Positions 1-64,000 of a stretch of DNA of 64,000 nucleotides are shown here, one piece after another. A program made the translations under genes and the position numbers. The notes beneath the pieces are model-generated. The model searched no databases. It was not told the DNA's origin and saw only the letters and a list, made by a program, of their open reading frames with translations. The stretch lies in NCBI RefSeq assembly GCF_900155595.1, contig NZ_FTPB01000004.1, positions 744,001 through 808,000 on the forward strand, in the 5' to 3' direction. The first letter of the stretch is position 1; each line of letters opens with the position of its first letter. The stretch comes from Actinomyces mediterranea (lineage in GTDB: Bacteria; Actinomycetota; Actinomycetes; Actinomycetales; Actinomycetaceae).

Positions 1-1539
1 GACGGGGCCCGACCACCAGGCGAGGTGTGCGTGTCCGGGAAGGCCCACGCTCGCCTCGCCGAGAAGGCCCTCCACTGCTGCGGGGGCGAGCCCGATGAGG
101 GCGCCCGCTCCGAGGAGGAGGATCGGGGCCTGCATGAGCGCGGGGGTGGGCAGGCAGTGCTTCGTATCCCGGCGCATCAGCCCCTCATCGCCCTCGGCGG
201 GAAGGTCGCGTTCACCGAAGGCACCCCACCAGGCGCGCCACGAGTATGCGGCGGTGAGGATCGAGCCGACGACGACGATGACGAGGAGGAGGCGATCGAC
301 CGCGGGCGAAGCCCAAGCCGCCCCCGTTCCGTCAATGAGGCCGGTGATGAGTGCTTCTTTGCCGACGTATCCGACGGTGATCGGCACCCCTGCCATGGAG
401 GCCGCGGCGAATGCCGCGCCCGCGGCGAGCACAGGTTTGTGCCTGCCCAGCCCGGACAGGTTGCGCCAGTCCCGCGTGCCCGTCGCGGACTCGATCGCAC
501 CGACTGTGAGGAAGAGTGCGGATTTGAAGAGCGAGTGGGAGATGAGCATGGTGAGTCCGGCGGTCATCACGGGGGCGCTTCCATGACCGACGGCAGCGGT
601 GATGAGGCCCAATTGTGAGACCGTGCCGTAGGCGAGGACGAGTTTGAGGTCGTATTGCTTGAGGGCGCGCCATCCGCCAACGAGCATGGTCGCCGCTCCG
701 AAGGAGACGATGACTGCAGACCACGGGCCGATGTGCGTGAAGCCGGGGGTGAGCCGGGCAACGAGGTAGACGCCCGCTTTCACCATGGCGGCGGCATGCA
801 GGTAGGCGGATACGGGGGTCGGCGCGGCCATTGCGCCGGGCAGCCAGAAATGCGTGGGGATAAGAGCTGATTTGGAGAACGCGCCGGAGAGGATGAGCAG
901 GGCGCCTGTGACGACCTGCCCGGAGGAGACGGCCAATGATCCGGATGCTGCGGACGATACGAGTTCACTGAGCCGGTAGGAGCCGCCGGGCGCTGCGGCG
1001 ATCATGATGAAACCGGCGAACATGGCGAGAGAGCCGGAGGTCGTCACCAGTAACGCCTGCCGTGCTGCGATCCGCGCGGGCCGACGATCGTAGTGGTGTC
1101 CGATGAGCAGGAAGGACAGCACGGACGTCGCCTCCCAGAACACGTAGAGGCCCATAGAATGGTCGGTCTGGACGAGTCCAAGCATCGCTGCGGCGAAGGC
1201 GGTGAAGACCATCGCGAATCGGCGCAGGCCGTGCGATTGGTCGGAGAAGTACCGCGAGGCGTAGACGAGGACGAGGCCGCCGATTCCCCCAACGATGAGC
1301 GTCATCAGCCAGGACAGCGTATCCATGCGCATCCACACTATGAGGTCGAGCCCGCGGATCCACACGAGAGATTCTTCGACGGGAGTGCCCGACAGGACGC
1401 GGGGCGAATACGCCAGGGCGAGGGCGAAGGCGGAGAAGGGGGCGAAGGCGAGGAGGGCGAGCGCGCGCCGTCCGAAACGGGTCACGAGCAGAGGCGCCAC
1501 GAGCACCGCACACACGTGCGCTGCGATGACGGCGAGCAT
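1..1539 (-). CDS. mrpA: Mrp-type Na+/H+ antiporter subunit A (MnhA/MrpA), N-terminal part
   Basis: The open frame reads from an ATG at 1539 off the left edge, so only about the first 513 residues are present. The ATG follows AAGGAG at a 6-base spacing. The translation is a string of membrane helices with the proton-pumping NuoL/MrpA core: a segment reading QTDHSMGLYVFWEATSVLSF, then LIGHHYD, and later FWLPGAMAAPTPVSAYLHAA with KAGVYLVAR. MrpA, with the other Mrp subunits, exchanges cytoplasmic Na+ for external H+ in the plasma membrane. Subunit A is usually the first gene of the mrp operon, which fits its position reading out of the window. NuoL is the main alternative. The MrpA call rests on the wording around the VFWEATS segment and on the absence of nuo genes nearby. 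Confidence 0.85.
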   Translation of the reverse strand, partial: MLAVIAAHVCAVLVAPLLVTRFGRRALALLAFAPFSAFALALAYSPRVLSGTPVEESLVWIRGLDLIVWMRMDTLSWLMTLIVGGIGGLVLVYASRYFSDQSHGLRRFAMVFTAFAAAMLGLVQTDHSMGLYVFWEATSVLSFLLIGHHYDRRPARIAARQALLVTTSGSLAMFAGFIMIAAAPGGSYRLSELVSSAASGSLAVSSGQVVTGALLILSGAFSKSALIPTHFWLPGAMAAPTPVSAYLHAAAMVKAGVYLVARLTPGFTHIGPWSAVIVSFGAATMLVGGWRALKQYDLKLVLAYGTVSQLGLITAAVGHGSAPVMTAGLTMLISHSLFKSALFLTVGAIESATGTRDWRNLSGLGRHKPVLAAGAAFAAASMAGVPITVGYVGKEALITGLIDGTGAAWASPAVDRLLLVIVVVGSILTAAYSWRAWWGAFGERDLPAEGDEGLMRRDTKHCLPTPALMQAPILLLGAGALIGLAPAAVEGLLGEASVGLPGHAHLAWWSGPV

Positions 1540-1679
1540 GTCGGACTCCTTGATGGGGCTGTGGATGAATTCTACGGGAATGGCTGCCCGCCTGCGTGGT
1601 CGGCTCAGCGTCACGGGGGCGCCCGGTGTCACAATGGGGGCAGTACTGTGGTTCCCGATCTGCACTCCGGAGGTGCCCG

Positions 1680-4118
1680 TTGTCGGCCTCGCCCGCACTC
1701 AGCGTCGTCAGCTGGGTCTTCGTGCTCTTCGCAACCCTGTTCGCGCTTCTGTCATTCGGGAGGGGACTGGCGCACATGTGGCGCCAGGTGTCGCAAGGGT
1801 CTGCGGATCCGGGCAGGCTCCGACCCGTGCCCGCTCGGGTGTGGATGATGCTGACGACTATCCTCACCCACCGCGAATTCAGACACCGTCCGTGGGTGAA
1901 GGCCGCCCACTGGCTCGTCATGCTCTCCTTCCCCCTCTTGTTCCTCACGCTCGTCACGGCGTATGCGCAATTGCGCGATCAGATGTGGGCGCTGCCCCTC
2001 ATCGGCCATTTCATCGGCTGGGAATGGTTGACGGAAATCCTCGCATGGGGCGGCCTGCTCGGCATCATCTACCTGATGGTGCTGCGCGGACGTTCGGGCC
2101 GCGGCTCCATCGCCGAAGCGGCGCTCTCCCACGACGACCCCGACTCCGCCGCGAAGGATGCGGGTGCCACAGTCCTGCCCTCCCAACTGTCATCGCCGCA
2201 CCCGCGCGGAGGCTCCCCCGCTGCCCTGGCGTCCCGCTTCCTCGGTTCGACCCGCTGGCAGGCCCTCTTCGTCGAATGGGTCGTGGCGATCGTATGTGCG
2301 TGCATCATCACGCTCCGCGGCCTCGAATATGCCCTCATGTCGGCTGAGGGCCAAGGGGCGGGCCTCGTGCGGCACTTCCCACTGACCGCGTGGATCGGCG
2401 CCCTCGCGGGTTCGGCCTCGCCCTCGTCCATTGCGAATGCCATCGTCGTCACCGCGACCGTCAAAATCATGACGTCGATGCTGTGGATGATGGTCGTCGG
2501 TGTGCAGACGTCAATGGGCGTCGCCTGGCACCGATTCGTTGCCATCGTGAACCTCTACTCGCGCCGCAACGAGGACGGGAGCAAATCCCTGGGCCCGGCG
2601 GACCACATGCTCATCGGTGGCGTCCCCGTCACCTCGCCCGACCAGTTCGACGACCTGCCCGAAGATGCGGTCCTGGGGACGGGCACAGCGGCGGACCTGT
2701 CATGGAAGGCTCGCCTCGACCTGTATTCCTGCACCGAGTGCGGGCGCTGCCAGGAGCTGTGCCCCGCGTGGAACACCGCCAAGCCCCTGTCCCCCAAGCT
2801 CCTCATCATGTCGATGCGCGACCACATGGAGTCCGCGTCCAATAAGGAGATCGTCTCCCAGCAGGTCCTCGACCAGCAGGTGCCGGGCGACCGCGGCGTT
2901 TCCGGTGTCGAGGACGACGGCGAGATGCTCCTCGACAAGGGCGTCGACCCGAGCCCCCACTCCTTCGACCTGGCGACGGTCCTCGCCGCCTCGGGCGCGA
3001 CCGGGCCACTCGGGGTCGCCGATGTTACGGCGCCCCTCGTCCCCGGCGTCGTCTCCGAGGAGGTGCTGTGGGACTGCACCATGTGCGGCGCCTGCGTCGA
3101 ACAGTGCCCCGTCGACATTGAGCACATCGACCACATCCTCGACCTGCGCCGCCACCAGGTCCTCATGGAGGCGGCCTTCCCCCGGGAGCTGGGCAGGGCG
3201 TTCCGCGGTATGGAGTCGAAGGCGAATCCGTACAACCAGCCGGCCCGCAAGAGGCTCGATTGGGCGAAAAATCTCGACTTCCCGGTCCCCGTCATCGGAG
3301 AGGACATCGAGTCCGCCGAAGGCGTCGACTACCTGTTCTGGGTGGGTTGCGCCGGGGCCTTTGATGACAAGGCGAAGCAGACGAGCGCCGCCGTCGCGGA
3401 ACTGCTCCATACGGCAGGAGTATCCTTCGCGGTCCTCGGCTCCGGGGAGTCCTGCACGGGAGACCCCGCCCGCAGGGCGGGCAATGAAGTCCTGTTCCAG
3501 ATGCTCGCCGCCCAGGCGATCGAGACCCTGAACGGGGCGAAGCCGCAGCGGATCGTGGTGTCCTGCGCCCACTGCTTCAACACGATCGCCGGGGAGTACC
3601 CGGAGCTGGGCGGGCGCTTCGATGTCATTCACCATACGCAGTTGCTCAACCGACTCGTCCGCGAGGGGCGCCTCACACCCGTCGCCCCGCCCTCGGGTTC
3701 CACCGCCCCCCTTCAGGTCGCCTACCACGACGCCTGTTTCCTGGGGCGTCACAATCGGATCTACGAGCCGCCGCGTGAACTCGTCGGCGCACTGCCCGGC
3801 GTCGACCTTGTGGAGATGCCGCGCAACCGCGACCGCGCGCTGTGCTGCGGAGCGGGCGGCGCGCATGCATGGTTCGAGGAGTCTCGGGGCGTGCGCATCG
3901 CGGACGCGCGCATCGCTGAGGCCTCGGCGACGGGCGCGGATGTCGTGGCAACCGCCTGCCCGTTCTGCTCCCAGATGCTCGGATCCGCCTCCGGTTCCTC
4001 CGCCGGACTCGCAGTCTCGTCGTCCGGCGGCGATAGGGATGCCTCCGCATCGACTCTCCCGGAAGTCAAGGATGTTGCCATCATGCTCCTCGACGCGGTT
4101 CGCAGGAAGAACGACTGA
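1680..4118 (+). CDS. Membrane-bound Fe-S oxidoreductase with CCG domains (heterodisulfide reductase-like)
   Basis: A TTG at 1680 preceded by CCGGAGG (1667-1673) is the best start and gives 812 residues. A longer in-frame start at 1596 lacks a ribosome binding site and adds a non-conserved leader. The N-terminal third is a set of membrane helices resembling a nitrate-reductase-gamma/HdrE cytochrome b domain. Two ferredoxin-like cysteine motifs follow (CTECGRCQELCP and CTMCGACVEQCP), which should bind two 4Fe-4S clusters. The C-terminal part carries CCG-type cysteine-rich domains (CAHCF, later ALCCGAGGAHAWFEE and ACPFC). Proteins of this layout, such as the mycobacterial Rv0338c group, pass electrons between a quinone pool and an unknown partner. 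It is transcribed divergently from the antiporter, with about 140 bases between them. Confidence 0.85.
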   Translation: MSASPALSVVSWVFVLFATLFALLSFGRGLAHMWRQVSQGSADPGRLRPVPARVWMMLTTILTHREFRHRPWVKAAHWLVMLSFPLLFLTLVTAYAQLRDQMWALPLIGHFIGWEWLTEILAWGGLLGIIYLMVLRGRSGRGSIAEAALSHDDPDSAAKDAGATVLPSQLSSPHPRGGSPAALASRFLGSTRWQALFVEWVVAIVCACIITLRGLEYALMSAEGQGAGLVRHFPLTAWIGALAGSASPSSIANAIVVTATVKIMTSMLWMMVVGVQTSMGVAWHRFVAIVNLYSRRNEDGSKSLGPADHMLIGGVPVTSPDQFDDLPEDAVLGTGTAADLSWKARLDLYSCTECGRCQELCPAWNTAKPLSPKLLIMSMRDHMESASNKEIVSQQVLDQQVPGDRGVSGVEDDGEMLLDKGVDPSPHSFDLATVLAASGATGPLGVADVTAPLVPGVVSEEVLWDCTMCGACVEQCPVDIEHIDHILDLRRHQVLMEAAFPRELGRAFRGMESKANPYNQPARKRLDWAKNLDFPVPVIGEDIESAEGVDYLFWVGCAGAFDDKAKQTSAAVAELLHTAGVSFAVLGSGESCTGDPARRAGNEVLFQMLAAQAIETLNGAKPQRIVVSCAHCFNTIAGEYPELGGRFDVIHHTQLLNRLVREGRLTPVAPPSGSTAPLQVAYHDACFLGRHNRIYEPPRELVGALPGVDLVEMPRNRDRALCCGAGGAHAWFEESRGVRIADARIAEASATGADVVATACPFCSQMLGSASGSSAGLAVSSSGGDRDASASTLPEVKDVAIMLLDAVRRKND

Positions 4119-4120
4119 CC

Positions 4121-4158
4121 GTCGCTCAGGGGTCTTTCAGAGGCAACCCCTGAGCGAC
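4121..4158 (+). terminator. Perfect 13-bp inverted repeat after the Fe-S oxidoreductase
   Basis: GTCGCTCAGGGGT (4121-4133) pairs perfectly with ACCCCTGAGCGAC (4146-4158) around a 12-base loop, three bases after the stop codon. There is no T run after the stem, so it may act as a weak terminator or an mRNA 3'-end stabiliser. Confidence 0.6.
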
Positions 4159-4184
4159 TCGCCCCTGCGCGGGCAGGGGTGTGG

Positions 4185-4197
4185 GACAATCGCACCA
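4185..4197 (+). promoter_or_regulatory. -10 element of a leaderless dcd transcript
   Basis: GACAAT (4185-4190) fits the actinobacterial -10 pattern (xAxxxT) and ends six bases before the dcd ATG. The transcript would therefore start on or next to the start codon, and no ribosome binding site is visible. Confidence 0.5.
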
Positions 4198-4778
4198 TGC
4201 TCCTCAGTGACCGCGATATCCGCGCCAGCCTCGACTCCGGGAGGATCCAACTCGATCCCCTCGACCGCAGTCTCGTTCAACCGGCGAGCATCGACGTCCG
4301 CCTCGACAGACTCTTCCGCCTCTTCGACAATCACCGCTATTCGGTGATAGATCCCGCTGCGGACCAGTCGGACCTCACTCACCAGGTGGATGTCGGCCCC
4401 GACGGGCCCTTCGTGCTCCACCCGGGTGAGTTCGTTCTCGGCGCGACCTATGAGCTTGTGACGCTCGGCGACGATATTGCGGCGCGACTGGAGGGCAAGT
4501 CCTCCCTCGGCCGTCTCGGCCTGCTCACTCACTCGACGGCTGGATTCATCGACCCCGGTTTTTCCGGGCACGTCACTTTGGAGCTGTCGAATACTGCGAC
4601 GATGCCGATCCTGCTGTACCCGGGTATGAAGGTCGGACAACTGTGCTTCTTCGACTTGTCCTCGGCTGCGGAGCGCCCCTACGGTTCGGCCGGACTCGAA
4701 TCCCACTACCAGGGACAGAGGGGCCCCACACCGTCGCGCACCCACATGCGCTTCTCGCGCACCCGAATCGACGGATGA
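4197..4778 (+). CDS. dcd: dCTP deaminase, dUMP-forming
   Basis: The 193-residue length is usual for the family, with the conserved start [10 protein letters not shown]. It converts dCTP to dUMP (deamination plus diphosphate release), supplying thymidylate synthase and keeping dUTP low. Core motifs are [33 protein letters not shown] and the C-terminal PYGSAG...[11 protein letters not shown]. These match the bifunctional mycobacterial type rather than the E. coli dUTP-forming type. The ATG at 4197 is preferred over an in-frame ATG at 4179 because it starts at the conserved residue and sits just after a -10-like element. Confidence 0.95.
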
Positions 4779-4782
4779 CCCC

Positions 4783-6093
4783 ATGGCCGATACCCCGCCC
4801 GACGGCCTCCACCGACGCTCCATGCGCGACCGCATTGCCGATGCGGCATCCTCCACCATCGACCGGCGAATCTCGAACCTCGCCACTCCTCCCGCCGTCG
4901 ACCCCGCGCAACTCACCTCCACCTCCATGACGTCGATCGGCTCCCTCGCAGACATGTCGACGGCATTCACCGTGGGCGACGAGGGGGGGGTGATCCGCAC
5001 GAGCGCCCTCGCCCCGATTTCCGCGCCCCTCGACGTGACCGGGCCCGCAGGGGTCATCGACCTCGCCGATGCCCGCGCCCACCACCTCCTCCTGATCGCC
5101 GATGATGTCGAGGCCGCCGAGATCGAGGCTCTCGCCCTCTCCATCTGGGACGTCGCCTCCTGGGAGGGTGCGGGACTGCTGCACCTGACGAATGGGGCGC
5201 GCCTCGAAGGACCGTGGACCGTCGATGTCGCCACCCGCAAGGAGTTGGGGACGCCCGCCTCCTTCACACGGGCGTGGGTGCTCCGCTGCCCGGCGTCGCG
5301 GCGCAACCCCGTCGCCCCCGGGCTCGCCGCGCTCGACGACTGGGCGCGGGCCTTCCCCGACGGCATCCCCTCGGGCCTGGAATACCGGGTACTCGTCGCA
5401 CTGCGCCGGATGGCGCGGCGCCTGGGAGCGGGACTGCGGATCGCCGATTCGGGGGCCCTCATCGCGCCGGACCCGGATTCTGCGGTGTCTCTCGCGATCT
5501 ACACCCCCCGGTGGCTCGATCCGCCCGATCTGATGGCGGCCCTGGAACCCGAGTTCCCCCGAATCATTGATTCTCGCGATGTGATGCTCGAGTCGCCCCG
5601 CCAGCCCAGCGCCGCCCAGATCAAGCAGATCGAAGAGGCGAAGAAGAACCTGGGGCCGACGCGTATGGACGTCGCGACGAAGATCGCGCACGTGCGCGAG
5701 GAGAGCGAGCGCCACGAGCAGCGCGGTGAGGTCCCCGTCGTGTCCGGTTATGCGACGATGACGCCGATCGCGAACCGATCCGACCTCATGATCGAGGTTC
5801 ATCCGGTGCCCCGCCCGCCGCAGGTGCTGCGTTGGGAATCGTGGACGACGGGTGTCATCATCGAGTACCGGCTGCGTTGGCTGCCCGGCGGCTCGATGGA
5901 GTTCCCCGCCACCGGAATGTCGAGGACCGCTCGTTTGGAGCGCATGCGCTCCGCCCGCGATATTGAGAAGGCCGCGGGGATCCTGGTGTCCATCGTCGGG
6001 GGTTCGGTCATCGACGAGGACGGCTTCCTCGTCGGCCTCGAAGAGCAGCCCGTCGGCGAGGACTCCGCCCCCGAGCTCGACGCCGACCGGTGA
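4783..6093 (+). CDS. Conserved hypothetical protein
   Basis: This 436-residue soluble protein starts four bases after dcd and overlaps mutY by four bases, so the three genes probably form one operon. No signal peptide, membrane helix or catalytic motif is recognisable. The composition is acidic and alanine-rich. The middle region (about 120-300) looks globular, and a charged helical stretch lies near 300-320 (IKQIEEAKKNLGP). I do not recognise the family. The context with dcd and mutY (nucleotide pool and oxidised-guanine repair) may be coincidental. Confidence 0.75.
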   Translation: MADTPPDGLHRRSMRDRIADAASSTIDRRISNLATPPAVDPAQLTSTSMTSIGSLADMSTAFTVGDEGGVIRTSALAPISAPLDVTGPAGVIDLADARAHHLLLIADDVEAAEIEALALSIWDVASWEGAGLLHLTNGARLEGPWTVDVATRKELGTPASFTRAWVLRCPASRRNPVAPGLAALDDWARAFPDGIPSGLEYRVLVALRRMARRLGAGLRIADSGALIAPDPDSAVSLAIYTPRWLDPPDLMAALEPEFPRIIDSRDVMLESPRQPSAAQIKQIEEAKKNLGPTRMDVATKIAHVREESERHEQRGEVPVVSGYATMTPIANRSDLMIEVHPVPRPPQVLRWESWTTGVIIEYRLRWLPGGSMEFPATGMSRTARLERMRSARDIEKAAGILVSIVGGSVIDEDGFLVGLEEQPVGEDSAPELDADR

Positions 6094-7022
6094 TCCCCGA
6101 CCGCGTTGACGACGCCGCCCTCGTCGCGATCAGAAGCGCCCTCATCGACTGGTACCGGCACAACAAGCGGGACCTGCCAATGCGTTCCAGGGGCGTCACC
6201 CCGTGGGGAACCCTCGTCGGGGAGGTGATGAGCCAGCAGACCCCGATGCCGCGAGTCCAGCCCGTCTGGCAGCGGTGGATGCGACTGTGGCCGACGCCCG
6301 CCGACTTGGCGGCCGCGCCCGCAAGCCGGGTCCTCATCGAATGGGGGCGCCTCGGCTACCCGTCCAGGGCGCTGCGCCTGAGGGAGTGCGCCGCCGCGAT
6401 CGCTGCGAGGCCCGGCGGCGAAGTCCCCGCTGATTACGACGAGCTCCTCGCGCTTCCGGGAATCGGGCCCTACACCGCTTCCGCAGTGGTTTCCTTCCAG
6501 TTCCACGGGCGCGTCCCCGTCCTCGATACGAATATCCGCCGGGTCCTAGCGCGCGCCCTCGTCGGCGAGGAGCGCCCCCGCTCATCCGCGCCCACTGCCT
6601 TTGAGCGCGCCCTCGCCACTCGGATGCTGCCCGACGAGGGCGCCGAGTGCGCACAGTGGAATGTTGCGGTCATGGAATTCGGGGCCCTCGCCTGTACGCA
6701 GCGTGAACCTCAGTGCGCCGACTGCCCGATCGCTACAGCATGCGCGTGGAATCTCGCGGGCAGGCCTGCGAGTGGGCACCCTGCGAGGACGCAGGCGTGG
6801 GCGGGGACGGACCGTCAGGCCAGGGGCCGCGTCATGGCGCTCCTGCGCTCGAATCATGAGGATGCCGAAGCGGCCTCACAGCGCGGCGTCACGCGCGACG
6901 AGGCGCTGACTGCGGCGACGCTCGAGGGCGCCGAAGGGGACCAGGCCGAGCGCGTCCTCGCCGCCCTCGAACGCGACGGCCTCCTTGTGGACGAGGGCGG
7001 GGTTGTACGGCTGCCCGATTAG
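6090..7022 (+). CDS. mutY: A/G-specific adenine glycosylase
   Basis: The GTG start at 6090 overlaps the previous stop (GTGA). The protein has 310 residues and removes adenine mispaired with 8-oxoguanine. Visible features: the catalytic helix with VGEVMSQQT (Glu45 is the expected general acid), the helix-hairpin-helix LPGIGPYTASAV, the catalytic Asp in VLDTNIRRVLAR, and the 4Fe-4S cluster loop C-X6-C-X2-C-X5-C (CTQREPQCADCPIATAC). The C-terminus is short, so the MutT-like 8-oxoG recognition domain of E. coli MutY is reduced or absent, as in several actinobacterial enzymes. Confidence 0.95.
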   Translation: MIPDRVDDAALVAIRSALIDWYRHNKRDLPMRSRGVTPWGTLVGEVMSQQTPMPRVQPVWQRWMRLWPTPADLAAAPASRVLIEWGRLGYPSRALRLRECAAAIAARPGGEVPADYDELLALPGIGPYTASAVVSFQFHGRVPVLDTNIRRVLARALVGEERPRSSAPTAFERALATRMLPDEGAECAQWNVAVMEFGALACTQREPQCADCPIATACAWNLAGRPASGHPARTQAWAGTDRQARGRVMALLRSNHEDAEAASQRGVTRDEALTAATLEGAEGDQAERVLAALERDGLLVDEGGVVRLPD

Positions 7023-7025
7023 CAG

Positions 7026-8399
7026 TCAGTAGCGGATGGCGTCGATCGGCTTGACCCTGACAGCGGCGAAGGCGGGGATGATCCCGCACAGGGCGCCGAT
7101 CGATGTGGAGATCGTGACGCCGGCGATCGCCGCGGACATGGGGAATGCGGGCGGCTCCTGCATTTCGATGCCGAGTGTGGCGAGGGGGATGAATCGCAGG
7201 ACGACGATCGCGATTGCGACGCCGATGACGCCGGCCACGAAGGTTGCGACCACCGACTCCATGAAGACCGCGAAGAAGACGCGTCCGGCGGAGGCGCCCA
7301 TAGCGCGTCGAATGCCGATCTCCCGGATGCGTTGTCGGACCGTTACGATCGCCACATTGAGCAGGCCGAGGGCGCCGAGGAAGATGACGATGCCGCCGAT
7401 GAGCATGATGACGGTGCGGATCGTGCTCGTCGAGGACTGGCCGGATTCGAAGCCCTCACCGCCGTTGACACTGCCCTTCCATCCCTTTCCGAGGACGGAC
7501 GCGAGGGCGCTCGGCAGTACGGTGCGCGCCTGCTCCGCCTGGTCCTCGCCGGTCCAGACGAGCATTTCGACATTTCCGCCGGAGGGCTGCTCGTTCCCCA
7601 GGGCGGCCGCGCTGACCTTCGTCAGCTGCCACGCGTCGTAGGAGACGTAGGCGGCGGGGCTGTCGAAACTCGTCGGGGATTTCACGACGCCGATCACCCG
7701 GTACTGGGTTCCCGCATCGTCCTTCGAGTGCAGGATGATCGGATCAACGATGGGGGTGCGGCCGAGGTAGTCCCACATCGCCGAGTTGATGACGATGGGC
7801 ACGAGGCGCTGCTCCGCGTCGGACTCGCCGATCCAGCCGCCCGCCATCGGTTGGAGTCTGAAGAGCGTCGCATAGGCCGGGTCGACGGCTTTGATCTGCA
7901 TCGTCTCTTCGAACCCCCACGCGGGCTGTGTGACGGGGACACCGCGGAAAGAGGAGTTCTGACGGATCTCATCGAATTCCTTCAACTCGACGGATCCGTA
8001 CTCCATGCGCGACCAGTAGGGGATTTCGAATCGCGCCGCGACGGTCTTCATCGCCTCTCCCATGGGGTCGCGGACGTTCACCCCTGCGATTATGGATTCG
8101 CTTGAAGAGCCCGCCGCGGATGCGGACGGTGATGCGGTGGTCTGGGATCCGTTCGCCTGGGACTCCGAGTTCGCGCTCTGCTGGTTCGCGCTGATGTGGA
8201 GGGTGATGGACCTGCCCGAATAGGACTCCGTGAGTTCCTGCGTCGCCTGAGCCGTCAGGTCGCCCAGGGCGATGACTGTAGACATTGCGGCGACCGCTGC
8301 GACGACGCCGACGAGGGAGAGGACGACACGGGCCTTTTGGACCTTCACCTCGCCCCAGGCCTCGACGAGTGCCCCGATCATCTGGCCGAAGAGATTCAT
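7026..8399 (-). CDS. MacB-like ABC transporter permease (FtsX domain)
   Basis: The 457-residue protein has an N-terminal membrane helix, a large extracytoplasmic MacB-PCD-type domain (about 50-300) and three C-terminal helices with the FtsX-family signature (RIREIGIRRAMGAS). It is the permease of a type VII, mechanotransmission-type ABC exporter. It overlaps the upstream ATPase gene by four bases, and the adaptor gene lies upstream of that, making a complete three-gene MacAB-like operon. The substrate cannot be read from sequence; macrolides, peptides or lipids are possible. Confidence 0.9.
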   Translation of the reverse strand: MNLFGQMIGALVEAWGEVKVQKARVVLSLVGVVAAVAAMSTVIALGDLTAQATQELTESYSGRSITLHISANQQSANSESQANGSQTTASPSASAAGSSSESIIAGVNVRDPMGEAMKTVAARFEIPYWSRMEYGSVELKEFDEIRQNSSFRGVPVTQPAWGFEETMQIKAVDPAYATLFRLQPMAGGWIGESDAEQRLVPIVINSAMWDYLGRTPIVDPIILHSKDDAGTQYRVIGVVKSPTSFDSPAAYVSYDAWQLTKVSAAALGNEQPSGGNVEMLVWTGEDQAEQARTVLPSALASVLGKGWKGSVNGGEGFESGQSSTSTIRTVIMLIGGIVIFLGALGLLNVAIVTVRQRIREIGIRRAMGASAGRVFFAVFMESVVATFVAGVIGVAIAIVVLRFIPLATLGIEMQEPPAFPMSAAIAGVTISTSIGALCGIIPAFAAVRVKPIDAIRY

Positions 8400-9142
8400 G
8401 CGTCGGCTCCATCCGTCATGAGCGCGGAATCCGCGGTGGGACTGACGAGTGCGCCCGGATTGTCGACTGCGTGTAGGACGCCCTCGGACAGGGAGTACAC
8501 GCGCTTGGCGCGGACGGCGACGTTGAAGTCGTGGGTGATGACGATGAGTGCCGCATCGTTCTCGCGCGCGACGCTCTCGAGGAGTTCCATGACTGCTGTG
8601 CCCGTATTCGGGTCGAGGGCGCCGGTCGGCTCATCGGCGAGGATGATCTTCGGCTGGCGCACGAGGGCGCGCGCAATGGCGATGCGCTGCTGCTCTCCGC
8701 CCGACATCTGGGTCGGATAGGAGTCGAGGCGGTCGCCGAGGCCAACGCGGGACAGCATGTCTGCGCTGAGATCCTTGCGCTTCCAGAACTTCATGCCCGC
8801 CGTGTAGAGCATGGGCACTTCGACGTTCTCCAGCGCTGTGCGCGCATTGAAGATGTTGAACTGTTGGAAGACGAATCCGAAGGTGTCGCCACGCAGACGC
8901 GCCCGTCGACCCTCGGACAGTTTCGAGACGTTGATGCCGTTGATGTGGTAGGCACCGGCGGTGGGCAGGTCGAGCAGTCCGATGATGTTGAGCATCGTGG
9001 ATTTTCCGGTTCCCGAGCGGCCGACGATGCAGATGTGGTCGCCTTCGTCCACAGTCAAGTCGATCCCCCGAAGGATATGCAGATCAGAACCATCGGGCAG
9101 GACGACTGTGCGAGTGACTCCCTCAAGAGTGATGAGTGACAT
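8396..9142 (-). CDS. ABC transporter ATP-binding protein (MacB/LolD type)
   Basis: The ATG at 9142 begins the conserved MSLITLEGVTRT and gives 248 residues; the frame extends further upstream but that part is a low-complexity arginine/serine run overlapping the adaptor gene. Walker A is GRSGTGKST, the signature is MSGGEQQRIAIARALV, and Walker B is ILADEPTGALD. The EPTGALD wording is typical of the LolD/MacB subfamily. It energises the FtsX-type permease encoded just downstream. Confidence 0.93.
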   Translation of the reverse strand: MSLITLEGVTRTVVLPDGSDLHILRGIDLTVDEGDHICIVGRSGTGKSTMLNIIGLLDLPTAGAYHINGINVSKLSEGRRARLRGDTFGFVFQQFNIFNARTALENVEVPMLYTAGMKFWKRKDLSADMLSRVGLGDRLDSYPTQMSGGEQQRIAIARALVRQPKIILADEPTGALDPNTGTAVMELLESVARENDAALIVITHDFNVAVRAKRVYSLSEGVLHAVDNPGALVSPTADSALMTDGADA

Positions 9143-9158
9143 GACGGTGATGCGCCCC

Positions 9159-10226
9159 TCATTCGGTGGAGGTTGAAGTGCCGGTCGGCCCGTAGACGAC
9201 TCCGCCCTCCGTTGATGGGGAGGGGGCCTCGGAGTCCGTCTTCGCCGTCGGGATGAACTCGAGGACCTCTTGATCCTCATCGATGCCGTCGACGACCTCA
9301 ACGACCTTGCCATCGGTCAGGCCGATCGTGATCGCAGTCTTCACCGGATCGGCGCCATCGGCGCCGGGCACGTACACGTAGCCGGATTGGAAGCGGCCCT
9401 CGACGGCGCTGATCGGAAGCGTCAGAACATCGCTGGACTGCCCCGCGACGATGTCCATCGTGACTTGTAGTCCGGGGAAGACCGTTTGGTCGGCGGGTAC
9501 GGGGCATTTCGCGCGGGTGCTCGACGAGGATGCGGCGGAAGCGGAGTCCGTACTCTTGTCGTTGCTATTCGTCTTCGCGGACTGGGGGGTCACGATCTGC
9601 AATCCGGTGCACGTGAATGGAGCGGGGCCGTTCGTGATGGAAAGGGTCGCTTCACTCGGAGCGTTCTGAATGCGGTAGAGCTGTTCGGCATTGAGGGCGG
9701 CGACCGCCGAGTATGTGGACGGCTGGATGGTCGCAACGGCGTCGCCGATGGAGAATTGCTGTCCGAGCAGGGCGGTCAGATGGAGGGTCCCCGAGGCGTT
9801 GGCGTAAACGGTCGTGTACTCGTAGGTGGGCCGACCTGGCGTCGTCGTCACAGTGCCCTCCTCGTCCACGGTCTGAGTGTCCCGCCCCTGGATCTCCTTT
9901 TTCAGTTCGAGAATCGGCTCGCCGGTCGTGATGGCCGCGCCGTCACCGGTATACAGGTAGGAGACGACGCCCTCTCCGGTCGCCTTGACGGTAGTGGCGG
10001 GGTCCTGTTCGATGCTGCCCTTCGCAGTGACTGTGTTCGCGATGTCGCCGCGGACGGGAGTGACCGTCATGTGGCCGTAGTTGGCGCTCGGGTCGAGGGA
10101 TTGGGCGCTGTCGGCTGCCGTCGACGGAAAGAAGGCGAACTTGACGAGGGCGATGGCGATCACCGCCCAGATGAAGACTTTAAGAAAGTTGAGCACGTGA
10201 ACGGTGCGACTCTGTGCGGTCATCAT
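9159..10226 (-). CDS. HlyD/MacA-like membrane-fusion adaptor of the efflux ABC system
   Basis: Start at one of two adjacent ATGs (10226 or 10223), preceded by GTGGGGGA; a longer frame to 10307 has no supporting signal. About 355 residues: one N-terminal membrane anchor (VLNFLKVFIWAVIAIALVKF), a biotinyl-lipoyl-like region (VKATGEGVVSYLYTGDGAAI), then beta-barrel and membrane-proximal regions (LPISAVEGRFQSGYVYV). Two TTT-poor, Ser/Thr-rich linkers lie near residues 220-245 and at the C-terminus. In a monoderm the adaptor would sit outside the membrane and work with the MacB-like subunits. First gene of the operon. Confidence 0.88.
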   Translation of the reverse strand: MMTAQSRTVHVLNFLKVFIWAVIAIALVKFAFFPSTAADSAQSLDPSANYGHMTVTPVRGDIANTVTAKGSIEQDPATTVKATGEGVVSYLYTGDGAAITTGEPILELKKEIQGRDTQTVDEEGTVTTTPGRPTYEYTTVYANASGTLHLTALLGQQFSIGDAVATIQPSTYSAVAALNAEQLYRIQNAPSEATLSITNGPAPFTCTGLQIVTPQSAKTNSNDKSTDSASAASSSSTRAKCPVPADQTVFPGLQVTMDIVAGQSSDVLTLPISAVEGRFQSGYVYVPGADGADPVKTAITIGLTDGKVVEVVDGIDEDQEVLEFIPTAKTDSEAPSPSTEGGVVYGPTGTSTSTE

Positions 10227-10358
10227 TCCCCCACTTGTTGTCCTGCTGAGACTGGGAACAGTATGTCCCGCCGGGCTGCGTGCGCGTAAGAGTTCCATCG
10301 GTTTCACGCGCCGATTCAGGGATAATCCAGGGTCTCACCCCGAGCGCTCAACGAGCAT

Positions 10359-10408
10359 ACGCCTGGGGCGAGGATCTGCTAGGCCAGTTCCTCGCCCCAG
10401 GCGTTTTC
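10359..10408 (+). terminator. Strong 16-bp hairpin with T run, no gene upstream on its strand
   Basis: ACGCCTGGGGCGAGGA (10359-10374) pairs perfectly with TCCTCGCCCCAGGCGT (10389-10404) around a 14-base loop and is followed by TTTTCG. It has the form of a rightward intrinsic terminator, yet no rightward gene lies upstream of it. Confidence 0.65.
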
Positions 10409-10681
10409 GTCGCGGCATCACGATCGGAAAGGACACCCCAAATTGCTTCCCGGTCGTCACCCCACGTCGTGTTCCACCGCTCCCGGGTTCCCCACAGGTG
10501 AGCACGTGGCTCCGGAGGCGGTGAAAGCCTGTTGTGCGCGACCCCGGTGCGACCCGGCATTCGGCGCGGTTCCCGACTGCCGTGTTCCCCGATTCGAGGG
10601 TCGGTCACAGATGAATAAGGTTAGAGGCTTGATCGGACGTTTGCAAAGGCCAATCGGGGGTTTCCGGGTTGAATCAGGGTA

Positions 10682-10710
10682 TTTTCAGGGTAGCCTGAAA
10701 AGCATTCTCA
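10682..10710 (+). promoter_or_regulatory. Overlapping palindromes resembling metalloregulator boxes
   Basis: TTTTCAGG (10682-10689) and CCTGAAAA (10694-10701) form a perfect 8-4-8 palindrome. Overlapping it, TGAAAAGCATTCTCA has the 7-1-7 layout of Fur/Zur boxes with 5 of 7 paired positions. Its target is unclear: it lies about 90 bases beyond the stop of the small membrane protein gene and about 460 bases upstream of the efflux operon. Confidence 0.35.
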
Positions 10711-10794
10711 GTGATGCGCCCCGTTGGGCTCTCGCAGAACCGCCATCGCGATCGACACGGGTGGCGCAATGGGCCTGCCAGCGGCGCACCTCCC

Positions 10795-10980
10795 CTACTT
10801 GGTGCGGCAGGTGGAGGCTCCGAGGAGCGAATACAGGGGGCAGTAGTTCACGAGCCCGGTGATGAGGGGCAGGGCCCCCACCGCTCCCCACCACGATTGG
10901 AAGTACACTCCGCTGCCGATGATTCCCAACCCCAGGAGGATGCGGATCGTCTTGTCGACGGTGCCGACATTCTTCGCCAT
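10795..10980 (-). CDS. Small DUF2892-type inner membrane protein
   Basis: A 61-residue protein, MAKNVGTVDKTIRILLGLGI..., with two hydrophobic segments and the pattern N-VG--DK-IR-LLG of the YgaP-like DUF2892 family. These often accompany rhodanese or sulfur-handling proteins, but none is nearby. The second ATG (10980) lies seven bases from an AGAAAGG ribosome binding site; the first ATG (10986) is only one base from it. Confidence 0.8.
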   Translation of the reverse strand: MAKNVGTVDKTIRILLGLGIIGSGVYFQSWWGAVGALPLITGLVNYCPLYSLLGASTCRTK

Positions 10981-11160
10981 TGCCATGCCTTTCTAATCGT
11001 TTTTAACATCGGGCACTGTCAGGCTAGCGGCGGCGACGACGACCCGCTCGGCATAGAATCGGAGGATTCTCACGGAATAGCTCGGCCCTGCCCGACGTTG
11101 AGCACCGCACAGGCGGGCGCACACGCACCCCGCGGTCTTGACCCTGACGCGACGTGAGGG

Positions 11161-12039
11161 ATGAGACTCGTGCACATGAGAGATGCTGTCCCCATGGACG
11201 ATGACGCTTCGCTGCTGGGACACCGACCGACCTCGACCTCGTCGAACGCTGAGAAGGATCTGACGGTCGGACAGGTCGCCGCCATGTGCGGCGTCACCGT
11301 GAGAGCCCTGCATCATTGGGACCGGATCGGTCTGTGCTCACCATCGGCGAGGTCGTGGTCGGGATACCGCCTCTACACGCCCAACGATATCGAGCGCCTC
11401 CAATTGGCATTGGTCTACCGCGAGACCGGTATGCCCCTGAGTCGGATCGGCGAACTCTTGAACGGGCCCGCGGATGTGGCGGAGCACCTCGCGCGTCAGC
11501 GCGACGCCCTCGTGGAACGCATCTCTCAACTGCAGCGGATGGTCCGCGCAGTCGACGCGATAATGGAGAAGGACATGACCGACACACCGATGAATGCAGA
11601 GGATCGCGCACGCGCTCTGGGCAGTTCGTGGTCGCAATACGAGGACGAGGCCGAGGAGAAGTGGGGCGATACCGATGCGTGGGCACAGGCGAGTGCCCGG
11701 CGGGAGGCACTGACTCCCCAGGAGTGGTCGCGAGTCACCGCCGAGGTTGATGCACTCGAACGGGACCTTGCGGAGGCGATGATCCGCGGAGTCCACCCCG
11801 GCTGCGAGGAGGCGAATGCCTTAGCAGAGCGTCACCGGGCATCCCTTGACCAGTGGTTCGACACGACTCACGAGCGCCACGTGCTCCTCTCGCGCGGATA
11901 TGCCGCCGATCCGCGCTTCACGGCCCACTACGACGCTCGCGCCGAGGGTCTGGCCGCCTGGCTCGTCACGATCATCGAGGCGAATGCACGCGCCCACGGC
12001 GTCGATCCCGAGTCCGCCGAGTGGGACCCCCGCCGCTGA
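11161..12039 (+). CDS. MerR-family regulator with TipAS-like ligand domain
   Basis: Up to 292 residues. The N-terminal winged helix (about 35-105) starts LTVGQVAAMCGVTVRALHHW, followed by YRLYTPNDIERLQLALVYRE and a dimerisation coiled coil (LARQRDALVERISQLQRM). The C-terminal part (about 165-285) matches the TipAS thiopeptide-binding domain: EKWGDTDAWAQAS, HPGCEEANALAERHRASLDQWF and DPRFTAHYD. TipAL-type proteins are autogenous activators of multidrug genes, so the nearby MacAB-like operon is a possible target, but that is inference. The start may be any of the ATGs at 11161, 11176 or 11194; 11194 has the best-spaced purine stretch (GAGAG). Confidence 0.88.
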   Translation: MRLVHMRDAVPMDDDASLLGHRPTSTSSNAEKDLTVGQVAAMCGVTVRALHHWDRIGLCSPSARSWSGYRLYTPNDIERLQLALVYRETGMPLSRIGELLNGPADVAEHLARQRDALVERISQLQRMVRAVDAIMEKDMTDTPMNAEDRARALGSSWSQYEDEAEEKWGDTDAWAQASARREALTPQEWSRVTAEVDALERDLAEAMIRGVHPGCEEANALAERHRASLDQWFDTTHERHVLLSRGYAADPRFTAHYDARAEGLAAWLVTIIEANARAHGVDPESAEWDPRR

Positions 12040-12153
12040 GCGTCCTGCGCACTCGGCGAATACTCTACGGTTCCGAACGCTGCAACGTTCGGATCGGCAG
12101 CAACGCAAGCGCACATGTGCTCGCGCAGCGGCCCACGGGGCGCCTGGACAGCG

Positions 12154-12181
12154 AAAAACGGCCGACCCTCGGGTCGGCCGT
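12154..12181 (-). terminator. Terminator of tRNA-Gly
   Basis: On the minus strand ACGGCCGACCC and GGGTCGGCCGT form an 11-bp stem followed by TTTTTCGC, nine bases beyond the tRNA 3' end: a classic intrinsic terminator. Confidence 0.9.
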
Positions 12182-12189
12182 TGCCATGG

Positions 12190-12260
12190 AGCGGGCGACG
12201 GGAGTCGAACCCGCCTCTGAAGCTTGGGAAGCTTCCATTCTACCGATGAACTACGCCCGC
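12190..12260 (-). tRNA. tRNA-Gly (CCC)
   Basis: Acceptor stem GCGGGCG/CGCCCGC with discriminator U, T arm GGCGGGTTCGACTCCCGTC, and anticodon arm GAAGC-TTCCCAA-GCTTC giving anticodon CCC. CCA is not encoded. Length 71 nt. Confidence 0.95.
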
Positions 12261-12362
12261 CAGGCGGCTCACAAGTGGAGCAGCCCCACGATCATAACCG
12301 CCCGCAGCCCCCTTCGTCCAAGCGGAGCGGAAGATGAGACGGCCGACCCCGCCCGCGAGCCC

Positions 12363-12376
12363 TAGAATGTGCACCG
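12363..12376 (+). promoter_or_regulatory. -10 element of a leaderless Nudix transcript
   Basis: TAGAAT (12363-12368) followed by seven bases and the GTG at 12376. The element overlaps the alternative ATG (12367), arguing against that start. Confidence 0.6.
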
Positions 12377-12828
12377 TGAATCCCCGCCCCGTCGTCGCCG
12401 CCGCCATCGTCGATTCACTCGACCATCCGACCCTCCTGCTGTGCGCCGCGCGCGCCTACCCCGAAGAGTTGCGCGGCGGCTTCGAGCTGCCCGGCGGCAA
12501 GATCGACGAGGGCGAATCGCCCGAGGAAGCGCTCGCGCGCGAGATCCGCGAAGAACTCCGCACATCGATCACGCTCGGACCCGCCGTGCATGGTCCTCAC
12601 GGCCAGTGGTGGCCGATCCTCCAGGGCCGCACCATGTCCGTATGGCTCGCGGAAGTGGATCATGGGGCGCCCGCACCGACACTCGGGGCTTCTCACTGCG
12701 AGTTGCGCTGGGTCCGCCTCGACCGGGTCGCCGACCTCGACTGGATCGGCCACGACCTCGCGATCGCCCTCGCCGTGGCGAATCTGTGCGCCCGCAGGAG
12801 GCGCGCCCCTCGGATCAGCCTCCCCTAG
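12376..12828 (+). CDS. Nudix hydrolase, MutT-like
   Basis: A protein of about 150 residues starting VNPRPVVAAAIVDS. The Nudix box is GGKIDEGESPEEALAREIRE followed by EL, matching G-X5-E-X7-R-E-U-X-E-E-X-G-U except that the usual final E-X-G is replaced by EELRTS. It probably hydrolyses an oxidised or surplus nucleoside triphosphate such as 8-oxo-dGTP. The start is placed at the GTG at 12376 because a consensus -10 hexamer ends seven bases before it and there is no ribosome binding site; an ATG at 12367 is the alternative. Confidence 0.85.
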   Translation: MNPRPVVAAAIVDSLDHPTLLLCAARAYPEELRGGFELPGGKIDEGESPEEALAREIREELRTSITLGPAVHGPHGQWWPILQGRTMSVWLAEVDHGAPAPTLGASHCELRWVRLDRVADLDWIGHDLAIALAVANLCARRRRAPRISLP

Positions 12829-12830
12829 AG

Positions 12831-12868
12831 TTGACGACACTCCACCCGTAACTGTCAGAATGACTCTA
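12831..12868 (+). promoter_or_regulatory. Promoter of a leaderless tetR-type gene
   Basis: TTGACG (12831-12836) and CAGAAT (12856-12861) are 19 bases apart, and the -10 ends six bases before the ATG at 12868. No ribosome binding site precedes the ATG. Confidence 0.5.
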
Positions 12869-13566
12869 TGCCGAAGATCATCGGAGATTCACTCGCGGAC
12901 CACCGCGCGCTGACGCGCCACAAGCTGTTCGACGCGCTCGGCCAACTCCTCGCGGAACAGTCCTTCGACTCCATCACGATGTCGCGGATCGCGGCCCGCG
13001 CCGGGGTCGGGCGCACCGCCGTGTACAACCACTTCGAGGACAAAGAAGTCCTGCTCCTGTCCTATATGGAAGAGGCGACTCGGGAGTTCGCCGCGCTCGT
13101 TCACGCAGCCCTCGAAACCGAGCCGGACGCGGTGGAGCGTTTCCGCATCTACATCCGCGCGCACCTGGAGATGACGAACCGCTACCACCTGGCCAGCCGG
13201 ATCCACCTGCGTGAACAAATGTCGCCCATGAACTCCGCGCACCTGCGCGAGCACGCCGGGATCATTGGCGAGGTCCTACTGATGATCCTCACCGATCTCA
13301 TGTCGGATCATGCGATCCCCATGCAGGATCCGCATGCCCTCATCCCCCTCGTCAACGCCTGCCTCGCCAGCCAGGAGCTTCCCCCCGATCCCGCGCAGCG
13401 GCGCACTGCGATCGCCACGATTGAGGCATTCGTTCTGCGCGCCGTGGGAGTCGCCCCAAACTTCATCCATCCCATCCCTCGCGCGCCCCACTCCCCCGAG
13501 TCGCTCGAGGACGGCGCGCCGGAACACGGACAGGCGGCGTTCGCGCACTGTCCGGCGGTCCGCTGA
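12868..13566 (+). CDS. TetR-family transcriptional regulator
   Basis: 232 residues. The N-terminal helix-turn-helix spans about 15-60 (ITMSRIAARAGVGRTAVYNHF, then DKEVLLLSYM), followed by an all-helical ligand-binding and dimerisation region without a recognisable ligand signature. No divergent efflux gene lies next to it. The nearest transcription units are the Nudix gene upstream and thioredoxin downstream, so the target is unknown. Confidence 0.9.
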   Translation: MPKIIGDSLADHRALTRHKLFDALGQLLAEQSFDSITMSRIAARAGVGRTAVYNHFEDKEVLLLSYMEEATREFAALVHAALETEPDAVERFRIYIRAHLEMTNRYHLASRIHLREQMSPMNSAHLREHAGIIGEVLLMILTDLMSDHAIPMQDPHALIPLVNACLASQELPPDPAQRRTAIATIEAFVLRAVGVAPNFIHPIPRAPHSPESLEDGAPEHGQAAFAHCPAVR

Positions 13567-13728
13567 CGCCCGAATAAGGCATCGAGCCAGCCTAGGACCA
13601 ATGTCACAACGCGCTGGATTCGCATTTGCGGAATAGACTGCACGCACGGGTCGTTGAAGTACTCAGACGGGTCGCGCACCCGGCACCCACGACCATCCAG
13701 AATCCTCTGGCAATCATAAGGAGACCAC

Positions 13729-14094
13729 ATGGCCACCATCGCGCTCACCAATGACAACTTCGAGACCACCGTTTCCGAGAACGCCATCGTCCTCGTCGAC
13801 TTCTGGGCCGCATGGTGCGGTCCGTGCCGCCAATTCGCCCCGATCTTCGAGGACGCTTCGGTCAAGCACAAGGACATCGTCTTCGGCAAGATCGACACCG
13901 ACGCAGAGCAAGAACTTGCACGCGCGGCCCAGATCTCCTCCATCCCGACTCTCATGGCGTTCCGCGACGGCATCGCGATCTTCCGCCAGTCGGGCGCACT
14001 GCCGGCGGTGGCCCTCGAAGATCTGATCTCTCAGATTCGCGAACTCGACATGGACAAGGTCCGCGAGCAGATCGCGGCCGCCGAATCCAAGTGA
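13729..14094 (+). CDS. trxA: Thioredoxin
   Basis: 121 residues with the redox-active WCGPC (Cys30/Cys33), the cis-proline segment SSIPTLMAF and a C-terminal helical extension about 12 residues longer than E. coli TrxA. It reduces protein disulfides in the cytoplasm. A strong AAGGAGA ribosome binding site precedes the ATG by four to five bases. No thioredoxin reductase is adjacent. Confidence 0.93.
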   Translation: MATIALTNDNFETTVSENAIVLVDFWAAWCGPCRQFAPIFEDASVKHKDIVFGKIDTDAEQELARAAQISSIPTLMAFRDGIAIFRQSGALPAVALEDLISQIRELDMDKVREQIAAAESK

Positions 14095-14115
14095 GCACCG
14101 GAGCCCCCTCCCGGC

Positions 14116-15222
<1,107 letters not shown>

Positions 15223-15246
15223 TCAATAGTGGGGCGGGGGCTGCGG

Positions 15247-15768
15247 TCAGCGGCCAGTCCCGCCGTAGATCACGGCTTCCGTTTCGGTCGTGTCGAGGCC
15301 GAAGGCCGAGTGCACGGCTTGGACCGCACGATCGAGGTCGTTGAGCTTCGTGACGACGGAGATGCGGATTTCGGAGGTGGAGATCATGTCGATGTTGATG
15401 CCCGCATCCGACAGGGCGGAGAAGAGCTTCGCCGACACACCGGGGTTCGTGCGCATCCCCGCGCCGATGAGGGAGAGCTTACCGATGTCGGGGTTGTAGC
15501 GCAGTTCCCGGAACCCGATCTCGTCCTTGGCCGCTTCAAGGGCTTCGACCGTCTTCTTCGCGTCGCCCTCGGGAAGGGTGAAGGTGATATTCGCGAGCGT
15601 CGCATCGGATACGGGAACGTTCTGGACGATCATGTCGATGTTCGCGCCGACCCTCGCGCAGGTGGAGAAGACGCGGGCGGCGGCTCCCGGCGTATTCGGC
15701 AGATTCGTCACAGTGATCTTGTCCTGTGAACGGTCATGGGCGATTCCAGAGATGAGCGGCTTCTCCAT
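15247..15768 (-). CDS. Aspartokinase beta subunit from an internal start
   Basis: Inside lysC an in-frame ATG (15768) is preceded at six bases by AAGGAGGAG, one of the strongest ribosome binding sites in the window. It would make a 173-residue protein, MEKPLISGIAHD..., consisting of both ACT domains. In Corynebacterium and Bacillus such a nested beta subunit forms the alpha2-beta2 enzyme and carries the regulatory sites. Seen: start and binding site. Inferred: that the subunit is made here. Confidence 0.75.
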   Translation of the reverse strand: MEKPLISGIAHDRSQDKITVTNLPNTPGAAARVFSTCARVGANIDMIVQNVPVSDATLANITFTLPEGDAKKTVEALEAAKDEIGFRELRYNPDIGKLSLIGAGMRTNPGVSAKLFSALSDAGINIDMISTSEIRISVVTKLNDLDRAVQAVHSAFGLDTTETEAVIYGGTGR

Positions 15769-16563
15769 GTTCTCCTCCTTGGGATCGACGAGGGCGGCCG
15801 AGGGCACGAGGCCCGTGAGTTCAGGGTTTGCCGGGCGGTCGGAGATCCACGTCCCGTTCTTCTCCGAGAAGGAGGAGCGGACGTGGAGGGGGACGCCGTA
15901 GCGGCGCGCGAATTCAACGGCGCGCAGGTGGAGGATCTTCGCCCCGTGAGCCGCAAGCTCGAGGGTCTCCTCCTGAGTAAGGGTGCGCAGACGGTGCGCT
16001 TTGGGGACGATGCGGGGATCAGCGCTGAAGAGCCCATCGACGTCGGTGTAGATCTCGCAGACATCCGCTTTGAGTGCGGCTGCGAGCGCCACCGCCGTCG
16101 TGTCGGAGCCGCCCCGCCCCAGGGTGGTGACGTCCTCGTCGCGGGAGACCCCCTGGAATCCGGCGACGATCGCGACCTGGCCCTCTTTGATGGTGCGGGC
16201 GATCCTCTCGGGGACCATGCCGATGATCTGGGCGCGGCCGAAGTGCGAATCCGTACGGATGCCCGCCTGTGCACCGGTATAGGCCTGTGCGCTGACGCCG
16301 AGCTCATTGACTGCCATGGACAGCAGCGACATGGAGATGCGCTCGCCCGCGGACAAGAGGATGTCCATCTCCCGGTCGGGCGCGTCGGAGGTGATCTGGG
16401 CGGCCGTATCGAGCAGATCGTCGGTGGTGTCACCCATGGCGGATACGACGACGACAACCTGGTGCCCGGCATCGTGTGTGTCGACGACACGGCGGGCGAC
16501 TCTCTTCATGGCCTCAACGTCGGCCACGGATGAGCCGCCGTACTTCTGCACGATGAGTGCCAC
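15247..16563 (-). CDS. lysC: Aspartokinase, alpha subunit (full length)
   Basis: GTG start at 16563; 438 residues beginning MALIVQKYGGSSVADVEAMK. It phosphorylates aspartate, the committed step of the aspartate family. The kinase domain has KYGGSSV, GRGGSDTTAVALAAALKA and the substrate segment CEIYTDVDGLF. Two ACT domains follow (about 270-420; NIDMIVQNV and NIDMISTSEIRISVV) and would bind lysine/threonine for feedback inhibition. The 120-base upstream gap is too short for a lysine riboswitch and none is seen. Confidence 0.95.
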   Translation of the reverse strand: MALIVQKYGGSSVADVEAMKRVARRVVDTHDAGHQVVVVVSAMGDTTDDLLDTAAQITSDAPDREMDILLSAGERISMSLLSMAVNELGVSAQAYTGAQAGIRTDSHFGRAQIIGMVPERIARTIKEGQVAIVAGFQGVSRDEDVTTLGRGGSDTTAVALAAALKADVCEIYTDVDGLFSADPRIVPKAHRLRTLTQEETLELAAHGAKILHLRAVEFARRYGVPLHVRSSFSEKNGTWISDRPANPELTGLVPSAALVDPKEENMEKPLISGIAHDRSQDKITVTNLPNTPGAAARVFSTCARVGANIDMIVQNVPVSDATLANITFTLPEGDAKKTVEALEAAKDEIGFRELRYNPDIGKLSLIGAGMRTNPGVSAKLFSALSDAGINIDMISTSEIRISVVTKLNDLDRAVQAVHSAFGLDTTETEAVIYGGTGR

Positions 16564-16654
16564 GGATCCCCATTTCTGCCGGGGCGCCCGAAGAACCGGA
16601 CGCAGTCCTCGTTAATACTAGAAGGAGTCGCCCCTCATTGAGAGCACGACCGCG

Positions 16655-16677
16655 ATTCGGTCAGAATACGACCGAAT
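16655..16677 (-). terminator. Hairpin between the ABC operon and lysC
   Basis: ATTCGGTC (16655-16662) and GACCGAAT (16670-16677) form a perfect 8-bp stem with a 7-base loop immediately after the ABC ATPase stop. There is no T run, so it is a weak terminator at best. Confidence 0.4.
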
Positions 16678-16678
16678 A

Positions 16679-17482
16679 TCAGGCGAGCAGGGTCCGGTCC
16701 GACAGCCCCTGGCCGTCCGAGCCTCGCAGCTTATCGAACTCGGCCAGCAGCGACTCCACGGTCGCATGCTGCTTGGCCACGCCGGACAGTTCAAAGATGA
16801 TGCGCCCCTCGTGCATCATGATGAGCCGATTGCCCATTGACAGGGCCTGCTCCATATTGTGCGTCACCATCAGCGTCGTGAGGCGGCCGCGCTCGACGGC
16901 CTCTTCGGTGAGCTTAGTGATGAGGGCGGCGCGCTTAGGGTCGAGGGCGGCGGTGTGCTCGTCGAGGAGCAGCACCTTCGGGCCGGAGAAGGTCGCCATG
17001 GTGAGGGAGAGGGCCTGGCGCTGGCCGCCGGACAGCAGTCCCACCTTCGTCGTGAGGCGATTCTCGAGTCCCTGTTCGAGGGGTGCGAGCACATCGCGGA
17101 ACATCTGGCGCTTCTTCGAAGTCAGCGCCGGTCCGAGGGTGCGGCGCTGTCCGCGCGACCACGCGAGGGCAAGATTCTCCTCGATGGTGAGGTGGGGCGC
17201 CGTGCCCGCCATGGGATCCTGGAAGACCCGGGACACCAGCTGTGCGACTCTGCAGTCCGGCAGTCGCGTGACATCCCTGCCCGCAATGGTGACGCGACCG
17301 ATGTCCGCCTGATAGCGGCCCGAGACGATATTGAGCAGCGTCGATTTGCCGGCGCCGTTGGAGCCGATGATGGTGACGAAGTCACCGGGGGCGAGGGTGA
17401 GGGAGACGTCGCGCAGGGCGAGGCGCTCGTTGACGGTCCCACGGAAGAATGTCTTGGTGACGGCTTCGACCTCAAGCATCAC
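16679..17482 (-). CDS. ABC transporter ATP-binding protein (TrpXYZ/ABC_sub_bind type)
   Basis: 267 residues: Walker A GSNGAGKST, signature LLSGGQRQALSL, Walker B VLLLDEHTAALDP. The DEHTAALDPK wording is typical of ATPases paired with ABC_sub_bind (PF04392) binding proteins, such as the streptococcal tryptophan transporter TrpXYZ. It overlaps the permease gene by four bases and would power uptake of an aromatic or other small substrate. Confidence 0.9.
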   Translation of the reverse strand: MMLEVEAVTKTFFRGTVNERLALRDVSLTLAPGDFVTIIGSNGAGKSTLLNIVSGRYQADIGRVTIAGRDVTRLPDCRVAQLVSRVFQDPMAGTAPHLTIEENLALAWSRGQRRTLGPALTSKKRQMFRDVLAPLEQGLENRLTTKVGLLSGGQRQALSLTMATFSGPKVLLLDEHTAALDPKRAALITKLTEEAVERGRLTTLMVTHNMEQALSMGNRLIMMHEGRIIFELSGVAKQHATVESLLAEFDKLRGSDGQGLSDRTLLA

Positions 17483-18426
17483 AGCACCACCTTCTCGTTG
17501 TCGCGCTCTTCAGGCGTGTGAGTGATATCCGGTTCGGGCGCCAGGGTGCGCGCGCGGCGGCGCTCGCGGATCTTCGCGAAGATGCCGAAGCGGGGGATCA
17601 TGAGTGCGGCGAACACGATGACTGCGGAGATGAGCTTCATGTCGTTCGCCTCGAGGAACTCGACTCCGAGGGCGAGCTGGATGATGACGCGGTAGGCGAT
17701 CGAACCGAAAACGACGAAGAAAGAGGTCACCCAGACGCCGTGCGAGCCGATGATCGCCGTGCCGATGATGACGGAGGCGAGGCCCGCGACGATGAGGCCG
17801 ATCCCCATCGAAATATCCGCATACCCCTGGTATTGGGCGATGAGGGCGCCGGAGGCGGCGACGAGGCCGTTGGACAGAGAGAGCCCGATGACTTTCATTG
17901 CACCGGTGGGAACACCCTGGGCGCGCGCCATGCCCTCATTGTCACCGGTCGCGCGCATCCCCAAGCCGACCTGAGTGGACAGGAACCAGTTGAATACGAT
18001 GGTGATGAGTGAGACGACGACGGCGAAGATGACGACAGAGGCCCAGGTCCCGATGAGGCCATTGGAGCGCAGCGGGGTGAGAACCGTTTCGATGCCCTTG
18101 AGGAGGGGCACATTCGCTTTGCCGAGGATGCGCAGGTTGATCGAGTACAGGCCGATCTGGGTGAGGATGCCCGCGAGGAGCGGGTGGATTCCCGCGGCGA
18201 CGTGGAGGAGCCCCGTGATGACGCCCGCAGCGCATCCGGCGGCGAATCCGCAGATGGTGGCCAGCCAGGGGTTGTATTCGGCAGTGACCATCACGGCGGC
18301 GACTGCCGCGCCGGTCGTGAAGGAGCTGTCGACCGTGAGGTCCGCGATGTCGAGGACGCGGAACGTCAAGTAGACGCCGAGCGCCATGAGGCCGTAAATG
18401 AGACCGAGGTCGAGAGCTGTCAGCAC
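17479..18426 (-). CDS. ABC transporter permease (TrpY-like, branched-chain amino-acid superfamily)
   Basis: 315 residues with about eight membrane helices starting MLTALDLGLIYGLMALGVYL, a charged C-terminal tail, and SFTTGAAVAAVMV and GLSLSNGLVAASGALIAQ segments as in LivH/RbsC-like permeases. It is separated from the binding-protein gene by 96 bases containing a hairpin and is translationally coupled to the ATPase. Confidence 0.9.
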   Translation of the reverse strand: MLTALDLGLIYGLMALGVYLTFRVLDIADLTVDSSFTTGAAVAAVMVTAEYNPWLATICGFAAGCAAGVITGLLHVAAGIHPLLAGILTQIGLYSINLRILGKANVPLLKGIETVLTPLRSNGLIGTWASVVIFAVVVSLITIVFNWFLSTQVGLGMRATGDNEGMARAQGVPTGAMKVIGLSLSNGLVAASGALIAQYQGYADISMGIGLIVAGLASVIIGTAIIGSHGVWVTSFFVVFGSIAYRVIIQLALGVEFLEANDMKLISAVIVFAALMIPRFGIFAKIRERRRARTLAPEPDITHTPEERDNEKVVL

Positions 18427-18477
18427 GAGAGGTCCTTCAATGGTGGTGATTCGGCAGAGGTGTCGCCGAATAAGAGT

Positions 18478-18512
18478 GCGTCGCCCTCGCTGGGGCGGGG
18501 CGAGGGCGACGC
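18478..18512 (-). terminator. Intercistronic hairpin after the binding-protein gene
   Basis: A perfect 13-bp stem (18478-18490 with 18500-18512) and a 9-base loop lie between binding protein and permease. There is no clear T run. Partial termination or RNA stabilisation would give more binding protein than permease, a common arrangement. Confidence 0.5.
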
Positions 18513-18522
18513 CGAGGAGGGG

Positions 18523-19515
18523 TCAATCGACGGTGACCGCCTTGTCGACGAGACCCGCGGGGATCTCGAGGCCGATCGCCTTCAGAGTGGCCGTATTGAT
18601 GGTGAGCTGGTATTCCTTCTGCGTCTGGACCGCCATGGTCCCCGGATCCGCGCCTTCGGTGAGGATCTTGATGGCCATCTCGCCGGTCTGACGCCCCAGC
18701 TCCGCATAGTCGATGCCGTAGGTCGCAAGAGCGCCATTGGCGACGGAGTCGTTCTCACCGGCGATGAGGGGCAGCTTGGCGTCCTCGGCGGCCTGAACGA
18801 CGGAAGCGAAAGCGGAGACGACGGTGTTGTCCGTCGGGACGTAGATCGCATCGACCTTGGACGCGAGGTCCGTCGCGGCCTGCTGCACTTCGGAAGAGTT
18901 CGTCACGGTCGATTCGACAACGTCGAGGCCCTCGCTCGCGGCCGCTTCCCTGGCGAGCTCCACCTGGACTTCGGAGTTGACCTCGCCGGAGGAGTAGATG
19001 ATGCCGACGGTCTTCGCATCGGGCGCGAACTCCTTGATGAGAGAGATCTGGTCGGCGACCGGGTTCATGTCGGTAGTACCGGTGACATTGGACCCGGGCG
19101 CGTCGAGGGAGTCGACGAGCTGAGCGGAGACGGGGTCAGTGACCGCGGTGAAGAGGATCGGCGTAGAAGTGATCACCTGAGCGGTCGCCTGAGCCGACGG
19201 GGTCGCGACAGCGAGGATGAGGTCGAGGTCGGCGTTGGCGAACTTCGAGGCGATAGAGGTCGCGGTCGCCTGGTCCCCCTGCGCATTCTGCTCGTCCCAG
19301 GTGACGGCGATGCCGGCGTCGTCGAAGGCCTGCTTGAAGCCCTCGCGCGCAGCGTCAAGCGATGTATGGGTCGTGATCTGGGTGATGCCGATCGAGTAGG
19401 ACCCGGAGGAGCCCGAAGCCGTGGACTGCGACGCGGTCGTGCCGGAGTTCGAGCAGCCCGCAAGAGCGAAGGCTGCGGCGGCAATGGCGCCGACGATGAG
19501 GGATGAGCGCTTCAT
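18523..19515 (-). CDS. ABC transporter substrate-binding lipoprotein (ABC_sub_bind, TrpX-like)
   Basis: 330 residues with a lipoprotein signal peptide ending LAGC (Cys21), a Ser/Thr/Gly-rich tether, then a periplasmic-binding fold: YSIGITQITTHTSLD at the start, ILFTAVTDPVSAQLVDS, and an AIYVPTDNTVVSAF segment. These are hallmarks of PF04392. Characterised members bind tryptophan or tyrosine, but the ligand here is not determinable by eye. First gene of the three-gene transporter operon; GGAGAG precedes the ATG. Confidence 0.9.
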   Translation of the reverse strand: MKRSSLIVGAIAAAAFALAGCSNSGTTASQSTASGSSGSYSIGITQITTHTSLDAAREGFKQAFDDAGIAVTWDEQNAQGDQATATSIASKFANADLDLILAVATPSAQATAQVITSTPILFTAVTDPVSAQLVDSLDAPGSNVTGTTDMNPVADQISLIKEFAPDAKTVGIIYSSGEVNSEVQVELAREAAASEGLDVVESTVTNSSEVQQAATDLASKVDAIYVPTDNTVVSAFASVVQAAEDAKLPLIAGENDSVANGALATYGIDYAELGRQTGEMAIKILTEGADPGTMAVQTQKEYQLTINTATLKAIGLEIPAGLVDKAVTVD

Positions 19516-19611
19516 AGGGGTCTCTCCACTGGTGAGTCGGATGATGTGCGACGGTGCAGGACCCGCCGCCTGCGGTGAAGGCTAACCAGAGGGACGAATC
19601 GTGAGAAGGAA

Positions 19612-19630
19612 GTGTTCGCTCCGTGAACAC
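19612..19630 (-). promoter_or_regulatory. Palindrome upstream of the TrpX-like transporter
   Basis: GTGTTC (19612-19617) and GAACAC (19625-19630) form a perfect 6-7-6 palindrome about 100 bases upstream of the binding-protein start. TGTTC recurs twice more at about 19680-19696. A candidate operator for the transporter operon. Confidence 0.35.
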
Positions 19631-19705
19631 AACGGCCTCGAATTCATTCCACAATGCGGGATTAGTTACCGGACAATGCGTGTTCGTCTCTGTTCATCAA
19701 TGAAA

Positions 19706-21265
19706 TCAGTCGTGATTGAGGCGCGGGAGGAACACGGAGAACGCCGTCCCGCCGCTTCCCGTCTCCATCTCCACCCTGCCGCCGAGCGCCCGGGTGATGG
19801 ACGAGACGATCGACAATCCGAGGCCGGAGGAACCCGTGCCCGCCCTCGTCCGCGACGAATCGCCGCGAACGAAACGATCGAAGACCGTCGACCGGAGGCC
19901 CTCGTCAATGCCCGGCCCGTCATCCGCAACCGTGATCCTCACCGAACCGGCAGGACCCGTGCCAGAGCGCCACCGGCGCGCTCCCGAAGAGTCCACCACG
20001 ACGTCCTCCTCGGATACGGGCAGAGCATGGACGCCGATGACGACTCTCGTACCCGCAGGAGTGTGGACGCGGGCGTTATTCACCAGGTTGGCGAGGACCT
20101 GACGGATCGCGGACTCGTCGCCGAGGACCTCGCAAGCGGGGATCTCCTCCTCGTCGCCGTCCACATCGAGGACCCACTCGTGGTCCGCGCCCGCAGCATG
20201 GGCATCCGAGACGGCATCGATCGCGAGGGGGAGGACATCAACGGGAACGGACTGCAATTCCCTGCCCGCATCGAGGCGGGCGAGAAGGAGGAGGTCCTCG
20301 ACGAGTCCGGACATGCGCGCTGACTCCGAGGAGATCCTGGAAAGGGCGAGCTCGGGCTCGATCGAATCGCGCCGGAGGAGTTGCGTATAGCCCTGAATCG
20401 ATGCGAGCGGGGTCCGCAGTTCGTGGGAGGCGTCGGCAACGAATCGGCGCAGGCGCTGCTCGGACTCGGCCCGCGCCTGCAGAGCGGAGGCGACATTGTC
20501 GATCATGACGTTGAGGGCCTGGGCGACATCGCCGACCTCGGTGCCCCGGGGCGCAACGGATTCGTCCACGCGGTCGAGGGGCTCGATCATGTCGGTGGCG
20601 AGGTCTTTTGCGCCGATGCGGCGGGAGGTCTGGGCGACGGCGCCGAGCGGGGCAATTTCGCGGACGATCCAGCGCCTGCCGACGAAGGCCGCGCCCGCGA
20701 TGATGACGATGGACAGTCCCGCCCCCATGAGGACCAGCATCATCGTCGTGCGGTCAACCGTATCGAGGGACTGCCCGACGACGATCCGGGTCCCATCCGA
20801 TGACTCGGAGACGAGGACGCGGAAGGAGCCCAGGCCTTTGAGGGAGACGGTCTGGCCATGGCGCTCGACCGGCAGGGCGCGCAGCATCGCGAGACTCTCA
20901 TCGTCCAGCGATGTCACCCGGAAGTCGTGGACGACGCCCGAGGTCGTCTGCCCGTCGCGTTCGACGACCTGAAGCTGTCCCTCGCTCGAGCCGGGCCCGT
21001 CCAACCCCTTCAGGGCTTTGCGGCTATCACCGTCGCGGGGGCCCTCGTCGATGGAGCGGATCCGGTGAACCGATTCCTGAAGGGTCTTGTCGACCTGGAA
21101 GATCATCCACGAGCGCATCGCGACTCCCGAGGAGGCGACGACGAGGGCGACGGCGATGAAGACGGTCGCAGCGAGGAAGAGGCTGACCCGGGTCGACAGT
21201 GGGCGCCTGCGTATTCCGATCGAGTCCCGGTGGCGCTCGAACGGGGTTTCCCGCGTGTTACTCAC
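19706..21265 (-). CDS. Two-component sensor histidine kinase
   Basis: 519 residues: membrane helix about 25-50, extracytoplasmic sensor domain about 51-172, second helix about 173-197, HAMP linker about 198-265, DHp domain with the phospho-accepting His281 in SHELRTPLASIQGY, and an ATPase domain with NLVNNARVHT (N box), DDGPGID (G1), FDRFVRGDSSR and GLGLSIV (G2). EnvZ/PhoR-type. The sensed signal is unknown. Translationally coupled (four-base overlap) to the response regulator encoded upstream. Confidence 0.93.
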   Translation of the reverse strand: MSNTRETPFERHRDSIGIRRRPLSTRVSLFLAATVFIAVALVVASSGVAMRSWMIFQVDKTLQESVHRIRSIDEGPRDGDSRKALKGLDGPGSSEGQLQVVERDGQTTSGVVHDFRVTSLDDESLAMLRALPVERHGQTVSLKGLGSFRVLVSESSDGTRIVVGQSLDTVDRTTMMLVLMGAGLSIVIIAGAAFVGRRWIVREIAPLGAVAQTSRRIGAKDLATDMIEPLDRVDESVAPRGTEVGDVAQALNVMIDNVASALQARAESEQRLRRFVADASHELRTPLASIQGYTQLLRRDSIEPELALSRISSESARMSGLVEDLLLLARLDAGRELQSVPVDVLPLAIDAVSDAHAAGADHEWVLDVDGDEEEIPACEVLGDESAIRQVLANLVNNARVHTPAGTRVVIGVHALPVSEEDVVVDSSGARRWRSGTGPAGSVRITVADDGPGIDEGLRSTVFDRFVRGDSSRTRAGTGSSGLGLSIVSSITRALGGRVEMETGSGGTAFSVFLPRLNHD

Positions 21266-21999
21266 TCGGCGTCCTCGCCCGGGCGCAGGATGTAGCCCGC
21301 GCCGCGAACGGTGTGGATCATCGGAGTTTGTCCTGCTTCGATCTTCTTGCGCAGGTAGGAGATGTACAGTTCGACGACATTCGCCTGGCCGCCGAAATCG
21401 TAGGACCAGACCCGATCGAGGATCTGTGTCTTCGACAAGACGACATTCGGATTCTCCATGAGGTAGCGCAGCAGTTCGAATTCCGTGTTGGTCAGCGCAA
21501 TGGCCTCCCCAGCGCGGGACACGTCGTGCGAGTCCTCATCGAGGCTGAGATCTCCGACGGTGAGGACGTGCGATACGGTCTGGGAACTCATCCCCGAGCG
21601 GCGCAACAGCGCATCGATGCGGGCCGTCACCTCATCGAGGTCGAATGGCTTCGTCACATAGTCATCGGCTCCGGCGCGCAGGCCCGCCACCCTGTCGGAC
21701 ACGGCGTCCCGCGCGGTGAGGAAGAGCACCGGCAGGTGGGGGTAGCGCTTGCGCAGACGGTCGAGTGTCTTGAGGCCGTCGAGGCCGGGCATCTGAATGT
21801 CGAGGACCACGATATCCGGATCGAACTCCGCGGCGGCGTCAAGGGCCTCCCACCCATTCGACGCGGTTCTGGTCACCCACCCCTGGTGGCGCAATGCTGC
21901 CCCGAGAAGTTCAGCGAGGACGGCCTCGTCGTCGACGACGAGGATGCGTGCGGGGGTTCCGTCGGAGCGGACGAATGATGATACGGGTGCTGGGCTCAC
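21262..21999 (-). CDS. OmpR/PhoB-family response regulator
   Basis: 245 residues, GTG start. Receiver domain: acidic pair Asp23/Asp24 (VVDDE), phospho-acceptor Asp67 (VVLDIQMPGLDG), Thr in FLTARD and Lys in VTKPFDLDEV. The C-terminal winged helix has LTNTEFELLRYLMENPN, SYDFGGQANVVELYISYLRKK and TVRGAGYIL. First gene of the pair. A CAGAAT hexamer (22006-22011) ends six bases before the GTG and there is no ribosome binding site, so the transcript is probably leaderless. Confidence 0.93.
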   Translation of the reverse strand: MSPAPVSSFVRSDGTPARILVVDDEAVLAELLGAALRHQGWVTRTASNGWEALDAAAEFDPDIVVLDIQMPGLDGLKTLDRLRKRYPHLPVLFLTARDAVSDRVAGLRAGADDYVTKPFDLDEVTARIDALLRRSGMSSQTVSHVLTVGDLSLDEDSHDVSRAGEAIALTNTEFELLRYLMENPNVVLSKTQILDRVWSYDFGGQANVVELYISYLRKKIEAGQTPMIHTVRGAGYILRPGEDAE

Positions 22000-22011
22000 A
22001 GGGCGATTCTG
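21999..22011 (-). promoter_or_regulatory. -10 element of a leaderless response-regulator transcript
   Basis: On the minus strand CAGAAT is followed by CGCCCT and then the GTG start codon. Confidence 0.5.
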
Positions 22012-22248
22012 CCACGGGGCGGGTGTGTTTCTCCCGCAGATCCCCTATGGAATTCCTGTGAAGGGCGGGGCGTGTGCGCCGAATCTCACGTCAGGCCCTC
22101 AGATCCGCTCTGGCGTCGCGGATCACCGCTGCGGATCGGTGCCGGATCCCGGGCGGCGTCGAAGGAAATCGGGGCGACCTGTTAACATCCGAAGCAGTTC
22201 GCTTCGCATCTCCGCCCGGTGATGTGATCTCTCAAGAAAGCAGGCACC

Positions 22249-22794
22249 ATGTCCACTCCAGTCACTCCTTCGGGATCTGAGCAGAATCCGTACGGCCAGC
22301 CGCTGACCCCTGCAGAGTCTCCCGTCGAATCGACCTACGAGCAGACGAATCCCTACGCGCAACCGGCCGCGGCCGCGCCCGCCCCTGAGCAGATGCCCTA
22401 CGGCGACGCTTACGCGCAGACTCCCGACGCCCAGACCTCGTACGCTCAACAGCAGTACGCCGATCCGCAGGCCCAGCAGGCCTACCAGGCTCCCTATGCG
22501 GCGCAGCCCGGATACGGCGCGCAGTACTCGTACGGCGCGCCCTCGCCGGTCGGCGGCAAATCGAAGATCGTCGCCGGCATCCTCGGTCTCTTGCTGGGCG
22601 CCTTCGGCGTTCACAACTTCTACCTCGGGCGCACCGGTCGGGCCGTCGCCCAGCTGCTCATCACGGTCCTGAGCTTCGGGATCCTCTCATTCGTCTCGGT
22701 GGTGTGGGGCCTCATCGAGGGCGTCCTCATCCTCGTCTCCTCCCCCGGCTCCCCCTGGCACCAGGATGCTCAGGGCTACGAGTTGACCGACTGA
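22249..22794 (+). CDS. TM2-domain membrane protein with Q/Y/P-rich N-terminus
   Basis: 181 residues. Residues 1-100 are disordered and rich in Gln, Tyr, Pro and Ala with repeated NPYAQP/YAQQQY-like units. Residues 103-170 form a TM2 domain: KSKIVAGILGLLLGAFGVHN, FYLGRTGRAVAQLL, and a second helix with WGLIEGVLIL. TM2 proteins are small two-helix membrane proteins of unclear function that are common in actinobacteria. A GAAAGCAGG-type ribosome binding site precedes the ATG. Confidence 0.88.
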   Translation: MSTPVTPSGSEQNPYGQPLTPAESPVESTYEQTNPYAQPAAAAPAPEQMPYGDAYAQTPDAQTSYAQQQYADPQAQQAYQAPYAAQPGYGAQYSYGAPSPVGGKSKIVAGILGLLLGAFGVHNFYLGRTGRAVAQLLITVLSFGILSFVSVVWGLIEGVLILVSSPGSPWHQDAQGYELTD

Positions 22795-22810
22795 CCACCA
22801 GTCGTCGCGC

Positions 22811-22846
22811 GAGCGCCCCCGGCTAATACCGGGGGCGCTCGTTTCG
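22811..22846 (+). terminator. Intrinsic terminator between the TM2 gene and recR
   Basis: GAGCGCCCCCGG (22811-22822) pairs with CCGGGGGCGCTC (22829-22840), with a 6-base loop, followed by GTTTCG. It sits between convergent genes and may serve both. Confidence 0.8.
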
Positions 22847-22862
22847 TGAGGGGATGACGGCG

Positions 22863-23459
22863 TCAGACCATGTGGCGGCGCCCCTCAAGCGCCCGCCCCA
22901 GAGTCACCGCATCGGCGTATTCGAGGTCCCCGCCCATCGGCAGGCCCATCGCGAGCCGTGATGTGGTGACGCCGATCGTTGCGAGAGTCCTGGCGAGGAA
23001 CGACGCCGTCGCCTCGCCCTCGACATTGGGGTTCGTTGCAATGATGACCTCGCTGATCTGTCCGTCGGCCAGGCGGGCGAGGAGTTGACGGATGCGCAGT
23101 TGGTCGGGCCCGATCCCGTGGATGGGATCGATGACCCCTCCGAGGACGTGGTAGCGGCCGCGGAATGCGCGGGACGCCTCGATCGCTTGAATGTCCTTGG
23201 CCTCTTGAACGACGCAGATCGCCGTCGGGTCGCGGCGGACATCCCGGCAGATGGAGCAGAGCTCGTCTTCGGTGAGGTTCGCGCACACGTGACAGTGGTG
23301 GACGCGCTGGCGCACGGCGTTGATGGCGTCGACGAGGCGGGCCACGTCTTCGGACGGAGCGTCGAGGACGTGCATCGCCATGCGCTGGGCGGACTTCGGG
23401 CCGATCCCCGGGAGCAGCCCGAACTCGTCGATGAGGTCTTGGAGTGCGCCTTCGTACAC
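22863..23459 (-). CDS. recR: Recombination protein RecR
   Basis: 198 residues, GTG start, [20 protein letters not shown]. Helix-hairpin-helix [15 protein letters not shown], zinc finger [16 protein letters not shown], and a Toprim domain with VVQEAKDI and an [11 protein letters not shown] segment. RecR acts with RecO/RecF to load RecA on gaps. It starts three bases after the dnaX stop, the classic dnaX-recR pair; no ybaB gene lies between them. Confidence 0.97.
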
Positions 23460-23462
23460 GGA

Positions 23463-25973
23463 TCACAAGCCCCTCTCGTCAGTGCGGGTATCGATGATAG
23501 TCCCCCCGAGGATCTCGAGGACGGCGGGGACTCCGAAATTGCGGTTCATCTCGATGTCGTCGTCAGTGACGGATGGAGTGTCCTCCGCGTCGTCGAAGGC
23601 GGGGGCCGCCGGTGCTGCGGGAGCGTCCTCTTCGGGCGCCCTCATTCGGGGACTGCGAGTGGCGGGTTCGTTCGCAGTCCACGCGGGCGCCTCGTCCTCG
23701 AATGTCACTTCGCCTCCGGGCAGGGAGACCGTTTCCGCCCAGCCGCCGATGGGGGCAGATGGGACGTCATCGTAGGTGAAGACGCTCACCGTCTGCGTCT
23801 GGACGCCCGCCCCTGTGGGAGCTGCGGGCTCTGTCGGCACCACCGGCTCTGCTGCGGCTGCAGACGCGGTCAACTCTGCGGGCGCCACGGGCATTGCTCG
23901 CGGCGACGGCTCCGGTGCAGCGTCGACGGGCGCAGCGTCCAAAGGGGTGTTGTCCAAGGGCGCCGAATCAGCGGGCGGGGCGTCCATCGGCCGGGCGACC
24001 GTGGGCCACCCCTGCTGCGACGTCGGGGCATCAGCGGCGCCCGAGCCCCCCGCCTCATCGAGGCGGGGGCGGGATACGGGCTCAAAAGGGGACGGCTCCG
24101 AAGCCGCGTCATAGGCGGGGTCGACGAGGGGCTCATGCACCTGACTGTCGGGCTGCTGGGCGCCGCTGTGGCCCACCTGGGCGCGCACAGTGACCGTCAG
24201 GCCCGTCACGGCTCGAATCGCCCCTGCGACCTCAGCTGCACGGTTGCCGCGCGACAGGTTCATCGCCATGCCCTCGGAGGGGAAGAGGAGTTCCACTGTC
24301 GAGTCATTGACCGCGCCGAGGCGGGCATTGCCGATGAGGCTGCGTGTCACGCGGCTCAGCGACTCCACCTGGGCGACGATCTCCGTCCAGCGGGAGCGGA
24401 TCTGGTGAGTGCCGCCCGGGGTCGATCCGGCGAAGGGGTCTCGTGCGTCGATGGGACGGGCATCCGCACCCCTATCCGGCGGGTCCGATGCCTGAGTGCT
24501 CCGCCCGCGCTCGGAGTCGGCCTCGTGATCATCCCGCTCCCGGGAGTGACCGGTGGGCGCAACGGGTGTCCCGAGGACGGCGGCGGATGGCCAGCCGGAC
24601 GGGGCCTGCGCATCGGGTGATTGACGATCCCGTGGAAGCGGCGAGGGGTGGTCAACGGGTCGGTCGTCATCGCGCTGTGGGGGCGCGCTGGGCGAGTGCG
24701 TGCCCGCAGTGGAACCATGCGACGGCACGCGGGAGGAATCATCCCGCTGCCCCGCACTCGCCTGAGAGCGCTGTCTCTTCGAGCGTGCGAGCGCCTCTCT
24801 GGCTTCCCGAGCACCGAAGCGGCTCTGCGCGGGAGCGTCCTCGATCGACGTCGCAGCCGGTGCCCCGGCGGGAGCGGGTTCGACGAGGAGCCTGCCGATG
24901 AGCAGTTCGAGTTGGAGGCGCGGCGAGGTCGCGCCGACCATCTGACGCAGCGCCTCATCCGCGAGATCCGCCGCACGCGACAGGCCGCGGGAGTTCCACG
25001 CCGCGACCTGGGAAACCATCCTGTCCCACTGGTCGGCGGGAACGGACGTCAACACGTCGCGCGCGCGATCACCGGCGACGGAGATGATGAGCAGGTCACG
25101 CAGTCGCTGGAGCAGATCTTCGACGAAACGACGCGGATCGTGGCCCGAATCCACCATCTGTTCGACGACGCGATAGGCACCGGCCCCCTCCCCCGCTGCG
25201 AGTGCTTCCACCGTCTCGTCCAAAAGGGCGGTGTCGGTGTAGCCGAGCAGGGAGACCGCAGTCCGGTAGGAGACTTCGGAGTCGATGGCGCCCGCCATCA
25301 GTTGGTCGAGGATCGACAGGGTGTCGCGTACCGAACCGCCGCCCTCGCGCATGACGAGGGGGAGGACGCCGTCGGCGACGCGGATGTGCTCGTCGTCGGC
25401 GAGGGACTGCAGATACGGTTCGAGGACGTCGGGCGGCACGAGGCGGAAGGGATAGTGGTGGGTGCGCGAGCGGATCGTGCCGAGGACCTTATCGGGCTCT
25501 GTCGTGGCGAAAACGAACTTCACGTGATCGGGCGGCTCTTCGACGAGTTTGAGCAGCGCATTGAAGCCCTGCGGCGTCACCATATGGGCTTCGTCGATGA
25601 TGAAGATCCGGTAGCGGTCGCGTACGGGCACCGATGTAGCGCGCTCGCGCAGGTCGCGCGCATCATCAACGCCGCCGTGACTGGCCGCGTCGATCTCTAC
25701 CACGTCAAGGGAGCCGGGGCCGCCTGTGGCAAGTTCACGGCACGAATCGCACTGCCCGCACGGCGTGTCCGTCGGTCCTTCAGCGCAGTTGAGGCAGCGC
25801 GCGAGGATACGCGCCGACGTCGTCTTCCCGCACCCCCTGGGACCGGAGAACAAGTACGCGTGCGTCACCCGATTGGCGCGCAGCGCAGCGCGGATCGGGC
25901 TGGTCACATGATCCTGACCGATCACCTCGGCGAAAGTGTCGGGGCGATACCGTCGATACAGAGCTATGGTCAC
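23463..25973 (-). CDS. dnaX: DNA polymerase III gamma/tau subunit
   Basis: 836 residues, GTG start. Clamp-loader ATPase: Walker A GPRGCGKTT (44-52), zinc module C63-X8-C72-X2-C75-X2-C78, Walker B FIIDEAHM and sensor FVFATTEPDKV. Domain III runs to about 370. A long Pro/Ala/Asp linker (about 380-520 and 620-770) encloses a tau-like domain (TEIVAQVESLSRVTRSLIG...). The linker has short degenerate repeats (PLDNTPLDAAPVDAAP). It loads the beta clamp at the replication fork. No slippery A run typical of the E. coli gamma frameshift is seen. A TAGGGT hexamer six bases before the GTG suggests a leaderless message. Confidence 0.96.
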   Translation of the reverse strand: MTIALYRRYRPDTFAEVIGQDHVTSPIRAALRANRVTHAYLFSGPRGCGKTTSARILARCLNCAEGPTDTPCGQCDSCRELATGGPGSLDVVEIDAASHGGVDDARDLRERATSVPVRDRYRIFIIDEAHMVTPQGFNALLKLVEEPPDHVKFVFATTEPDKVLGTIRSRTHHYPFRLVPPDVLEPYLQSLADDEHIRVADGVLPLVMREGGGSVRDTLSILDQLMAGAIDSEVSYRTAVSLLGYTDTALLDETVEALAAGEGAGAYRVVEQMVDSGHDPRRFVEDLLQRLRDLLIISVAGDRARDVLTSVPADQWDRMVSQVAAWNSRGLSRAADLADEALRQMVGATSPRLQLELLIGRLLVEPAPAGAPAATSIEDAPAQSRFGAREAREALARSKRQRSQASAGQRDDSSRVPSHGSTAGTHSPSAPPQRDDDRPVDHPSPLPRDRQSPDAQAPSGWPSAAVLGTPVAPTGHSRERDDHEADSERGRSTQASDPPDRGADARPIDARDPFAGSTPGGTHQIRSRWTEIVAQVESLSRVTRSLIGNARLGAVNDSTVELLFPSEGMAMNLSRGNRAAEVAGAIRAVTGLTVTVRAQVGHSGAQQPDSQVHEPLVDPAYDAASEPSPFEPVSRPRLDEAGGSGAADAPTSQQGWPTVARPMDAPPADSAPLDNTPLDAAPVDAAPEPSPRAMPVAPAELTASAAAAEPVVPTEPAAPTGAGVQTQTVSVFTYDDVPSAPIGGWAETVSLPGGEVTFEDEAPAWTANEPATRSPRMRAPEEDAPAAPAAPAFDDAEDTPSVTDDDIEMNRNFGVPAVLEILGGTIIDTRTDERGL

Positions 25974-25985
25974 ACCCCAACCCTA
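25973..25985 (-). promoter_or_regulatory. -10 element of a leaderless dnaX transcript
   Basis: On the minus strand TAGGGT (25985-25980) is followed by TGGGGT and the GTG start. Confidence 0.45.
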
Positions 25986-26052
25986 CGTGTCGACACGAGC
26001 ATGTGCGGCATTGATCATCACATGTGCGACCGGAGCGCCCCGTACACGATGA

Positions 26053-26087
26053 AGTCCCGGGACATCGCGGAACAACGTCCTGGGACT
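26053..26087 (-). terminator. Hairpin downstream of tRNA-Ser(GCU)
   Basis: An 11-bp stem with one G-U pair (26053-26063 with 26077-26087) begins five bases beyond the tRNA 3' end. No strong T run. Confidence 0.45.
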
Positions 26088-26092
26088 GAGAG

Positions 26093-26180
26093 CGGAGACG
26101 AGGGGATTCGAACCCCTGAATCGCGCAACACGATTAACTCCTTAGCAGGGAGCCCCTTTCGGCCGCTCAGGCACGTCTCC
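26093..26180 (-). tRNA. tRNA-Ser (GCU)
   Basis: 88 nt with the long variable arm of class II tRNAs. Acceptor GGAGACG/CGTCTCC, discriminator G, anticodon loop CTGCTAA (anticodon GCU), T loop GGTTCGAATCC. Confidence 0.95.
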
Positions 26181-26254
26181 AATACCGACAACCCTAATGC
26201 ATGAACTCCGAGCGTCGAAATCGTCAGGCCCACACCACAGCGAAGTCGGTCTGG

Positions 26255-26341
26255 CGGAGGGCGGGGGATTCGAACCCCCGGTGCCATTGCTGACACAACG
26301 GTTTTCAAGACCGTCACCTTCGGCCACTCGGTCAGCCCTCC
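26255..26341 (-). tRNA. tRNA-Ser (UGA)
   Basis: 87 nt, class II. Acceptor GGAGGGC/GCCCTCC, discriminator G, anticodon loop CTTGAAA (anticodon UGA), T loop GGTTCGAATCC. Confidence 0.95.
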
Positions 26342-26396
26342 AGACTCGTCGATCGTACCCGACGACGAGCGCAAACGAAGACTCAGAGTCACATGA

Positions 26397-27737
26397 TCAA
26401 TGCCTCAGACCGAAGAAGTTCCACGACTTCTTATCCGAGGGCGCCTCTTCGGGTTTATCGAGCAGGCCGCGCGATAGGGCCGCCGCATACGGCGGCCACA
26501 GCGGCACGCGGACGGCGAGCATCGCCTGCACCGCATGGTAGACGTCCCAACGGGACGCCTTCGCGGAGTCGACCTTGCGGTTGACATTGTCGAGGCGGCG
26601 CTTCCACCTGCCCGGCTGTGTGATGAGGTAGTCGTTCACATAGTCGAGGAACGACCGGTAGCAATGCTCGTAGTGTTCAACCTCACCCGGAGCGCAGCCA
26701 TCGTCGAGACGAGCCCGGCGCAGTGCCGCAGTCGCACTGATGCCCTCACACACAACCCACTGCTGATGCTCATCCTCACCCTCGAGCGGCGAGCCGTCGA
26801 CGCCGATGCACGTCGCGAAACCCGGTTCACCGTTCATGCGCCGCCATCCGTCGACTCGCGAGCGCTCGAAGACCTCGGTCGCGAATTCGAGGAGGTAGTC
26901 GGGCTGTGAACGCCCCATGGAGCGCAGCCCCGCGCGGATCTGCAATGCGAGCCTCGACCACTGCAGGGCGTGACCTGTCACGTAGCCGTGATAGATGCGG
27001 CGCCGATCGCACATCCCCTCGGGCTCGCCGATCAGGGGCTTCCACGAGTTGTCGTAGTACTCCGGCAGGCGCCACTCGTGTTCGGATGCGCTCTGGTGCG
27101 CGAACTCCGCCATCACTTCGGCGCGCTCAAGCCACACCGGGTCGGTCGTCGCCTCCGCGGCGGCCAAGTATGCTTCCGCGGTGTGCAACAGGGTTCCGAT
27201 CGTCCTGACGGGCAGTACATCGGAGAAGTCCTCGGAGTACTGGTCGCGGACCAGGCCATTGCCCTCGAGCCAGTGCCTCTCTTGATCGTGGAGCATCGTG
27301 TGCAGCAGTTCATGCGCATTGGGGCGGTTGGCGACTGCGGCGGCGGCGAGGCCGAGGATGACGTAGGCGTTGTGGTACTGGGATTTGCAGCGCCCGTACT
27401 CGTCCCAGGGGACGCCGTGCCCCTCGGCGTCGGGCTCGGCGGTGATGGATGTCCACATGCCGCCGTGAACGGGGTCGAGGAAGTAGGTGGACAGGGCCTT
27501 CATCGCATGGTCGGCGTAGCGGCGCGAACCGGGCAGGCCCATCAGGGCCCCCAGCGAGAAGACGTAGAGCATGCGGGCGGTAACAGCGAGGTCGATCCTG
27601 CGGCTGAGGTCTGGTTCTCCGTCGTCAGTGAGGTGGGCGAAGCCGGTTGTCACAATCGCGCCTTCGGCCTCTTTGATAAGCGCCTGCATCTGTGCGGACA
27701 ACCATCTGTTGTGCTCCACTGAGTCGAACCATCCCAC
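26397..27737 (-). CDS. AGE-family epimerase/isomerase (mannose or sulfoquinovose isomerase-like)
   Basis: 446 residues, GTG start after TAGGAGA. The protein is an alpha6/alpha6-barrel of the N-acylglucosamine 2-epimerase superfamily: DLAVTARMLYVFSLGALMG, DPVHGGMW, GRCKSQYHNAYVILGLAAAA and an HALQWSRLALQI segment carry the family's conserved His, Arg and Trp residues. The RCKSQYHN wording is nearer to YihS/mannose isomerases than to GlcNAc epimerases. It would interconvert an aldose and a ketose or epimer. Divergent from phosphoglucomutase with about 200 bases between, consistent with a hexose role. Confidence 0.85.
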   Translation of the reverse strand: MGWFDSVEHNRWLSAQMQALIKEAEGAIVTTGFAHLTDDGEPDLSRRIDLAVTARMLYVFSLGALMGLPGSRRYADHAMKALSTYFLDPVHGGMWTSITAEPDAEGHGVPWDEYGRCKSQYHNAYVILGLAAAAVANRPNAHELLHTMLHDQERHWLEGNGLVRDQYSEDFSDVLPVRTIGTLLHTAEAYLAAAEATTDPVWLERAEVMAEFAHQSASEHEWRLPEYYDNSWKPLIGEPEGMCDRRRIYHGYVTGHALQWSRLALQIRAGLRSMGRSQPDYLLEFATEVFERSRVDGWRRMNGEPGFATCIGVDGSPLEGEDEHQQWVVCEGISATAALRRARLDDGCAPGEVEHYEHCYRSFLDYVNDYLITQPGRWKRRLDNVNRKVDSAKASRWDVYHAVQAMLAVRVPLWPPYAAALSRGLLDKPEEAPSDKKSWNFFGLRH

Positions 27738-27943
27738 GGTGTTCTCCTAAGCATCGTCGCTATTGCCGGCCGGGCGGTGACTGGCGCTAACAGCGTAGCG
27801 GATCGGCGCCCTCGGCTGCGACATCCTTCCCCCGTCCCCTCCCCGACGAGGGGGCGAGCGAGCGCCCTCGCGCAGTCCCAGCAGGCGAAACAATTGCCCT
27901 ATTCGATTCCTCTACCGCCCCGATGAGTGAGAAACTATGGACT

Positions 27944-29614
27944 ATGCATGAAAGAGCTGGCACTGTTGCCCTTCCAGAAGACCTCATCAACGTTGACGAA
28001 GTCGTCAACGCCTACTATGACATTGAGCCCGACCCGTCGGTGATCGACCAGCGCGTGTCCTTCGGCACGTCCGGGCACCGCGGCTCCTCCCTCGATGCGA
28101 AGTTCAACGAGGCTCACATCGTTTCGATCACAGCTGCGATCGTCGAATACCGTGCGGCTCAGGGCTTCGACGGCCCTCTCTTCATCGGCCGTGATACCCA
28201 TGCCCTGTCGGAACCGGCGTGGCGGACCGCCCTTGAAGTGCTCGCCGCAGCTGGAGTCCGCGTCATGATCGATTCACGCGGCTCTTACACCCCGACTCCC
28301 GCCGTCTCCGTCGCGATCCTCGGTGCCAATGGCGCCCCCACCGAGTTGCGCACCTCGGGCCCCGGCCTCGCCGACGGCATCGTCGTCACCCCCTCTCATA
28401 ACCCGCCCCGGGACGGCGGCTTCAAGTACAACCCGCCTCACGGCGGCCCCGCCGATACGGATGCGACCGGGTGGATTGCGAATCGCGCCAATGAGATCCT
28501 CGAACAGGGATGGCGCAAGATCCCGCGCATCATCGGCTCCTCGCTCTTCGAGGACGAGCACCTGGAGAAGTTCGACTACCTCGCCTACTACGTCGGCCAA
28601 CTCGACACGGTCATCGATATCGACGCGATCCGCTCGGCCGGGGTCCGTATCGGCGCAGACCCCCTCGGCGGCGCCTCCGTCGACTATTGGGCGGCGATCT
28701 GTGAGCAGTACGGCCTCGACCTGACGGTCGTCAACCCCGTCGTCGACCCGGCGTGGCCGTTCATGACGCTCGACTGGGACGGCAAGATCCGCATGGACTG
28801 CTCCTCGCCGAACGCCATGGCGTCCCTGCGAGAGGCGATGACCCCGGATGCGCAGGGCAACACCCCCTACGATATCGCCACCGGGAATGACGCGGACTCG
28901 GACCGCCACGGCATTGTGACCCCCGATGGGCTCATGAATCCGAACCACTATCTCGCGGTCGCCATCGAGTACCTCTTCACGCACCGCCCCGGATGGGCGG
29001 AGAACGCGGCCGTCGGCAAGACCCTCGTGTCCTCGGCCCTCATTGACCGCGTCGTCGCCGCCATGGGCCGCACGCTCATCGAGGTGCCTGTCGGCTTCAA
29101 GTACTTCGTCCCCGGCCTCCTCGACGGTTCTGTCGGCTTCGGCGGCGAGGAGTCCGCAGGAGCGTCGTTCCTGCGCAAGGACGGCACCGTGTGGTCGACC
29201 GACAAGGATGGCATCATCCTCGCCCTGCTGGCATCGGAGATCCTCGCGGTTACCGGGAAGACCCCTTCGCAATTGCACGACGAGCAGGTGGCCCGCTTCG
29301 GCGCCTCCGCCTACGCCCGTATCGACGCACCCGCGTCGCGCGAGGAGAAGGCGAAGCTCGCGGCACTGTCCCCCGAGGATGTGACGGCAACCGATCTCGC
29401 GGGCGAGGCGATCGTCGACCGCCTCGTCGCGGCCCCCGGCAACGGGGCCGCGATCGGCGGGCTCAAGGTGACCACCGAAAACGCATGGTTCGCGGCGCGG
29501 CCCTCAGGTACCGAGGACGTGTACAAAATCTACGCGGAGTCCTTCAAGGGAGCCGAGCACCTCGCCGAAGTCCAAGAGGCGGCGAAGGGCGTCGTATCCG
29601 ACGCCCTCGGATGA
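27944..29614 (+). CDS. pgm: Phosphoglucomutase (alpha-D-glucose phosphate-specific)
   Basis: About 556 residues from the conserved [19 protein letters not shown]; an in-frame ATG at 27923 would add seven residues. It interconverts glucose 1-phosphate and glucose 6-phosphate for glycogen and cell-wall sugar synthesis. Motifs: [11 protein letters not shown], the phosphoserine loop [17 protein letters not shown], the metal-binding DADSDRHG, sugar-binding [10 protein letters not shown], and phosphate-binding [12 protein letters not shown]. An AACTAT hexamer five bases before 27944 hints at a leaderless transcript. Confidence 0.96.
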
Positions 29615-29640
29615 CGCGTCTCAATCGCTGAATCTGGGAA

Positions 29641-29687
29641 GCGCCCCCGTTCTTCGTGCCGGAAGGCCGAAGGGCGGGGCGCTTGTT
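29641..29687 (+). terminator. Terminator after pgm
   Basis: A GC-rich imperfect stem (GCGCCCC...TTCG with CGAAGGGCGGGGCGC) is followed by TTGTTG, 27 bases after the pgm stop. Confidence 0.7.
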
Positions 29688-29719
29688 GCAGTGGCCCCGT
29701 TGGTCGGGGTTCTGGTCAC

Positions 29720-29959
29720 TCAGCTGGGTATGATTTTGTTGCCCTGTTGTTGATGATCCGGTGGGTGTTGCCGCCTAGTCAAGTAATAGGGACACTGCCC
29801 AGGAAATGCCTGAGGTCTATTCGCAACGCGGGTGTCAGCATCGGGTGTCACCATCCATGTACCAAACCTCAACGCCGCCGTTGGACCGTCACCGAAGTCC
29901 TGACACATAACATGCTCGCCCACACCAACGTAATCCCACTCAACAAGATCGCCTACGAC
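29720..29959 (-). other. Degenerate insertion-sequence-like debris at the left edge of the island
   Basis: No intact gene. A minus-strand open stretch of 67 codons ends with an Asn/Lys-rich tail; the last 45 bases (29724-29770) align imperfectly with the debris at 34015-34062 on the other side of the island. Probably the 3' end of a decayed transposase gene, but I cannot name the family. Confidence 0.4.
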
Positions 29960-30439
29960 TGTCCCGCGTCAAGTAGTTGGCACGATTTCCTTGGGTTGAA
30001 ATGTCGGGATGGTGGGGTCGGCCAGTCTCAGGTGCACCTCCTTGGGCCGGTTCCATGAAATGGCCTCGTGCGGCCGGATCTCGTTGTACTCGATCCGGTA
30101 GTCCTCGGCCCACTCGGCGAGCATGAGCGCATCATCAATCTCATCCAGGTAGAGCCGTTCGTACTTCAGCGTGCCGAAGCCGCGTTGCCGGGATCCGTTC
30201 TGCCCCGGGGTCTTCACCCGGGTGCGCACGTGGTGTAGTTCGGGGTGGGCGGTGACGAAGGATTCGAAGCGGAAGGACCGGGACGGGCCACCGTTGTCCG
30301 TCACGATGGTCACCGCCAGCCAGCACGCTCACCACGATCCGGGTCTTCTTCTCCGCCGGGATCGAGGGTGGCCTACCCATACTCAGACTCTCCTTCAAGG
30401 CCTACATAACGGCCCTGCCACATAGTCTGACGCGCGACA
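29960..30439 (-). mobile_element. Internally deleted 480-bp insertion sequence with terminal inverted repeats
   Basis: Left end TGTCCCGCGTCAAGTAGTTG (from 29960) and right end, read inward, TGTCGCGCGTCAGACTATGT (from 30439) are imperfect inverted repeats: 11 of the first 12 bases match, and GGCA recurs at the inner edge. Inside, the minus strand begins with the N-terminus of a transposase (MGRPPSIPAEKKTRIVVSVLAG, split over codons at 30380-30316) and jumps at about 30315 straight into the C-terminal integrase-core part. About two thirds of a normal IS3/IS481-type transposase is missing. No clear target duplication is seen. Confidence 0.7.
29969..30313 (-). pseudogene. Transposase integrase core, C-terminal fragment
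   Basis: About 115 residues of an rve/DDE domain: VTDNGGPSRSF holds the second catalytic Asp, and the final Glu lies in the KTPGQNGSRQRGFGTLKYE region. The C-terminus reads EYNEIRPHEAISWNRPKEVH, typical of IS3/IS481 transposases. The first catalytic Asp and the helix-turn-helix domain are lost in the deletion, so it cannot be active. Confidence 0.85.
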
Positions 30440-30511
30440 TCAGCACACCACTGCCGGACTTGACCCGCGATCCCCAAAGGAAGGCGAAGCAGCCATAACT
30501 TTATGTGACTC

Positions 30512-30540
30512 TTGACACACAGGAATCTGCTTGGCAGCAT
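30512..30540 (+). promoter_or_regulatory. Candidate promoter of the low-GC operon
   Basis: TTGACA (30512-30517), 17 bases, then CAGCAT (30535-30540). The -35 is a perfect consensus; the -10 fits only xAxxxT. It lies about 70 bases beyond the IS end and 170-210 bases before the ABC ATPase. Confidence 0.5.
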
Positions 30541-30708
30541 GTAACTGTGCCGTAGCACAAACACAAGAGAAGCTGTTGCGTGGTGGATTACATGCCAAAA
30601 CAAAGGCATGTATCCAGCAGTCGACATGCCTGCCTTCTCGCAAGGCGGAACGTGGAAGGCGTACTGCAGGAGCTAGTCTCCGCTTCCAAACCCCCAACCA
30701 GGCAGAAG

Positions 30709-31499
30709 ATGGAGTGGAGGGCCGTGACAACGACAACTCTAGATGCTTCAAAGCTAACTAAGAAATACGGCCGCCACACGGTCCTGCAGAGTTTCTCACT
30801 GAACCTAAAGCCAGGGGTAATCCATGGCCTCTTAGGGCCTAATGGCTCAGGGAAAACCACGACCCTCCACATCATCACTGGAATAATAAAGCCAAGTTCC
30901 GGTAGCGTCCAAATTACAGGTGTCTCAATTGAAAAAAGGAGTCTCGTAATCATTTGGGATTTGCACCTGACGATCTGGCGTTACCCATGTCGTTAACAGG
31001 TGAAGAATTCCTGAAATTTCATGACTCCTTGCGACGCACTAACACCAAACTCCGTAGTGAACTTCTGGCTGAAATCCTGGGACTTACTGACGATATCCAC
31101 CGCCCAATTGCCCAATATTCCCACGGAATGAAGCGGAAGGTACAACTTATCGCAGCTCTCTCTCATGAGCCTGAACTACTCATCCTTGATGAGCCATTCC
31201 GCAGCCTCGACCCTGAGGCCTCATCCATTTTACTGAGCCTATTGAATGAATTTACCTCATCTGGACGAACAGTACTGATTGCAACACATGACATGCTACG
31301 CGCAAACCGAGACTGTGATACCGTTACCATCCTGAACCAAGGTAGCATTGTTAGCCAAGGTGCGCCAAACGAACTCATCACACTCACGCCGGGAGCGGAG
31401 ACTCTTGAAGACGTCTTCATGAATGTGACAGGACTCTACGACGAGAAAGAACTGCGTCAAAGTAGACTGAAGGACTTATTCAATCCAATGCACATTTAA
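30709..31499 (+). pseudogene. ABC transporter ATP-binding protein, frameshifted
   Basis: Two overlapping frames together encode one ATPase. The first (start ATG 30709 or GTG 30724) has YGRHTVLQSFSLNL and Walker A GPNGSGKTT and stops at 30996. The second (in phase from about 30938 to 31499) continues HLGFAPDDLALPMSLTG with a degenerate signature YSHGMKRKVQL, Walker B LLILDEPFRSLD and the H-loop ATHD. The switch point is a run of six A (30932-30937). Seven A, or a -1 slip, restores a continuous protein of about 260 residues. This is either an inactivating deletion, slippage-dependent expression or a sequence error. Low GC, unlike its surroundings. Confidence 0.8.
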
Positions 31500-31538
31500 A
31501 TCACCTGATCTCCTGCTCACACACAGAAGGACGAAATC

Positions 31539-31838
31539 ATGAAGCTTTTCTCCAACCTGATGATTGCCGCAATTAGCGGGATTCTGACTGGCGCATCTCT
31601 ATTGTTTTTAGCCATCGTTGTGGCGACGGGATTCGCTTACCTGACAAGTTCTTCGATTTATTTGCCTGGCATCATCCAAGCATGGTTTACAACTGAAAAC
31701 GACATGCCTGCTTTGAACTTCAATCCAAATTTTACTGGAATGCTAGGGTGGATTGGAGTAGTTGCGGTCATGTTTTGTCTTACAGCATGGCGTCGGACAA
31801 GAGAAACTCAAGCAAACACCACTCACGCCAATGATTAA
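31539..31838 (+). CDS. Small membrane protein of the low-GC operon
   Basis: 99 residues with two membrane helices (about 7-36 and 65-85) and a short polar tail. An AGAAGGA ribosome binding site lies seven bases before the ATG. It overlaps the next gene by eight bases. No family recognised. By position it may be an accessory or immunity protein of the transporter. Confidence 0.7.
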   Translation: MKLFSNLMIAAISGILTGASLLFLAIVVATGFAYLTSSSIYLPGIIQAWFTTENDMPALNFNPNFTGMLGWIGVVAVMFCLTAWRRTRETQANTTHAND

Positions 31839-33318
31839 CCCTATTCTTACAGTTTCCAGGACTGTAGTTCTCACGTGGATTCGCGGAATGGCATCAACAT
31901 TTCGAACACGACCCAAGAATATTCTCTATGGCGGAATACTACTCTTACTATCAGCAGTAGCCCTTGGCTTCCTTCTAGCACTCATAGCGGTTAGCGGGTT
32001 AAATGTTAAAATACCGATAGAGCTGAGGTCCACTATCCTCAGAACATCTATCGGAGGTTCTGTAATAATCGCTGGCACAATTGCCACAATTCTCTGTATT
32101 ACAACACCCGCAAGCAATGCGCTGCATACGCTTCTAGATCTTTTGCCCATCTCGAGAGTTCATGCACATATTGGCATGAGAATGCCATTCCTCATTGTCG
32201 GGCTTTCCTTCAGCATCCCCTTATCAGCCACAGCATGTCTGATCATCGTTCGGTTTAGTTCAGGATGGACCGATTTCCTTCTGTCCCTTATAATCCTAGT
32301 CGCAACGATCCTCGTCGCCCTCACTACCGCCACTGGCCTGTTTACCATAATCCACTTCTTTCTGCGTCAATACCTTAGAATTCCCTACAATTACGCAACT
32401 ATTATGGCTGGAGCAATCGTGATTGCTTCAAGCATATCAACAGCCATAGGAGATATTGTAACCTTACACCCGTCCACGGAATCCGGATTTAAATTCGCAG
32501 ACCTTCTTCTTCATCGAGTCTCCGCTTCTATCGTGGCTAATCCATTGACAGTTGGCGGTTGGCTCGGACTAGCTGCCTGGGGATTAGTCGGGCTTCTTAC
32601 TTTCATTTCATCGGGCCATCTGCACGATCAGAACCTTACTAAAACTCCGGTACTCATCTTTCACGGCTTGACACCGTCACTAAGTCCTGTACGCGGCTCA
32701 TTGTGGTTCACCTTCTTGCTAACAGCACGAAGCTCACAGTTCTTTATGGCTGCACTACTGCCAATCCCTCTTCTTACAACGATGTGGCTCTTTCGAGAGC
32801 ATCCTTTTCTGCTTGAAACTCAAGAGGCCTTCGCCCTCATTATCCCTAGCCTTCCTTCCTATCTCGCCGTCTATGCGGTCGGCCGCATCATACATTCGAG
32901 ATGGATTGGAACCATGACCACAGCATCTTCCGATTGGTGGATTTGGCCAACCATCATTGTTTATACTACAATATCACTAACGATAGCCACATTGGCGGCC
33001 ACTGCGGAAATAACACTAGGTTTCATAGCCATCAATAACCTTCATGAATTGTATTCTCGGGTTGTGTTAACCGTAGCATGCGCATTACTCGGTGGCGCAC
33101 TTGTTCCGTACAACGAAGAACATCCACTCACCATCACGGCTGCAGGGCTTGCAACCCTGGTGATCACGATGGCCGCATCACTACTTCTGTCGCTCGCCAC
33201 TCCCACAGGACACGCGATAGTTGGATCATCACTGAGGCTACTAAACGCATTTTTTCTCATATTACTTGTGTTCATGGTTTGCCAAAGAGTAGAAGACGCG
33301 GTCAGCCATGCGGAATAG
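31831..33318 (+). CDS. Polytopic membrane protein, ABC-2-like permease candidate
   Basis: About 495 residues from the ATG at 31831, which overlaps the previous stop (ATGATTAA), implying translational coupling. About twelve hydrophobic segments are spread over the whole length, with few conserved polar motifs. With the upstream ATPase it would form an exporter. AT-rich codons (ATA, TTA, CTA) are common, in contrast to the rest of the window. I do not recognise a specific family. Confidence 0.7.
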   Translation: MINPILTVSRTVVLTWIRGMASTFRTRPKNILYGGILLLLSAVALGFLLALIAVSGLNVKIPIELRSTILRTSIGGSVIIAGTIATILCITTPASNALHTLLDLLPISRVHAHIGMRMPFLIVGLSFSIPLSATACLIIVRFSSGWTDFLLSLIILVATILVALTTATGLFTIIHFFLRQYLRIPYNYATIMAGAIVIASSISTAIGDIVTLHPSTESGFKFADLLLHRVSASIVANPLTVGGWLGLAAWGLVGLLTFISSGHLHDQNLTKTPVLIFHGLTPSLSPVRGSLWFTFLLTARSSQFFMAALLPIPLLTTMWLFREHPFLLETQEAFALIIPSLPSYLAVYAVGRIIHSRWIGTMTTASSDWWIWPTIIVYTTISLTIATLAATAEITLGFIAINNLHELYSRVVLTVACALLGGALVPYNEEHPLTITAAGLATLVITMAASLLLSLATPTGHAIVGSSLRLLNAFFLILLVFMVCQRVEDAVSHAE

Positions 33319-33973
33319 CACGCCAATTCGCCTAACAAGCGGAGTACGCGTAGTAGATGATGGCTACCTATTTGCAGAAGTTGGAATATTTGTTTCGTCA
33401 CACCATCCCCGACTGCGGAGTGAGCTTCTTGGTGCAGGGCTCGCATCGGAGATATCGTCGCCTTGGTGGAGATCAAGAAGTTCCGCGATCGTTCTAGCTC
33501 CTGACGTTTCTGCCGCCCCCCTTCGATCTTTGATTCACAATCTTCACGGAATGCTTCGAACGATCATCATTTTGGTATTTTTGACAACATTATCCATCAC
33601 TTTCAACAATGTTGGCATAGTCGGAATATGCATCGCCGCAGCTATCTTCCTTGCTAGCATACTGTTACACGAAGCAGGCCATGTTTTCGCCTTTCGCCTC
33701 GTCGCTCCTCGTCGGTACGCAGTCTTGGTTTCTGCCGGATTGCGCTGTCACATGGTTCGCCCAGCCCTAGAGGGTTGGAGGGAGATCACAGTAGTTATTG
33801 CAGGTCCAATCGCACCTATGCTCCCGACGATAGGGTTTCTTCTGTATGCAAGAAGCGCAACTTTCGTTGTCTATGTGTGGGGTGCTATAGCTTTGGGGCA
33901 CGTCCTACTATTGCTCATTCCTATCGGAGATGGCGCGAATCTTCACCTTGCTATTTTTCGCCGCAGGACATAG
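33308..33973 (+). CDS. M50-like membrane zinc metalloprotease
   Basis: 221 residues; the start overlaps the permease stop by eleven bases. Residues 1-70 are soluble and of unknown fold. From residue 82 there are about four membrane helices with the zinc motif HEAGH (His121, Glu122, His125) inside a helix and, near the C-terminus, PIGDGANL with Asp208 as the likely third zinc ligand. This is the site-2-protease (M50) layout. In other bacteria such proteases next to ABC exporters mature or remove bacteriocin-like peptides, or cleave anti-sigma factors. No precursor peptide is certain here. Confidence 0.75.
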   Translation: MRNSTPIRLTSGVRVVDDGYLFAEVGIFVSSHHPRLRSELLGAGLASEISSPWWRSRSSAIVLAPDVSAAPLRSLIHNLHGMLRTIIILVFLTTLSITFNNVGIVGICIAAAIFLASILLHEAGHVFAFRLVAPRRYAVLVSAGLRCHMVRPALEGWREITVVIAGPIAPMLPTIGFLLYARSATFVVYVWGAIALGHVLLLLIPIGDGANLHLAIFRRRT

Positions 33974-34290
33974 CGGATTATTCAGTAAAGTTCGAAGAAC
34001 TTCTTACACACGAGTAACTGGGTTAAGTTTTGTCGCGTTGTTGTGGATAGGCGCCGGTAGCTGGGTGTGGTGACGAGGTCTTGGAGGGTAGTGTCGGATA
34101 GGTAGTGCCGTTCGCCGTTCTTCGTGTTGTTTGAGCTGGACGGCTCCAGGGGAGGTGGACGCGGTCGGTTCGGCGTTGACTCGATGAGTGGGACGCTTCA
34201 CCCGAGGATCAAGCGCTCCGACTGAGAAACACTCGCATGTGAGCGTCGAGGACCGCATCCGGGCCGATCATGAGGCGATCCGGCGGCGGC
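33974..34290 (-). other. Debris at the right edge of the island
   Basis: 317 bases without an intact gene. GC content returns to the genome level within it. The stretch 34015-34062 resembles 29724-29770 (CTGGGT...TTTTGT...GTTGTTG). On the minus strand short degenerate open stretches continue for about 70 codons, as expected for a decayed transposase end. Confidence 0.4.
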
Positions 34291-34293
34291 CGC

Positions 34294-34306
34294 TAGAATC
34301 GTCTCG
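34294..34306 (+). promoter_or_regulatory. -10 element of a leaderless MFS gene
   Basis: TAGAAT (34294-34299) ends six bases before the GTG at 34306; TGAGGC (34271-34276) is a weak -35 at 17 bases. Confidence 0.55.
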
Positions 34307-35529
34307 TGCTGTCCGCTTATAGTGAGCTTCTCCGCGTGCCCGGAGCATGGAGATTCTCCCTCGCGGGGTTCGTCCTGCGGCTTCCGATGTCGATGATGGG
34401 GATCTCCACGATCCTCCTCGTCAAAGCATCCTATGGGAATTACACGCTCGCCGGCGCCGTCGCCGCCGTCGCGATCGTTTCCACGGCCGTTGTCGCGCCC
34501 ACTTTGGCGCGCCTCGTCGATCAGTCGGGGCAACTGAAGGTGATGGGGCCCGCGCTGACGGTGTCCGCCCTATCCGCCGTGGGTCTGCTCGTCGCCTCGG
34601 CGAATCGAGCTCCGATCCCCCTCGTCATCGTCTTCGCGGCATTGGGCGGCGCCACGTGGGGCTCTCCGGGCGCCCTCGTGCGCTCCCGCTGGGCCCGCGT
34701 CGTCGCGAACCCCCGTCAGTTGACCTCCGCTTATGCTCTGGAATCGGCCCTCGACGAGTTCATCTACATCCTCGGGCCCGTGCTCTCCACCATGTTGGGG
34801 ACCTCCGTCCACCCGGGGGCGGGGATCGCCCTGTCGGCCGTCTTCCTCGCCCTCGGCGGCACCGCCTTCCTCGGGCAGCGATCCTCTGAGCCCCCGCCGC
34901 AGCCGCGGGCCGATGGAGTGCGCAGCCATTCCGTCATCCTCCAGCCCGTCGTCCTCGTCATGGCGCTCACCTATGTCGGAGCCGGGGCGCTGTTCGGGGC
35001 CAATGATGTGGCAGTCGTCGAATTCACGGCTGAACGCGGGGCTCCCGCGCTCAGCGGCGTCCTGCTCGCCGTCTCCTCCTTCGGCTCGTTGGTGGCGGCC
35101 CTCGTCTACGGGGCCCGAGTGTGGCGGCTCGATCTGTGGAGGCTTTACGCGATCGGCGTCGTCGCCCTCGGGATCGGTGTGGCACCCTTCTTGCTCGCCG
35201 ATTCACTGCAAGTGATGGCCGGGGCGATGCTGATCATGGGCATGGCGTGCGCTCCGACAATGACGAACGTCAATATGATCATTGCGAAAGTCGTTCCGCG
35301 GACCCAGCTCACAGAGGGGTTGACATGGATGAGCACATCCATGAATCTCGACGTGTCCATCGGGTCCGTCCTCGCCGGGCCCGCTGTCGATGCGGGCGGT
35401 GCATGGGGCGGCTACCTCGTGGTGGTCGGCGCCGCATGGGTGATGGTCGTCCTCATGGTGGCGGGTCTGGGGCACCTGCGCCGCGGGACCGAAGACGCAT
35501 CACCACCGCGTTTGCCCTCTGGCGGCTGA
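34306..35529 (+). CDS. MFS transporter
   Basis: 407 residues with twelve predicted membrane helices in two halves and a central loop near 190-215 (SSEPPPQPRADG). The first helix pair ends with VDQSG, a variant of the MFS loop motif. Substrate unknown. Related actinobacterial proteins are annotated as multidrug or sugar exporters. The GTG start directly follows a -10 hexamer, suggesting a leaderless transcript. It is convergent with the rhamnosidase gene 72 bases away. Confidence 0.85.
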   Translation: MLSAYSELLRVPGAWRFSLAGFVLRLPMSMMGISTILLVKASYGNYTLAGAVAAVAIVSTAVVAPTLARLVDQSGQLKVMGPALTVSALSAVGLLVASANRAPIPLVIVFAALGGATWGSPGALVRSRWARVVANPRQLTSAYALESALDEFIYILGPVLSTMLGTSVHPGAGIALSAVFLALGGTAFLGQRSSEPPPQPRADGVRSHSVILQPVVLVMALTYVGAGALFGANDVAVVEFTAERGAPALSGVLLAVSSFGSLVAALVYGARVWRLDLWRLYAIGVVALGIGVAPFLLADSLQVMAGAMLIMGMACAPTMTNVNMIIAKVVPRTQLTEGLTWMSTSMNLDVSIGSVLAGPAVDAGGAWGGYLVVVGAAWVMVVLMVAGLGHLRRGTEDASPPRLPSGG

Positions 35530-35601
35530 CGAGGACGGCCACCCGCAAACATGGCGGCCGGGCGCACGGGAGGCCCCGCGCGCGTATGAGCCGCCCTCGG
35601 A

Positions 35602-38600
35602 TCAACTCTGTGCTCGCCTGCGTCGGGTGAGGGCGAGTCCGACTGCGCCGACGATAAGAGCAGTCACGAGAACACCGACGACACTGGCACCGGTCTTCGA
35701 CAAACCACCACCGGGGAGGGTCCCGGGACCTGCCCCATCGGATGGAGCATCGCCGCCTCCGGGCGGAACAACATCAGCATCTGCTGCGACTACGACCACG
35801 GACGCACTGGCCAACTCGACCCCCGCCTCGTCAGAGGCGATCACTCGGTGCTGCCCCACGGGGAAGTCGGAGGGCACGCTCCACACCGCGGACACACCTC
35901 CGGCCTCGTCCACAGTCACATCCGCGATCACCACCGGATCCGAATGCGCCGTCAGCGTCACCACCGCACCGGGGACGAAGCCCCCACCCGATACCGTCAC
36001 CGATTCACCCTGACGCACGTGTGCAGGATCCACCGCCAACGACACTACAGGCGCCGCACCCACGGTGAACACATACGACCCCGACCCCACCTCAAGGGTT
36101 GCGACCCCACCCTCAATCCCCACGAGAGTCACACCCTCAGCGGCGGAGGCCACGACCTCGCCCTCGTACACAGTGTCACCATCGCCAAGACCAGGGAACT
36201 TGACCGTTGCCGACGCATTCGCCGGAACCTCCACCCGATACGTCAATGCCCCGTCATCGTCGACACTCCACCGCGATCCGATCACGCCATAGGGCGAATC
36301 GAAGACGCCCTTCGCCCACATCACACGACCATCATCATCAATGCGCGGCGCCAGCACCACATGTTGGAAACCGGGCGATGCGGGATCGGCATTGATGCCC
36401 GCGACAGTGTTGTAGATCCACTTCGACACCGCGCCATACGCGTAGTGGTTGAAGGAATTCATCGTCGCAGGACCGAACCCTGCGTCCTTCGTGTAGGAGT
36501 TCCACCGCTCCCAGAAGGTCGTCGCCCCCTGATCGACTGTGTATAGCCACGACGGGTACGCATGGGAGAGCACCAGGTCGTATGCGGCATCCGTTTCCCC
36601 GTTGTCTGAGAGTGCGGGGAGGATGTTCGGGGTGCCGAGGAATCCGGTGTTGAGGGCGGACTCCCCCGCGGTGTTCTTGGTCAGTGCCGCGAGTTCGGCT
36701 GCCGCCTCGACTTCGTGTCCGGCCGGGACGAGGCCGAAGTTCAGGGCGAGGGAGTAGCCGGTTTGTGTCGCCCGCTTGTCCCCTTGCAGGATTCCCGTTC
36801 CGTCCGGGAAGTACGTCGCGATGAATTGTTCGCGGAAGGCGGCGGCTTGTGCGGTGAATTCCTCCGCGTCTGCGGTTTCACCGATGGCTGCCGCCATTTC
36901 AGCAATCATTTCGAGGACGCGCACCCGGTAGGCCTCGAGGACGAGGGCGGAGTCGGTTTCCACGAGCGACAGGTGATCGGCGAGGCCGCCACGGGCGTTG
37001 CCGACGAGTCGGCGCTCATAGGCTTTCATCGCCCCGTAATTCGTCCGCACGAGGTCGGTGTCCCCGTAGGCCTGATAGGCCGCATAGGTGACGATGATCC
37101 CCGCATCGTGCCAGGCGTTCGTCGTCCCACCGGCTGTTCGGTTCCCCTTCGCGAAAAACGCGTTGGGAGCGAAGAGGGGGTAGTAGCCGTCGACTTGCGC
37201 GTCGATGAGGTCGACGGAGAGCCACTTGTTAAAGAAGCTCTGCACGTCTGCGGTCATGACGGCGGTCGACGCGAAGACCTGTGCGTCGCCCATCCATCCG
37301 AGCCGCTCATCGCGGGCGGGGGTGTCTGTGGGGATGGACAGGAAGTTGCCGCGCAGGCCCCACACGGTGTTCGAGTGAAGCTGGTTGAGTCCCTCGTTGG
37401 ATGATTCGAAGGACATGGTGATGTCCTTGGCTGAGGACAGGACCACTGCTCTGACGTCATCGATTCCAATAGCGTTCGGATCGAAACCGTCGTAGCCGCT
37501 CACTTGCAAGTAGCGGAAGCCGTGGAATGTGAACGTCGGTTGGAATGTCCCCGATCCAGATGCCCCGAGCGTGTAGTAGTCGGTGACCTTCGCGCTGCGG
37601 TAGTTGATGTTGTACACAGTCCCCTTGGGACCGTCGGCGCCCAGAGAGCTGTCATTGAGGGCTTCGCCGTAGTGGAGTTCCATGGTGGAGCCGGGGGCTC
37701 CCGACACTGCGACGCGAACGTTTCCGACGAGGTTTTGTCCGAAGTCGAAGACGATATTGCCGTTAACGTCGACGTTGCGACTGATCGGAGCAATCTCGTC
37801 AACGACGGTAATCGCGGCGTCCTGGTTGCCCCGGACGGCTGCCTCGGGGCGCTCGGCGATTCCCGGTTCTGCCCATGTCGATTCGTTGAATCCCGCGGTC
37901 GACCAGCCCTCGAGAGCGGGTTCGCGATTCGCGTCGTAGTTCTCACCGTGGATGAGGTTCGATTCGAGGATCGGAGAATCCGGCGAGTATCTCCACGTGT
38001 CGTCGGTGATGATGTTCTCCACAGAGCCGTCCTCGTAGACGATTCGCAACATCGCCATGACCGAAGGCTGTGCGCCGTAGGGCTTGAGCATTGCGGCATT
38101 CACACCGGAGTACCATCCGTCCCCGACACTGAACCCGATGGCGTTGCTGCCGCGGGTCAGCATGTCGGTGACGTCGTAGGCCTGGTACAGGATGGACTCG
38201 TTGAAGTCGGTGTAGCCGGGGGCGAGGTATTGGTCACCGACTCGCTTACCGTTGATCCGGGCCTCGTATGCGCCGCGGGCGGTGGCGTAGAGCTGAGCGC
38301 TCGCCACTCCGCCTCGGAGGGTGAATTCTTTCCGGAAGAGAGGGTCTCCGACCGGATCCATCGGTTCTGCCGCAATGGCGTCGGTGACGGTGATCCACCC
38401 GTCGGCAATGGTCGCGCCGTCGACTCCGGCGAATATCGACGAGGCCGGGGCCGCGCCCAGCGCGTCGGTCGTCTCATTGATGATCCCGTCTGTTCGACTC
38501 GGCGAGGTCCGGTTGATGACGATATTCGAATATTTCGCGGATTGTCCCTCGGGGTTGTAGAAGCCCAGTCGGCCGAGGCGGATGGTGCCCGCGTAGTCGG

Positions 38601-39498
38601 GCAAGGAGAAGGTCGCGAGATCGCTGCCGTCCAGGCTGATCGTCCAGTCCTGTGCGATGGCGAATGGCGAAATGTTACCGCCGTAGAAGATCTCTGATCC
38701 CGCGACTGCGACCTTCAGAGTGTGGATCGCTGAGGGGTCGAACGACCGGTCGAGTTCCACGTCAACGGCGACGGGTCTGTACCCCCGGGGAGAGGCAGCA
38801 TCTTCCTCTGCTGAGTTGTCGCGGGCGAATGGGGTGATGCCATTCGCGTCGCCCTCGTAGAGTCCGAGGCGCCATGCGCCGTCGTGGTGATAGATGCGCG
38901 CAAGGACATAGTCGTCGTCCATTCCCGCCCAGGTGAAGCCGGCACCGCCGTCGATGTCGGTGACATCTGCGCTGATTTCGTAGGCGACGGCGAGGAGGCG
39001 GTCGTCCTCGTATGTGGGGTCTTGGCGGGTCTGGGTGATCCATTGGGCGCCGCCCCAGTTCGTCACACCATCAGTAGAGCGCAGACCCGTACGGAACACA
39101 GAAGTCACAGGATCCGACGCATGGCCCTGGCCGTCCCACACCGTCACAGTCCACGAGTACTCACTCATCGCAGCAAGCTCAGCACCCCCATAGACGACAT
39201 CAATACTCGACGAGGACTCCACCTTCCCCGAATCCCACACCACACCACCAGCATCAGACACCACCACCCGATACGCCGACTGAACAGCACCGCGCACCCC
39301 CGACTCCGACCGCCACGAAAACACCGGAGCGTCCTCCACCAGAATCGGAGACGACGCATGATCCACCCGCGGATCCACCACCGTCAACACACCAGAATCA
39401 GCAACAGCAGGACCGCATATGAGGGTTCCCGCGCCGAAGGCCGCTGCTGCGACGAGGACGATGCTCCGCGTGAGGAGCGTATGGAGGGACGAGGACAT
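35602..39498 (-). CDS. Cell-wall-anchored alpha-L-rhamnosidase, GH78
   Basis: 1298 residues. Signal peptide (about 1-34, cleavage after AVA). An N-terminal Ig-like domain, then a lectin-like insert (about 150-330), the rhamnosidase N domain with LYATARGAYEARINGKRVGD and YLAPGYTDFNESILYQAYDV, and the alpha/alpha-barrel catalytic domain around 600-1090 with DTPARDERLGWMGDAQVF, which holds the expected acidic catalytic residues near 725-740. The C-terminus has an Ig-like domain (HSDPVVIADVTVDEAGG), then LSKTG (1266-1270), a hydrophobic segment and RRRR: a sortase signal in variant form. It removes terminal alpha-L-rhamnose outside the cell. A rhamnose operator lies at its promoter. Confidence 0.92.
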   Translation of the reverse strand: MSSSLHTLLTRSIVLVAAAAFGAGTLICGPAVADSGVLTVVDPRVDHASSPILVEDAPVFSWRSESGVRGAVQSAYRVVVSDAGGVVWDSGKVESSSSIDVVYGGAELAAMSEYSWTVTVWDGQGHASDPVTSVFRTGLRSTDGVTNWGGAQWITQTRQDPTYEDDRLLAVAYEISADVTDIDGGAGFTWAGMDDDYVLARIYHHDGAWRLGLYEGDANGITPFARDNSAEEDAASPRGYRPVAVDVELDRSFDPSAIHTLKVAVAGSEIFYGGNISPFAIAQDWTISLDGSDLATFSLPDYAGTIRLGRLGFYNPEGQSAKYSNIVINRTSPSRTDGIINETTDALGAAPASSIFAGVDGATIADGWITVTDAIAAEPMDPVGDPLFRKEFTLRGGVASAQLYATARGAYEARINGKRVGDQYLAPGYTDFNESILYQAYDVTDMLTRGSNAIGFSVGDGWYSGVNAAMLKPYGAQPSVMAMLRIVYEDGSVENIITDDTWRYSPDSPILESNLIHGENYDANREPALEGWSTAGFNESTWAEPGIAERPEAAVRGNQDAAITVVDEIAPISRNVDVNGNIVFDFGQNLVGNVRVAVSGAPGSTMELHYGEALNDSSLGADGPKGTVYNINYRSAKVTDYYTLGASGSGTFQPTFTFHGFRYLQVSGYDGFDPNAIGIDDVRAVVLSSAKDITMSFESSNEGLNQLHSNTVWGLRGNFLSIPTDTPARDERLGWMGDAQVFASTAVMTADVQSFFNKWLSVDLIDAQVDGYYPLFAPNAFFAKGNRTAGGTTNAWHDAGIIVTYAAYQAYGDTDLVRTNYGAMKAYERRLVGNARGGLADHLSLVETDSALVLEAYRVRVLEMIAEMAAAIGETADAEEFTAQAAAFREQFIATYFPDGTGILQGDKRATQTGYSLALNFGLVPAGHEVEAAAELAALTKNTAGESALNTGFLGTPNILPALSDNGETDAAYDLVLSHAYPSWLYTVDQGATTFWERWNSYTKDAGFGPATMNSFNHYAYGAVSKWIYNTVAGINADPASPGFQHVVLAPRIDDDGRVMWAKGVFDSPYGVIGSRWSVDDDGALTYRVEVPANASATVKFPGLGDGDTVYEGEVVASAAEGVTLVGIEGGVATLEVGSGSYVFTVGAAPVVSLAVDPAHVRQGESVTVSGGGFVPGAVVTLTAHSDPVVIADVTVDEAGGVSAVWSVPSDFPVGQHRVIASDEAGVELASASVVVVAADADVVPPGGGDAPSDGAGPGTLPGGGLSKTGASVVGVLVTALIVGAVGLALTRRRRAQS

Positions 39499-39666
39499 AC
39501 GGCTATCCGTTCATCATTGACAGGATGTTTCGTTATGGCGATCCCCACGAGGGGACGCGTGTCCACCGCGATCACATCGTCGTCGATGTGTGCGAGGAAA
39601 AGGTGCGTTGCCGGTGGTGGTGTTGCACTGTCGGCGACTCGCACGGGCGTTGGTCCGATGGATTCA

Positions 39667-39709
39667 CATCATGCCCGTGCCTGGAAAACCTGTCAATGAA
39701 TAGTTTCAT
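39667..39709 (-). promoter_or_regulatory. Promoter and operator for the GH78 gene
   Basis: On the minus strand TTGACA (39695-39690), 17 bases, then CATGAT (39672-39667). The palindrome ATGAATAGTTTCAT (39696-39709) abuts the -35 and matches the operator sequence found at the other rhamnose promoters. Confidence 0.65.
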
Positions 39710-39984
39710 TCTCGCTACTCGTCACACAGGCGCCGCCCCTCACCCCTTGATCGCTCCGAGCAGCGGAATCATCGCATTTTCAGGGCAACACATCGGCATA
39801 ATCGGCTACATCCAGCCAGTTCTTCACCATTGGCACAGATATCGAATACTGAGAAACCTCCGACGAGACTCTCCGGAAACTCCTCGCCTCGAATGGCTTC
39901 GTAGGGGTGTTGCGATCGCTGGAGGCTTCCTATGAATCGTCTCACCATGCCCGCTGAACGATCTCCCCATCTCTTTAAGAATCG

Positions 39985-40032
39985 TTGACACCCGCAGACG
40001 GGTCCCATACTCTCAGTTATGAATCGTTTCAC
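39985..40032 (+). promoter_or_regulatory. Promoter and operator for the aldolase-GH106 operon
   Basis: TTGACA (39985-39990), 17 bases, then TACTCT (40008-40013): a near-consensus promoter. The operator ATGAATCGTTTCAC (40019-40032) covers the expected transcription start, a position where a repressor would block initiation. Confidence 0.75.
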
Positions 40033-40057
40033 TCTTCACTGTCGAAGGGATCCCGTC

Positions 40058-41179
40058 ATGACCGACCTCACCACCCAACTCATCGCCCTCGCCAACGAAA
40101 TCGGCGGGAACACAGAGTTCTCCCGCGCCGGCGGCGGGAACGCATCCGTCAAGCTCAACGGCATCCTCCACATCAAGCCCAGCGGCGTCCCCCTGGCGAC
40201 TCTCCAAGCGGAGGACCTCGTCCCCCTGCGCATCGACGTCCTCCTCGATGCGCTCCACTCCGACGAGGAGGTCGAGGGAGACCCTGTGCGCGCCGCGGCC
40301 GCCAAGGCGCAGGTGGGCGATGCTCACGGACGCCGCCCGAGCGTCGAGATCCTCTTCCACGCCCTCATCGCCGATCCGCTCGTCCTTCACCTGCACCCCC
40401 TGACGGCGAATGCCGTGACCTGCAATGAGAAAGGCGCCGAACTTGCGCGCGAAATCCTCGGCGACGACGCCGTATGGGTCGACTACATCGATCCGGGCAT
40501 CCCGCTGGCTCGCGGCGTCGAAGAAGCGCGGGACGCTCACGCCTCCCGCACCGGCCGACCCGCACCGTCGATCGTCCTGCTCGGCAACCACGGCATCATC
40601 GTGTCGGGCGCGACCTACGACGAGGTCGCCGAGCGCGTCCATTTCCTCACCGACTCCATCCGCCGAGCGATCGACGCCTCCCCCGAACCCGCAGCCGCAG
40701 ACGAGGCCGTCGCTCCCGTCGACCTGAAGGGCGGGGTCGCGCAATCCTTCCGCGCCGCAGTCGGCGCCGAAGCGGTTGCCGTGTCCGCCGACGGGTATGC
40801 GCGCAGCGCCTCGCATCTCGATGCAGGCCCCGTCTCTTACGGTCCGCTCATCCCCGATCAGATCGTCTACGCGGGCTCCTTCCCCGTGATCCTGCGGGCC
40901 ACGGATTCTGCAGAGGACGTGGCCTCCGCAGTCGCGGCCTTCCAGTCCGCTCACGGCCGCCTTCCCATCATCGCCGTCGTGCCCGGACAGTTCGTCGTCG
41001 CCGCAGGCGAGGACACCGACACAGCCGATAACGCCCTCGCCACGTACCTCGACGCGCTGCGCGTCGCACACGACGCCGACCGGCTGGGACGGGTGCGCGT
41101 CATGAATGAGCGCGAGCGCCACTTCATTGAGAACTGGGAGGCCGAGGCCTATCGACGCTCGGTCGCCAAGAAGGCCTGA
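40058..41179 (+). CDS. Class II aldolase, probable rhamnulose-1-phosphate aldolase
   Basis: 373 residues from MTDLTTQLIALANEIGGN; the ATG at 40058 follows GAAGGG. An in-frame ATG at 40019 lies inside the operator and is rejected. The N-terminal half has the AraD/RhaE-type aldolase features: FSRAGGGNASVKL, IKPSGVPL, HGRRPSVEILFHALI, LHLHPLTANAV (zinc-binding histidines) and LLGNHGIIVSG. It would split L-rhamnulose 1-phosphate into dihydroxyacetone phosphate and L-lactaldehyde. The closest known layout is the aldolase half of the bifunctional RhaE/RhaD-SDR proteins, but the dehydrogenase half is absent. 27 bases upstream of GH106. Confidence 0.85.
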   Translation: MTDLTTQLIALANEIGGNTEFSRAGGGNASVKLNGILHIKPSGVPLATLQAEDLVPLRIDVLLDALHSDEEVEGDPVRAAAAKAQVGDAHGRRPSVEILFHALIADPLVLHLHPLTANAVTCNEKGAELAREILGDDAVWVDYIDPGIPLARGVEEARDAHASRTGRPAPSIVLLGNHGIIVSGATYDEVAERVHFLTDSIRRAIDASPEPAAADEAVAPVDLKGGVAQSFRAAVGAEAVAVSADGYARSASHLDAGPVSYGPLIPDQIVYAGSFPVILRATDSAEDVASAVAAFQSAHGRLPIIAVVPGQFVVAAGEDTDTADNALATYLDALRVAHDADRLGRVRVMNERERHFIENWEAEAYRRSVAKKA

Positions 41180-41206
41180 GGGCCTCTTCATTCCAACGGA
41201 GGAACC

Positions 41207-44200
41207 ATGATTTCGCCGCGCACCCGCATAATCGGCGTCCTTGCGACGCTGACCGCCCTGCCCCTCGCACTGATCACGGTCGGCGCCCCCGCCCTCGCCG
41301 CACCGGATGCCACCCCGAGTGTGGACCCGATCCGATTCGCGAACCCCGACATCACCTATCGGCCCGGCGTGCGCTGGTGGTGGCCCGGCAATGGTGCGAC
41401 CACCGAGGACCTCGTCGCCCAAGTGGAGTACCTGCACGACAATGGCTTCGGCGCCGTCGAGATCGTCGCCTTCTCGAAGGGCTTCCTCACGGGCAATGGC
41501 ACCACCACCGGCTACTTCTACGACTCGGCGGGCCTGGGATACGACACCGACCAGATCGCGTCCTACGAGTCGCCCGAATACTTCGACAAACTTGACGCGG
41601 TCATCGCCCGCGCCAATGAGATCGGCATCACCGTCGACCTCAATATCGGCTCCGGCTACCTCGCCAACGACGATTCGGTCGCCCTCGAGGACTCCCAGGC
41701 CACGATGGCCCTGGGGAGACAGAGCATCGATGTCTCCCCCGACGCGCCCATGACGCTGACGATCCCCGAAGTCGAGGCCTCCCCGATCTTCGCGACTGAG
41801 AAGTTCGGCTTCGACTTCGCCGAGTGGGACGCCGACAATGCGCAGCTCTCCGCCGTCATCATCGCCCGCATCACTGACGAGGGCGAGGCCCTGACGACGA
41901 ATAACCAGAGCCTGTCGGCCGACCTGTCCACCGTCATCACCTATCCGAATCAGACGGTCGTCGACCTGGCGAATGCGACGGTCCTCTATCCCGCCACAGG
42001 GGCGACCACCGTCGACCTCGACACCTCGGATATGGAAGCGGGCCCCTATGAGGTCATCGCCCTCTACTCGACGAACACCGGCTCCTTCGGCCTCAACTCG
42101 ATCATTGAGAACACGACGACCGGCAGACGCAACCGGGTCGTCGACCACCTCGATGGCGGAGCCGTCACCCGCATGATCAACGGCTGGCTATCAGAGGCGG
42201 GCCTCAGGCAGATCGTCGACTCGCGCGACATCCGCGCCGCCTTCAACGACTCCTACGAGTTCTACACGGACGCCCACTACAACTCCGTCGTTCAAACGGC
42301 AGCCCAGTCCACCGCGCTGTTGGGCTACGACATCACGAAGTTCATCCCGAGCTTCTACCAGTTCTTCGGCGAATCCTTCCTCATCGACGGGGCACCAACC
42401 ATCAAGGATCAGTACGCGGCGGAGGGCTTGGCCGACCTCTCCTTGTCGCGCTTTTCCGGCGGGGACGTCTCCCTGCTGTCTGCCGGCCTGAGCGACGACG
42501 AGGCCGCTCGCGTGTCCTACGACTACGCGCAACTGCTCAACGCCGCCTTCCACGAGGGCATGAGTGCCTTCTCGCAGACCCTGGCCGATTACGGCATCGT
42601 CTACCGCCAGCAGGCCTACAACCCGCCGATTGACATCCTCGGTGCCGCCGAATTCGTCGACATCCCGGAGACGGAGGGTCTCAACGAGTACAACATCAAG
42701 AGGGTCTCCTCCGGCGCCCACCTGTACGGAAAGAACCTGGTGACCTCCGAGGTCTTTACCCTCGGCTCGGTCCCCTACACGGTCACCCCGGACTTCCTCA
42801 AGCGCGGCTACGACCTCATGGCGACCTCGGGAGTCAACAACTTCTTCTACCATGGACTGTCGGCCACCTACCACGGCTCCGATGATCTCGCCTCGGACGA
42901 TGGTCTCTTCCCCGAAGAGGGCTGGCGCGCCTGGCCGACTATTGGCGTCTCGATGGAAGCCACGAACCCGCTGAGCACCTACTTCCCCACTCTCAACGCC
43001 TACGCCTCGCGCGCGAATTACACGATGCAGCTCGGCTCGCCCAGCGCCGACGTCGCCGTGTACAAGCCGATGCTCGGAGACGTTGACCTGGGGAGCGCCG
43101 GAGCGGGCTCAAGCTCGGCCATGGCCCAAACCGCCGAGGCCCTCAACACGAACGGCTTGGCGTGGGACATGATCAATGACGACACGATCCAAGGGGGCCT
43201 GACCTGGACCGGTTCTCAGCTGGTGGCGAATGGTAATGTGCGCTACGACGCGCTCGTCGTCGAATCGCAGTCCGTCCCCGTCGCCACCCTTGAGGCCCTC
43301 AAGGCGCTGGCGGATGCGGGCGCGCCGATCTACTTCCACGCCACCGCTGTTGCTTCGCAGCCCGGATACGCCGACGGCGACTACGCGGCCCTGGATGCGC
43401 GCGCCGTCGAATTGTTCAACGCCATGGGCGGCCTGACTGCGACGGATGCGCTGGTGTCCGAACTCAAGGCGAATTCGAATGCGGCGATCTCCTACGCCGC
43501 GAATGATTCGATCCGCTTCAATAGGCGCAGTCTCGACGAGGGCGGCGAGCTCGCTTACTTCCGCAATACGTCGACCGATATGCCGACCGCGTTGACGATC
43601 GAGGTCGCAGACGAGTCGGCCTCGTGCTACTGGCTGGACATCGACAATGGAACGATCCACGAGGCTGAGGTGGCGCAGGGCTCGGCACCGGTGTTCCTCG
43701 AGGCCGCCGGAGCCGTCGGTTTGGTGTGCGAACCGCGGGGAGTATCTTTCGCCGCAGAGGATCTGAGCGAGGGCGCCCCCGAGTCGATCGCCGTCTTCTC
43801 GGGCGAGCAGTCACTGGGCCTCACCGGCTTCACCCTGGAGGTCACGGCCGACAATATCGGTTCGCAGACCCCCGGCGGTGAGGCGACGGTGACGTGGGGC
43901 GAGGACGGTGCCGATGTTCTCGGCGACTGGTCGGATCCCGGCGTCCTCGACGGCGCTCTCGCGTGCGTCGCCGATTCGGGCGTCTATCGGATGACGCTGA
44001 CGGTGTCGAATGCCGAGGAGGTCCGATCGGGCGGTGCCCTGCTCGACCTGGGCACGGTGAACTACGCGGCGACGGTCCGAGTGAACCCGGGAACCGGCAG
44101 TGCTGTCGAGAAGCAGTTGGTGCACTCCCCCTTCACGGTGGACATCTCCGACGCCCTCGTCGACGGCGCCAATGTCATTGAGGTCGAGGTGCAGCCGGTG

Positions 44201-44800
44201 AAGAACAACCGCCGCGTGTGCCTCAAGCGGGCGTGGCAGTCCGATCCCGAGACGAACGCGCAGTACATGGCGTATGAGGCGCTGCACGGGTCGAGTGAGT
44301 TGATGCCCGCGGGCATGGTCGGCCCGGTGCAGCTGCGAACGGCGGTCGGCGTAGATCAGACGGAGCCGACGCTGCGCCCGAGTGTCGCCCTCAGTGATAT
44401 GACGGTTGAGCGCGGCCAGACGATCACCATTACGGGCGCGGGTTTTGCTTCCGGCATGGAGGTCGCGGCGCGTTTCCATTCCGATCCCGTTGACATCGGT
44501 GTGGCGCCTGCCGACGCGGAGGGCTCGGTGGCTTTTAGTTTCACGATTCCCTCCGATGCTGAGCTCGGGTCTCACCGGATCGTGCTCAGCCAGGATGCGG
44601 GGGTGGAGGCCTCGGCGGAGCTGACCGTCGTGGAGGCAGCGCCCGCAGAATCCGGGACAGTCGATGGCGAGGGCGATTCGAAGACTCCTGCCAAGGGCGG
44701 GCTCGCCTCCACCGGGGCATCCGACACAGCACTCCTCCTGACGGCGGCGGCACTGGTGGGATGCGCGGGGATGATGCTGCGCCGACGTGCCAATAGGTGA
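41207..44800 (+). CDS. Cell-wall-anchored alpha-L-rhamnosidase, GH106
   Basis: 1197 residues, AACGGAGGAACC before the ATG. Signal peptide with cleavage near ALA-APDA (about 32). The GH106 start motif is RPGVRWWWPGNGATTEDLVA followed by LHDNGFGAVEIVAF, where the Glu lies in the barrel. The catalytic (beta/alpha)8 region extends to about 650 and is followed by beta-sandwich domains. A C-terminal Ig-like domain (VERGQTITITGAGFASGMEV, then HSDPVDIG) resembles that of the GH78 protein. The wall-sorting signal is LASTG (1166-1170), a hydrophobic stretch and RRRANR. LAXTG is the signal of class E sortases. It probably attacks rhamnogalacturonan- or rhamnose-rich glycans outside the cell. Confidence 0.9.
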   Translation: MISPRTRIIGVLATLTALPLALITVGAPALAAPDATPSVDPIRFANPDITYRPGVRWWWPGNGATTEDLVAQVEYLHDNGFGAVEIVAFSKGFLTGNGTTTGYFYDSAGLGYDTDQIASYESPEYFDKLDAVIARANEIGITVDLNIGSGYLANDDSVALEDSQATMALGRQSIDVSPDAPMTLTIPEVEASPIFATEKFGFDFAEWDADNAQLSAVIIARITDEGEALTTNNQSLSADLSTVITYPNQTVVDLANATVLYPATGATTVDLDTSDMEAGPYEVIALYSTNTGSFGLNSIIENTTTGRRNRVVDHLDGGAVTRMINGWLSEAGLRQIVDSRDIRAAFNDSYEFYTDAHYNSVVQTAAQSTALLGYDITKFIPSFYQFFGESFLIDGAPTIKDQYAAEGLADLSLSRFSGGDVSLLSAGLSDDEAARVSYDYAQLLNAAFHEGMSAFSQTLADYGIVYRQQAYNPPIDILGAAEFVDIPETEGLNEYNIKRVSSGAHLYGKNLVTSEVFTLGSVPYTVTPDFLKRGYDLMATSGVNNFFYHGLSATYHGSDDLASDDGLFPEEGWRAWPTIGVSMEATNPLSTYFPTLNAYASRANYTMQLGSPSADVAVYKPMLGDVDLGSAGAGSSSAMAQTAEALNTNGLAWDMINDDTIQGGLTWTGSQLVANGNVRYDALVVESQSVPVATLEALKALADAGAPIYFHATAVASQPGYADGDYAALDARAVELFNAMGGLTATDALVSELKANSNAAISYAANDSIRFNRRSLDEGGELAYFRNTSTDMPTALTIEVADESASCYWLDIDNGTIHEAEVAQGSAPVFLEAAGAVGLVCEPRGVSFAAEDLSEGAPESIAVFSGEQSLGLTGFTLEVTADNIGSQTPGGEATVTWGEDGADVLGDWSDPGVLDGALACVADSGVYRMTLTVSNAEEVRSGGALLDLGTVNYAATVRVNPGTGSAVEKQLVHSPFTVDISDALVDGANVIEVEVQPVKNNRRVCLKRAWQSDPETNAQYMAYEALHGSSELMPAGMVGPVQLRTAVGVDQTEPTLRPSVALSDMTVERGQTITITGAGFASGMEVAARFHSDPVDIGVAPADAEGSVAFSFTIPSDAELGSHRIVLSQDAGVEASAELTVVEAAPAESGTVDGEGDSKTPAKGGLASTGASDTALLLTAAALVGCAGMMLRRRANR

Positions 44801-44823
44801 TCCCAGGGCATTGCCCTGATCGG

Positions 44824-44867
44824 ACTGGGGCCCGGGCGCCGCTGAGAAACGGTGCCCGGGCCCCAGT
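44824..44867 (+). terminator. Hairpin between the GH106 gene and the WD40-NACHT gene
   Basis: ACTGGGGCCCGGGC (44824-44837) pairs perfectly with GCCCGGGCCCCAGT (44854-44867). It lies between convergent genes and probably acts for both; T run absent. Confidence 0.65.
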
Positions 44868-44895
44868 GCTGGTCGGGGAAGGGTCTCAACCCGAG

Positions 44896-47800
44896 TCAGC
44901 TCGCGGGGGGCGCGTAGGATACGCCGGGGATGACCGGGCGACTCACGCGACCGTTGTCGTCACGAATCCATAGGTCGCGCCATGCTCCGCCCTCGACCGC
45001 ATCGATCATGGGAACCCCCGGGCGCCACGAGGCAAAGCCCGCGGGATAGCCCGGCTTTGTGGGAGTATGAAGTGTCGTCCTCAGCGGTTGTCCATTGTTC
45101 GCATCCCACACGCGCGCAGTCCGATCCCTGCTCCCGGTGACCACACGCGCCCCATCCGCCGACACCGCCACCGACCACACGGAATCACGATGGCCCTCAA
45201 GCACTTTCACCACTCCACCGGTGTCTGCATCCCACACACGAGCAGTCCCATCTCTGCTACCGGTGACCACACGCGCCCCATCGGTCGACATCGCCACCGA
45301 CTCTACACGGTCAATGTGACCCTCAAGCAGACTCACTTCCTCACCCGTATCCGCATCCCACACACGCGCAGTCCCATCTCTGCTTCCCGTGACTACACGC
45401 GACCCATCCGCCGACACCGCCACCGACGTTACCCAGCCGTAGTGGCCGGACAAGACGCTCGTCACGTCACCGGTGTCCGCATCCCACACACGCGCAGTCC
45501 GATCCCTGCTTCCGGTGACCACACGCGACCCATCCGCCGACACCGCCACCGATGTCACGGTGTCACGATGGCCCTCAAGCACTTTCACCTCCTTACCCGT
45601 GTCCGCATCCCACACACGCGCAGTCTGATCATCGCTCCCGGTGACTACACGCGACCCATCCGCCGACACCGCCACCGACCACACTCTGTTGGCGTGGCCA
45701 CGACACACGCACATCACCTTGCCAGTATCCGCATCCCACACACGCGCAGTCCCCTCCCATTCTCCGGTGACCACACGCGACCCATCCGCCGACACCGCCA
45801 CCGACAACACGGCGTCACTGTGGCCCTCAAGCACCTTCATCACCTCACCGGTGTCCGCATCCCACACACGCACACTTGAATCCCCACTCCCGGTGACCAC
45901 ACGCGCCCCATCCGCAGAAAGTGCAACAGAATCTACGCTGTTCACGTGCCCCTCAAGCACGCTCACTACTCCACCGGTGTCCGCATCCCACACATGCAAA
46001 GTCCCATCCATGCTCCCGGTGACCACACGCGACCCATCGGCCGACACCGCCACATTGTGACAGTCGACTAGTGGGTTGAGAATGCCACCCTGCATCAACA
46101 GATTCTTCCCCGAGATCTTCGGAGCGACCCAGGCCGCTGATGAGCTGTCAACCGGCCACAGCGCACCTTTATGTCGAGTACTCGCGAAGGTCGCTTGAGC
46201 CAAGCGCGCATCCGTAAAGTTGGTCCGGTTCAGGTTCACGTTCTCGAAGACGGCACGTCGAAGCGAAGTACCGACAAAACTCGCTCCGCTGAGGTCGATC
46301 AACGCCCCTTCGCTACCTTGTACCACGAGGTCATCCAGGTGGGCACCATTGAGATTGATGCCTCGTAAAACCGGAACGGGCAGCCCATGTTGACGCGCAT
46401 GAAGCGCATAGCCGACGAGAAGCTCACTGACCTTCGGTCGGTAGGTGGTACGCCAACGCGTGACGTTCCTCAGAGCATCCGAATACTCGTCCTGGAAGAG
46501 CTCGCCGAGGAAGGTGAGCGTCTCTCGGCTCGGCACGCTGATCGCCCAACCCTCCGGCTCGTTCCGTCTTGCTGACTCAGCGAGATGCAGAGCTAGGAAG
46601 TACTCCAACAGAGAAGTGTGCGCAAAGCGGAATCCTTCGTCAGGAGCGTCTTCGCGGCTCAGGAATGTCGCCGTTCGGAGGTCCTCCTCCAAACGTTCTA
46701 TGTCGGCACCCGCGTAGCGCCTTTGGAGGCTGGCATCTCCTGATACCCACTCATGGAACCAGTCGTGGAGGTCTGAGACGGGCAAAAGTGTGGTTCCCGA
46801 ACGCCACAGGTAGGCCGCCAAGGAAGCAACCAATCGCGGCTTGTGCTCGCGCGCGATGTAGTGTTTCTGGTCATCACGGTCCAGCCACTCCTCTGTCATC
46901 AATCCGTAGAGGGTGGCTCCGGATGCAGCTTCTCCGGCAGCGCGTTTTCGCTCGAGTTCAGGGACCTGTTTTGAGATGAGCTTGAGCGTGTACGGTCGCT
47001 CCGAGAGTTCGCTCAGGTTGTGAATTCCTCTGACTGTCTCCATCACCGCATCGACTGGAATCGAAGGAACGGCTGCTCCCAGATAGGTGCGCACTTGTTC
47101 CTCAGTCAATGGCAGAAGGGTCATCGCCCGATAGGTGTCGGCAACAACATCGCCACGATCTCGGAGGAGAAAATGGTTCCGCTGCGCCCTCAAGGTTGGG
47201 AAGTACTGCGTTCGACAGGTGAGCATCACCTTCGTTTGAGACCTCAGCTCCGTAGGCACCACGTCGATCACGCCGAGAAGTTGCTGGGTGAAGCCAACTC
47301 CTACACGTTCATCGAACTTGACCAGCAGCTCATCAAGACCGTCGAAGATCACCAAGCACGGAACTGAGGCAAGCCAACTGACGAACCGCTCCCATGTGTA
47401 GTACTCCGACTCCTTGGGGAGCCAGCCGTCGCGCATGCAGGTCTCCACGGTTGACCTCAGTGAGGACGCATCCTCAACACTCTTGATCCGCTTGAAGTCG
47501 AAGTACAGCGGCATCGGCAGAGTCGGATCGGTCTCACGTCTCTTCTCCAATTCTGTTGCCAGACGTTGAGAGGTCACTGTCTTGCCCATTCCGTATTCTC
47601 CGAGCAATGCAAAGAACTGCCCTGCCTCTGGATCCGACACCCACTCCATGAGAGCTTCGAGGACCGGCCTTCCTGCCTCGGCGTTGGGGGCAGGATCCTG
47701 CTTGTCCAAGCTCAGGGCTGCCGCCCGCGGGTCTTCGATAATGCGACCTTGCTTGAGAACCTCATCGAACTTCCCCATCGTGGCAACCGTCGGGCTCAGC

Positions 47801-48537
47801 AGGGGGCGGTATCCTCGCGGCGACTCACCTGGTCCTCGCTCGATGATGGCACGGACAACTTTGGCGGCTTGCCTGGCTGCGACTATCTGATCTCGCTCCT
47901 TGTAAGAATTGTTCTTGCCTGCGCCCCAGTCACAGATCCCCTTGACCACCAGCCATCGAACCGCTTCCCGGCAAGCGAGCTCAATACCAGAACCCTCCAT
48001 CTCGCCACCCACAACTTGGGAATGCAGTGCTTTCAAGGCATTTCGATAGCTCTCATTGTCGACCAAGGGATCACCGCTGACCACGATGCCCTTATGGATC
48101 GTCGGCCAACCATCCTCCCCAGCACGAGCATGTTCCAACTCAAGTACCCGTCGAAGCAGGGCTTCGGAGGCATTCCTCGGCGTCGCCCTGAGAGTGAGCT
48201 CCCCACTCGGTTCAACTCGGACATGCATGTAGTTGAGGACAGCAGTACTTACGAGAACATCACCGATGTTCTGCTTGTCAGGATTGATGCCGAAGGCGAT
48301 TCCCACTGCGTAGACTTCAGTGGGATTCCAGTGTTGTACCGCTTCCACGGCCGCCTGTTGGGCCTCCCCGGTGGTCTGCTTCGAAATGGCATGGATGACC
48401 TGCACTCCACCGAATTCACCCAAGTGGAAGTAGCTCCGTCCTCCGCGAGGAACGCGATGAGCCGGTTCTTCCTCGCTGCCCGTGAATTCCCGCCACACAG
48501 CCCGAGTCTCGTTCGGATTGAAGGTCAGCAGCACCAC
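44896..48537 (-). CDS. PNP-NACHT-pentapeptide-WD40 STAND protein, probable antiphage sensor
   Basis: 1213 residues, GTG start with GGAG eight bases upstream. Domains in order: (1) purine-nucleoside-phosphorylase/MTAN-like domain, 1-235, with VYAVGIAFGINPDKQNIGD, VVGGEMEGSGIELAC (nucleoside-binding ME-G) and VVKGICDWGAGKNN (catalytic Asp203); (2) NACHT/STAND NTPase, about 290-655, Walker A GEYGMGKT (313-320), Walker B CLVIFDGLDEL (394-404), sensor MLTCRTQYF and the terminal FRFAHTSLLEYFLALHL; (3) pentapeptide-like repeats, about 722-786; (4) eight WD40 repeats of 42 residues, 824-1156; (5) a 57-residue tail. STAND proteins of this type sense phage components and then activate an N-terminal effector, here a nucleoside/NAD-cleaving candidate. 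Role inferred. Confidence 0.85.
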   Translation of the reverse strand: MVLLTFNPNETRAVWREFTGSEEEPAHRVPRGGRSYFHLGEFGGVQVIHAISKQTTGEAQQAAVEAVQHWNPTEVYAVGIAFGINPDKQNIGDVLVSTAVLNYMHVRVEPSGELTLRATPRNASEALLRRVLELEHARAGEDGWPTIHKGIVVSGDPLVDNESYRNALKALHSQVVGGEMEGSGIELACREAVRWLVVKGICDWGAGKNNSYKERDQIVAARQAAKVVRAIIERGPGESPRGYRPLLSPTVATMGKFDEVLKQGRIIEDPRAAALSLDKQDPAPNAEAGRPVLEALMEWVSDPEAGQFFALLGEYGMGKTVTSQRLATELEKRRETDPTLPMPLYFDFKRIKSVEDASSLRSTVETCMRDGWLPKESEYYTWERFVSWLASVPCLVIFDGLDELLVKFDERVGVGFTQQLLGVIDVVPTELRSQTKVMLTCRTQYFPTLRAQRNHFLLRDRGDVVADTYRAMTLLPLTEEQVRTYLGAAVPSIPVDAVMETVRGIHNLSELSERPYTLKLISKQVPELERKRAAGEAASGATLYGLMTEEWLDRDDQKHYIAREHKPRLVASLAAYLWRSGTTLLPVSDLHDWFHEWVSGDASLQRRYAGADIERLEEDLRTATFLSREDAPDEGFRFAHTSLLEYFLALHLAESARRNEPEGWAISVPSRETLTFLGELFQDEYSDALRNVTRWRTTYRPKVSELLVGYALHARQHGLPVPVLRGINLNGAHLDDLVVQGSEGALIDLSGASFVGTSLRRAVFENVNLNRTNFTDARLAQATFASTRHKGALWPVDSSSAAWVAPKISGKNLLMQGGILNPLVDCHNVAVSADGSRVVTGSMDGTLHVWDADTGGVVSVLEGHVNSVDSVALSADGARVVTGSGDSSVRVWDADTGEVMKVLEGHSDAVLSVAVSADGSRVVTGEWEGTARVWDADTGKVMCVCRGHANRVWSVAVSADGSRVVTGSDDQTARVWDADTGKEVKVLEGHRDTVTSVAVSADGSRVVTGSRDRTARVWDADTGDVTSVLSGHYGWVTSVAVSADGSRVVTGSRDGTARVWDADTGEEVSLLEGHIDRVESVAMSTDGARVVTGSRDGTARVWDADTGGVVKVLEGHRDSVWSVAVSADGARVVTGSRDRTARVWDANNGQPLRTTLHTPTKPGYPAGFASWRPGVPMIDAVEGGAWRDLWIRDDNGRVSRPVIPGVSYAPPAS
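45070..46068 (-). repeat. Eight tandem 126-bp WD40-coding repeats
   Basis: The 3' part of the NACHT gene is built from eight units of exactly 42 codons (the last slightly shorter). Each has the core VSADG-RVVTGS-DGTARVWDADTG followed by a variable strand, LEGH and five variable residues. Framework DNA is almost identical between units (for example CCCATCCGCCGACACCGCCA recurs on the plus strand), while the same few positions differ. This indicates recent duplication or gene conversion. Confidence 0.95.
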
Positions 48538-48564
48538 CGTAGGCGCTCCACTCTCTACTGCCCT

Positions 48565-48945
48565 CTATTCTGCGAGTTGCCCCTCAGGGATAGCCCTCAA
48601 GGTATCGGTATCGAACTGTGGAGCTTCGAGATCAGGGCCCTCGAACCACACCCTTCGGGCTGCCGGTCCTCCACTCTTGGCAGCGGTGACGCACATGGAC
48701 AATGCCAAGTTCTGTTCTTTGGCGGCCTTGTTGACTGCACTGATCAGACGATTCAGGCCGCGGTTGAGGTTCGCAAGTTTATTCTCGTACGGGTAGAGCT
48801 TCTCGAACAGGTCAGCGACACTGACGAAACCGTCTGCGTCAAGCATCTCGACGATCGCCTTAAGAGCAGCGAAGTTCTGTTGGGAGAGACCCTTGAGCCT
48901 CATGATCGCTCCGCGAGCACTGACGAAATCCAAGATCCTGGCCAT
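48565..48945 (-). CDS. Small companion protein of the NACHT gene, possible winged-helix regulator or adaptor
   Basis: 126 residues, ATG at 48945 after GGAAGGA. It ends 27 bases before the NACHT gene, so the two form an operon. It looks mostly helical up to about residue 85 (LSQQNFAALKAIVEMLDADG, VSVADLFEKLYPYENKL, LNRGLNRLISAVNKAAKEQ), then a short beta hairpin with RRVWFEGP, which would fit a winged helix. No family recognised. It may be a DNA-binding regulator acting on the repeats upstream of its own promoter, or a death-fold-like adaptor for the NACHT protein. Confidence 0.75.
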   Translation of the reverse strand: MARILDFVSARGAIMRLKGLSQQNFAALKAIVEMLDADGFVSVADLFEKLYPYENKLANLNRGLNRLISAVNKAAKEQNLALSMCVTAAKSGGPAARRVWFEGPDLEAPQFDTDTLRAIPEGQLAE

Positions 48946-48968
48946 GACACCATCCTTCCGACGGTGTC

Positions 48969-49023
48969 ACCCTAGCAGATTCACTTCACTTGAGTGACTG
49001 AATTGACTGAATAACGACTGAAT
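48969..49023 (-). promoter_or_regulatory. Promoter of the immune module with direct repeats and a palindrome
   Basis: On the minus strand a TAGGGT -10 (48974-48969) has no consensus -35. Where the -35 should be lies a palindrome, TCACT-TG-AGTGA (48986-48997). Just upstream are three direct copies of GACTGAAT on the plus strand (48996-49003, 49005-49012, 49016-49023). Weak -35 plus repeats suggests control by a dedicated DNA-binding protein. Confidence 0.5.
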
Positions 49024-49120
49024 GAAGCGTTACCCCATTTCAACAACCATTCAAGCTCTTCAGATTTCGACGAGTCAGAGCGCATGCCACTGGACGCCTG
49101 CTCGCACTCCCTCCCATCAC

Positions 49121-50677
49121 TCAGCCAAAGGCGCGCTTCTCGGCCTCGTCCCAACGGGCCGCCTCGGCGGCACGGGCATGCGGGTCAGCGCCGCCTGCGG
49201 GCTCGTAGCGGCGCATGTCGGTGGAGGCTCGCACGATCTCACGCAAATCCGACAAAGAACCTTCCAATAGACTTGCGCCACGGGCCGCCACCAGGACATT
49301 GCCCAGGGTCGTCGCCTCTTCGGGGCCAGCGACGACCGGCAGGCCCGTAGCGTCGGCGGCCAGCTGGCACAGCAGACGGTTGCGAATGCCGCCGCCCACC
49401 ATGTGCACGGTTGCCACCTCAACGCCCGCCAGCTCACCAGCTTGTCGCACAGCGCGACGATAAGCCAAGGCGAGGGAGTCATCAATGCAGCGCACATACT
49501 CGCCAAGATTGCGCGGGATCGGCTGTCCGCTGGCGAGAGCGAAAGCGTCGATGCGGGCCGCCATATCCCCCGGTGCGAAGAAGATCGAATCATCGATGTC
49601 GACCACCGTGCGCAGGGGCTCGCTGGCCGCAGCAGCCGCGTCCAGCTCAGCAAACCCCGCCTCGTGACCCTGTTCGCGCCAGGTGCGCACGGCCTCGTTG
49701 AACACCCACAGGCCCATGACGTTCTTCAGGTAGCGCACCGTGCGGTCCACGCCGAGCTCATTGGTGAAATTCGCTTCCCGCGACGCCTCGGATAGGACCG
49801 GCTCAGGCAATTCGAGGCCGACGAGGGACCATGTCCCACAGGAGATGTACGCGAAGTCCGGCCCCACCCCAGGTGCAGGGGGCGATGCCGGAACGGCTGC
49901 GACGGCAGAGGCCGTGTCGTGGGTTCCCACTGCGACCACCGGGGTCGGCACGCCGGAGGGCGTGCACAGTTCCACGACCTCGGGGCGGACGCCCCCGATG
50001 GGGGTTCCGGCCTCGACCATGCGCGGAAGGATCGGGGAGATGTCCACCTCGAAGGAGCGTCTCACGGCCTCTAAGAGGGGCGGGGACCAGGTGCGGGTGC
50101 TCGCATCCATGAGGCCGGTGGTCGACGCGTTCGTCACCTCGATGACCTGCTGGCCCGTCAGCCAATAGGCGATGAGGTCGGGCAGCATGAGTAGCGTGCG
50201 CTGGTGCCCGTCGGGCAGCCCGCCCTCGCGGTATTCGGCAATGAGTTGGAACACCGTGTTGAAGTCCTGCACCTGCAGGCCGTTGGTCGAGTAGAACTCC
50301 TGCGCGGTGATCTTGGAGAACACCTCGTCGGGAATGCCGCGGGTGCGTCCGCAGCGGTAGGAGGCGACCTGGCCGCGCAGCGCCCCCGCGGCGTTGAGCA
50401 ACCCGTAGTCCACCGCCCACGTATCGATGCCGATCGCGCTGAGCGGACCCACCCGCCTCGCCCCCTCGATAAGGCTCGCGACGATCTCCTCCCACAGGCG
50501 CAGCACATCCCAGTGGAGGCGCGGCCCGCGCATGGTGGGCAGACTGACCGGCCCATTGCGGAAGCGGCGGATCTCGGTGAGTTCAACGCGCCCACCCGCC
50601 AGGGTCGCGACCATGACGCGCCCCGAGGATGCGCCGAGGTCGACGGCGCCGATGTGGACGGGTTCGCTGTTGTTCAT
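49121..50677 (-). CDS. rhaB: Rhamnulokinase
   Basis: 518 residues from the ATG at 50677 (AAAGGAGCAGCG upstream); an extended frame to 50752 lacks signals. FGGY-family kinase: HIGAVDLGASSGRVMVA (phosphate loop), GIDTWAVDYGLL (catalytic Asp region of RhaB), TNASTTGLMDASTRTW and YISCGTWSLVGLE, with VHMVGGGIRNRLLCQ and ATTLGNVLVAA at the C-terminus. It phosphorylates L-rhamnulose to L-rhamnulose 1-phosphate. Third gene of rhaM-rhaI-rhaB. Confidence 0.94.
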   Translation of the reverse strand: MNNSEPVHIGAVDLGASSGRVMVATLAGGRVELTEIRRFRNGPVSLPTMRGPRLHWDVLRLWEEIVASLIEGARRVGPLSAIGIDTWAVDYGLLNAAGALRGQVASYRCGRTRGIPDEVFSKITAQEFYSTNGLQVQDFNTVFQLIAEYREGGLPDGHQRTLLMLPDLIAYWLTGQQVIEVTNASTTGLMDASTRTWSPPLLEAVRRSFEVDISPILPRMVEAGTPIGGVRPEVVELCTPSGVPTPVVAVGTHDTASAVAAVPASPPAPGVGPDFAYISCGTWSLVGLELPEPVLSEASREANFTNELGVDRTVRYLKNVMGLWVFNEAVRTWREQGHEAGFAELDAAAAASEPLRTVVDIDDSIFFAPGDMAARIDAFALASGQPIPRNLGEYVRCIDDSLALAYRRAVRQAGELAGVEVATVHMVGGGIRNRLLCQLAADATGLPVVAGPEEATTLGNVLVAARGASLLEGSLSDLREIVRASTDMRRYEPAGGADPHARAAEAARWDEAEKRAFG

Positions 50678-50791
50678 CGCTGCTCCTTTGCGCCGATCAG
50701 GGGGTGCACGTGAATGGGAATGACGAGGGCGGGGCCGCCTGCCGTGCGGCACCCCCGATCGGCGGCTCCGCTCTCGTCGATGGGGTGGGAA

Positions 50792-51970
50792 TCAGGCTCC
50801 CCAGCTCGCCTGCTGCCCGCCGACGCGTTCCTCAGCAATTCTTGCGAGGTAGCCGGAGCGCGTGAATGCGGCGAGCGGCTCCGGATCAAGGCCCTTCTCT
50901 TCTCGTAGTTCGCGCAGGAGGGGGCGGACATCGGTCCAGAACGCGTCCATGAGGATGTCGTTTGCGGCGATGACATCGTGGTTGAGCTGTGCGGCATTGA
51001 GGGCCTCTTCGTCGACGAGGAGCGCCTTGGCGGTCGCCTCCTGGACGTTGAGGACGGAGCGGATCTGGCCGGGGATCTTCTCTTCGAGGTTGTGGCACTG
51101 GTCGAGCATGAAGTTCACGCCCGAGTCCTTGTCGAGAGCATTGGCCGCGACGATCTCCCGCATGATGCGGAACAGCTGGAACGGGTCGGCCGCGCCGACG
51201 ATGAGGTCGTCGTCTGCGTAGAAGCGCGAATTGAAGTCGAAGGCGCCGAGGCGTCCGGCGCGCAGCAGTTGCATGACGATGAACTCGATATTCGTGCCGG
51301 GCGCGTGGTGGCCGGTGTCGAGGCAGACGACGGCCCGCTCGCCCAGGGCGAGGACGTGGCCGAGAGCGGTGCCCCAATCGGGGATGTCCGTGGTGTAGAA
51401 GTACGGTTCGAAGAATTTGTATTCGAGGAGGAGCTGTTGATCGTCGTCGAGGGCGGCGTAGATCTGGCTGAGGGAGTCTGCGAGGAGTTCCTGGCGCACG
51501 CGCATGGAGTCCTGTCCGGGGTAGTTCGTGCCGTCGGGCAGCCAGATCTTCAGCGTCGAGGATCCGGTGGCGCGCATGACGTCGATGCAGTCGATGTGGT
51601 GGGCGATGGCTTTGGCGCGGATCGTCTCATCCGTGTTGGTCAGCGAGCCGAACTTGTAGTCGTTGTCCTGGAAGACATTCGAGTTGATCGTGCCGAGCCG
51701 GACTCCCAGCCCTTCCGCGTACTCGCGCAACTTCGCGAAGTCCTCGACGAGGTCCCACGGGATGTGGAGGGAGACCCGGGGGGCGAGGCCGGTGTAGCGG
51801 TGGACCTCAGCGGCATCGGCGATCTTCTCGAAGGGGTCGCGCGGGGTGCCGACGGTGGCGAAGACCTTGAAGCGGGTGCCGGAGTTCCCGTACGCCCATG
51901 AGGGGACCTCGATGGTCTGTTCGGCGAGGAGGCGGTGTTGTTCGGGCGTGAGGTCTGACAGAGTAACCAT
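50792..51970 (-). CDS. rhaI: L-rhamnose isomerase (RhaI type)
   Basis: 392 residues, ATG at 51970 seven bases after AAGGA. A xylose-isomerase-like TIM barrel: GNSGTRFKVFATVGTPRD at the start, LHIPWD, IWLPDGTNYPGQDSMR, LLLEYKFFEPYFYTTDIPDW (metal-binding Glu), CLDTGHHAPGTNIEF (Asp, His) and AFDFNSRFYADDDLIVG. It matches the Pseudomonas stutzeri/actinobacterial isomerase and is unrelated to E. coli RhaA. Converts L-rhamnose to L-rhamnulose. 40 bases downstream of rhaM. Confidence 0.94.
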   Translation of the reverse strand: MVTLSDLTPEQHRLLAEQTIEVPSWAYGNSGTRFKVFATVGTPRDPFEKIADAAEVHRYTGLAPRVSLHIPWDLVEDFAKLREYAEGLGVRLGTINSNVFQDNDYKFGSLTNTDETIRAKAIAHHIDCIDVMRATGSSTLKIWLPDGTNYPGQDSMRVRQELLADSLSQIYAALDDDQQLLLEYKFFEPYFYTTDIPDWGTALGHVLALGERAVVCLDTGHHAPGTNIEFIVMQLLRAGRLGAFDFNSRFYADDDLIVGAADPFQLFRIMREIVAANALDKDSGVNFMLDQCHNLEEKIPGQIRSVLNVQEATAKALLVDEEALNAAQLNHDVIAANDILMDAFWTDVRPLLRELREEKGLDPEPLAAFTRSGYLARIAEERVGGQQASWGA

Positions 51971-52010
51971 GATATGTCCTTCGTGAATGGTTGAGGCGAG
52001 TGCGCCCGGG

Positions 52011-52373
52011 TCAGGGCAGGTAAAAGTATTGGGAGAGGATCTGAGCGTCTCCGCCGTCGGGCTGGAAGTATTGGGCCATGGCCTCTTGCCAGCGGGTGTT
52101 GACGTCGTTGGCCGCCATGGCGCGCTGAGCCGCGTTGACGTCGTCGGATTCGAAGTATCCGACGACGAGGCCGGTCTTCTCTTCGAGGAAGAGGGAGTAG
52201 TTGCGCCATCCCGCCCGGGTGAGGGCATCGCGCATTTGCGCCCAGACTCTCTGATGCACGTCGACGTACTCGGCGAGCCGGTCGGAACGGACCCTGAGGA
52301 GAAAGCACTGCCGCGTCGGGGACGCCTGGTCGGTTGTTGCGAGAATCGCATGAAGATCGGGGCTGTCGCTCAC
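52011..52373 (-). CDS. rhaM: L-rhamnose mutarotase
   Basis: 120 residues from a GTG at 52373 preceded by GAAGGAGG at four bases; the upstream ATG at 52418 lies in the promoter and is rejected. Dimeric alpha-beta barrel: RQCFLLRVRSDRLAEYVDVH with the catalytic His, WRNYSLFLEEKTGLVVGYFE, and FQPDGGDAQILSQYFYL. It interconverts alpha- and beta-L-rhamnose to feed the isomerase. First gene of the catabolic operon. Confidence 0.92.
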   Translation of the reverse strand: MSDSPDLHAILATTDQASPTRQCFLLRVRSDRLAEYVDVHQRVWAQMRDALTRAGWRNYSLFLEEKTGLVVGYFESDDVNAAQRAMAANDVNTRWQEAMAQYFQPDGGDAQILSQYFYLP

Positions 52374-52413
52374 TGGTCCTCCTTCGTCATCGAATAGGGA
52401 TCTGCTGTTTCCC

Positions 52414-52443
52414 AGCATAAAATGAAACGTTTCATCATGTCAA
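52414..52443 (-). promoter_or_regulatory. Promoter and operator of rhaM-rhaI-rhaB
   Basis: On the minus strand TTGACA (52443-52438), 18 bases, then TATGCT (52419-52414). The perfect palindrome ATGAAACGTTTCAT (52422-52435) fills the spacer, so bound repressor would exclude polymerase. Confidence 0.8.
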
Positions 52444-52459
52444 TGAACAATCCGTATTG

Positions 52460-52502
52460 TACAAATGCGGCGGTCAGGATCGTTACTCCCCGACCGCCGC
52501 AT
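52460..52502 (-). terminator. Terminator of the rhamnose ABC operon
   Basis: ATGCGGCGGTC (52465-52475) and GACCGCCGCAT (52492-52502) form an 11-bp stem followed on the minus strand by TTTGT, 17 bases beyond the binding-protein stop. Confidence 0.8.
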
Positions 52503-52519
52503 CTCATGCATCTGATGGA

Positions 52520-53605
52520 TCAGAAGTCGTAGTCGTCAATGTTCTCCGCATTGAACCGGACCGGATCGCCGACGACGACGATGCCGCCCTCTTCAACGGT
52601 GCGCTTGCCGAGTTCGCCCGCGACAAAGGTATCGCCGACGGCACCGGTGATCGCCCCGGACTGAAGGGCCGCGCCCGCGTAAGCGGCGACGTAGCCGAGC
52701 TGAGCGGGATCCCACAGGCCGAACTCCGTAACGGTGCCGTCCTTGACGAAGGAGCGCATCTCATTGGGAAGCCCGAGGCCGGTCAGCACGATCTTGCCCT
52801 TGTACTCCGAGGTCGACAGGTAGCGCGCGGTCGCGGCAATGCCGACCGTCGTGGGGGCGACGATAGCCTTGAGGTTGGGGTTCGCCTGGATGAGGCCCTG
52901 CGCCTCCTGGAAGGACTTCGTGTCATCGTCGTCGCCGTACACCTTGGCGACGATGTTGATACCGGAGTACTTGGAGTTGGAGGCGATCTCCTCTTCCATG
53001 TACTGGATCCAGGTGTTCTGGTTCGCCGCGGTTGCCGTGGCCGACAGGATCGCGATGTCGCCCGAGCCGCCGATCTGCTCGGAGACCATCTCCAGCATCG
53101 TCAGCGCCACCTGCTTCGACTCGACCTGGTTGATGAACAGATCGCGGCAGTCCGCAGCGGCATCTGAATCGAAGGTCACGACCTTGGAGCCGGCTTTGCG
53201 CGCATCCTTGAGGGCCGGGCACACCGCATCGGGGTCGTTCGCGGCGATGACGATGACATTCGTGCCCGCCTGGACCTCCGAGTTGATGAAGGAGACCTGC
53301 GACGAGGACGAGGCCTCAAGAGGACCGACGACGTTATTCTCAGCGAATCCCAGTTCTTCGGCCGCGTTCTTCCCGCCGCTGAGCATGACATCGGAAAAGG
53401 GGTTGTTGAGCTGCTTGGGAATGAAGGTGATGGTCGCGTCGGAGACGTCGTACGAGCCGTCGGCAGATGCAGCCGTTGATGTGGAGCCGGTTGCAGAGGA
53501 GCCGTCAGATGCGGAATCGCCGCCCGAGCAGGCATCCAGGGAAAGGGAGGCCATGACGAACATGGCTCCGAATGCGGCAGTGAGGCCGCGGTTGAGACGA
53601 GACAT
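52520..53605 (-). CDS. rhaS: Rhamnose ABC transporter substrate-binding lipoprotein (RhaS-like)
   Basis: 361 residues. Lipoprotein signal ending LSLDAC (Cys26), a Ser/Thr-rich tether, then a type I periplasmic-binding fold: ITFIPKQLNNPFSDVMLSGG, NVIVIAANDPDAVCPALKDA, VTFDSDAAADCRDLFINQ and a C-terminal FGLWDPAQLGYVAAYAG. These are signatures of RhaS, the AI-2/rhamnose branch of sugar-binding proteins. Last gene of the four-gene transporter operon, 13 bases after the permease. Confidence 0.92.
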   Translation of the reverse strand: MSRLNRGLTAAFGAMFVMASLSLDACSGGDSASDGSSATGSTSTAASADGSYDVSDATITFIPKQLNNPFSDVMLSGGKNAAEELGFAENNVVGPLEASSSSQVSFINSEVQAGTNVIVIAANDPDAVCPALKDARKAGSKVVTFDSDAAADCRDLFINQVESKQVALTMLEMVSEQIGGSGDIAILSATATAANQNTWIQYMEEEIASNSKYSGINIVAKVYGDDDDTKSFQEAQGLIQANPNLKAIVAPTTVGIAATARYLSTSEYKGKIVLTGLGLPNEMRSFVKDGTVTEFGLWDPAQLGYVAAYAGAALQSGAITGAVGDTFVAGELGKRTVEEGGIVVVGDPVRFNAENIDDYDF

Positions 53606-53618
53606 CGTTGTCTTCCTT

Positions 53619-54674
53619 TCAGGCGCGCACTGCGCCAGTATTGGGGGTTGGTGTCGGTTGAGATGATTCAGGTCGCCTCTTCGAGCGCCATTCCTTCCAC
53701 GCGGTGACCACCGACGGGGCCACCACCGATGCGATGAGGAGCAGACCGGTGATCATCACGAGGACGACCTCCGGAATCCGGTTGAGGCGGAGGGCGTAGT
53801 TGAGGACGCCGACCGTGAAGACACCGCAGACGGAGCCCCAGATGGAGCCCTTTCCGCCGAAGACCGATACGCCGCCGAAGACGATCGCGGCGATGACGGT
53901 GAGTTCGAGGCCCTCGAGATTGTCGGATTTGGCCGCCGAGTAGCGCAGGGTCCAGAAGATCCCCGCGATGGCGGACATGAATCCCGATAGGATCAGTGCG
54001 ATGAGGCGCGATCGCTTCGTGTTGATACCGACGAAGCGGGCAGCCTCTTGGGAGTATCCCAGCGCGAAGAGTCCGCGCCCGTAGGGGGTCTTGTTGAGCA
54101 GGATCCAGAATGCGAGGACGAAGACGATGAGCGGGATGACGACATAGGGGATGCCGGTGCTTCCGAAGGATCCGGTGACGAAGGACGTCGCCCATTCGGG
54201 GAATGCCGATATCGACTGATCGCCGATGACGACCAGCGCCAGGCCCCTGTACAGGGCGAGTGTGCCGATGGTGACCGCGAGCGCGGGCAGGCCGACATAT
54301 GCGGTCATTGCAGCATTGAACGCCCCGCAGACGATGCCGATAGCCAGGCAGATGAAGATCGTCACCCACAACGGCGTTCCCGATTGGATGAGGACGCCCA
54401 TCGAGGCCGAGACGAGTCCGGCGATCGATGCGACCGACAGGTCGATATCCGCATTGATCATGACCAGCGTCATCGACAGCGCCATGAGGAGCGTCGCCGT
54501 GACGTCGAGCGTGAGGTACGTGAGTGTGCGGGGCTGGCCGAAGCGGGGCACGAAGATCAGTGCGAGGATGATCGCCGCCGCCAGGATCAGCACCATTTTT
54601 ACATCGCGCGATGCTGCGATTCGCGACATGAGATCGCTTTTCGGGCGGGAGACGGTAGTGGTCGGGGTGCTCAC
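53619..54674 (-). CDS. rhaQ: Rhamnose ABC transporter permease
   Basis: 351 residues, about ten membrane helices, RbsC/RhaQ family (LVMINADIDLSVASIAGLVS near the first third, and a VIAAIVFGGVSVFGGKGSIW loop that contacts the ATPase). Basic N- and C-terminal tails. Overlaps the preceding permease gene by four bases. RhaP and RhaQ labels could be swapped, because the two are paralogues. Confidence 0.9.
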   Translation of the reverse strand: MSTPTTTVSRPKSDLMSRIAASRDVKMVLILAAAIILALIFVPRFGQPRTLTYLTLDVTATLLMALSMTLVMINADIDLSVASIAGLVSASMGVLIQSGTPLWVTIFICLAIGIVCGAFNAAMTAYVGLPALAVTIGTLALYRGLALVVIGDQSISAFPEWATSFVTGSFGSTGIPYVVIPLIVFVLAFWILLNKTPYGRGLFALGYSQEAARFVGINTKRSRLIALILSGFMSAIAGIFWTLRYSAAKSDNLEGLELTVIAAIVFGGVSVFGGKGSIWGSVCGVFTVGVLNYALRLNRIPEVVLVMITGLLLIASVVAPSVVTAWKEWRSKRRPESSQPTPTPNTGAVRA

Positions 54675-55690
54675 TGTGCCCCTCCTTGCTTTCGTAGCGC
54701 CTCTTTGCGGCGGATGGTGGAGACACGGTCCATGACGATGGCGACGATGATGAGGGCGCCGACCACCGCTTTCTGCCAGAATTTGTCCACTCCGACCGCG
54801 GTGAGCGCCGATGTGATGGTGTTGAGGAGAAGCGCGCCTATGGCCGCGCCGTAGGCGATGCCGACGCCGCCGGTCATTGCGACGCCGCCGACGACGCAGG
54901 CCGCGACGATGTCGAGTTCCATGCCGGTGCCGGTCGTTGCGCCGACCGAGTTGAAGCGCGAGGCGTATAAGACCCCGCCGAGGCCGACGAGGGCGCCGTT
55001 GGCGACGAATGCCGCGAAGACGCGTTTGGCGACGGGGATACCGTAGACCGCTGCGGCCTCGCGATCAGAGCCGATCGCGTAGAGGTCGCGGCCCGATCGG
55101 GCGAAGCGCTGGTACAGCGACACGATGACGATGACGACCACGGCGAGCAGGGTGAGGACGGGGAAGCCGAAGAGCGTTGCGACTCCCAGATCACCGAAGG
55201 CCTGAGGACGGTCGCCCGCGAAGTACTGGGTCGATCCGGCCCACCAGTTGAGCGCCCCTCTGAATACGTAGAGGGTTCCCAGGGTGATGACCATGGCCGG
55301 CACTTTCGCCTTCGTCACCAGTACCCCGTTGATCGCGCCGAGCAGGGCCCCCAGCAGTGTGCCCGCGATGAATACGACGATGATCGGCATGGAGTCGGAG
55401 GAGGCGAAGAGGACTCCTGTGAAGAAGGCGGAGAAGCCCAGGATCGACCCGACGGACAGGTCCACGCCCTCGGTGGAGATGATGAGGGACTGTCCGGCCG
55501 CCATGAGCATGGCGATCGTCGCATTGAGGAAGAGGTCTTTGACGCCCTGGGAGGTCAAGAAGCGCGGGTTGATCACCCAGGTGATGATGATGAGTGCGAT
55601 GAGGGCGACGATGACCGGCATTTCGCGGATGCCGAATATGCGCTTGAGGCGGGCCAGCACGGTGGGCCGCGCGGTGTCAGTGGTAGTCAT
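54671..55690 (-). CDS. rhaP: Rhamnose ABC transporter permease
   Basis: 339 residues, RbsC family, paralogous to the next gene (ISTEGVDLSVGSILGFSAFF; ATPase-contact loop VAACVVGGVAMTGGVGIAYG). Together they form the heterodimeric membrane channel. Overlaps the ATPase stop and the next start by four bases each (ATGA). Confidence 0.9.
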   Translation of the reverse strand: MTTTDTARPTVLARLKRIFGIREMPVIVALIALIIITWVINPRFLTSQGVKDLFLNATIAMLMAAGQSLIISTEGVDLSVGSILGFSAFFTGVLFASSDSMPIIVVFIAGTLLGALLGAINGVLVTKAKVPAMVITLGTLYVFRGALNWWAGSTQYFAGDRPQAFGDLGVATLFGFPVLTLLAVVVIVIVSLYQRFARSGRDLYAIGSDREAAAVYGIPVAKRVFAAFVANGALVGLGGVLYASRFNSVGATTGTGMELDIVAACVVGGVAMTGGVGIAYGAAIGALLLNTITSALTAVGVDKFWQKAVVGALIIVAIVMDRVSTIRRKEALRKQGGAQ

Positions 55691-57201
55691 GATGCCGCCT
55701 TCACATGGTCGGTAGCCGCGGTCATTACGTTCTCCGCATTCGCCTCGTCTCGCGAGAATTCACCCGTCACGACGCCCTCGCACATGACGATCACACGATC
55801 CGCCATTCCCAGGACTTCGGGCAGCTCGGAGGAGATCATGACGATCCCGACTCCGGACTGGGCGAGTGCGGACAAGAGGCGGTGCACTTCTGCTTTGGTC
55901 CCGACGTCAATGCCGCGCGTCGGTTCGTCCACGATGAGGATCCGCGGATCCGTGGCGAGCCACTTGGCGAGGACGACTTTCTGCTGGTTGCCGCCCGACA
56001 GTGAGGAGACGGGCTCGCGTTGGCTCGCGGTCTTCACCTCGAGTTTGCGCGACCATTCAGCTGCTGCCTCGGCCTCGTTCTTGGCGCTGATGATGCCCCA
56101 CGTGGCGAGCTTGTTGCGAAGGGTGAGCGCGGTATTGCGCAACACGGACAACTCCATGACGAGTCCCTGTTTGCGCCGGTCCTCGGGCACGAAGCCCAGG
56201 CCCGCTTTAATGGCGGCGGTGGTGTCGCCCAGTTTGAGGGGCTCGCCGAAGACGTTGACGCCGCCGGCATCGACCGAGTCGATGCCCATGATCGCGCGGG
56301 CGACTTCGGACCTGCCCGCACCGACGAGTCCCGCGAGGCCGACGATCTCACCCGCGTGCACCTCGAAGGAAACATCGCGGAAAACGCCGGTCCGGGTCAG
56401 GCCGGTGACCGTGAGGATCGTGTCGCCGATCTCTGCGTCGAGTTTGGGGAAGAGCTGTTCGACATCGCGACCGACCATGTCGCGCACGAGTTCGGCGTTA
56501 TTCGTCTCGGAGAGCATACGCGTCGAGACATAGCGCCCGTCCCGCATGATGGTGATCCGATCGCACAACTCGAAGATCTCTTCCATTCGGTGAGAGATGA
56601 ACATGAGCGCCGCGCCCCGGTCCCTCAAGGACTTCGCGATCGTGAAGAGGCGCTCGACCTCGTGTCCGGACAGCGCTGCAGTGGGCTCGTCCATGATGAG
56701 CACTTTGGCGTCGAGGGAGATGGCTTTGGCGATCTCCAGGATCTGCTGATCCGCGATCGACAATCCCTCAGCGGGGCGCGCGGGATCGATATCGACTTCC
56801 AGTCGATCGAAGAGCTCCTGTGCGTCTTGGCGCATCTTCGCGTGGTCGATCATATTGAGCGCGCCGGTGGGCTGGCGCCCGATGTAGATATTCTCCGCGA
56901 CCGACAGATCGGGGAAGAGGGTGGGTTCCTGGTAGATGACGGAGATGCCCGCGGCCTTGGATTCGGCCGGGCTGTGGAACGAAACGGGCTCGCCGTTGAC
57001 GAGGACTTCGCCGGCGTTGGGCTGATGGATTCCGGCTAGTACTTTAACAAGCGTGGATTTCCCCGCCCCATTTTCTCCCGCGAGAGCATGAATCTCGCCG
57101 GGGTACAGCTCGATGCACCCGTCCCCCATGGCGACGAAGTTCCCGTACTTCTTCACTGCATGGCGGACTGAGATAATCGGCTGAATAGCTTCGCGTTGCA
57201 C
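55687..57201 (-). CDS. rhaT: Rhamnose ABC transporter ATP-binding protein, double domain
   Basis: 504 residues from a GTG at 57201 preceded by GGAGGTGG; longer frames run into the control region. Two ABC domains: the first with Walker A GENGAGKST, signature LSIADQQILEIAKAI and Walker B VLIMDEPTAALS; the second with a degenerate P-loop (LAGLVGAGRSEVARAIMG) and signature LSGGNQQKVVLAKWL plus DEPTRGIDVGTK. This is the sugar ATPase layout (RbsA/MglA/RhaT). Energises rhamnose import; first gene of the operon. Confidence 0.93.
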   Translation of the reverse strand: MQREAIQPIISVRHAVKKYGNFVAMGDGCIELYPGEIHALAGENGAGKSTLVKVLAGIHQPNAGEVLVNGEPVSFHSPAESKAAGISVIYQEPTLFPDLSVAENIYIGRQPTGALNMIDHAKMRQDAQELFDRLEVDIDPARPAEGLSIADQQILEIAKAISLDAKVLIMDEPTAALSGHEVERLFTIAKSLRDRGAALMFISHRMEEIFELCDRITIMRDGRYVSTRMLSETNNAELVRDMVGRDVEQLFPKLDAEIGDTILTVTGLTRTGVFRDVSFEVHAGEIVGLAGLVGAGRSEVARAIMGIDSVDAGGVNVFGEPLKLGDTTAAIKAGLGFVPEDRRKQGLVMELSVLRNTALTLRNKLATWGIISAKNEAEAAAEWSRKLEVKTASQREPVSSLSGGNQQKVVLAKWLATDPRILIVDEPTRGIDVGTKAEVHRLLSALAQSGVGIVMISSELPEVLGMADRVIVMCEGVVTGEFSRDEANAENVMTAATDHVKAAS

Positions 57202-57222
57202 GCGACCACCTCCACACTGAGG

Positions 57223-57273
57223 TTGAAACGATTCATTGTTTTGAGTTTGACATGCGTCATGCGGCGCTGTCAA
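57223..57273 (-). promoter_or_regulatory. Promoter and operator of the rhamnose transporter operon
   Basis: On the minus strand TTGACA (57273-57268), 18 bases, then CAAACT (57249-57244). The operator TTGAAACGATTCAT (57223-57236) covers the expected start point. Confidence 0.65.
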
Positions 57274-57314
57274 CACCAGGAACGCTTCCCCGGGCGATCT
57301 GTGACCAAGTTGAG

Positions 57315-57328
57315 ATGAATCGTTTCGC
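57315..57328 (+). promoter_or_regulatory. Second operator, on the repressor side of the divergent region
   Basis: ATGAATCGTTTCGC matches 12 of 14 positions of the perfect operator at 52422. It lies about 135 bases before the repressor gene and 92 bases from the other operator, allowing autoregulation or looping. Confidence 0.55.
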
Positions 57329-57461
57329 CATTGGAGTCGAACTGACGGCACAGACCCACCCGAGCGCACCGCCCCCCGCCACGGCAGGCAGACGCCTGAC
57401 TGTTCGCACAAGTAATGACAGAATTGGCCACAAGCAGCGGTTTCCACGAAAGGTCTAAGCA

Positions 57462-58655
57462 GTGCCACGCGCATCAGCAATGAGTCGACAGGTCGATACC
57501 GCCTCCCGGACTCTCGCAGGCAATGAGAAAACACCTCCCCCCTCCACCCAGAAGGCACCGGGCGTCAAAGATGTTGCGGCCCTCGCGGGAGTGAGCGTCG
57601 GATCCGTCTCCAATGTCATCAACGGACGCGGAACAGTGCGCAACGATGTGCGCCAGCGCGTCGAAGACGCAATCGCCGCACTGGGATACGTCCCCAACCC
57701 GACCGCACAGGCGCTGAGGAGGGGAGTGTCTCCCCTCGTCGGAGTCACCGTCTTCGATCTGACGAATCCCTTTTTCATGGAGGCCGCTGCGGGAATGGAG
57801 CAGCGCCTGCGAGAAGACGGCTGCGTCATGTCCCTCGCCTCAACCAATTCCAACGTCGACACCGAGGCGACGGTGCTGCGCGCCCTCGCCGGACAAGCGG
57901 TGCGCGGAATCCTCCTCACCCCCGCCGACTCCGACCTCGACGTCGCCCATGAACTCGTCAAGCGCGGCGTGTCCATCGTCCTCTTCGATTCGCCCGACAC
58001 TCCCGAAGACATGTCGGCGATCAGTATTGACGACCGCGCCGGAGCCTCGCTCGCCATCGAGCACCTCCTATCCCTGGGGCACCGCCGCCTCCTCTTCGTC
58101 AACGGCCCCTCGTCCGTGCGCCAATCGCGCCAGCGCCTCCTCGGAGTGCAGGACGCCATCCACCAGTGGCGCTCGCGCCCCGACTACGACGCCGAGTCCT
58201 CGCCCATCGTCCTCGATGTCGCGGAGGTCACGGACTTCACCGCCGAGGCCGGTCGGGCGCATATGCGCCGTATTCTCGCCGACGCCGGGGTCAACGCCAC
58301 CGACCCCCGTAGTGGTGACACCAGGCCCTCATCCCCTCCCCCCGCCTCCTTGCCCGCGGACTTCCCCACCGCAGTGTTCTGCGCCAACGATCTGCTCGCA
58401 TTCGGCGTCATGAGCACCCTGCGCGACGCCCGCATTTCGATCCCCCGCGATATCTCCCTCGTCGGATTCGACGACATCGCCCTCGCCGCGCAGATGCCCA
58501 TCCCCCTGACGACGATCCGCCAGCCCATGAGGGAGTTGGGGCGAGAGGCCGCAGACCTGCTGCTCGCATCGTCCGCGCGCGAGGCGACAATCGTTCATCG
58601 CAAGTTCTACCCGAATCTGGTCATCCGCCAATCAACCGATTCCCCATCCCGCTGA
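57462..58655 (+). CDS. LacI-family repressor of the rhamnose regulon
   Basis: 397 residues (GTG 57462, AAAGG upstream; ATG 57480 possible). The helix-turn-helix spans about 30-55 ([20 protein letters not shown]) with the hinge helix around [11 protein letters not shown], then a type I sugar-binding fold ([70 protein letters not shown]). LacI proteins bind palindromes with a central CG such as the ATGAAACGTTTCAT sites found at the rhamnose promoters. Rhamnose or a derivative is the likely inducer (inference). Divergent from the transporter operon. Confidence 0.9.
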
Positions 58656-58743
58656 GGCTCTCCGCCCGTCCGCATGGGCGCCGGGTCGTCGGACGGGACC
58701 GTGGATCGTGTACGTTGAAGATCCACCCATCCCGAGGAGGATA

Positions 58744-59931
58744 ATGCTCTCCGAACCGCTCATCGATGATGAGTCGCCCTCCGTCCTCCTCACCCTCGTG
58801 TCCTCCGGCGGCGAATTGGGGTCGCGCACCCTCGCACGCGTTTTGTCCGATTGGGGGTTCCACCCCGGCATCGTCGGATTCGGCGGTCTGGGCTCCGAGC
58901 GCCGCGCCCGTGTCATCGGGCGGGTCATCATGGAGCGCACACGCGATCAGCGCTCCTGGCTCGCCCAGCGCCGCGGATGGCGACAGTTCTTCGATGCTCA
59001 AGTGCCCCGCCAGCCGGTCCTCGTCACAGTCGGATCGCAGCGCCGCATCACCTTCGCCGATCGGGGCGGTTACATTGACCTGACCGTCCCCGACCACGGC
59101 CTCGTCCCCGGATGGCACAGCGCGTGGATGCAGCCCCTCCATGAGGGCGATGTCCGTGCCCTCGGACTATCCGAGGGTGACACCGTCGAGTCACGTCCCT
59201 CGACGAACACCACCGGAGAAGTCCTCTACGCCGCGGGGCGCGTCCGGGCCGGTCAGCCGGTGTCCGTCGCCCTGCGGATCATCGGAGACGACGAGCGGGT
59301 GGGGATCGTATCGGATATCGACGACACCGTCATGGTGACGATGCTCCCCCGTCTGGTGGTTGCGGCGAAGCACTCCTTCGTCGATCGGGTCTCTTCGCGC
59401 GAAGCAGTCCCCGGGATGGCGGAGTTCCTCTCCGCCCTGGCGTCGACGCCGCTCAGCCGCGCGGGCAAGCAGCCGCACGCCCCCGTCGTCTACCTGTCAA
59501 CCGGCGCATGGAATGTCATTCCGACCGTCAGGGACTTCCTCCAGCGCCTCGACTACCCCCTCGGGGCATTCCTCATGACGGATTTCGGCCCGTCGAACAC
59601 CGGATGGTTCCGTTCGGGGCCAGAGCACAAGCGCAGAGAATTGCGCCGCCTCGCACGGATGCACCCGACAATGAAATGGCTCCTCGTCGGCGACGACGGG
59701 CAGCGCGACCCCGAGATCTACGCGGAATTCGCGCGAGAGTACCCGCACAATGTCGCAGGAATCGCGATCCGATCCCTCTCAGAGATCGAGCAGTTCATGT
59801 CGCACGGCACCTTCGAGTCGATGGTTCCCGATGCGCTGAGGACCGTGCCCGATTCGATTCCCGTGTGGTTCGGCTCCGATGGGCACGCGCTTGCCGCAGC
59901 CTCCGATGCGGCCGACCTCAACCTGGAGTAG
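58744..59931 (+). CDS. App1-like phosphatidate phosphatase domain protein (DUF2183)
   Basis: 395 residues from the ATG at 58744 (GAGGAGG three bases before ATA-ATG). N-terminal beta-rich region, then a HAD-like DUF2183/App1 catalytic domain: [11 protein letters not shown] holds the DxDxT nucleophile motif, [13 protein letters not shown] the second motif, [13 protein letters not shown] the lysine, and [17 protein letters not shown] the acidic motif. Yeast App1 dephosphorylates phosphatidate. In actinobacteria the substrate is untested. No membrane anchor visible. Confidence 0.9.
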
Positions 59932-59942
59932 TCGACCGGGGG

Positions 59943-60638
59943 TCACTCGGCCGATTGAGCGTCCGTCGGCTCTTCTGATTCGGCTCCCTCGGCCTCGGCA
60001 CCGGATTGCTCCCCCGACCGAGCGGACTGTTCCGCGTCGCCCTCGTCATCAGTGTTGACCGCCACGCAATTCTTCGGCGCCCGGATCGGATCGCGCGAAT
60101 CAATGATGCGTTGAACATCGTCGGCGCTGAGCGGGCCGTCGTAGAAGTTGCCCAACAGCACCGTCACAGTGGTATCCGTCGACTCGGTGAGGACCACCTT
60201 CGAGCCGGGGAAGAAGCGGGCGACGGTATACGCGGCATCAACAGCATTCGGTCCGACGTCGATCTCTACCTTGCCCGGGTATTCGGACACCGCATTGCCC
60301 GGTTCCAGAGGCGTGTACCCCGCTGTGGAGAGCATAGCCGTCGCATCGGAGGCCAGACTTGGGCGCGATGTCGTATTGAGGATCTGGACTCTGATCCCCG
60401 CGGGATCCACAAGCGCGGTAGAGGTTGGACAGGGAACGTCCCCGGGCGCAGCGTACTTCACGGTGCGCGAGAACTCGTTGCCAATGGGGACGGGAACGAT
60501 TCCCGTGAGGACGAGAGCGGAGACGATCGCAACGACAACCAGGATCGCACCCGTCATGGCGAAAGTGAGGGCCTGACGGCGCTGACGGGCCTTGAGGAAC
60601 CGCTGACGCGGAGTGAGAGCGGGCATTTGTGACGTCAC
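59943..60638 (-). CDS. LytR_C-domain membrane protein
   Basis: 231 residues (GTG 60638; ATG 60626 possible). A basic N-terminus, one membrane helix (about 23-48), then an extracytoplasmic LytR_C domain (about 80-160: GIRVQILNTTSRPSLASDAT, then STAGYTP and TVTVLLGNFYDG). The acidic disordered tail (about 190-231) is rich in Glu, Ser and Ala. LytR_C domains accompany LCP wall-polymer ligases; here the domain stands alone, so an envelope role is likely but undefined. Convergent with the App1-like gene, 11 bases apart. Confidence 0.82.
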   Translation of the reverse strand: MTSQMPALTPRQRFLKARQRRQALTFAMTGAILVVVAIVSALVLTGIVPVPIGNEFSRTVKYAAPGDVPCPTSTALVDPAGIRVQILNTTSRPSLASDATAMLSTAGYTPLEPGNAVSEYPGKVEIDVGPNAVDAAYTVARFFPGSKVVLTESTDTTVTVLLGNFYDGPLSADDVQRIIDSRDPIRAPKNCVAVNTDDEGDAEQSARSGEQSGAEAEGAESEEPTDAQSAE

Positions 60639-60794
60639 AGGACAAACCTACTCGACTCCACTCGACTCATGCAGCCCTTGGCACGATTCGGCACCCATCG
60701 CCTGATCCGGCAGATGCATACTCTTCACGCTACCGTGGGAGACTCAAGCGGCGCGCTCCCCGCTTGACCGTCACCACCATGAGAAAGGACGACG

Positions 60795-61940
60795 ATGGCG
60801 TTCCTCAGCGACGACCTGCTCGCACGAATCCACGAACGTGCAGCCGCACACGACCTCGACAACACCTTCCCCGATGAGGACCTCGCGAACCTGCGCGACT
60901 CCGGGTACCTCACGGCATTCGTCCCCAAGGAGTACGGCGGCGCTGGCTTGACCCTCGAGGAGATCGCAGCAGAGCAGACTCGCCTCGCCAAGGCCGCCCC
61001 GGGGACCGCGCTCGGCATCAATATGCACCAGATCATCGTCGGTCTGGGGCGCCACCTCGTGCGCAATGGGAACCCCCGCGGCGAAGTCATTCTGCGCGAC
61101 GCTACCGCCGGTGAACTCTACGGTTTCGGCATCTCCGAACCCGGCAACGACCTCGTCCTCTTCGGGTCCATCACCACGGCAGAACCCGACGGCGAGGGCG
61201 GCTATTCCTTCACCGGCACGAAGGTCTTCACATCGCTCGCACCCGCATGGACACGTCTGATGACATTCGGCCGCGACGACTCGGGCGAGGACGGACCCCA
61301 CTCGGTGTTCGCCATCCTCAACCGCGAAGACGGCGGCTTCACGATCACAGACGATTGGGACACGCTCGGGATGCGCGCCACCCAATCGAATACGACCCTC
61401 CTGGAGGGGGCGCATATCCCCGCCGAGCGCATCCTCACCCGCTGCGAGCCCGGCCCGTCGAAAGACCCGGTCGTCTTCGGCATCTTCTCCCACTTCGAGA
61501 TCCTCCTCGCCGCGACCTACATGGGGATCGGCGAGCGCGCCGTCGAGGTCGCCGCCAAACATGTGAAGACCCGTCAATCGGTGAAGAACCAGACGGTGTA
61601 CTCCAATGACCCGGATATCCGCTGGCGCATCGCGGAGGCCGCGATCACCATGAACGCGGTCGGCCCGCAGATCCGCGAACTCGCCCGCGACGTCGAAGAG
61701 GGCGTCGATCGGGGCCCGATCTGGATGCCGCAGTTGTCGGCGGCGAAGAACGCCGCCGCGGAGGCGACGCTGCGCGCAGTCGAGCAGTCGATCCGCGCAT
61801 GCGGCGGCTCTTCCTACTACAACGGCCATGAGCTCTCGCGCCTGTACCGCGACGCACTGGCGGGCCTGTTCCAGCCCTCGGATCAAGAGTCGCTGCACGC
61901 CGCGTGGGCGAACGCCGTCCTCGGTCCGATCAGCGAGTAG
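60795..61940 (+). CDS. Acyl-CoA dehydrogenase
   Basis: 381 residues, GAAAGGACGACG before the ATG. FAD-dependent acyl-CoA dehydrogenase fold: FVPKEYGGAGLTLEEIAAEQ, GFGISEPGND (FAD/substrate loop), FTGTKVFTSLAPAW, and a C-terminal helical bundle with RACGGSSYYNGHELSRLYRD. The usual catalytic Glu position near 360 reads LYRDALAGLFQPS, so substrate class cannot be assigned. No electron-transfer flavoprotein or beta-oxidation genes are adjacent. Confidence 0.88.
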   Translation: MAFLSDDLLARIHERAAAHDLDNTFPDEDLANLRDSGYLTAFVPKEYGGAGLTLEEIAAEQTRLAKAAPGTALGINMHQIIVGLGRHLVRNGNPRGEVILRDATAGELYGFGISEPGNDLVLFGSITTAEPDGEGGYSFTGTKVFTSLAPAWTRLMTFGRDDSGEDGPHSVFAILNREDGGFTITDDWDTLGMRATQSNTTLLEGAHIPAERILTRCEPGPSKDPVVFGIFSHFEILLAATYMGIGERAVEVAAKHVKTRQSVKNQTVYSNDPDIRWRIAEAAITMNAVGPQIRELARDVEEGVDRGPIWMPQLSAAKNAAAEATLRAVEQSIRACGGSSYYNGHELSRLYRDALAGLFQPSDQESLHAAWANAVLGPISE

Positions 61941-62001
61941 TCGGACGGTCGGCGACAAGTCGCGCAGCTCGGCGAGCAGCTCGGCATGACGGGCACGTGG
62001 G

Positions 62002-62029
62002 CGCCCTCGTCAATCGACTGACGAGGGCG
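62002..62029 (+). terminator. Hairpin after the acyl-CoA dehydrogenase gene
   Basis: CGCCCTCGTCA (62002-62012) and TGACGAGGGCG (62019-62029) form an 11-bp perfect stem with a 6-base loop, 61 bases beyond the stop. T run absent. Confidence 0.6.
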
Positions 62030-62076
62030 TCCGCCGACTTTGGTGGGGTCGGACTTCGTGTCGGTGGTCGCGTGTC

Positions 62077-62385
62077 TTGCCGAAGTGGTCTGGTGTGGGG
62101 ATGGGCGAGGTGCTGGGAGTGTCTCCTCATATGATTCGGAGGTGGCTTCGCGGTCGTGGAGTGAGCGAACACAGTGGGACGAGCAACGGTGAGGCTGGTG
62201 GTCTGCAGGCGGAGAACAGGCGTCTGCTTCATAAGAATCGTGAGCTTCGCCGAGCCAATAAGATCACGAAAGCCGCGTCGGCTTTTCGCAGCCGAGCAGG
62301 TCGCCCCGGCCCGCGATGATCCGTTTCACCACTGAACATAAGGCTCCATGTGGCCTCTGTGTCAGTGTGGAGTCAGCGCCAAGAG
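62077..62385 (+). pseudogene. IS3-family insertion sequence remnant (orfA end and orfB start)
   Basis: An open stretch ends with LQAENRRLLHKNRELRRANK and ITKAASAF, the leucine-zipper end of an IS3 OrfA; the usual wording is ELRRENEILKAASAFFA. Its stop overlaps an ATG (62316) beginning MIRFTTEHK, like the start of OrfB, which degrades after about 20 codons and runs into the end of the next gene. The helix-turn-helix start and the whole catalytic domain are missing. Confidence 0.75.
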
Positions 62386-63821
62386 AATCGGTCCGGGGTG
62401 ATCTCGCCCTTGTCTCCGGTCATCCACCCGCTGCGCGACAGGGCGAAGGAGTGACCGGAAACAGTGTTCCAACAGGAGATGCCGTCCTCGGTCGCCGTGC
62501 ACGCCGAATGGCCGTTCACCGCGTAGCGACCATAGTCGAGGACTGCGGTGACATCCCCCGCGTCTCCTTGCGCGCAACTGTTCTGCGCGCCATCGGCGGT
62601 GGCGATGAGGACGCCCCCCTGCGCGCCGCCGCACGCCTCGTAGCCCGTGCCCGCCCAGTTCGTCCGATAGATCTGGCAGAGCACCCGGTCGCCGCCGAGG
62701 AGGCAGACGATGTTTCCGGAGGGGGCTCTGAACTGCCTCATGGTCGCAGCGGACGCCGGTGCCGGATACTTCACCTCGTCCTCGTCGGCTTCACTTCCCC
62801 GCGACTGGGCGGCGTCGGGCGTCGTCGGAGCTGAGGACTGCGCCGTCTGCGAGCCGGGCGAGGGCGACGGGGCCCGCTGTGTTCCGAATCCGTTGGTGAA
62901 GACGAAGGCCACCGCTATGAGGAGGATGACGGCGAGGGCGATGAGCGCGCCGAGCAGTCCGGCGAGCCACGAGCCGCCCTTCTTGGACCCGTCCTCGATA
63001 GCCGTTGGCGCCGATGCCGGGACACTGGAACGTGCGGGCGCCACGGCGGGGACCGGCGCATGAACCGGGGGCGTTGCTGCCTGTGACGTCGGAGTCCACC
63101 CCATCGGCTGAGTCTGACCGGCGAACGCCGAACCGGGGGCGGCCTGTGCAACGGCGGGCGACGGCCCGGCGGGGTCTATCGGAGACCATGAGAAAACGGA
63201 GTCGCCCGGCTCTACCGGGGCGCTTGCAGGCGCGGGGAAGACCGATGTCCGCTCCACAATCGGCTGTTCTCCCCCGGCGCCTGCCCTAGGCGCAGTCTCA
63301 ACCGCCGGGAGCACTGCGGTGCCACCGGCTGCGGCGGGCGAGAAGACCTCCGGTTCGAGGACCGTCGTCTCTTCAGCCCGGGGTGACGCGGATGTTTCGT
63401 GTCTGTCGGCGGCCTCCCCAGTTGCGGGGGTGTCCTCAGCCTGCGGGGTCTTTGCGATCCCCGGTGCGTCTGCGGCCCCAGCCGTCTCCCTGATCTCGGG
63501 GGCGCCCTCGTCGGCCTCGGGGTTCCGAGACGACGCAACTGCCTGCTGCGCGGTGTCCACCTGCGGATCTGCATCCGCCTGGGGCGGCGCGTCATCACGG
63601 GGCGTCGGCCCTGCTCCGGATCCTCTCACCGCGAGCGCGGCCGCAACCTGCGGATCCCCGAGGTTCTTCAACCACTCGAGCAGCCCCGGATACGCATTCG
63701 GATGCACGGCGACCTGCGCGCGCAACTCGGGGTTGTAGTAGGCAATGAGGCGCAGTTGCTCGGCGCTCGTCGTGGGGTCGGCTGCGGCGCGCGCAGCGTC
63801 CGGGATCTGCTGATTCGACAT
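62373..63821 (-). CDS. LRV-domain membrane protein with secreted C-terminal domain
   Basis: 482 residues. N-terminal cytoplasmic LRV-like module (about 5-65: AADPTTSAEQLRLIAYYNPE, LRAQVAVHPNAYPGLLEWL), then a long disordered Ala/Pro/Glu linker (about 70-270), one membrane helix (about 290-313) and an extracytoplasmic domain (about 355-482) with six cysteines (NIVCLLGGDRVLCQIY, YEACGG, NSCAQGD, HSACTATEDGISCWN). Similar proteins occur in Actinomyces and Bifidobacterium; function unknown. The stop codon abuts the IS remnant. Confidence 0.85.
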   Translation of the reverse strand: MSNQQIPDAARAAADPTTSAEQLRLIAYYNPELRAQVAVHPNAYPGLLEWLKNLGDPQVAAALAVRGSGAGPTPRDDAPPQADADPQVDTAQQAVASSRNPEADEGAPEIRETAGAADAPGIAKTPQAEDTPATGEAADRHETSASPRAEETTVLEPEVFSPAAAGGTAVLPAVETAPRAGAGGEQPIVERTSVFPAPASAPVEPGDSVFSWSPIDPAGPSPAVAQAAPGSAFAGQTQPMGWTPTSQAATPPVHAPVPAVAPARSSVPASAPTAIEDGSKKGGSWLAGLLGALIALAVILLIAVAFVFTNGFGTQRAPSPSPGSQTAQSSAPTTPDAAQSRGSEADEDEVKYPAPASAATMRQFRAPSGNIVCLLGGDRVLCQIYRTNWAGTGYEACGGAQGGVLIATADGAQNSCAQGDAGDVTAVLDYGRYAVNGHSACTATEDGISCWNTVSGHSFALSRSGWMTGDKGEITPDRFSWR

Positions 63822-63879
63822 CAGTGCTCCTCACGCTCGGGACTCTTCCACGATCCAGCCTAAACCGCGGCGGGCGAAC

Positions 63880-64000
63880 TCACGCGGGCCGGAACGTGAA
63901 AACTTCAAATCCCAGGGCTTCGCAGTCGCGCGCGAGGGCGGCCACCTGATCGTCCCACCCGGCCGCCTGCGCCACGAATCCCTCCGAAGTGCCCAGCGCC
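63880..64000 (-). CDS. C-terminal end of an unidentified gene
   Basis: The last 39 codons of a leftward gene, ending in GFEVFTFRPA and a stop at 63882-63880. Visible text: ALGTSEGFVAQAAGWDDQVA and ALARDCEALGF. Too short to assign. Confidence 0.6.
   Translation of the reverse strand, partial: ALGTSEGFVAQAAGWDDQVAALARDCEALGFEVFTFRPA

Follow-up and report, generated by a model that had tools for sequence, protein, structure and literature searches.

Three direct repeats before a stop-split NACHT gene as the candidate operator of a receptor that may regulate itself

The locus and its promoter

We analyzed a window of 64,000 nucleotides from Actinomyces mediterranea, the minus strand of which carries a gene for an NNH6-PNP-NACHT-WD40 protein, split by one in-frame stop codon and preceded by an extended −10 element and three direct repeats. 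The short ORF at the head of this gene had been called a companion protein in an earlier note; it is no separate partner of the NACHT protein but its N-terminal domain, severed by the stop. A second copy, the C1 paralogue, lies on another contig of the same genome as one open ORF of 1397 aa with an NNH6 domain 67% identical to that of the window, and Schaalia cardiffensis, of the same genus, has a continuous copy in one open ORF of 1566 aa. We refer to the window copy, the paralogue and the S. cardiffensis copy as the Schaalia group. The features of the window copy are as follows.

49016–49023, minus strand: direct repeat 1 (distal), ATTCAGTC; the paralogue has ATTCGGAC at the same place
49005–49012, minus strand: direct repeat 2, ATTCAGTC; the paralogue copy is identical
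48996–49003, minus strand: direct repeat 3 (proximal), ATTCAGTC, its end 21 bp from the −10; the paralogue has ATTCAGAC
48986–48997, no strand: imperfect palindrome TCACTTGAGTGA, taken from the earlier note; not conserved, not beyond chance
48978–48995, minus strand: spacer of 18 nt; length kept, letters not (6/18 identical to the paralogue)
48969–48977, minus strand: extended −10, TGC-TAGGGT; TGC-TAGTAT in the paralogue and S. cardiffensis
48953–48957, minus strand: likely ribosome-binding site AAGGA, 7 nt before the ATG, recognized by eye; leader 15/17 identical to the paralogue
48565–48945, minus strand: 'companion' ORF of 126 aa, Pfam NNH6 domain (E 2.7e-29), predicted winged helix; in relatives it is the first domain of the NACHT protein
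48565–48567, minus strand: in-frame TAG splitting the gene at codon 127, the sole internal stop in 1350 codons
48535–48537, minus strand: possible restart codon GTG, 27 nt past the TAG with GGAG 8 nt before it, proposed by eye
44896–48537, minus strand: remainder of the gene, with PNP_UDP_1, NACHT, a pentapeptide-like stretch (weak matches) and WD40 repeats

The companion matches Pfam NNH6 (PF22737, 'NACHT N-terminal Helical domain 6') with 102.1 bits against a cut-off of 27, and 23 of 23 members of A4 match this profile at E ≤ 10. In the stretch after NNH6, PNP_UDP_1 (about 47839–48459) and then NACHT/NPHP3_N (NACHT at about 47083–47610; PF05729, 43.4 bits, cut-off 26.7) were the only matches at E ≤ 0.01, with no BTA domain among them. 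PADLOC gave four partial matches for the large protein, one of them to the 'PN-superfamily' effector model at 5e-11, and none for the 126-aa domain.

The companion and the large ORF share one frame and are parted by the single TAG at 48567–48565. An independent origin of the companion is ruled out by this shared frame and by the junction, which is open in the paralogue, in S. cardiffensis and in the f91 relatives (see below). Compared with the paralogue, the nine codons behind the TAG carry five synonymous changes and one non-synonymous change, and per-site non-synonymous changes are fewer than synonymous ones in every segment of the gene. Because the linker past the TAG shows this excess of synonymous change, the frame was probably read as one protein for most of the divergence, and the stop is, as far as the sequence can tell, recent or read through. 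A restart at the GTG behind it is possible.

The WD40 tails consist of near-identical repeats (window 44896–46100; paralogue L003:7911–9250; S. cardiffensis L011:6200–7548), and the length difference between the 1397-aa and 1566-aa proteins seems to lie mainly in these repeat-rich tails. The sequence suggests that the WD40 tail may be a fast-changing sensor. Synonymous differences from the paralogue are lower in the WD40 tail (pS 0.54) than in the NACHT part (0.73). The same XRE-like and AraC-like genes, named by eye, adjoin the paralogue (L003:12874–15050) and the S. cardiffensis copy (L011:632–2077, with only the 3′ part of the AraC-like gene), so that these two copies appear to share one location. 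The window copy is placed elsewhere, next to a sugar-use operon, and a sugar-kinase-like gene (49121–50752, minus strand, named by eye) precedes it on the same strand. Because a consensus scan of 48400–49600 found no intrinsic terminator between them, read-through from the sugar operon could feed the immune gene too.

Read on the minus strand toward the gene, the promoter consists of ATTCAGTC-GTT-ATTCAGTC-A-ATTCAGTC, 18 nt, TGC-TAGGGT, 23 nt and the ATG at 48945. The repeats, which read GACTGAAT on the forward strand, are three exact copies with start-to-start distances of 9 and 11, as the earlier note had reported. Their triple has the top score among triples of the 64-kb window, and none of 1000 dinucleotide shuffles scored equally high (p = 0.0002 in 5000 shuffles, the floor of the test). 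The three repeats are beyond chance. The good −10 hexamer described in the same note, TAGGGT, is present at 48974–48969 on the minus strand, and the missing −35 that it remarked on agrees with the consensus scan of 48400–49600, in which no sigma-70-type promoter was found. The TGC before TAGGGT, omitted there, makes an extended −10 that likely accounts for the absent −35. We could not uphold the 12-bp palindrome: TCACTTGAGTGA is imperfect, its 5-bp arms flanking two non-complementary bases, the window contains 99 12-mers with five complementary outer pairs, and the paralogue lacks it. On these grounds it is ruled out as an operator.

Between the window and the paralogue, identity amounts to 23/28 in the repeat block, 7/9 in the TGC-TAG..T element and 15/17 in the leader, compared with 6/18 in the spacer and 11/37 in the 37 nt upstream, and the repeat spacing is identical. 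By this comparison, the repeats form a phylogenetic footprint. The core GAATNGACTGAAT occurs at exactly two exact sites genome-wide, namely the promoters of the window gene and of the paralogue; four more sites with one mismatch all fall within open frames longer than 150 aa. With no exact core sites beyond the two NNH6 promoters, a genome-wide regulon of this exact site is ruled out.

Repeat layouts before other NNH6 systems

NNH6 is rare. Counts that include the window's own genome were 2/35 in the genus, 2/213 in the family, 13/394 in the class sample and 5/396 in the phylum sample, 3 of the latter over the cut-off. A search of genome contigs returned the S. cardiffensis locus alone, and plasmid and phage collections and viral contigs (searched with A1; A4 had no usable stretch) yielded nothing informative. 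NNH6-PNP-NACHT in one frame was found in family f91 (L024, L025/L033, L026), and a TIR-like gene before NNH6-NACHT in f106 (11 loci), f107 (L045) and genome G267 (five systems); the open frames that hold the matches in f91, f106, f107 and G267 measure 525 to 2091 aa. The effector seems to come in two arrangements, a fused PNP or a neighbouring TIR-like gene (named by eye; L034–L045, L013, L018–L021).

We scored 23 upstream regions: the window, the paralogue, S. cardiffensis, three from f91, L045, five from G267 and 11 from f106, taking in TIR operons the region before the first gene of the operon. Excluded from these tests were L014, L015, L016, L047 and L048, with weak or borderline NNH6, and L046 and L027–L031, with matches to the PNP part only. 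Start codons were chosen by us throughout, and for L019 a later start was used in the anchored test and an earlier one in the unanchored test.

In one layout, class A, three repeats about one helical turn apart end 20–22 bp before TANNNT; the ranges allowed for spacing (9–12) and gap (20–23) were chosen after sight of the Schaalia-group and f91 promoters. Class A scores were 24 in the window, 20 in the paralogue, 20 in the S. cardiffensis promoter (the paralogue's orthologue), 18 in L024, where the anchored triple differs from, and overlaps, the best unanchored one, 20 in L026, 24 in L019, 20 in L013 and a marginal 17 in L021. The layout is present in 7 of the 10 distinct promoters outside f106 and f107, in three lineages, and absent from L025 (score 10), L018 (12) and L020 (9). 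Conservation of the repeats in relatives, a check that the earlier note had proposed, was therefore found in the paralogue and several distant relatives, while others are without them. L025 lacks the layout although its recognition helix is nearly identical to those of L024 and L026, which counts against self-binding. Within the same f91 system (L025/L033), which has no repeat operator, the end of the NNH6 domain (WFEGPDE...) is tandemly repeated (L033:1402–1866).

All seven class A promoters reached p ≤ 0.003 in a test that is lenient, since shuffles without TANNNT score 0; 8 of the 11 f106 regions also fell below 0.05 in it, at scores of just 11–15. In real DNA, a scan of 234,126 bases (both strands summed) covered the window and ten loci (L003, L011, L013, L018–L021, L024–L026; the f106 loci and L045 were left out). 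Nine sites scored at least 18, seven of them NNH6-system promoters, and all six sites scoring at least 20 were such promoters, two of which (paralogue and S. cardiffensis) are orthologous. A score of 17, the value of L021, was reached by 14 of 3866 tiles.

Repeat spacings are 11 and 9 in the window and 9–12 in relatives. The letters are ATTCAGTC in the Schaalia group and ATTCCCT-like in f91; three systems of the single genome G267 have AGGCGGGG, CGTGGCA and, weakly, a GCGT-type repeat. An out-of-sample test is most nearly approached by the five G267 systems, three of which have the layout; of these three, L019 and L013 had already come to notice in the unanchored scan, and L021 is marginal.

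A second layout, class B, occurs in two families, f106 and f107; here the three repeats lie close to the start codon of the TIR gene upstream. In f106 the repeats read ATCGTGAA/ATCCGGAA/AACGTGAA, with a spacing of 11 or 12 and then 9, and the best triple had p < 0.05 in 7 of the 11 closely related loci, taken together as a single lineage; the best triples of L039 and L042 differ in register or spacing. The conserved stretch at the f106 start codon overlaps a Shine-Dalgarno-like run, so that part of the conservation may be that of a ribosome-binding site. In L045 (f107), ATCCGGG occurs three times (p 0.0002), by eye behind TTGACA and a −10-like TAGTTG. Directly before the NNH6 gene within the TIR operons of L045 and G267 (6 regions), no repeats stand out.

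Combining the unanchored p values by Fisher's method, misses included, gave about 7e-14, and 1e-9 with the Schaalia group left out (10 values, 7 of them below 0.05); these are rough values from hand-typed p, with the 11 related f106 loci entered as one median and the window and the paralogue counted separately. A correlation between recognition helix and repeats (r 0.61, n 11) was given no weight, as it rests on hand-typed, hand-registered repeats, those of L026, L042 and L045 in registers other than in the unanchored test, and is confounded by shared descent.

The predicted fold of NNH6

AlphaFold2, run on 23 sequences, predicted a winged-helix topology for the window NNH6 (pLDDT 84), with three helices and a C-terminal hairpin (H7-15 H22-33 E40-42 H43-50 H57-77 E83-86 E98-103). 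The earlier note had the companion end in a possible winged helix; such a fold is indeed predicted, and it spans residues about 7–104, most of the companion. In VIA-align 2, rows 1–9 were all DNA-binding domains of the OmpR/PhoB family (Z 7.1–6.6, rmsd 2.8–3.6), where a Z below 8 may reflect a common arrangement. SaeR (Z 7.1, 85 aligned, rmsd 3.1) and PrrA (7.1) were among them, as were ArlR and PhoP; the next rows, tied within 1, included cohesin (Z 6.4) and the plant helper NLR ADR1 (6.3), and after them PhoB with DNA and AfsR (both 6.1). A second model, of an f106 sequence, showed a similar fold at lower confidence (pLDDT 76), and its list was headed by Nse1/MAGE, followed by SaeR, a TFIIE chain and CadC, with Fur and response regulators mixed in. 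AfsR is among the best 50 VIA rows of the first model and absent among those listed for the second.

With Foldseek, every match to the NNH6 model had E above 0.2; Pfam Trans_reg_C is not among the 12 families that match any of the 23 members at E ≤ 10, where HMMER filters drop weak matches; and a PDB sequence search with A4 returned 17 matches up to E 10, the best at 0.0037 ('Z4 c3ii') and none informative. Overall, the models support well that NNH6 is a winged helix, and moderately that it is OmpR/PhoB-like.

Self-regulation and its alternatives

We think it probable that the feature is the cis operator and core promoter of a self-regulating NLR-like gene, whose receptor would bind the promoter through its NNH6 winged helix. 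NNH6 is the candidate regulator because it is the protein part, besides NACHT, that all systems have in common, and its predicted winged helix is of a type able to bind direct repeats one turn apart. Because the geometry of the repeats is kept while their letters vary even within one genome, a cognate regulator inherited with each system would be the simplest account; as a counterpoint, a correlation with the protein would be expected in any case from promoter DNA passed down along with its gene. In terms of the earlier note, which had the companion as a possible autoregulator, the observation is confirmed in part and the interpretation supported in part. Its finding is real and better than it had been stated, the repeats being genuine and the central protein now re-identified.

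As for how binding, oligomeric state and sign of control might fit together, several NNH6 copies would sit head to tail on the three direct repeats, about one helical turn apart and at about −34 to −61 of a putative start site near 48962, adjoining a core promoter with an extended −10 and without a −35. The class A position would suit an activator touching sigma region 4 or the alpha C-terminal domain, and in the TIR-NACHT relatives of class B, whose repeats lie near the start codon of the TIR gene, such binding may rather be repressive. In the window copy, the TAG releases the domain, so the locus could yield a free 126-aa winged helix. This free NNH6 may act on the promoter of the window gene as well as on the closely matching operator of the intact paralogue, and the PNP-NACHT part would be made solely by restart or read-through, or not at all.

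A bolder version, which we hold only tentatively and consider doubtful, also ties expression to receptor activation: the innate immune receptor would be its own transcription factor, its winged helices shifting on the operator upon NLR oligomerisation. Oligomerisation on infection would alter the seating of the N-terminal winged helices on the three-repeat operator, and effector firing (PNP in cis, TIR from the operon) and expression reset would be one event. Operator letters and winged helix would have co-diversified, insulating several receptors in one cell, and the stop codon of the window would make the domain a free regulator, acting in trans on the intact paralogue.

The repeats could also be bound by a host OmpR-family regulator, a two-component response regulator that would make the immune gene part of a general stress regulon. 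Regulators with such a domain classically use direct repeats spaced by about 11 bp beside the −35, and the position fits an activator; however, the exact core sites number just two genome-wide, both before NNH6 genes, the four one-mismatch sites lie inside open frames, and one regulator would not explain the differing letters within one genome (L013, L019, weakly L021). We regard this account as quite improbable. Plain paralogy or chance, by which the repeats would be common merely because the window and C1 copies are duplicates, draws on the fact that the promoters of these two copies are homologous DNA, but flanks and spacer have diverged to near-random identity and the repeats have not, and unrelated DNA before distant NNH6 genes has the layout (at least 18 in L024, L026, L013 and L019; 17 in L021). 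It is largely refuted, and we give it very little credence.

We also think it unlikely that NNH6 is a protein-protein adaptor with a winged-helix fold and the repeats relics or elements with another purpose. Winged helices have roles other than DNA binding too, both models match Smc5/6 Nse1, cohesin and plant helper NLRs, and the Pfam description of NNH6 is that of a helical N-terminal domain only, yet geometry-fixed operators before NNH6 genes would stay unexplained. It is a serious possibility, although we lean against it, that the window locus is a decaying pseudogene with a recent nonsense mutation and an inherited remnant of a promoter. It has one in-frame TAG, and the linker behind the stop is still protein-like (the five synonymous changes and one non-synonymous change in nine codons); against decay stand 1350 codons without a second stop, the deficit of non-synonymous changes per site in each segment, and a restart GTG preceded by GGAG. 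This reading concerns the window copy and is compatible with self-regulation, so the probabilities of the readings do not sum to one.

The self-regulation that we favour has a likeness among STAND transcription factors. In the available parts of the reports, SARP operators (AfsR) have repeats spaced by 11 or 22 bp, with 8 bp between the final repeat and the −10 (PMC10936776), and the PimR operator has three heptamers (PMC5930380). As far as those parts go, AfsR and PimR resemble NNH6 proteins in two ways: a large nucleotide-binding protein starts with an OmpR-type winged helix (here a predicted fold), and the operators consist of direct repeats at intervals of one turn, as in the three PimR heptamers. 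They differ in that NNH6 is followed by a PNP enzyme with no BTA domain found, the NNH6 repeats stand at the gene's own promoter, and the protein resembles an immune effector and not a metabolic regulator. Going by the same excerpts, the spacing of 9–12, about one turn, is looser than in SARP operators, and the last repeat lies 21 bp from the −10 in the window and 20–22 bp in relatives, not 8 bp. With the DNA-binding domains of SaeR, PrrA, PhoP and PhoB, the best fold matches of the window NNH6 model, the likeness comes without a receiver domain, without a Trans_reg_C sequence match and at 13–14% identity in the top five fold rows.

Bacterial NACHT/NLR immune proteins generally combine a repeat-rich C-terminus with an effector-like enzyme, and PNP-type effectors in phage defence can cleave ATP. 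Proteins such as bNACHT25 share this general build and the central NACHT domain with the present one, which differs from them in its predicted N-terminal winged helix and conserved operator and has a putative role in defence. The WYL regulator of CBASS, BrxR, CapK/CapS and CdxB are comparable as transcriptional control of a potentially self-harming immune module. In the literature matches listed, as far as the excerpts describe them, the regulators of immune operons are separate proteins, whereas here the regulator would be a receptor domain or, in the window, one cut from the receptor. Among the matches listed from open-access literature on NACHT, NNH6, winged helix/wHTH and autoregulation, there was no NLR that regulates itself via an N-terminal winged helix. 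The accessible part of a 2020 survey of NTP-dependent conflict systems describes PNPase and NACHT domains and one kinase-coupled wHTH, and no such operator (PMC7159879).

Self-harming immune receptors need the right dose, and little is known about the regulation of bacterial NLR genes. If NNH6 binds operators, a Pfam family described just as a helical N-terminal domain would gain a function. If the proposal is true, a similar winged helix would connect STAND immune receptors with STAND transcription factors such as AfsR, and such systems would be recognizable in genomes by a short operator signature. Genome G267 (L013, L018, L019, L020, L021) carries five different NNH6 systems, whose repeat operators are either distinct from one another or not recognizable, and offers a natural test bed for insulation between them.
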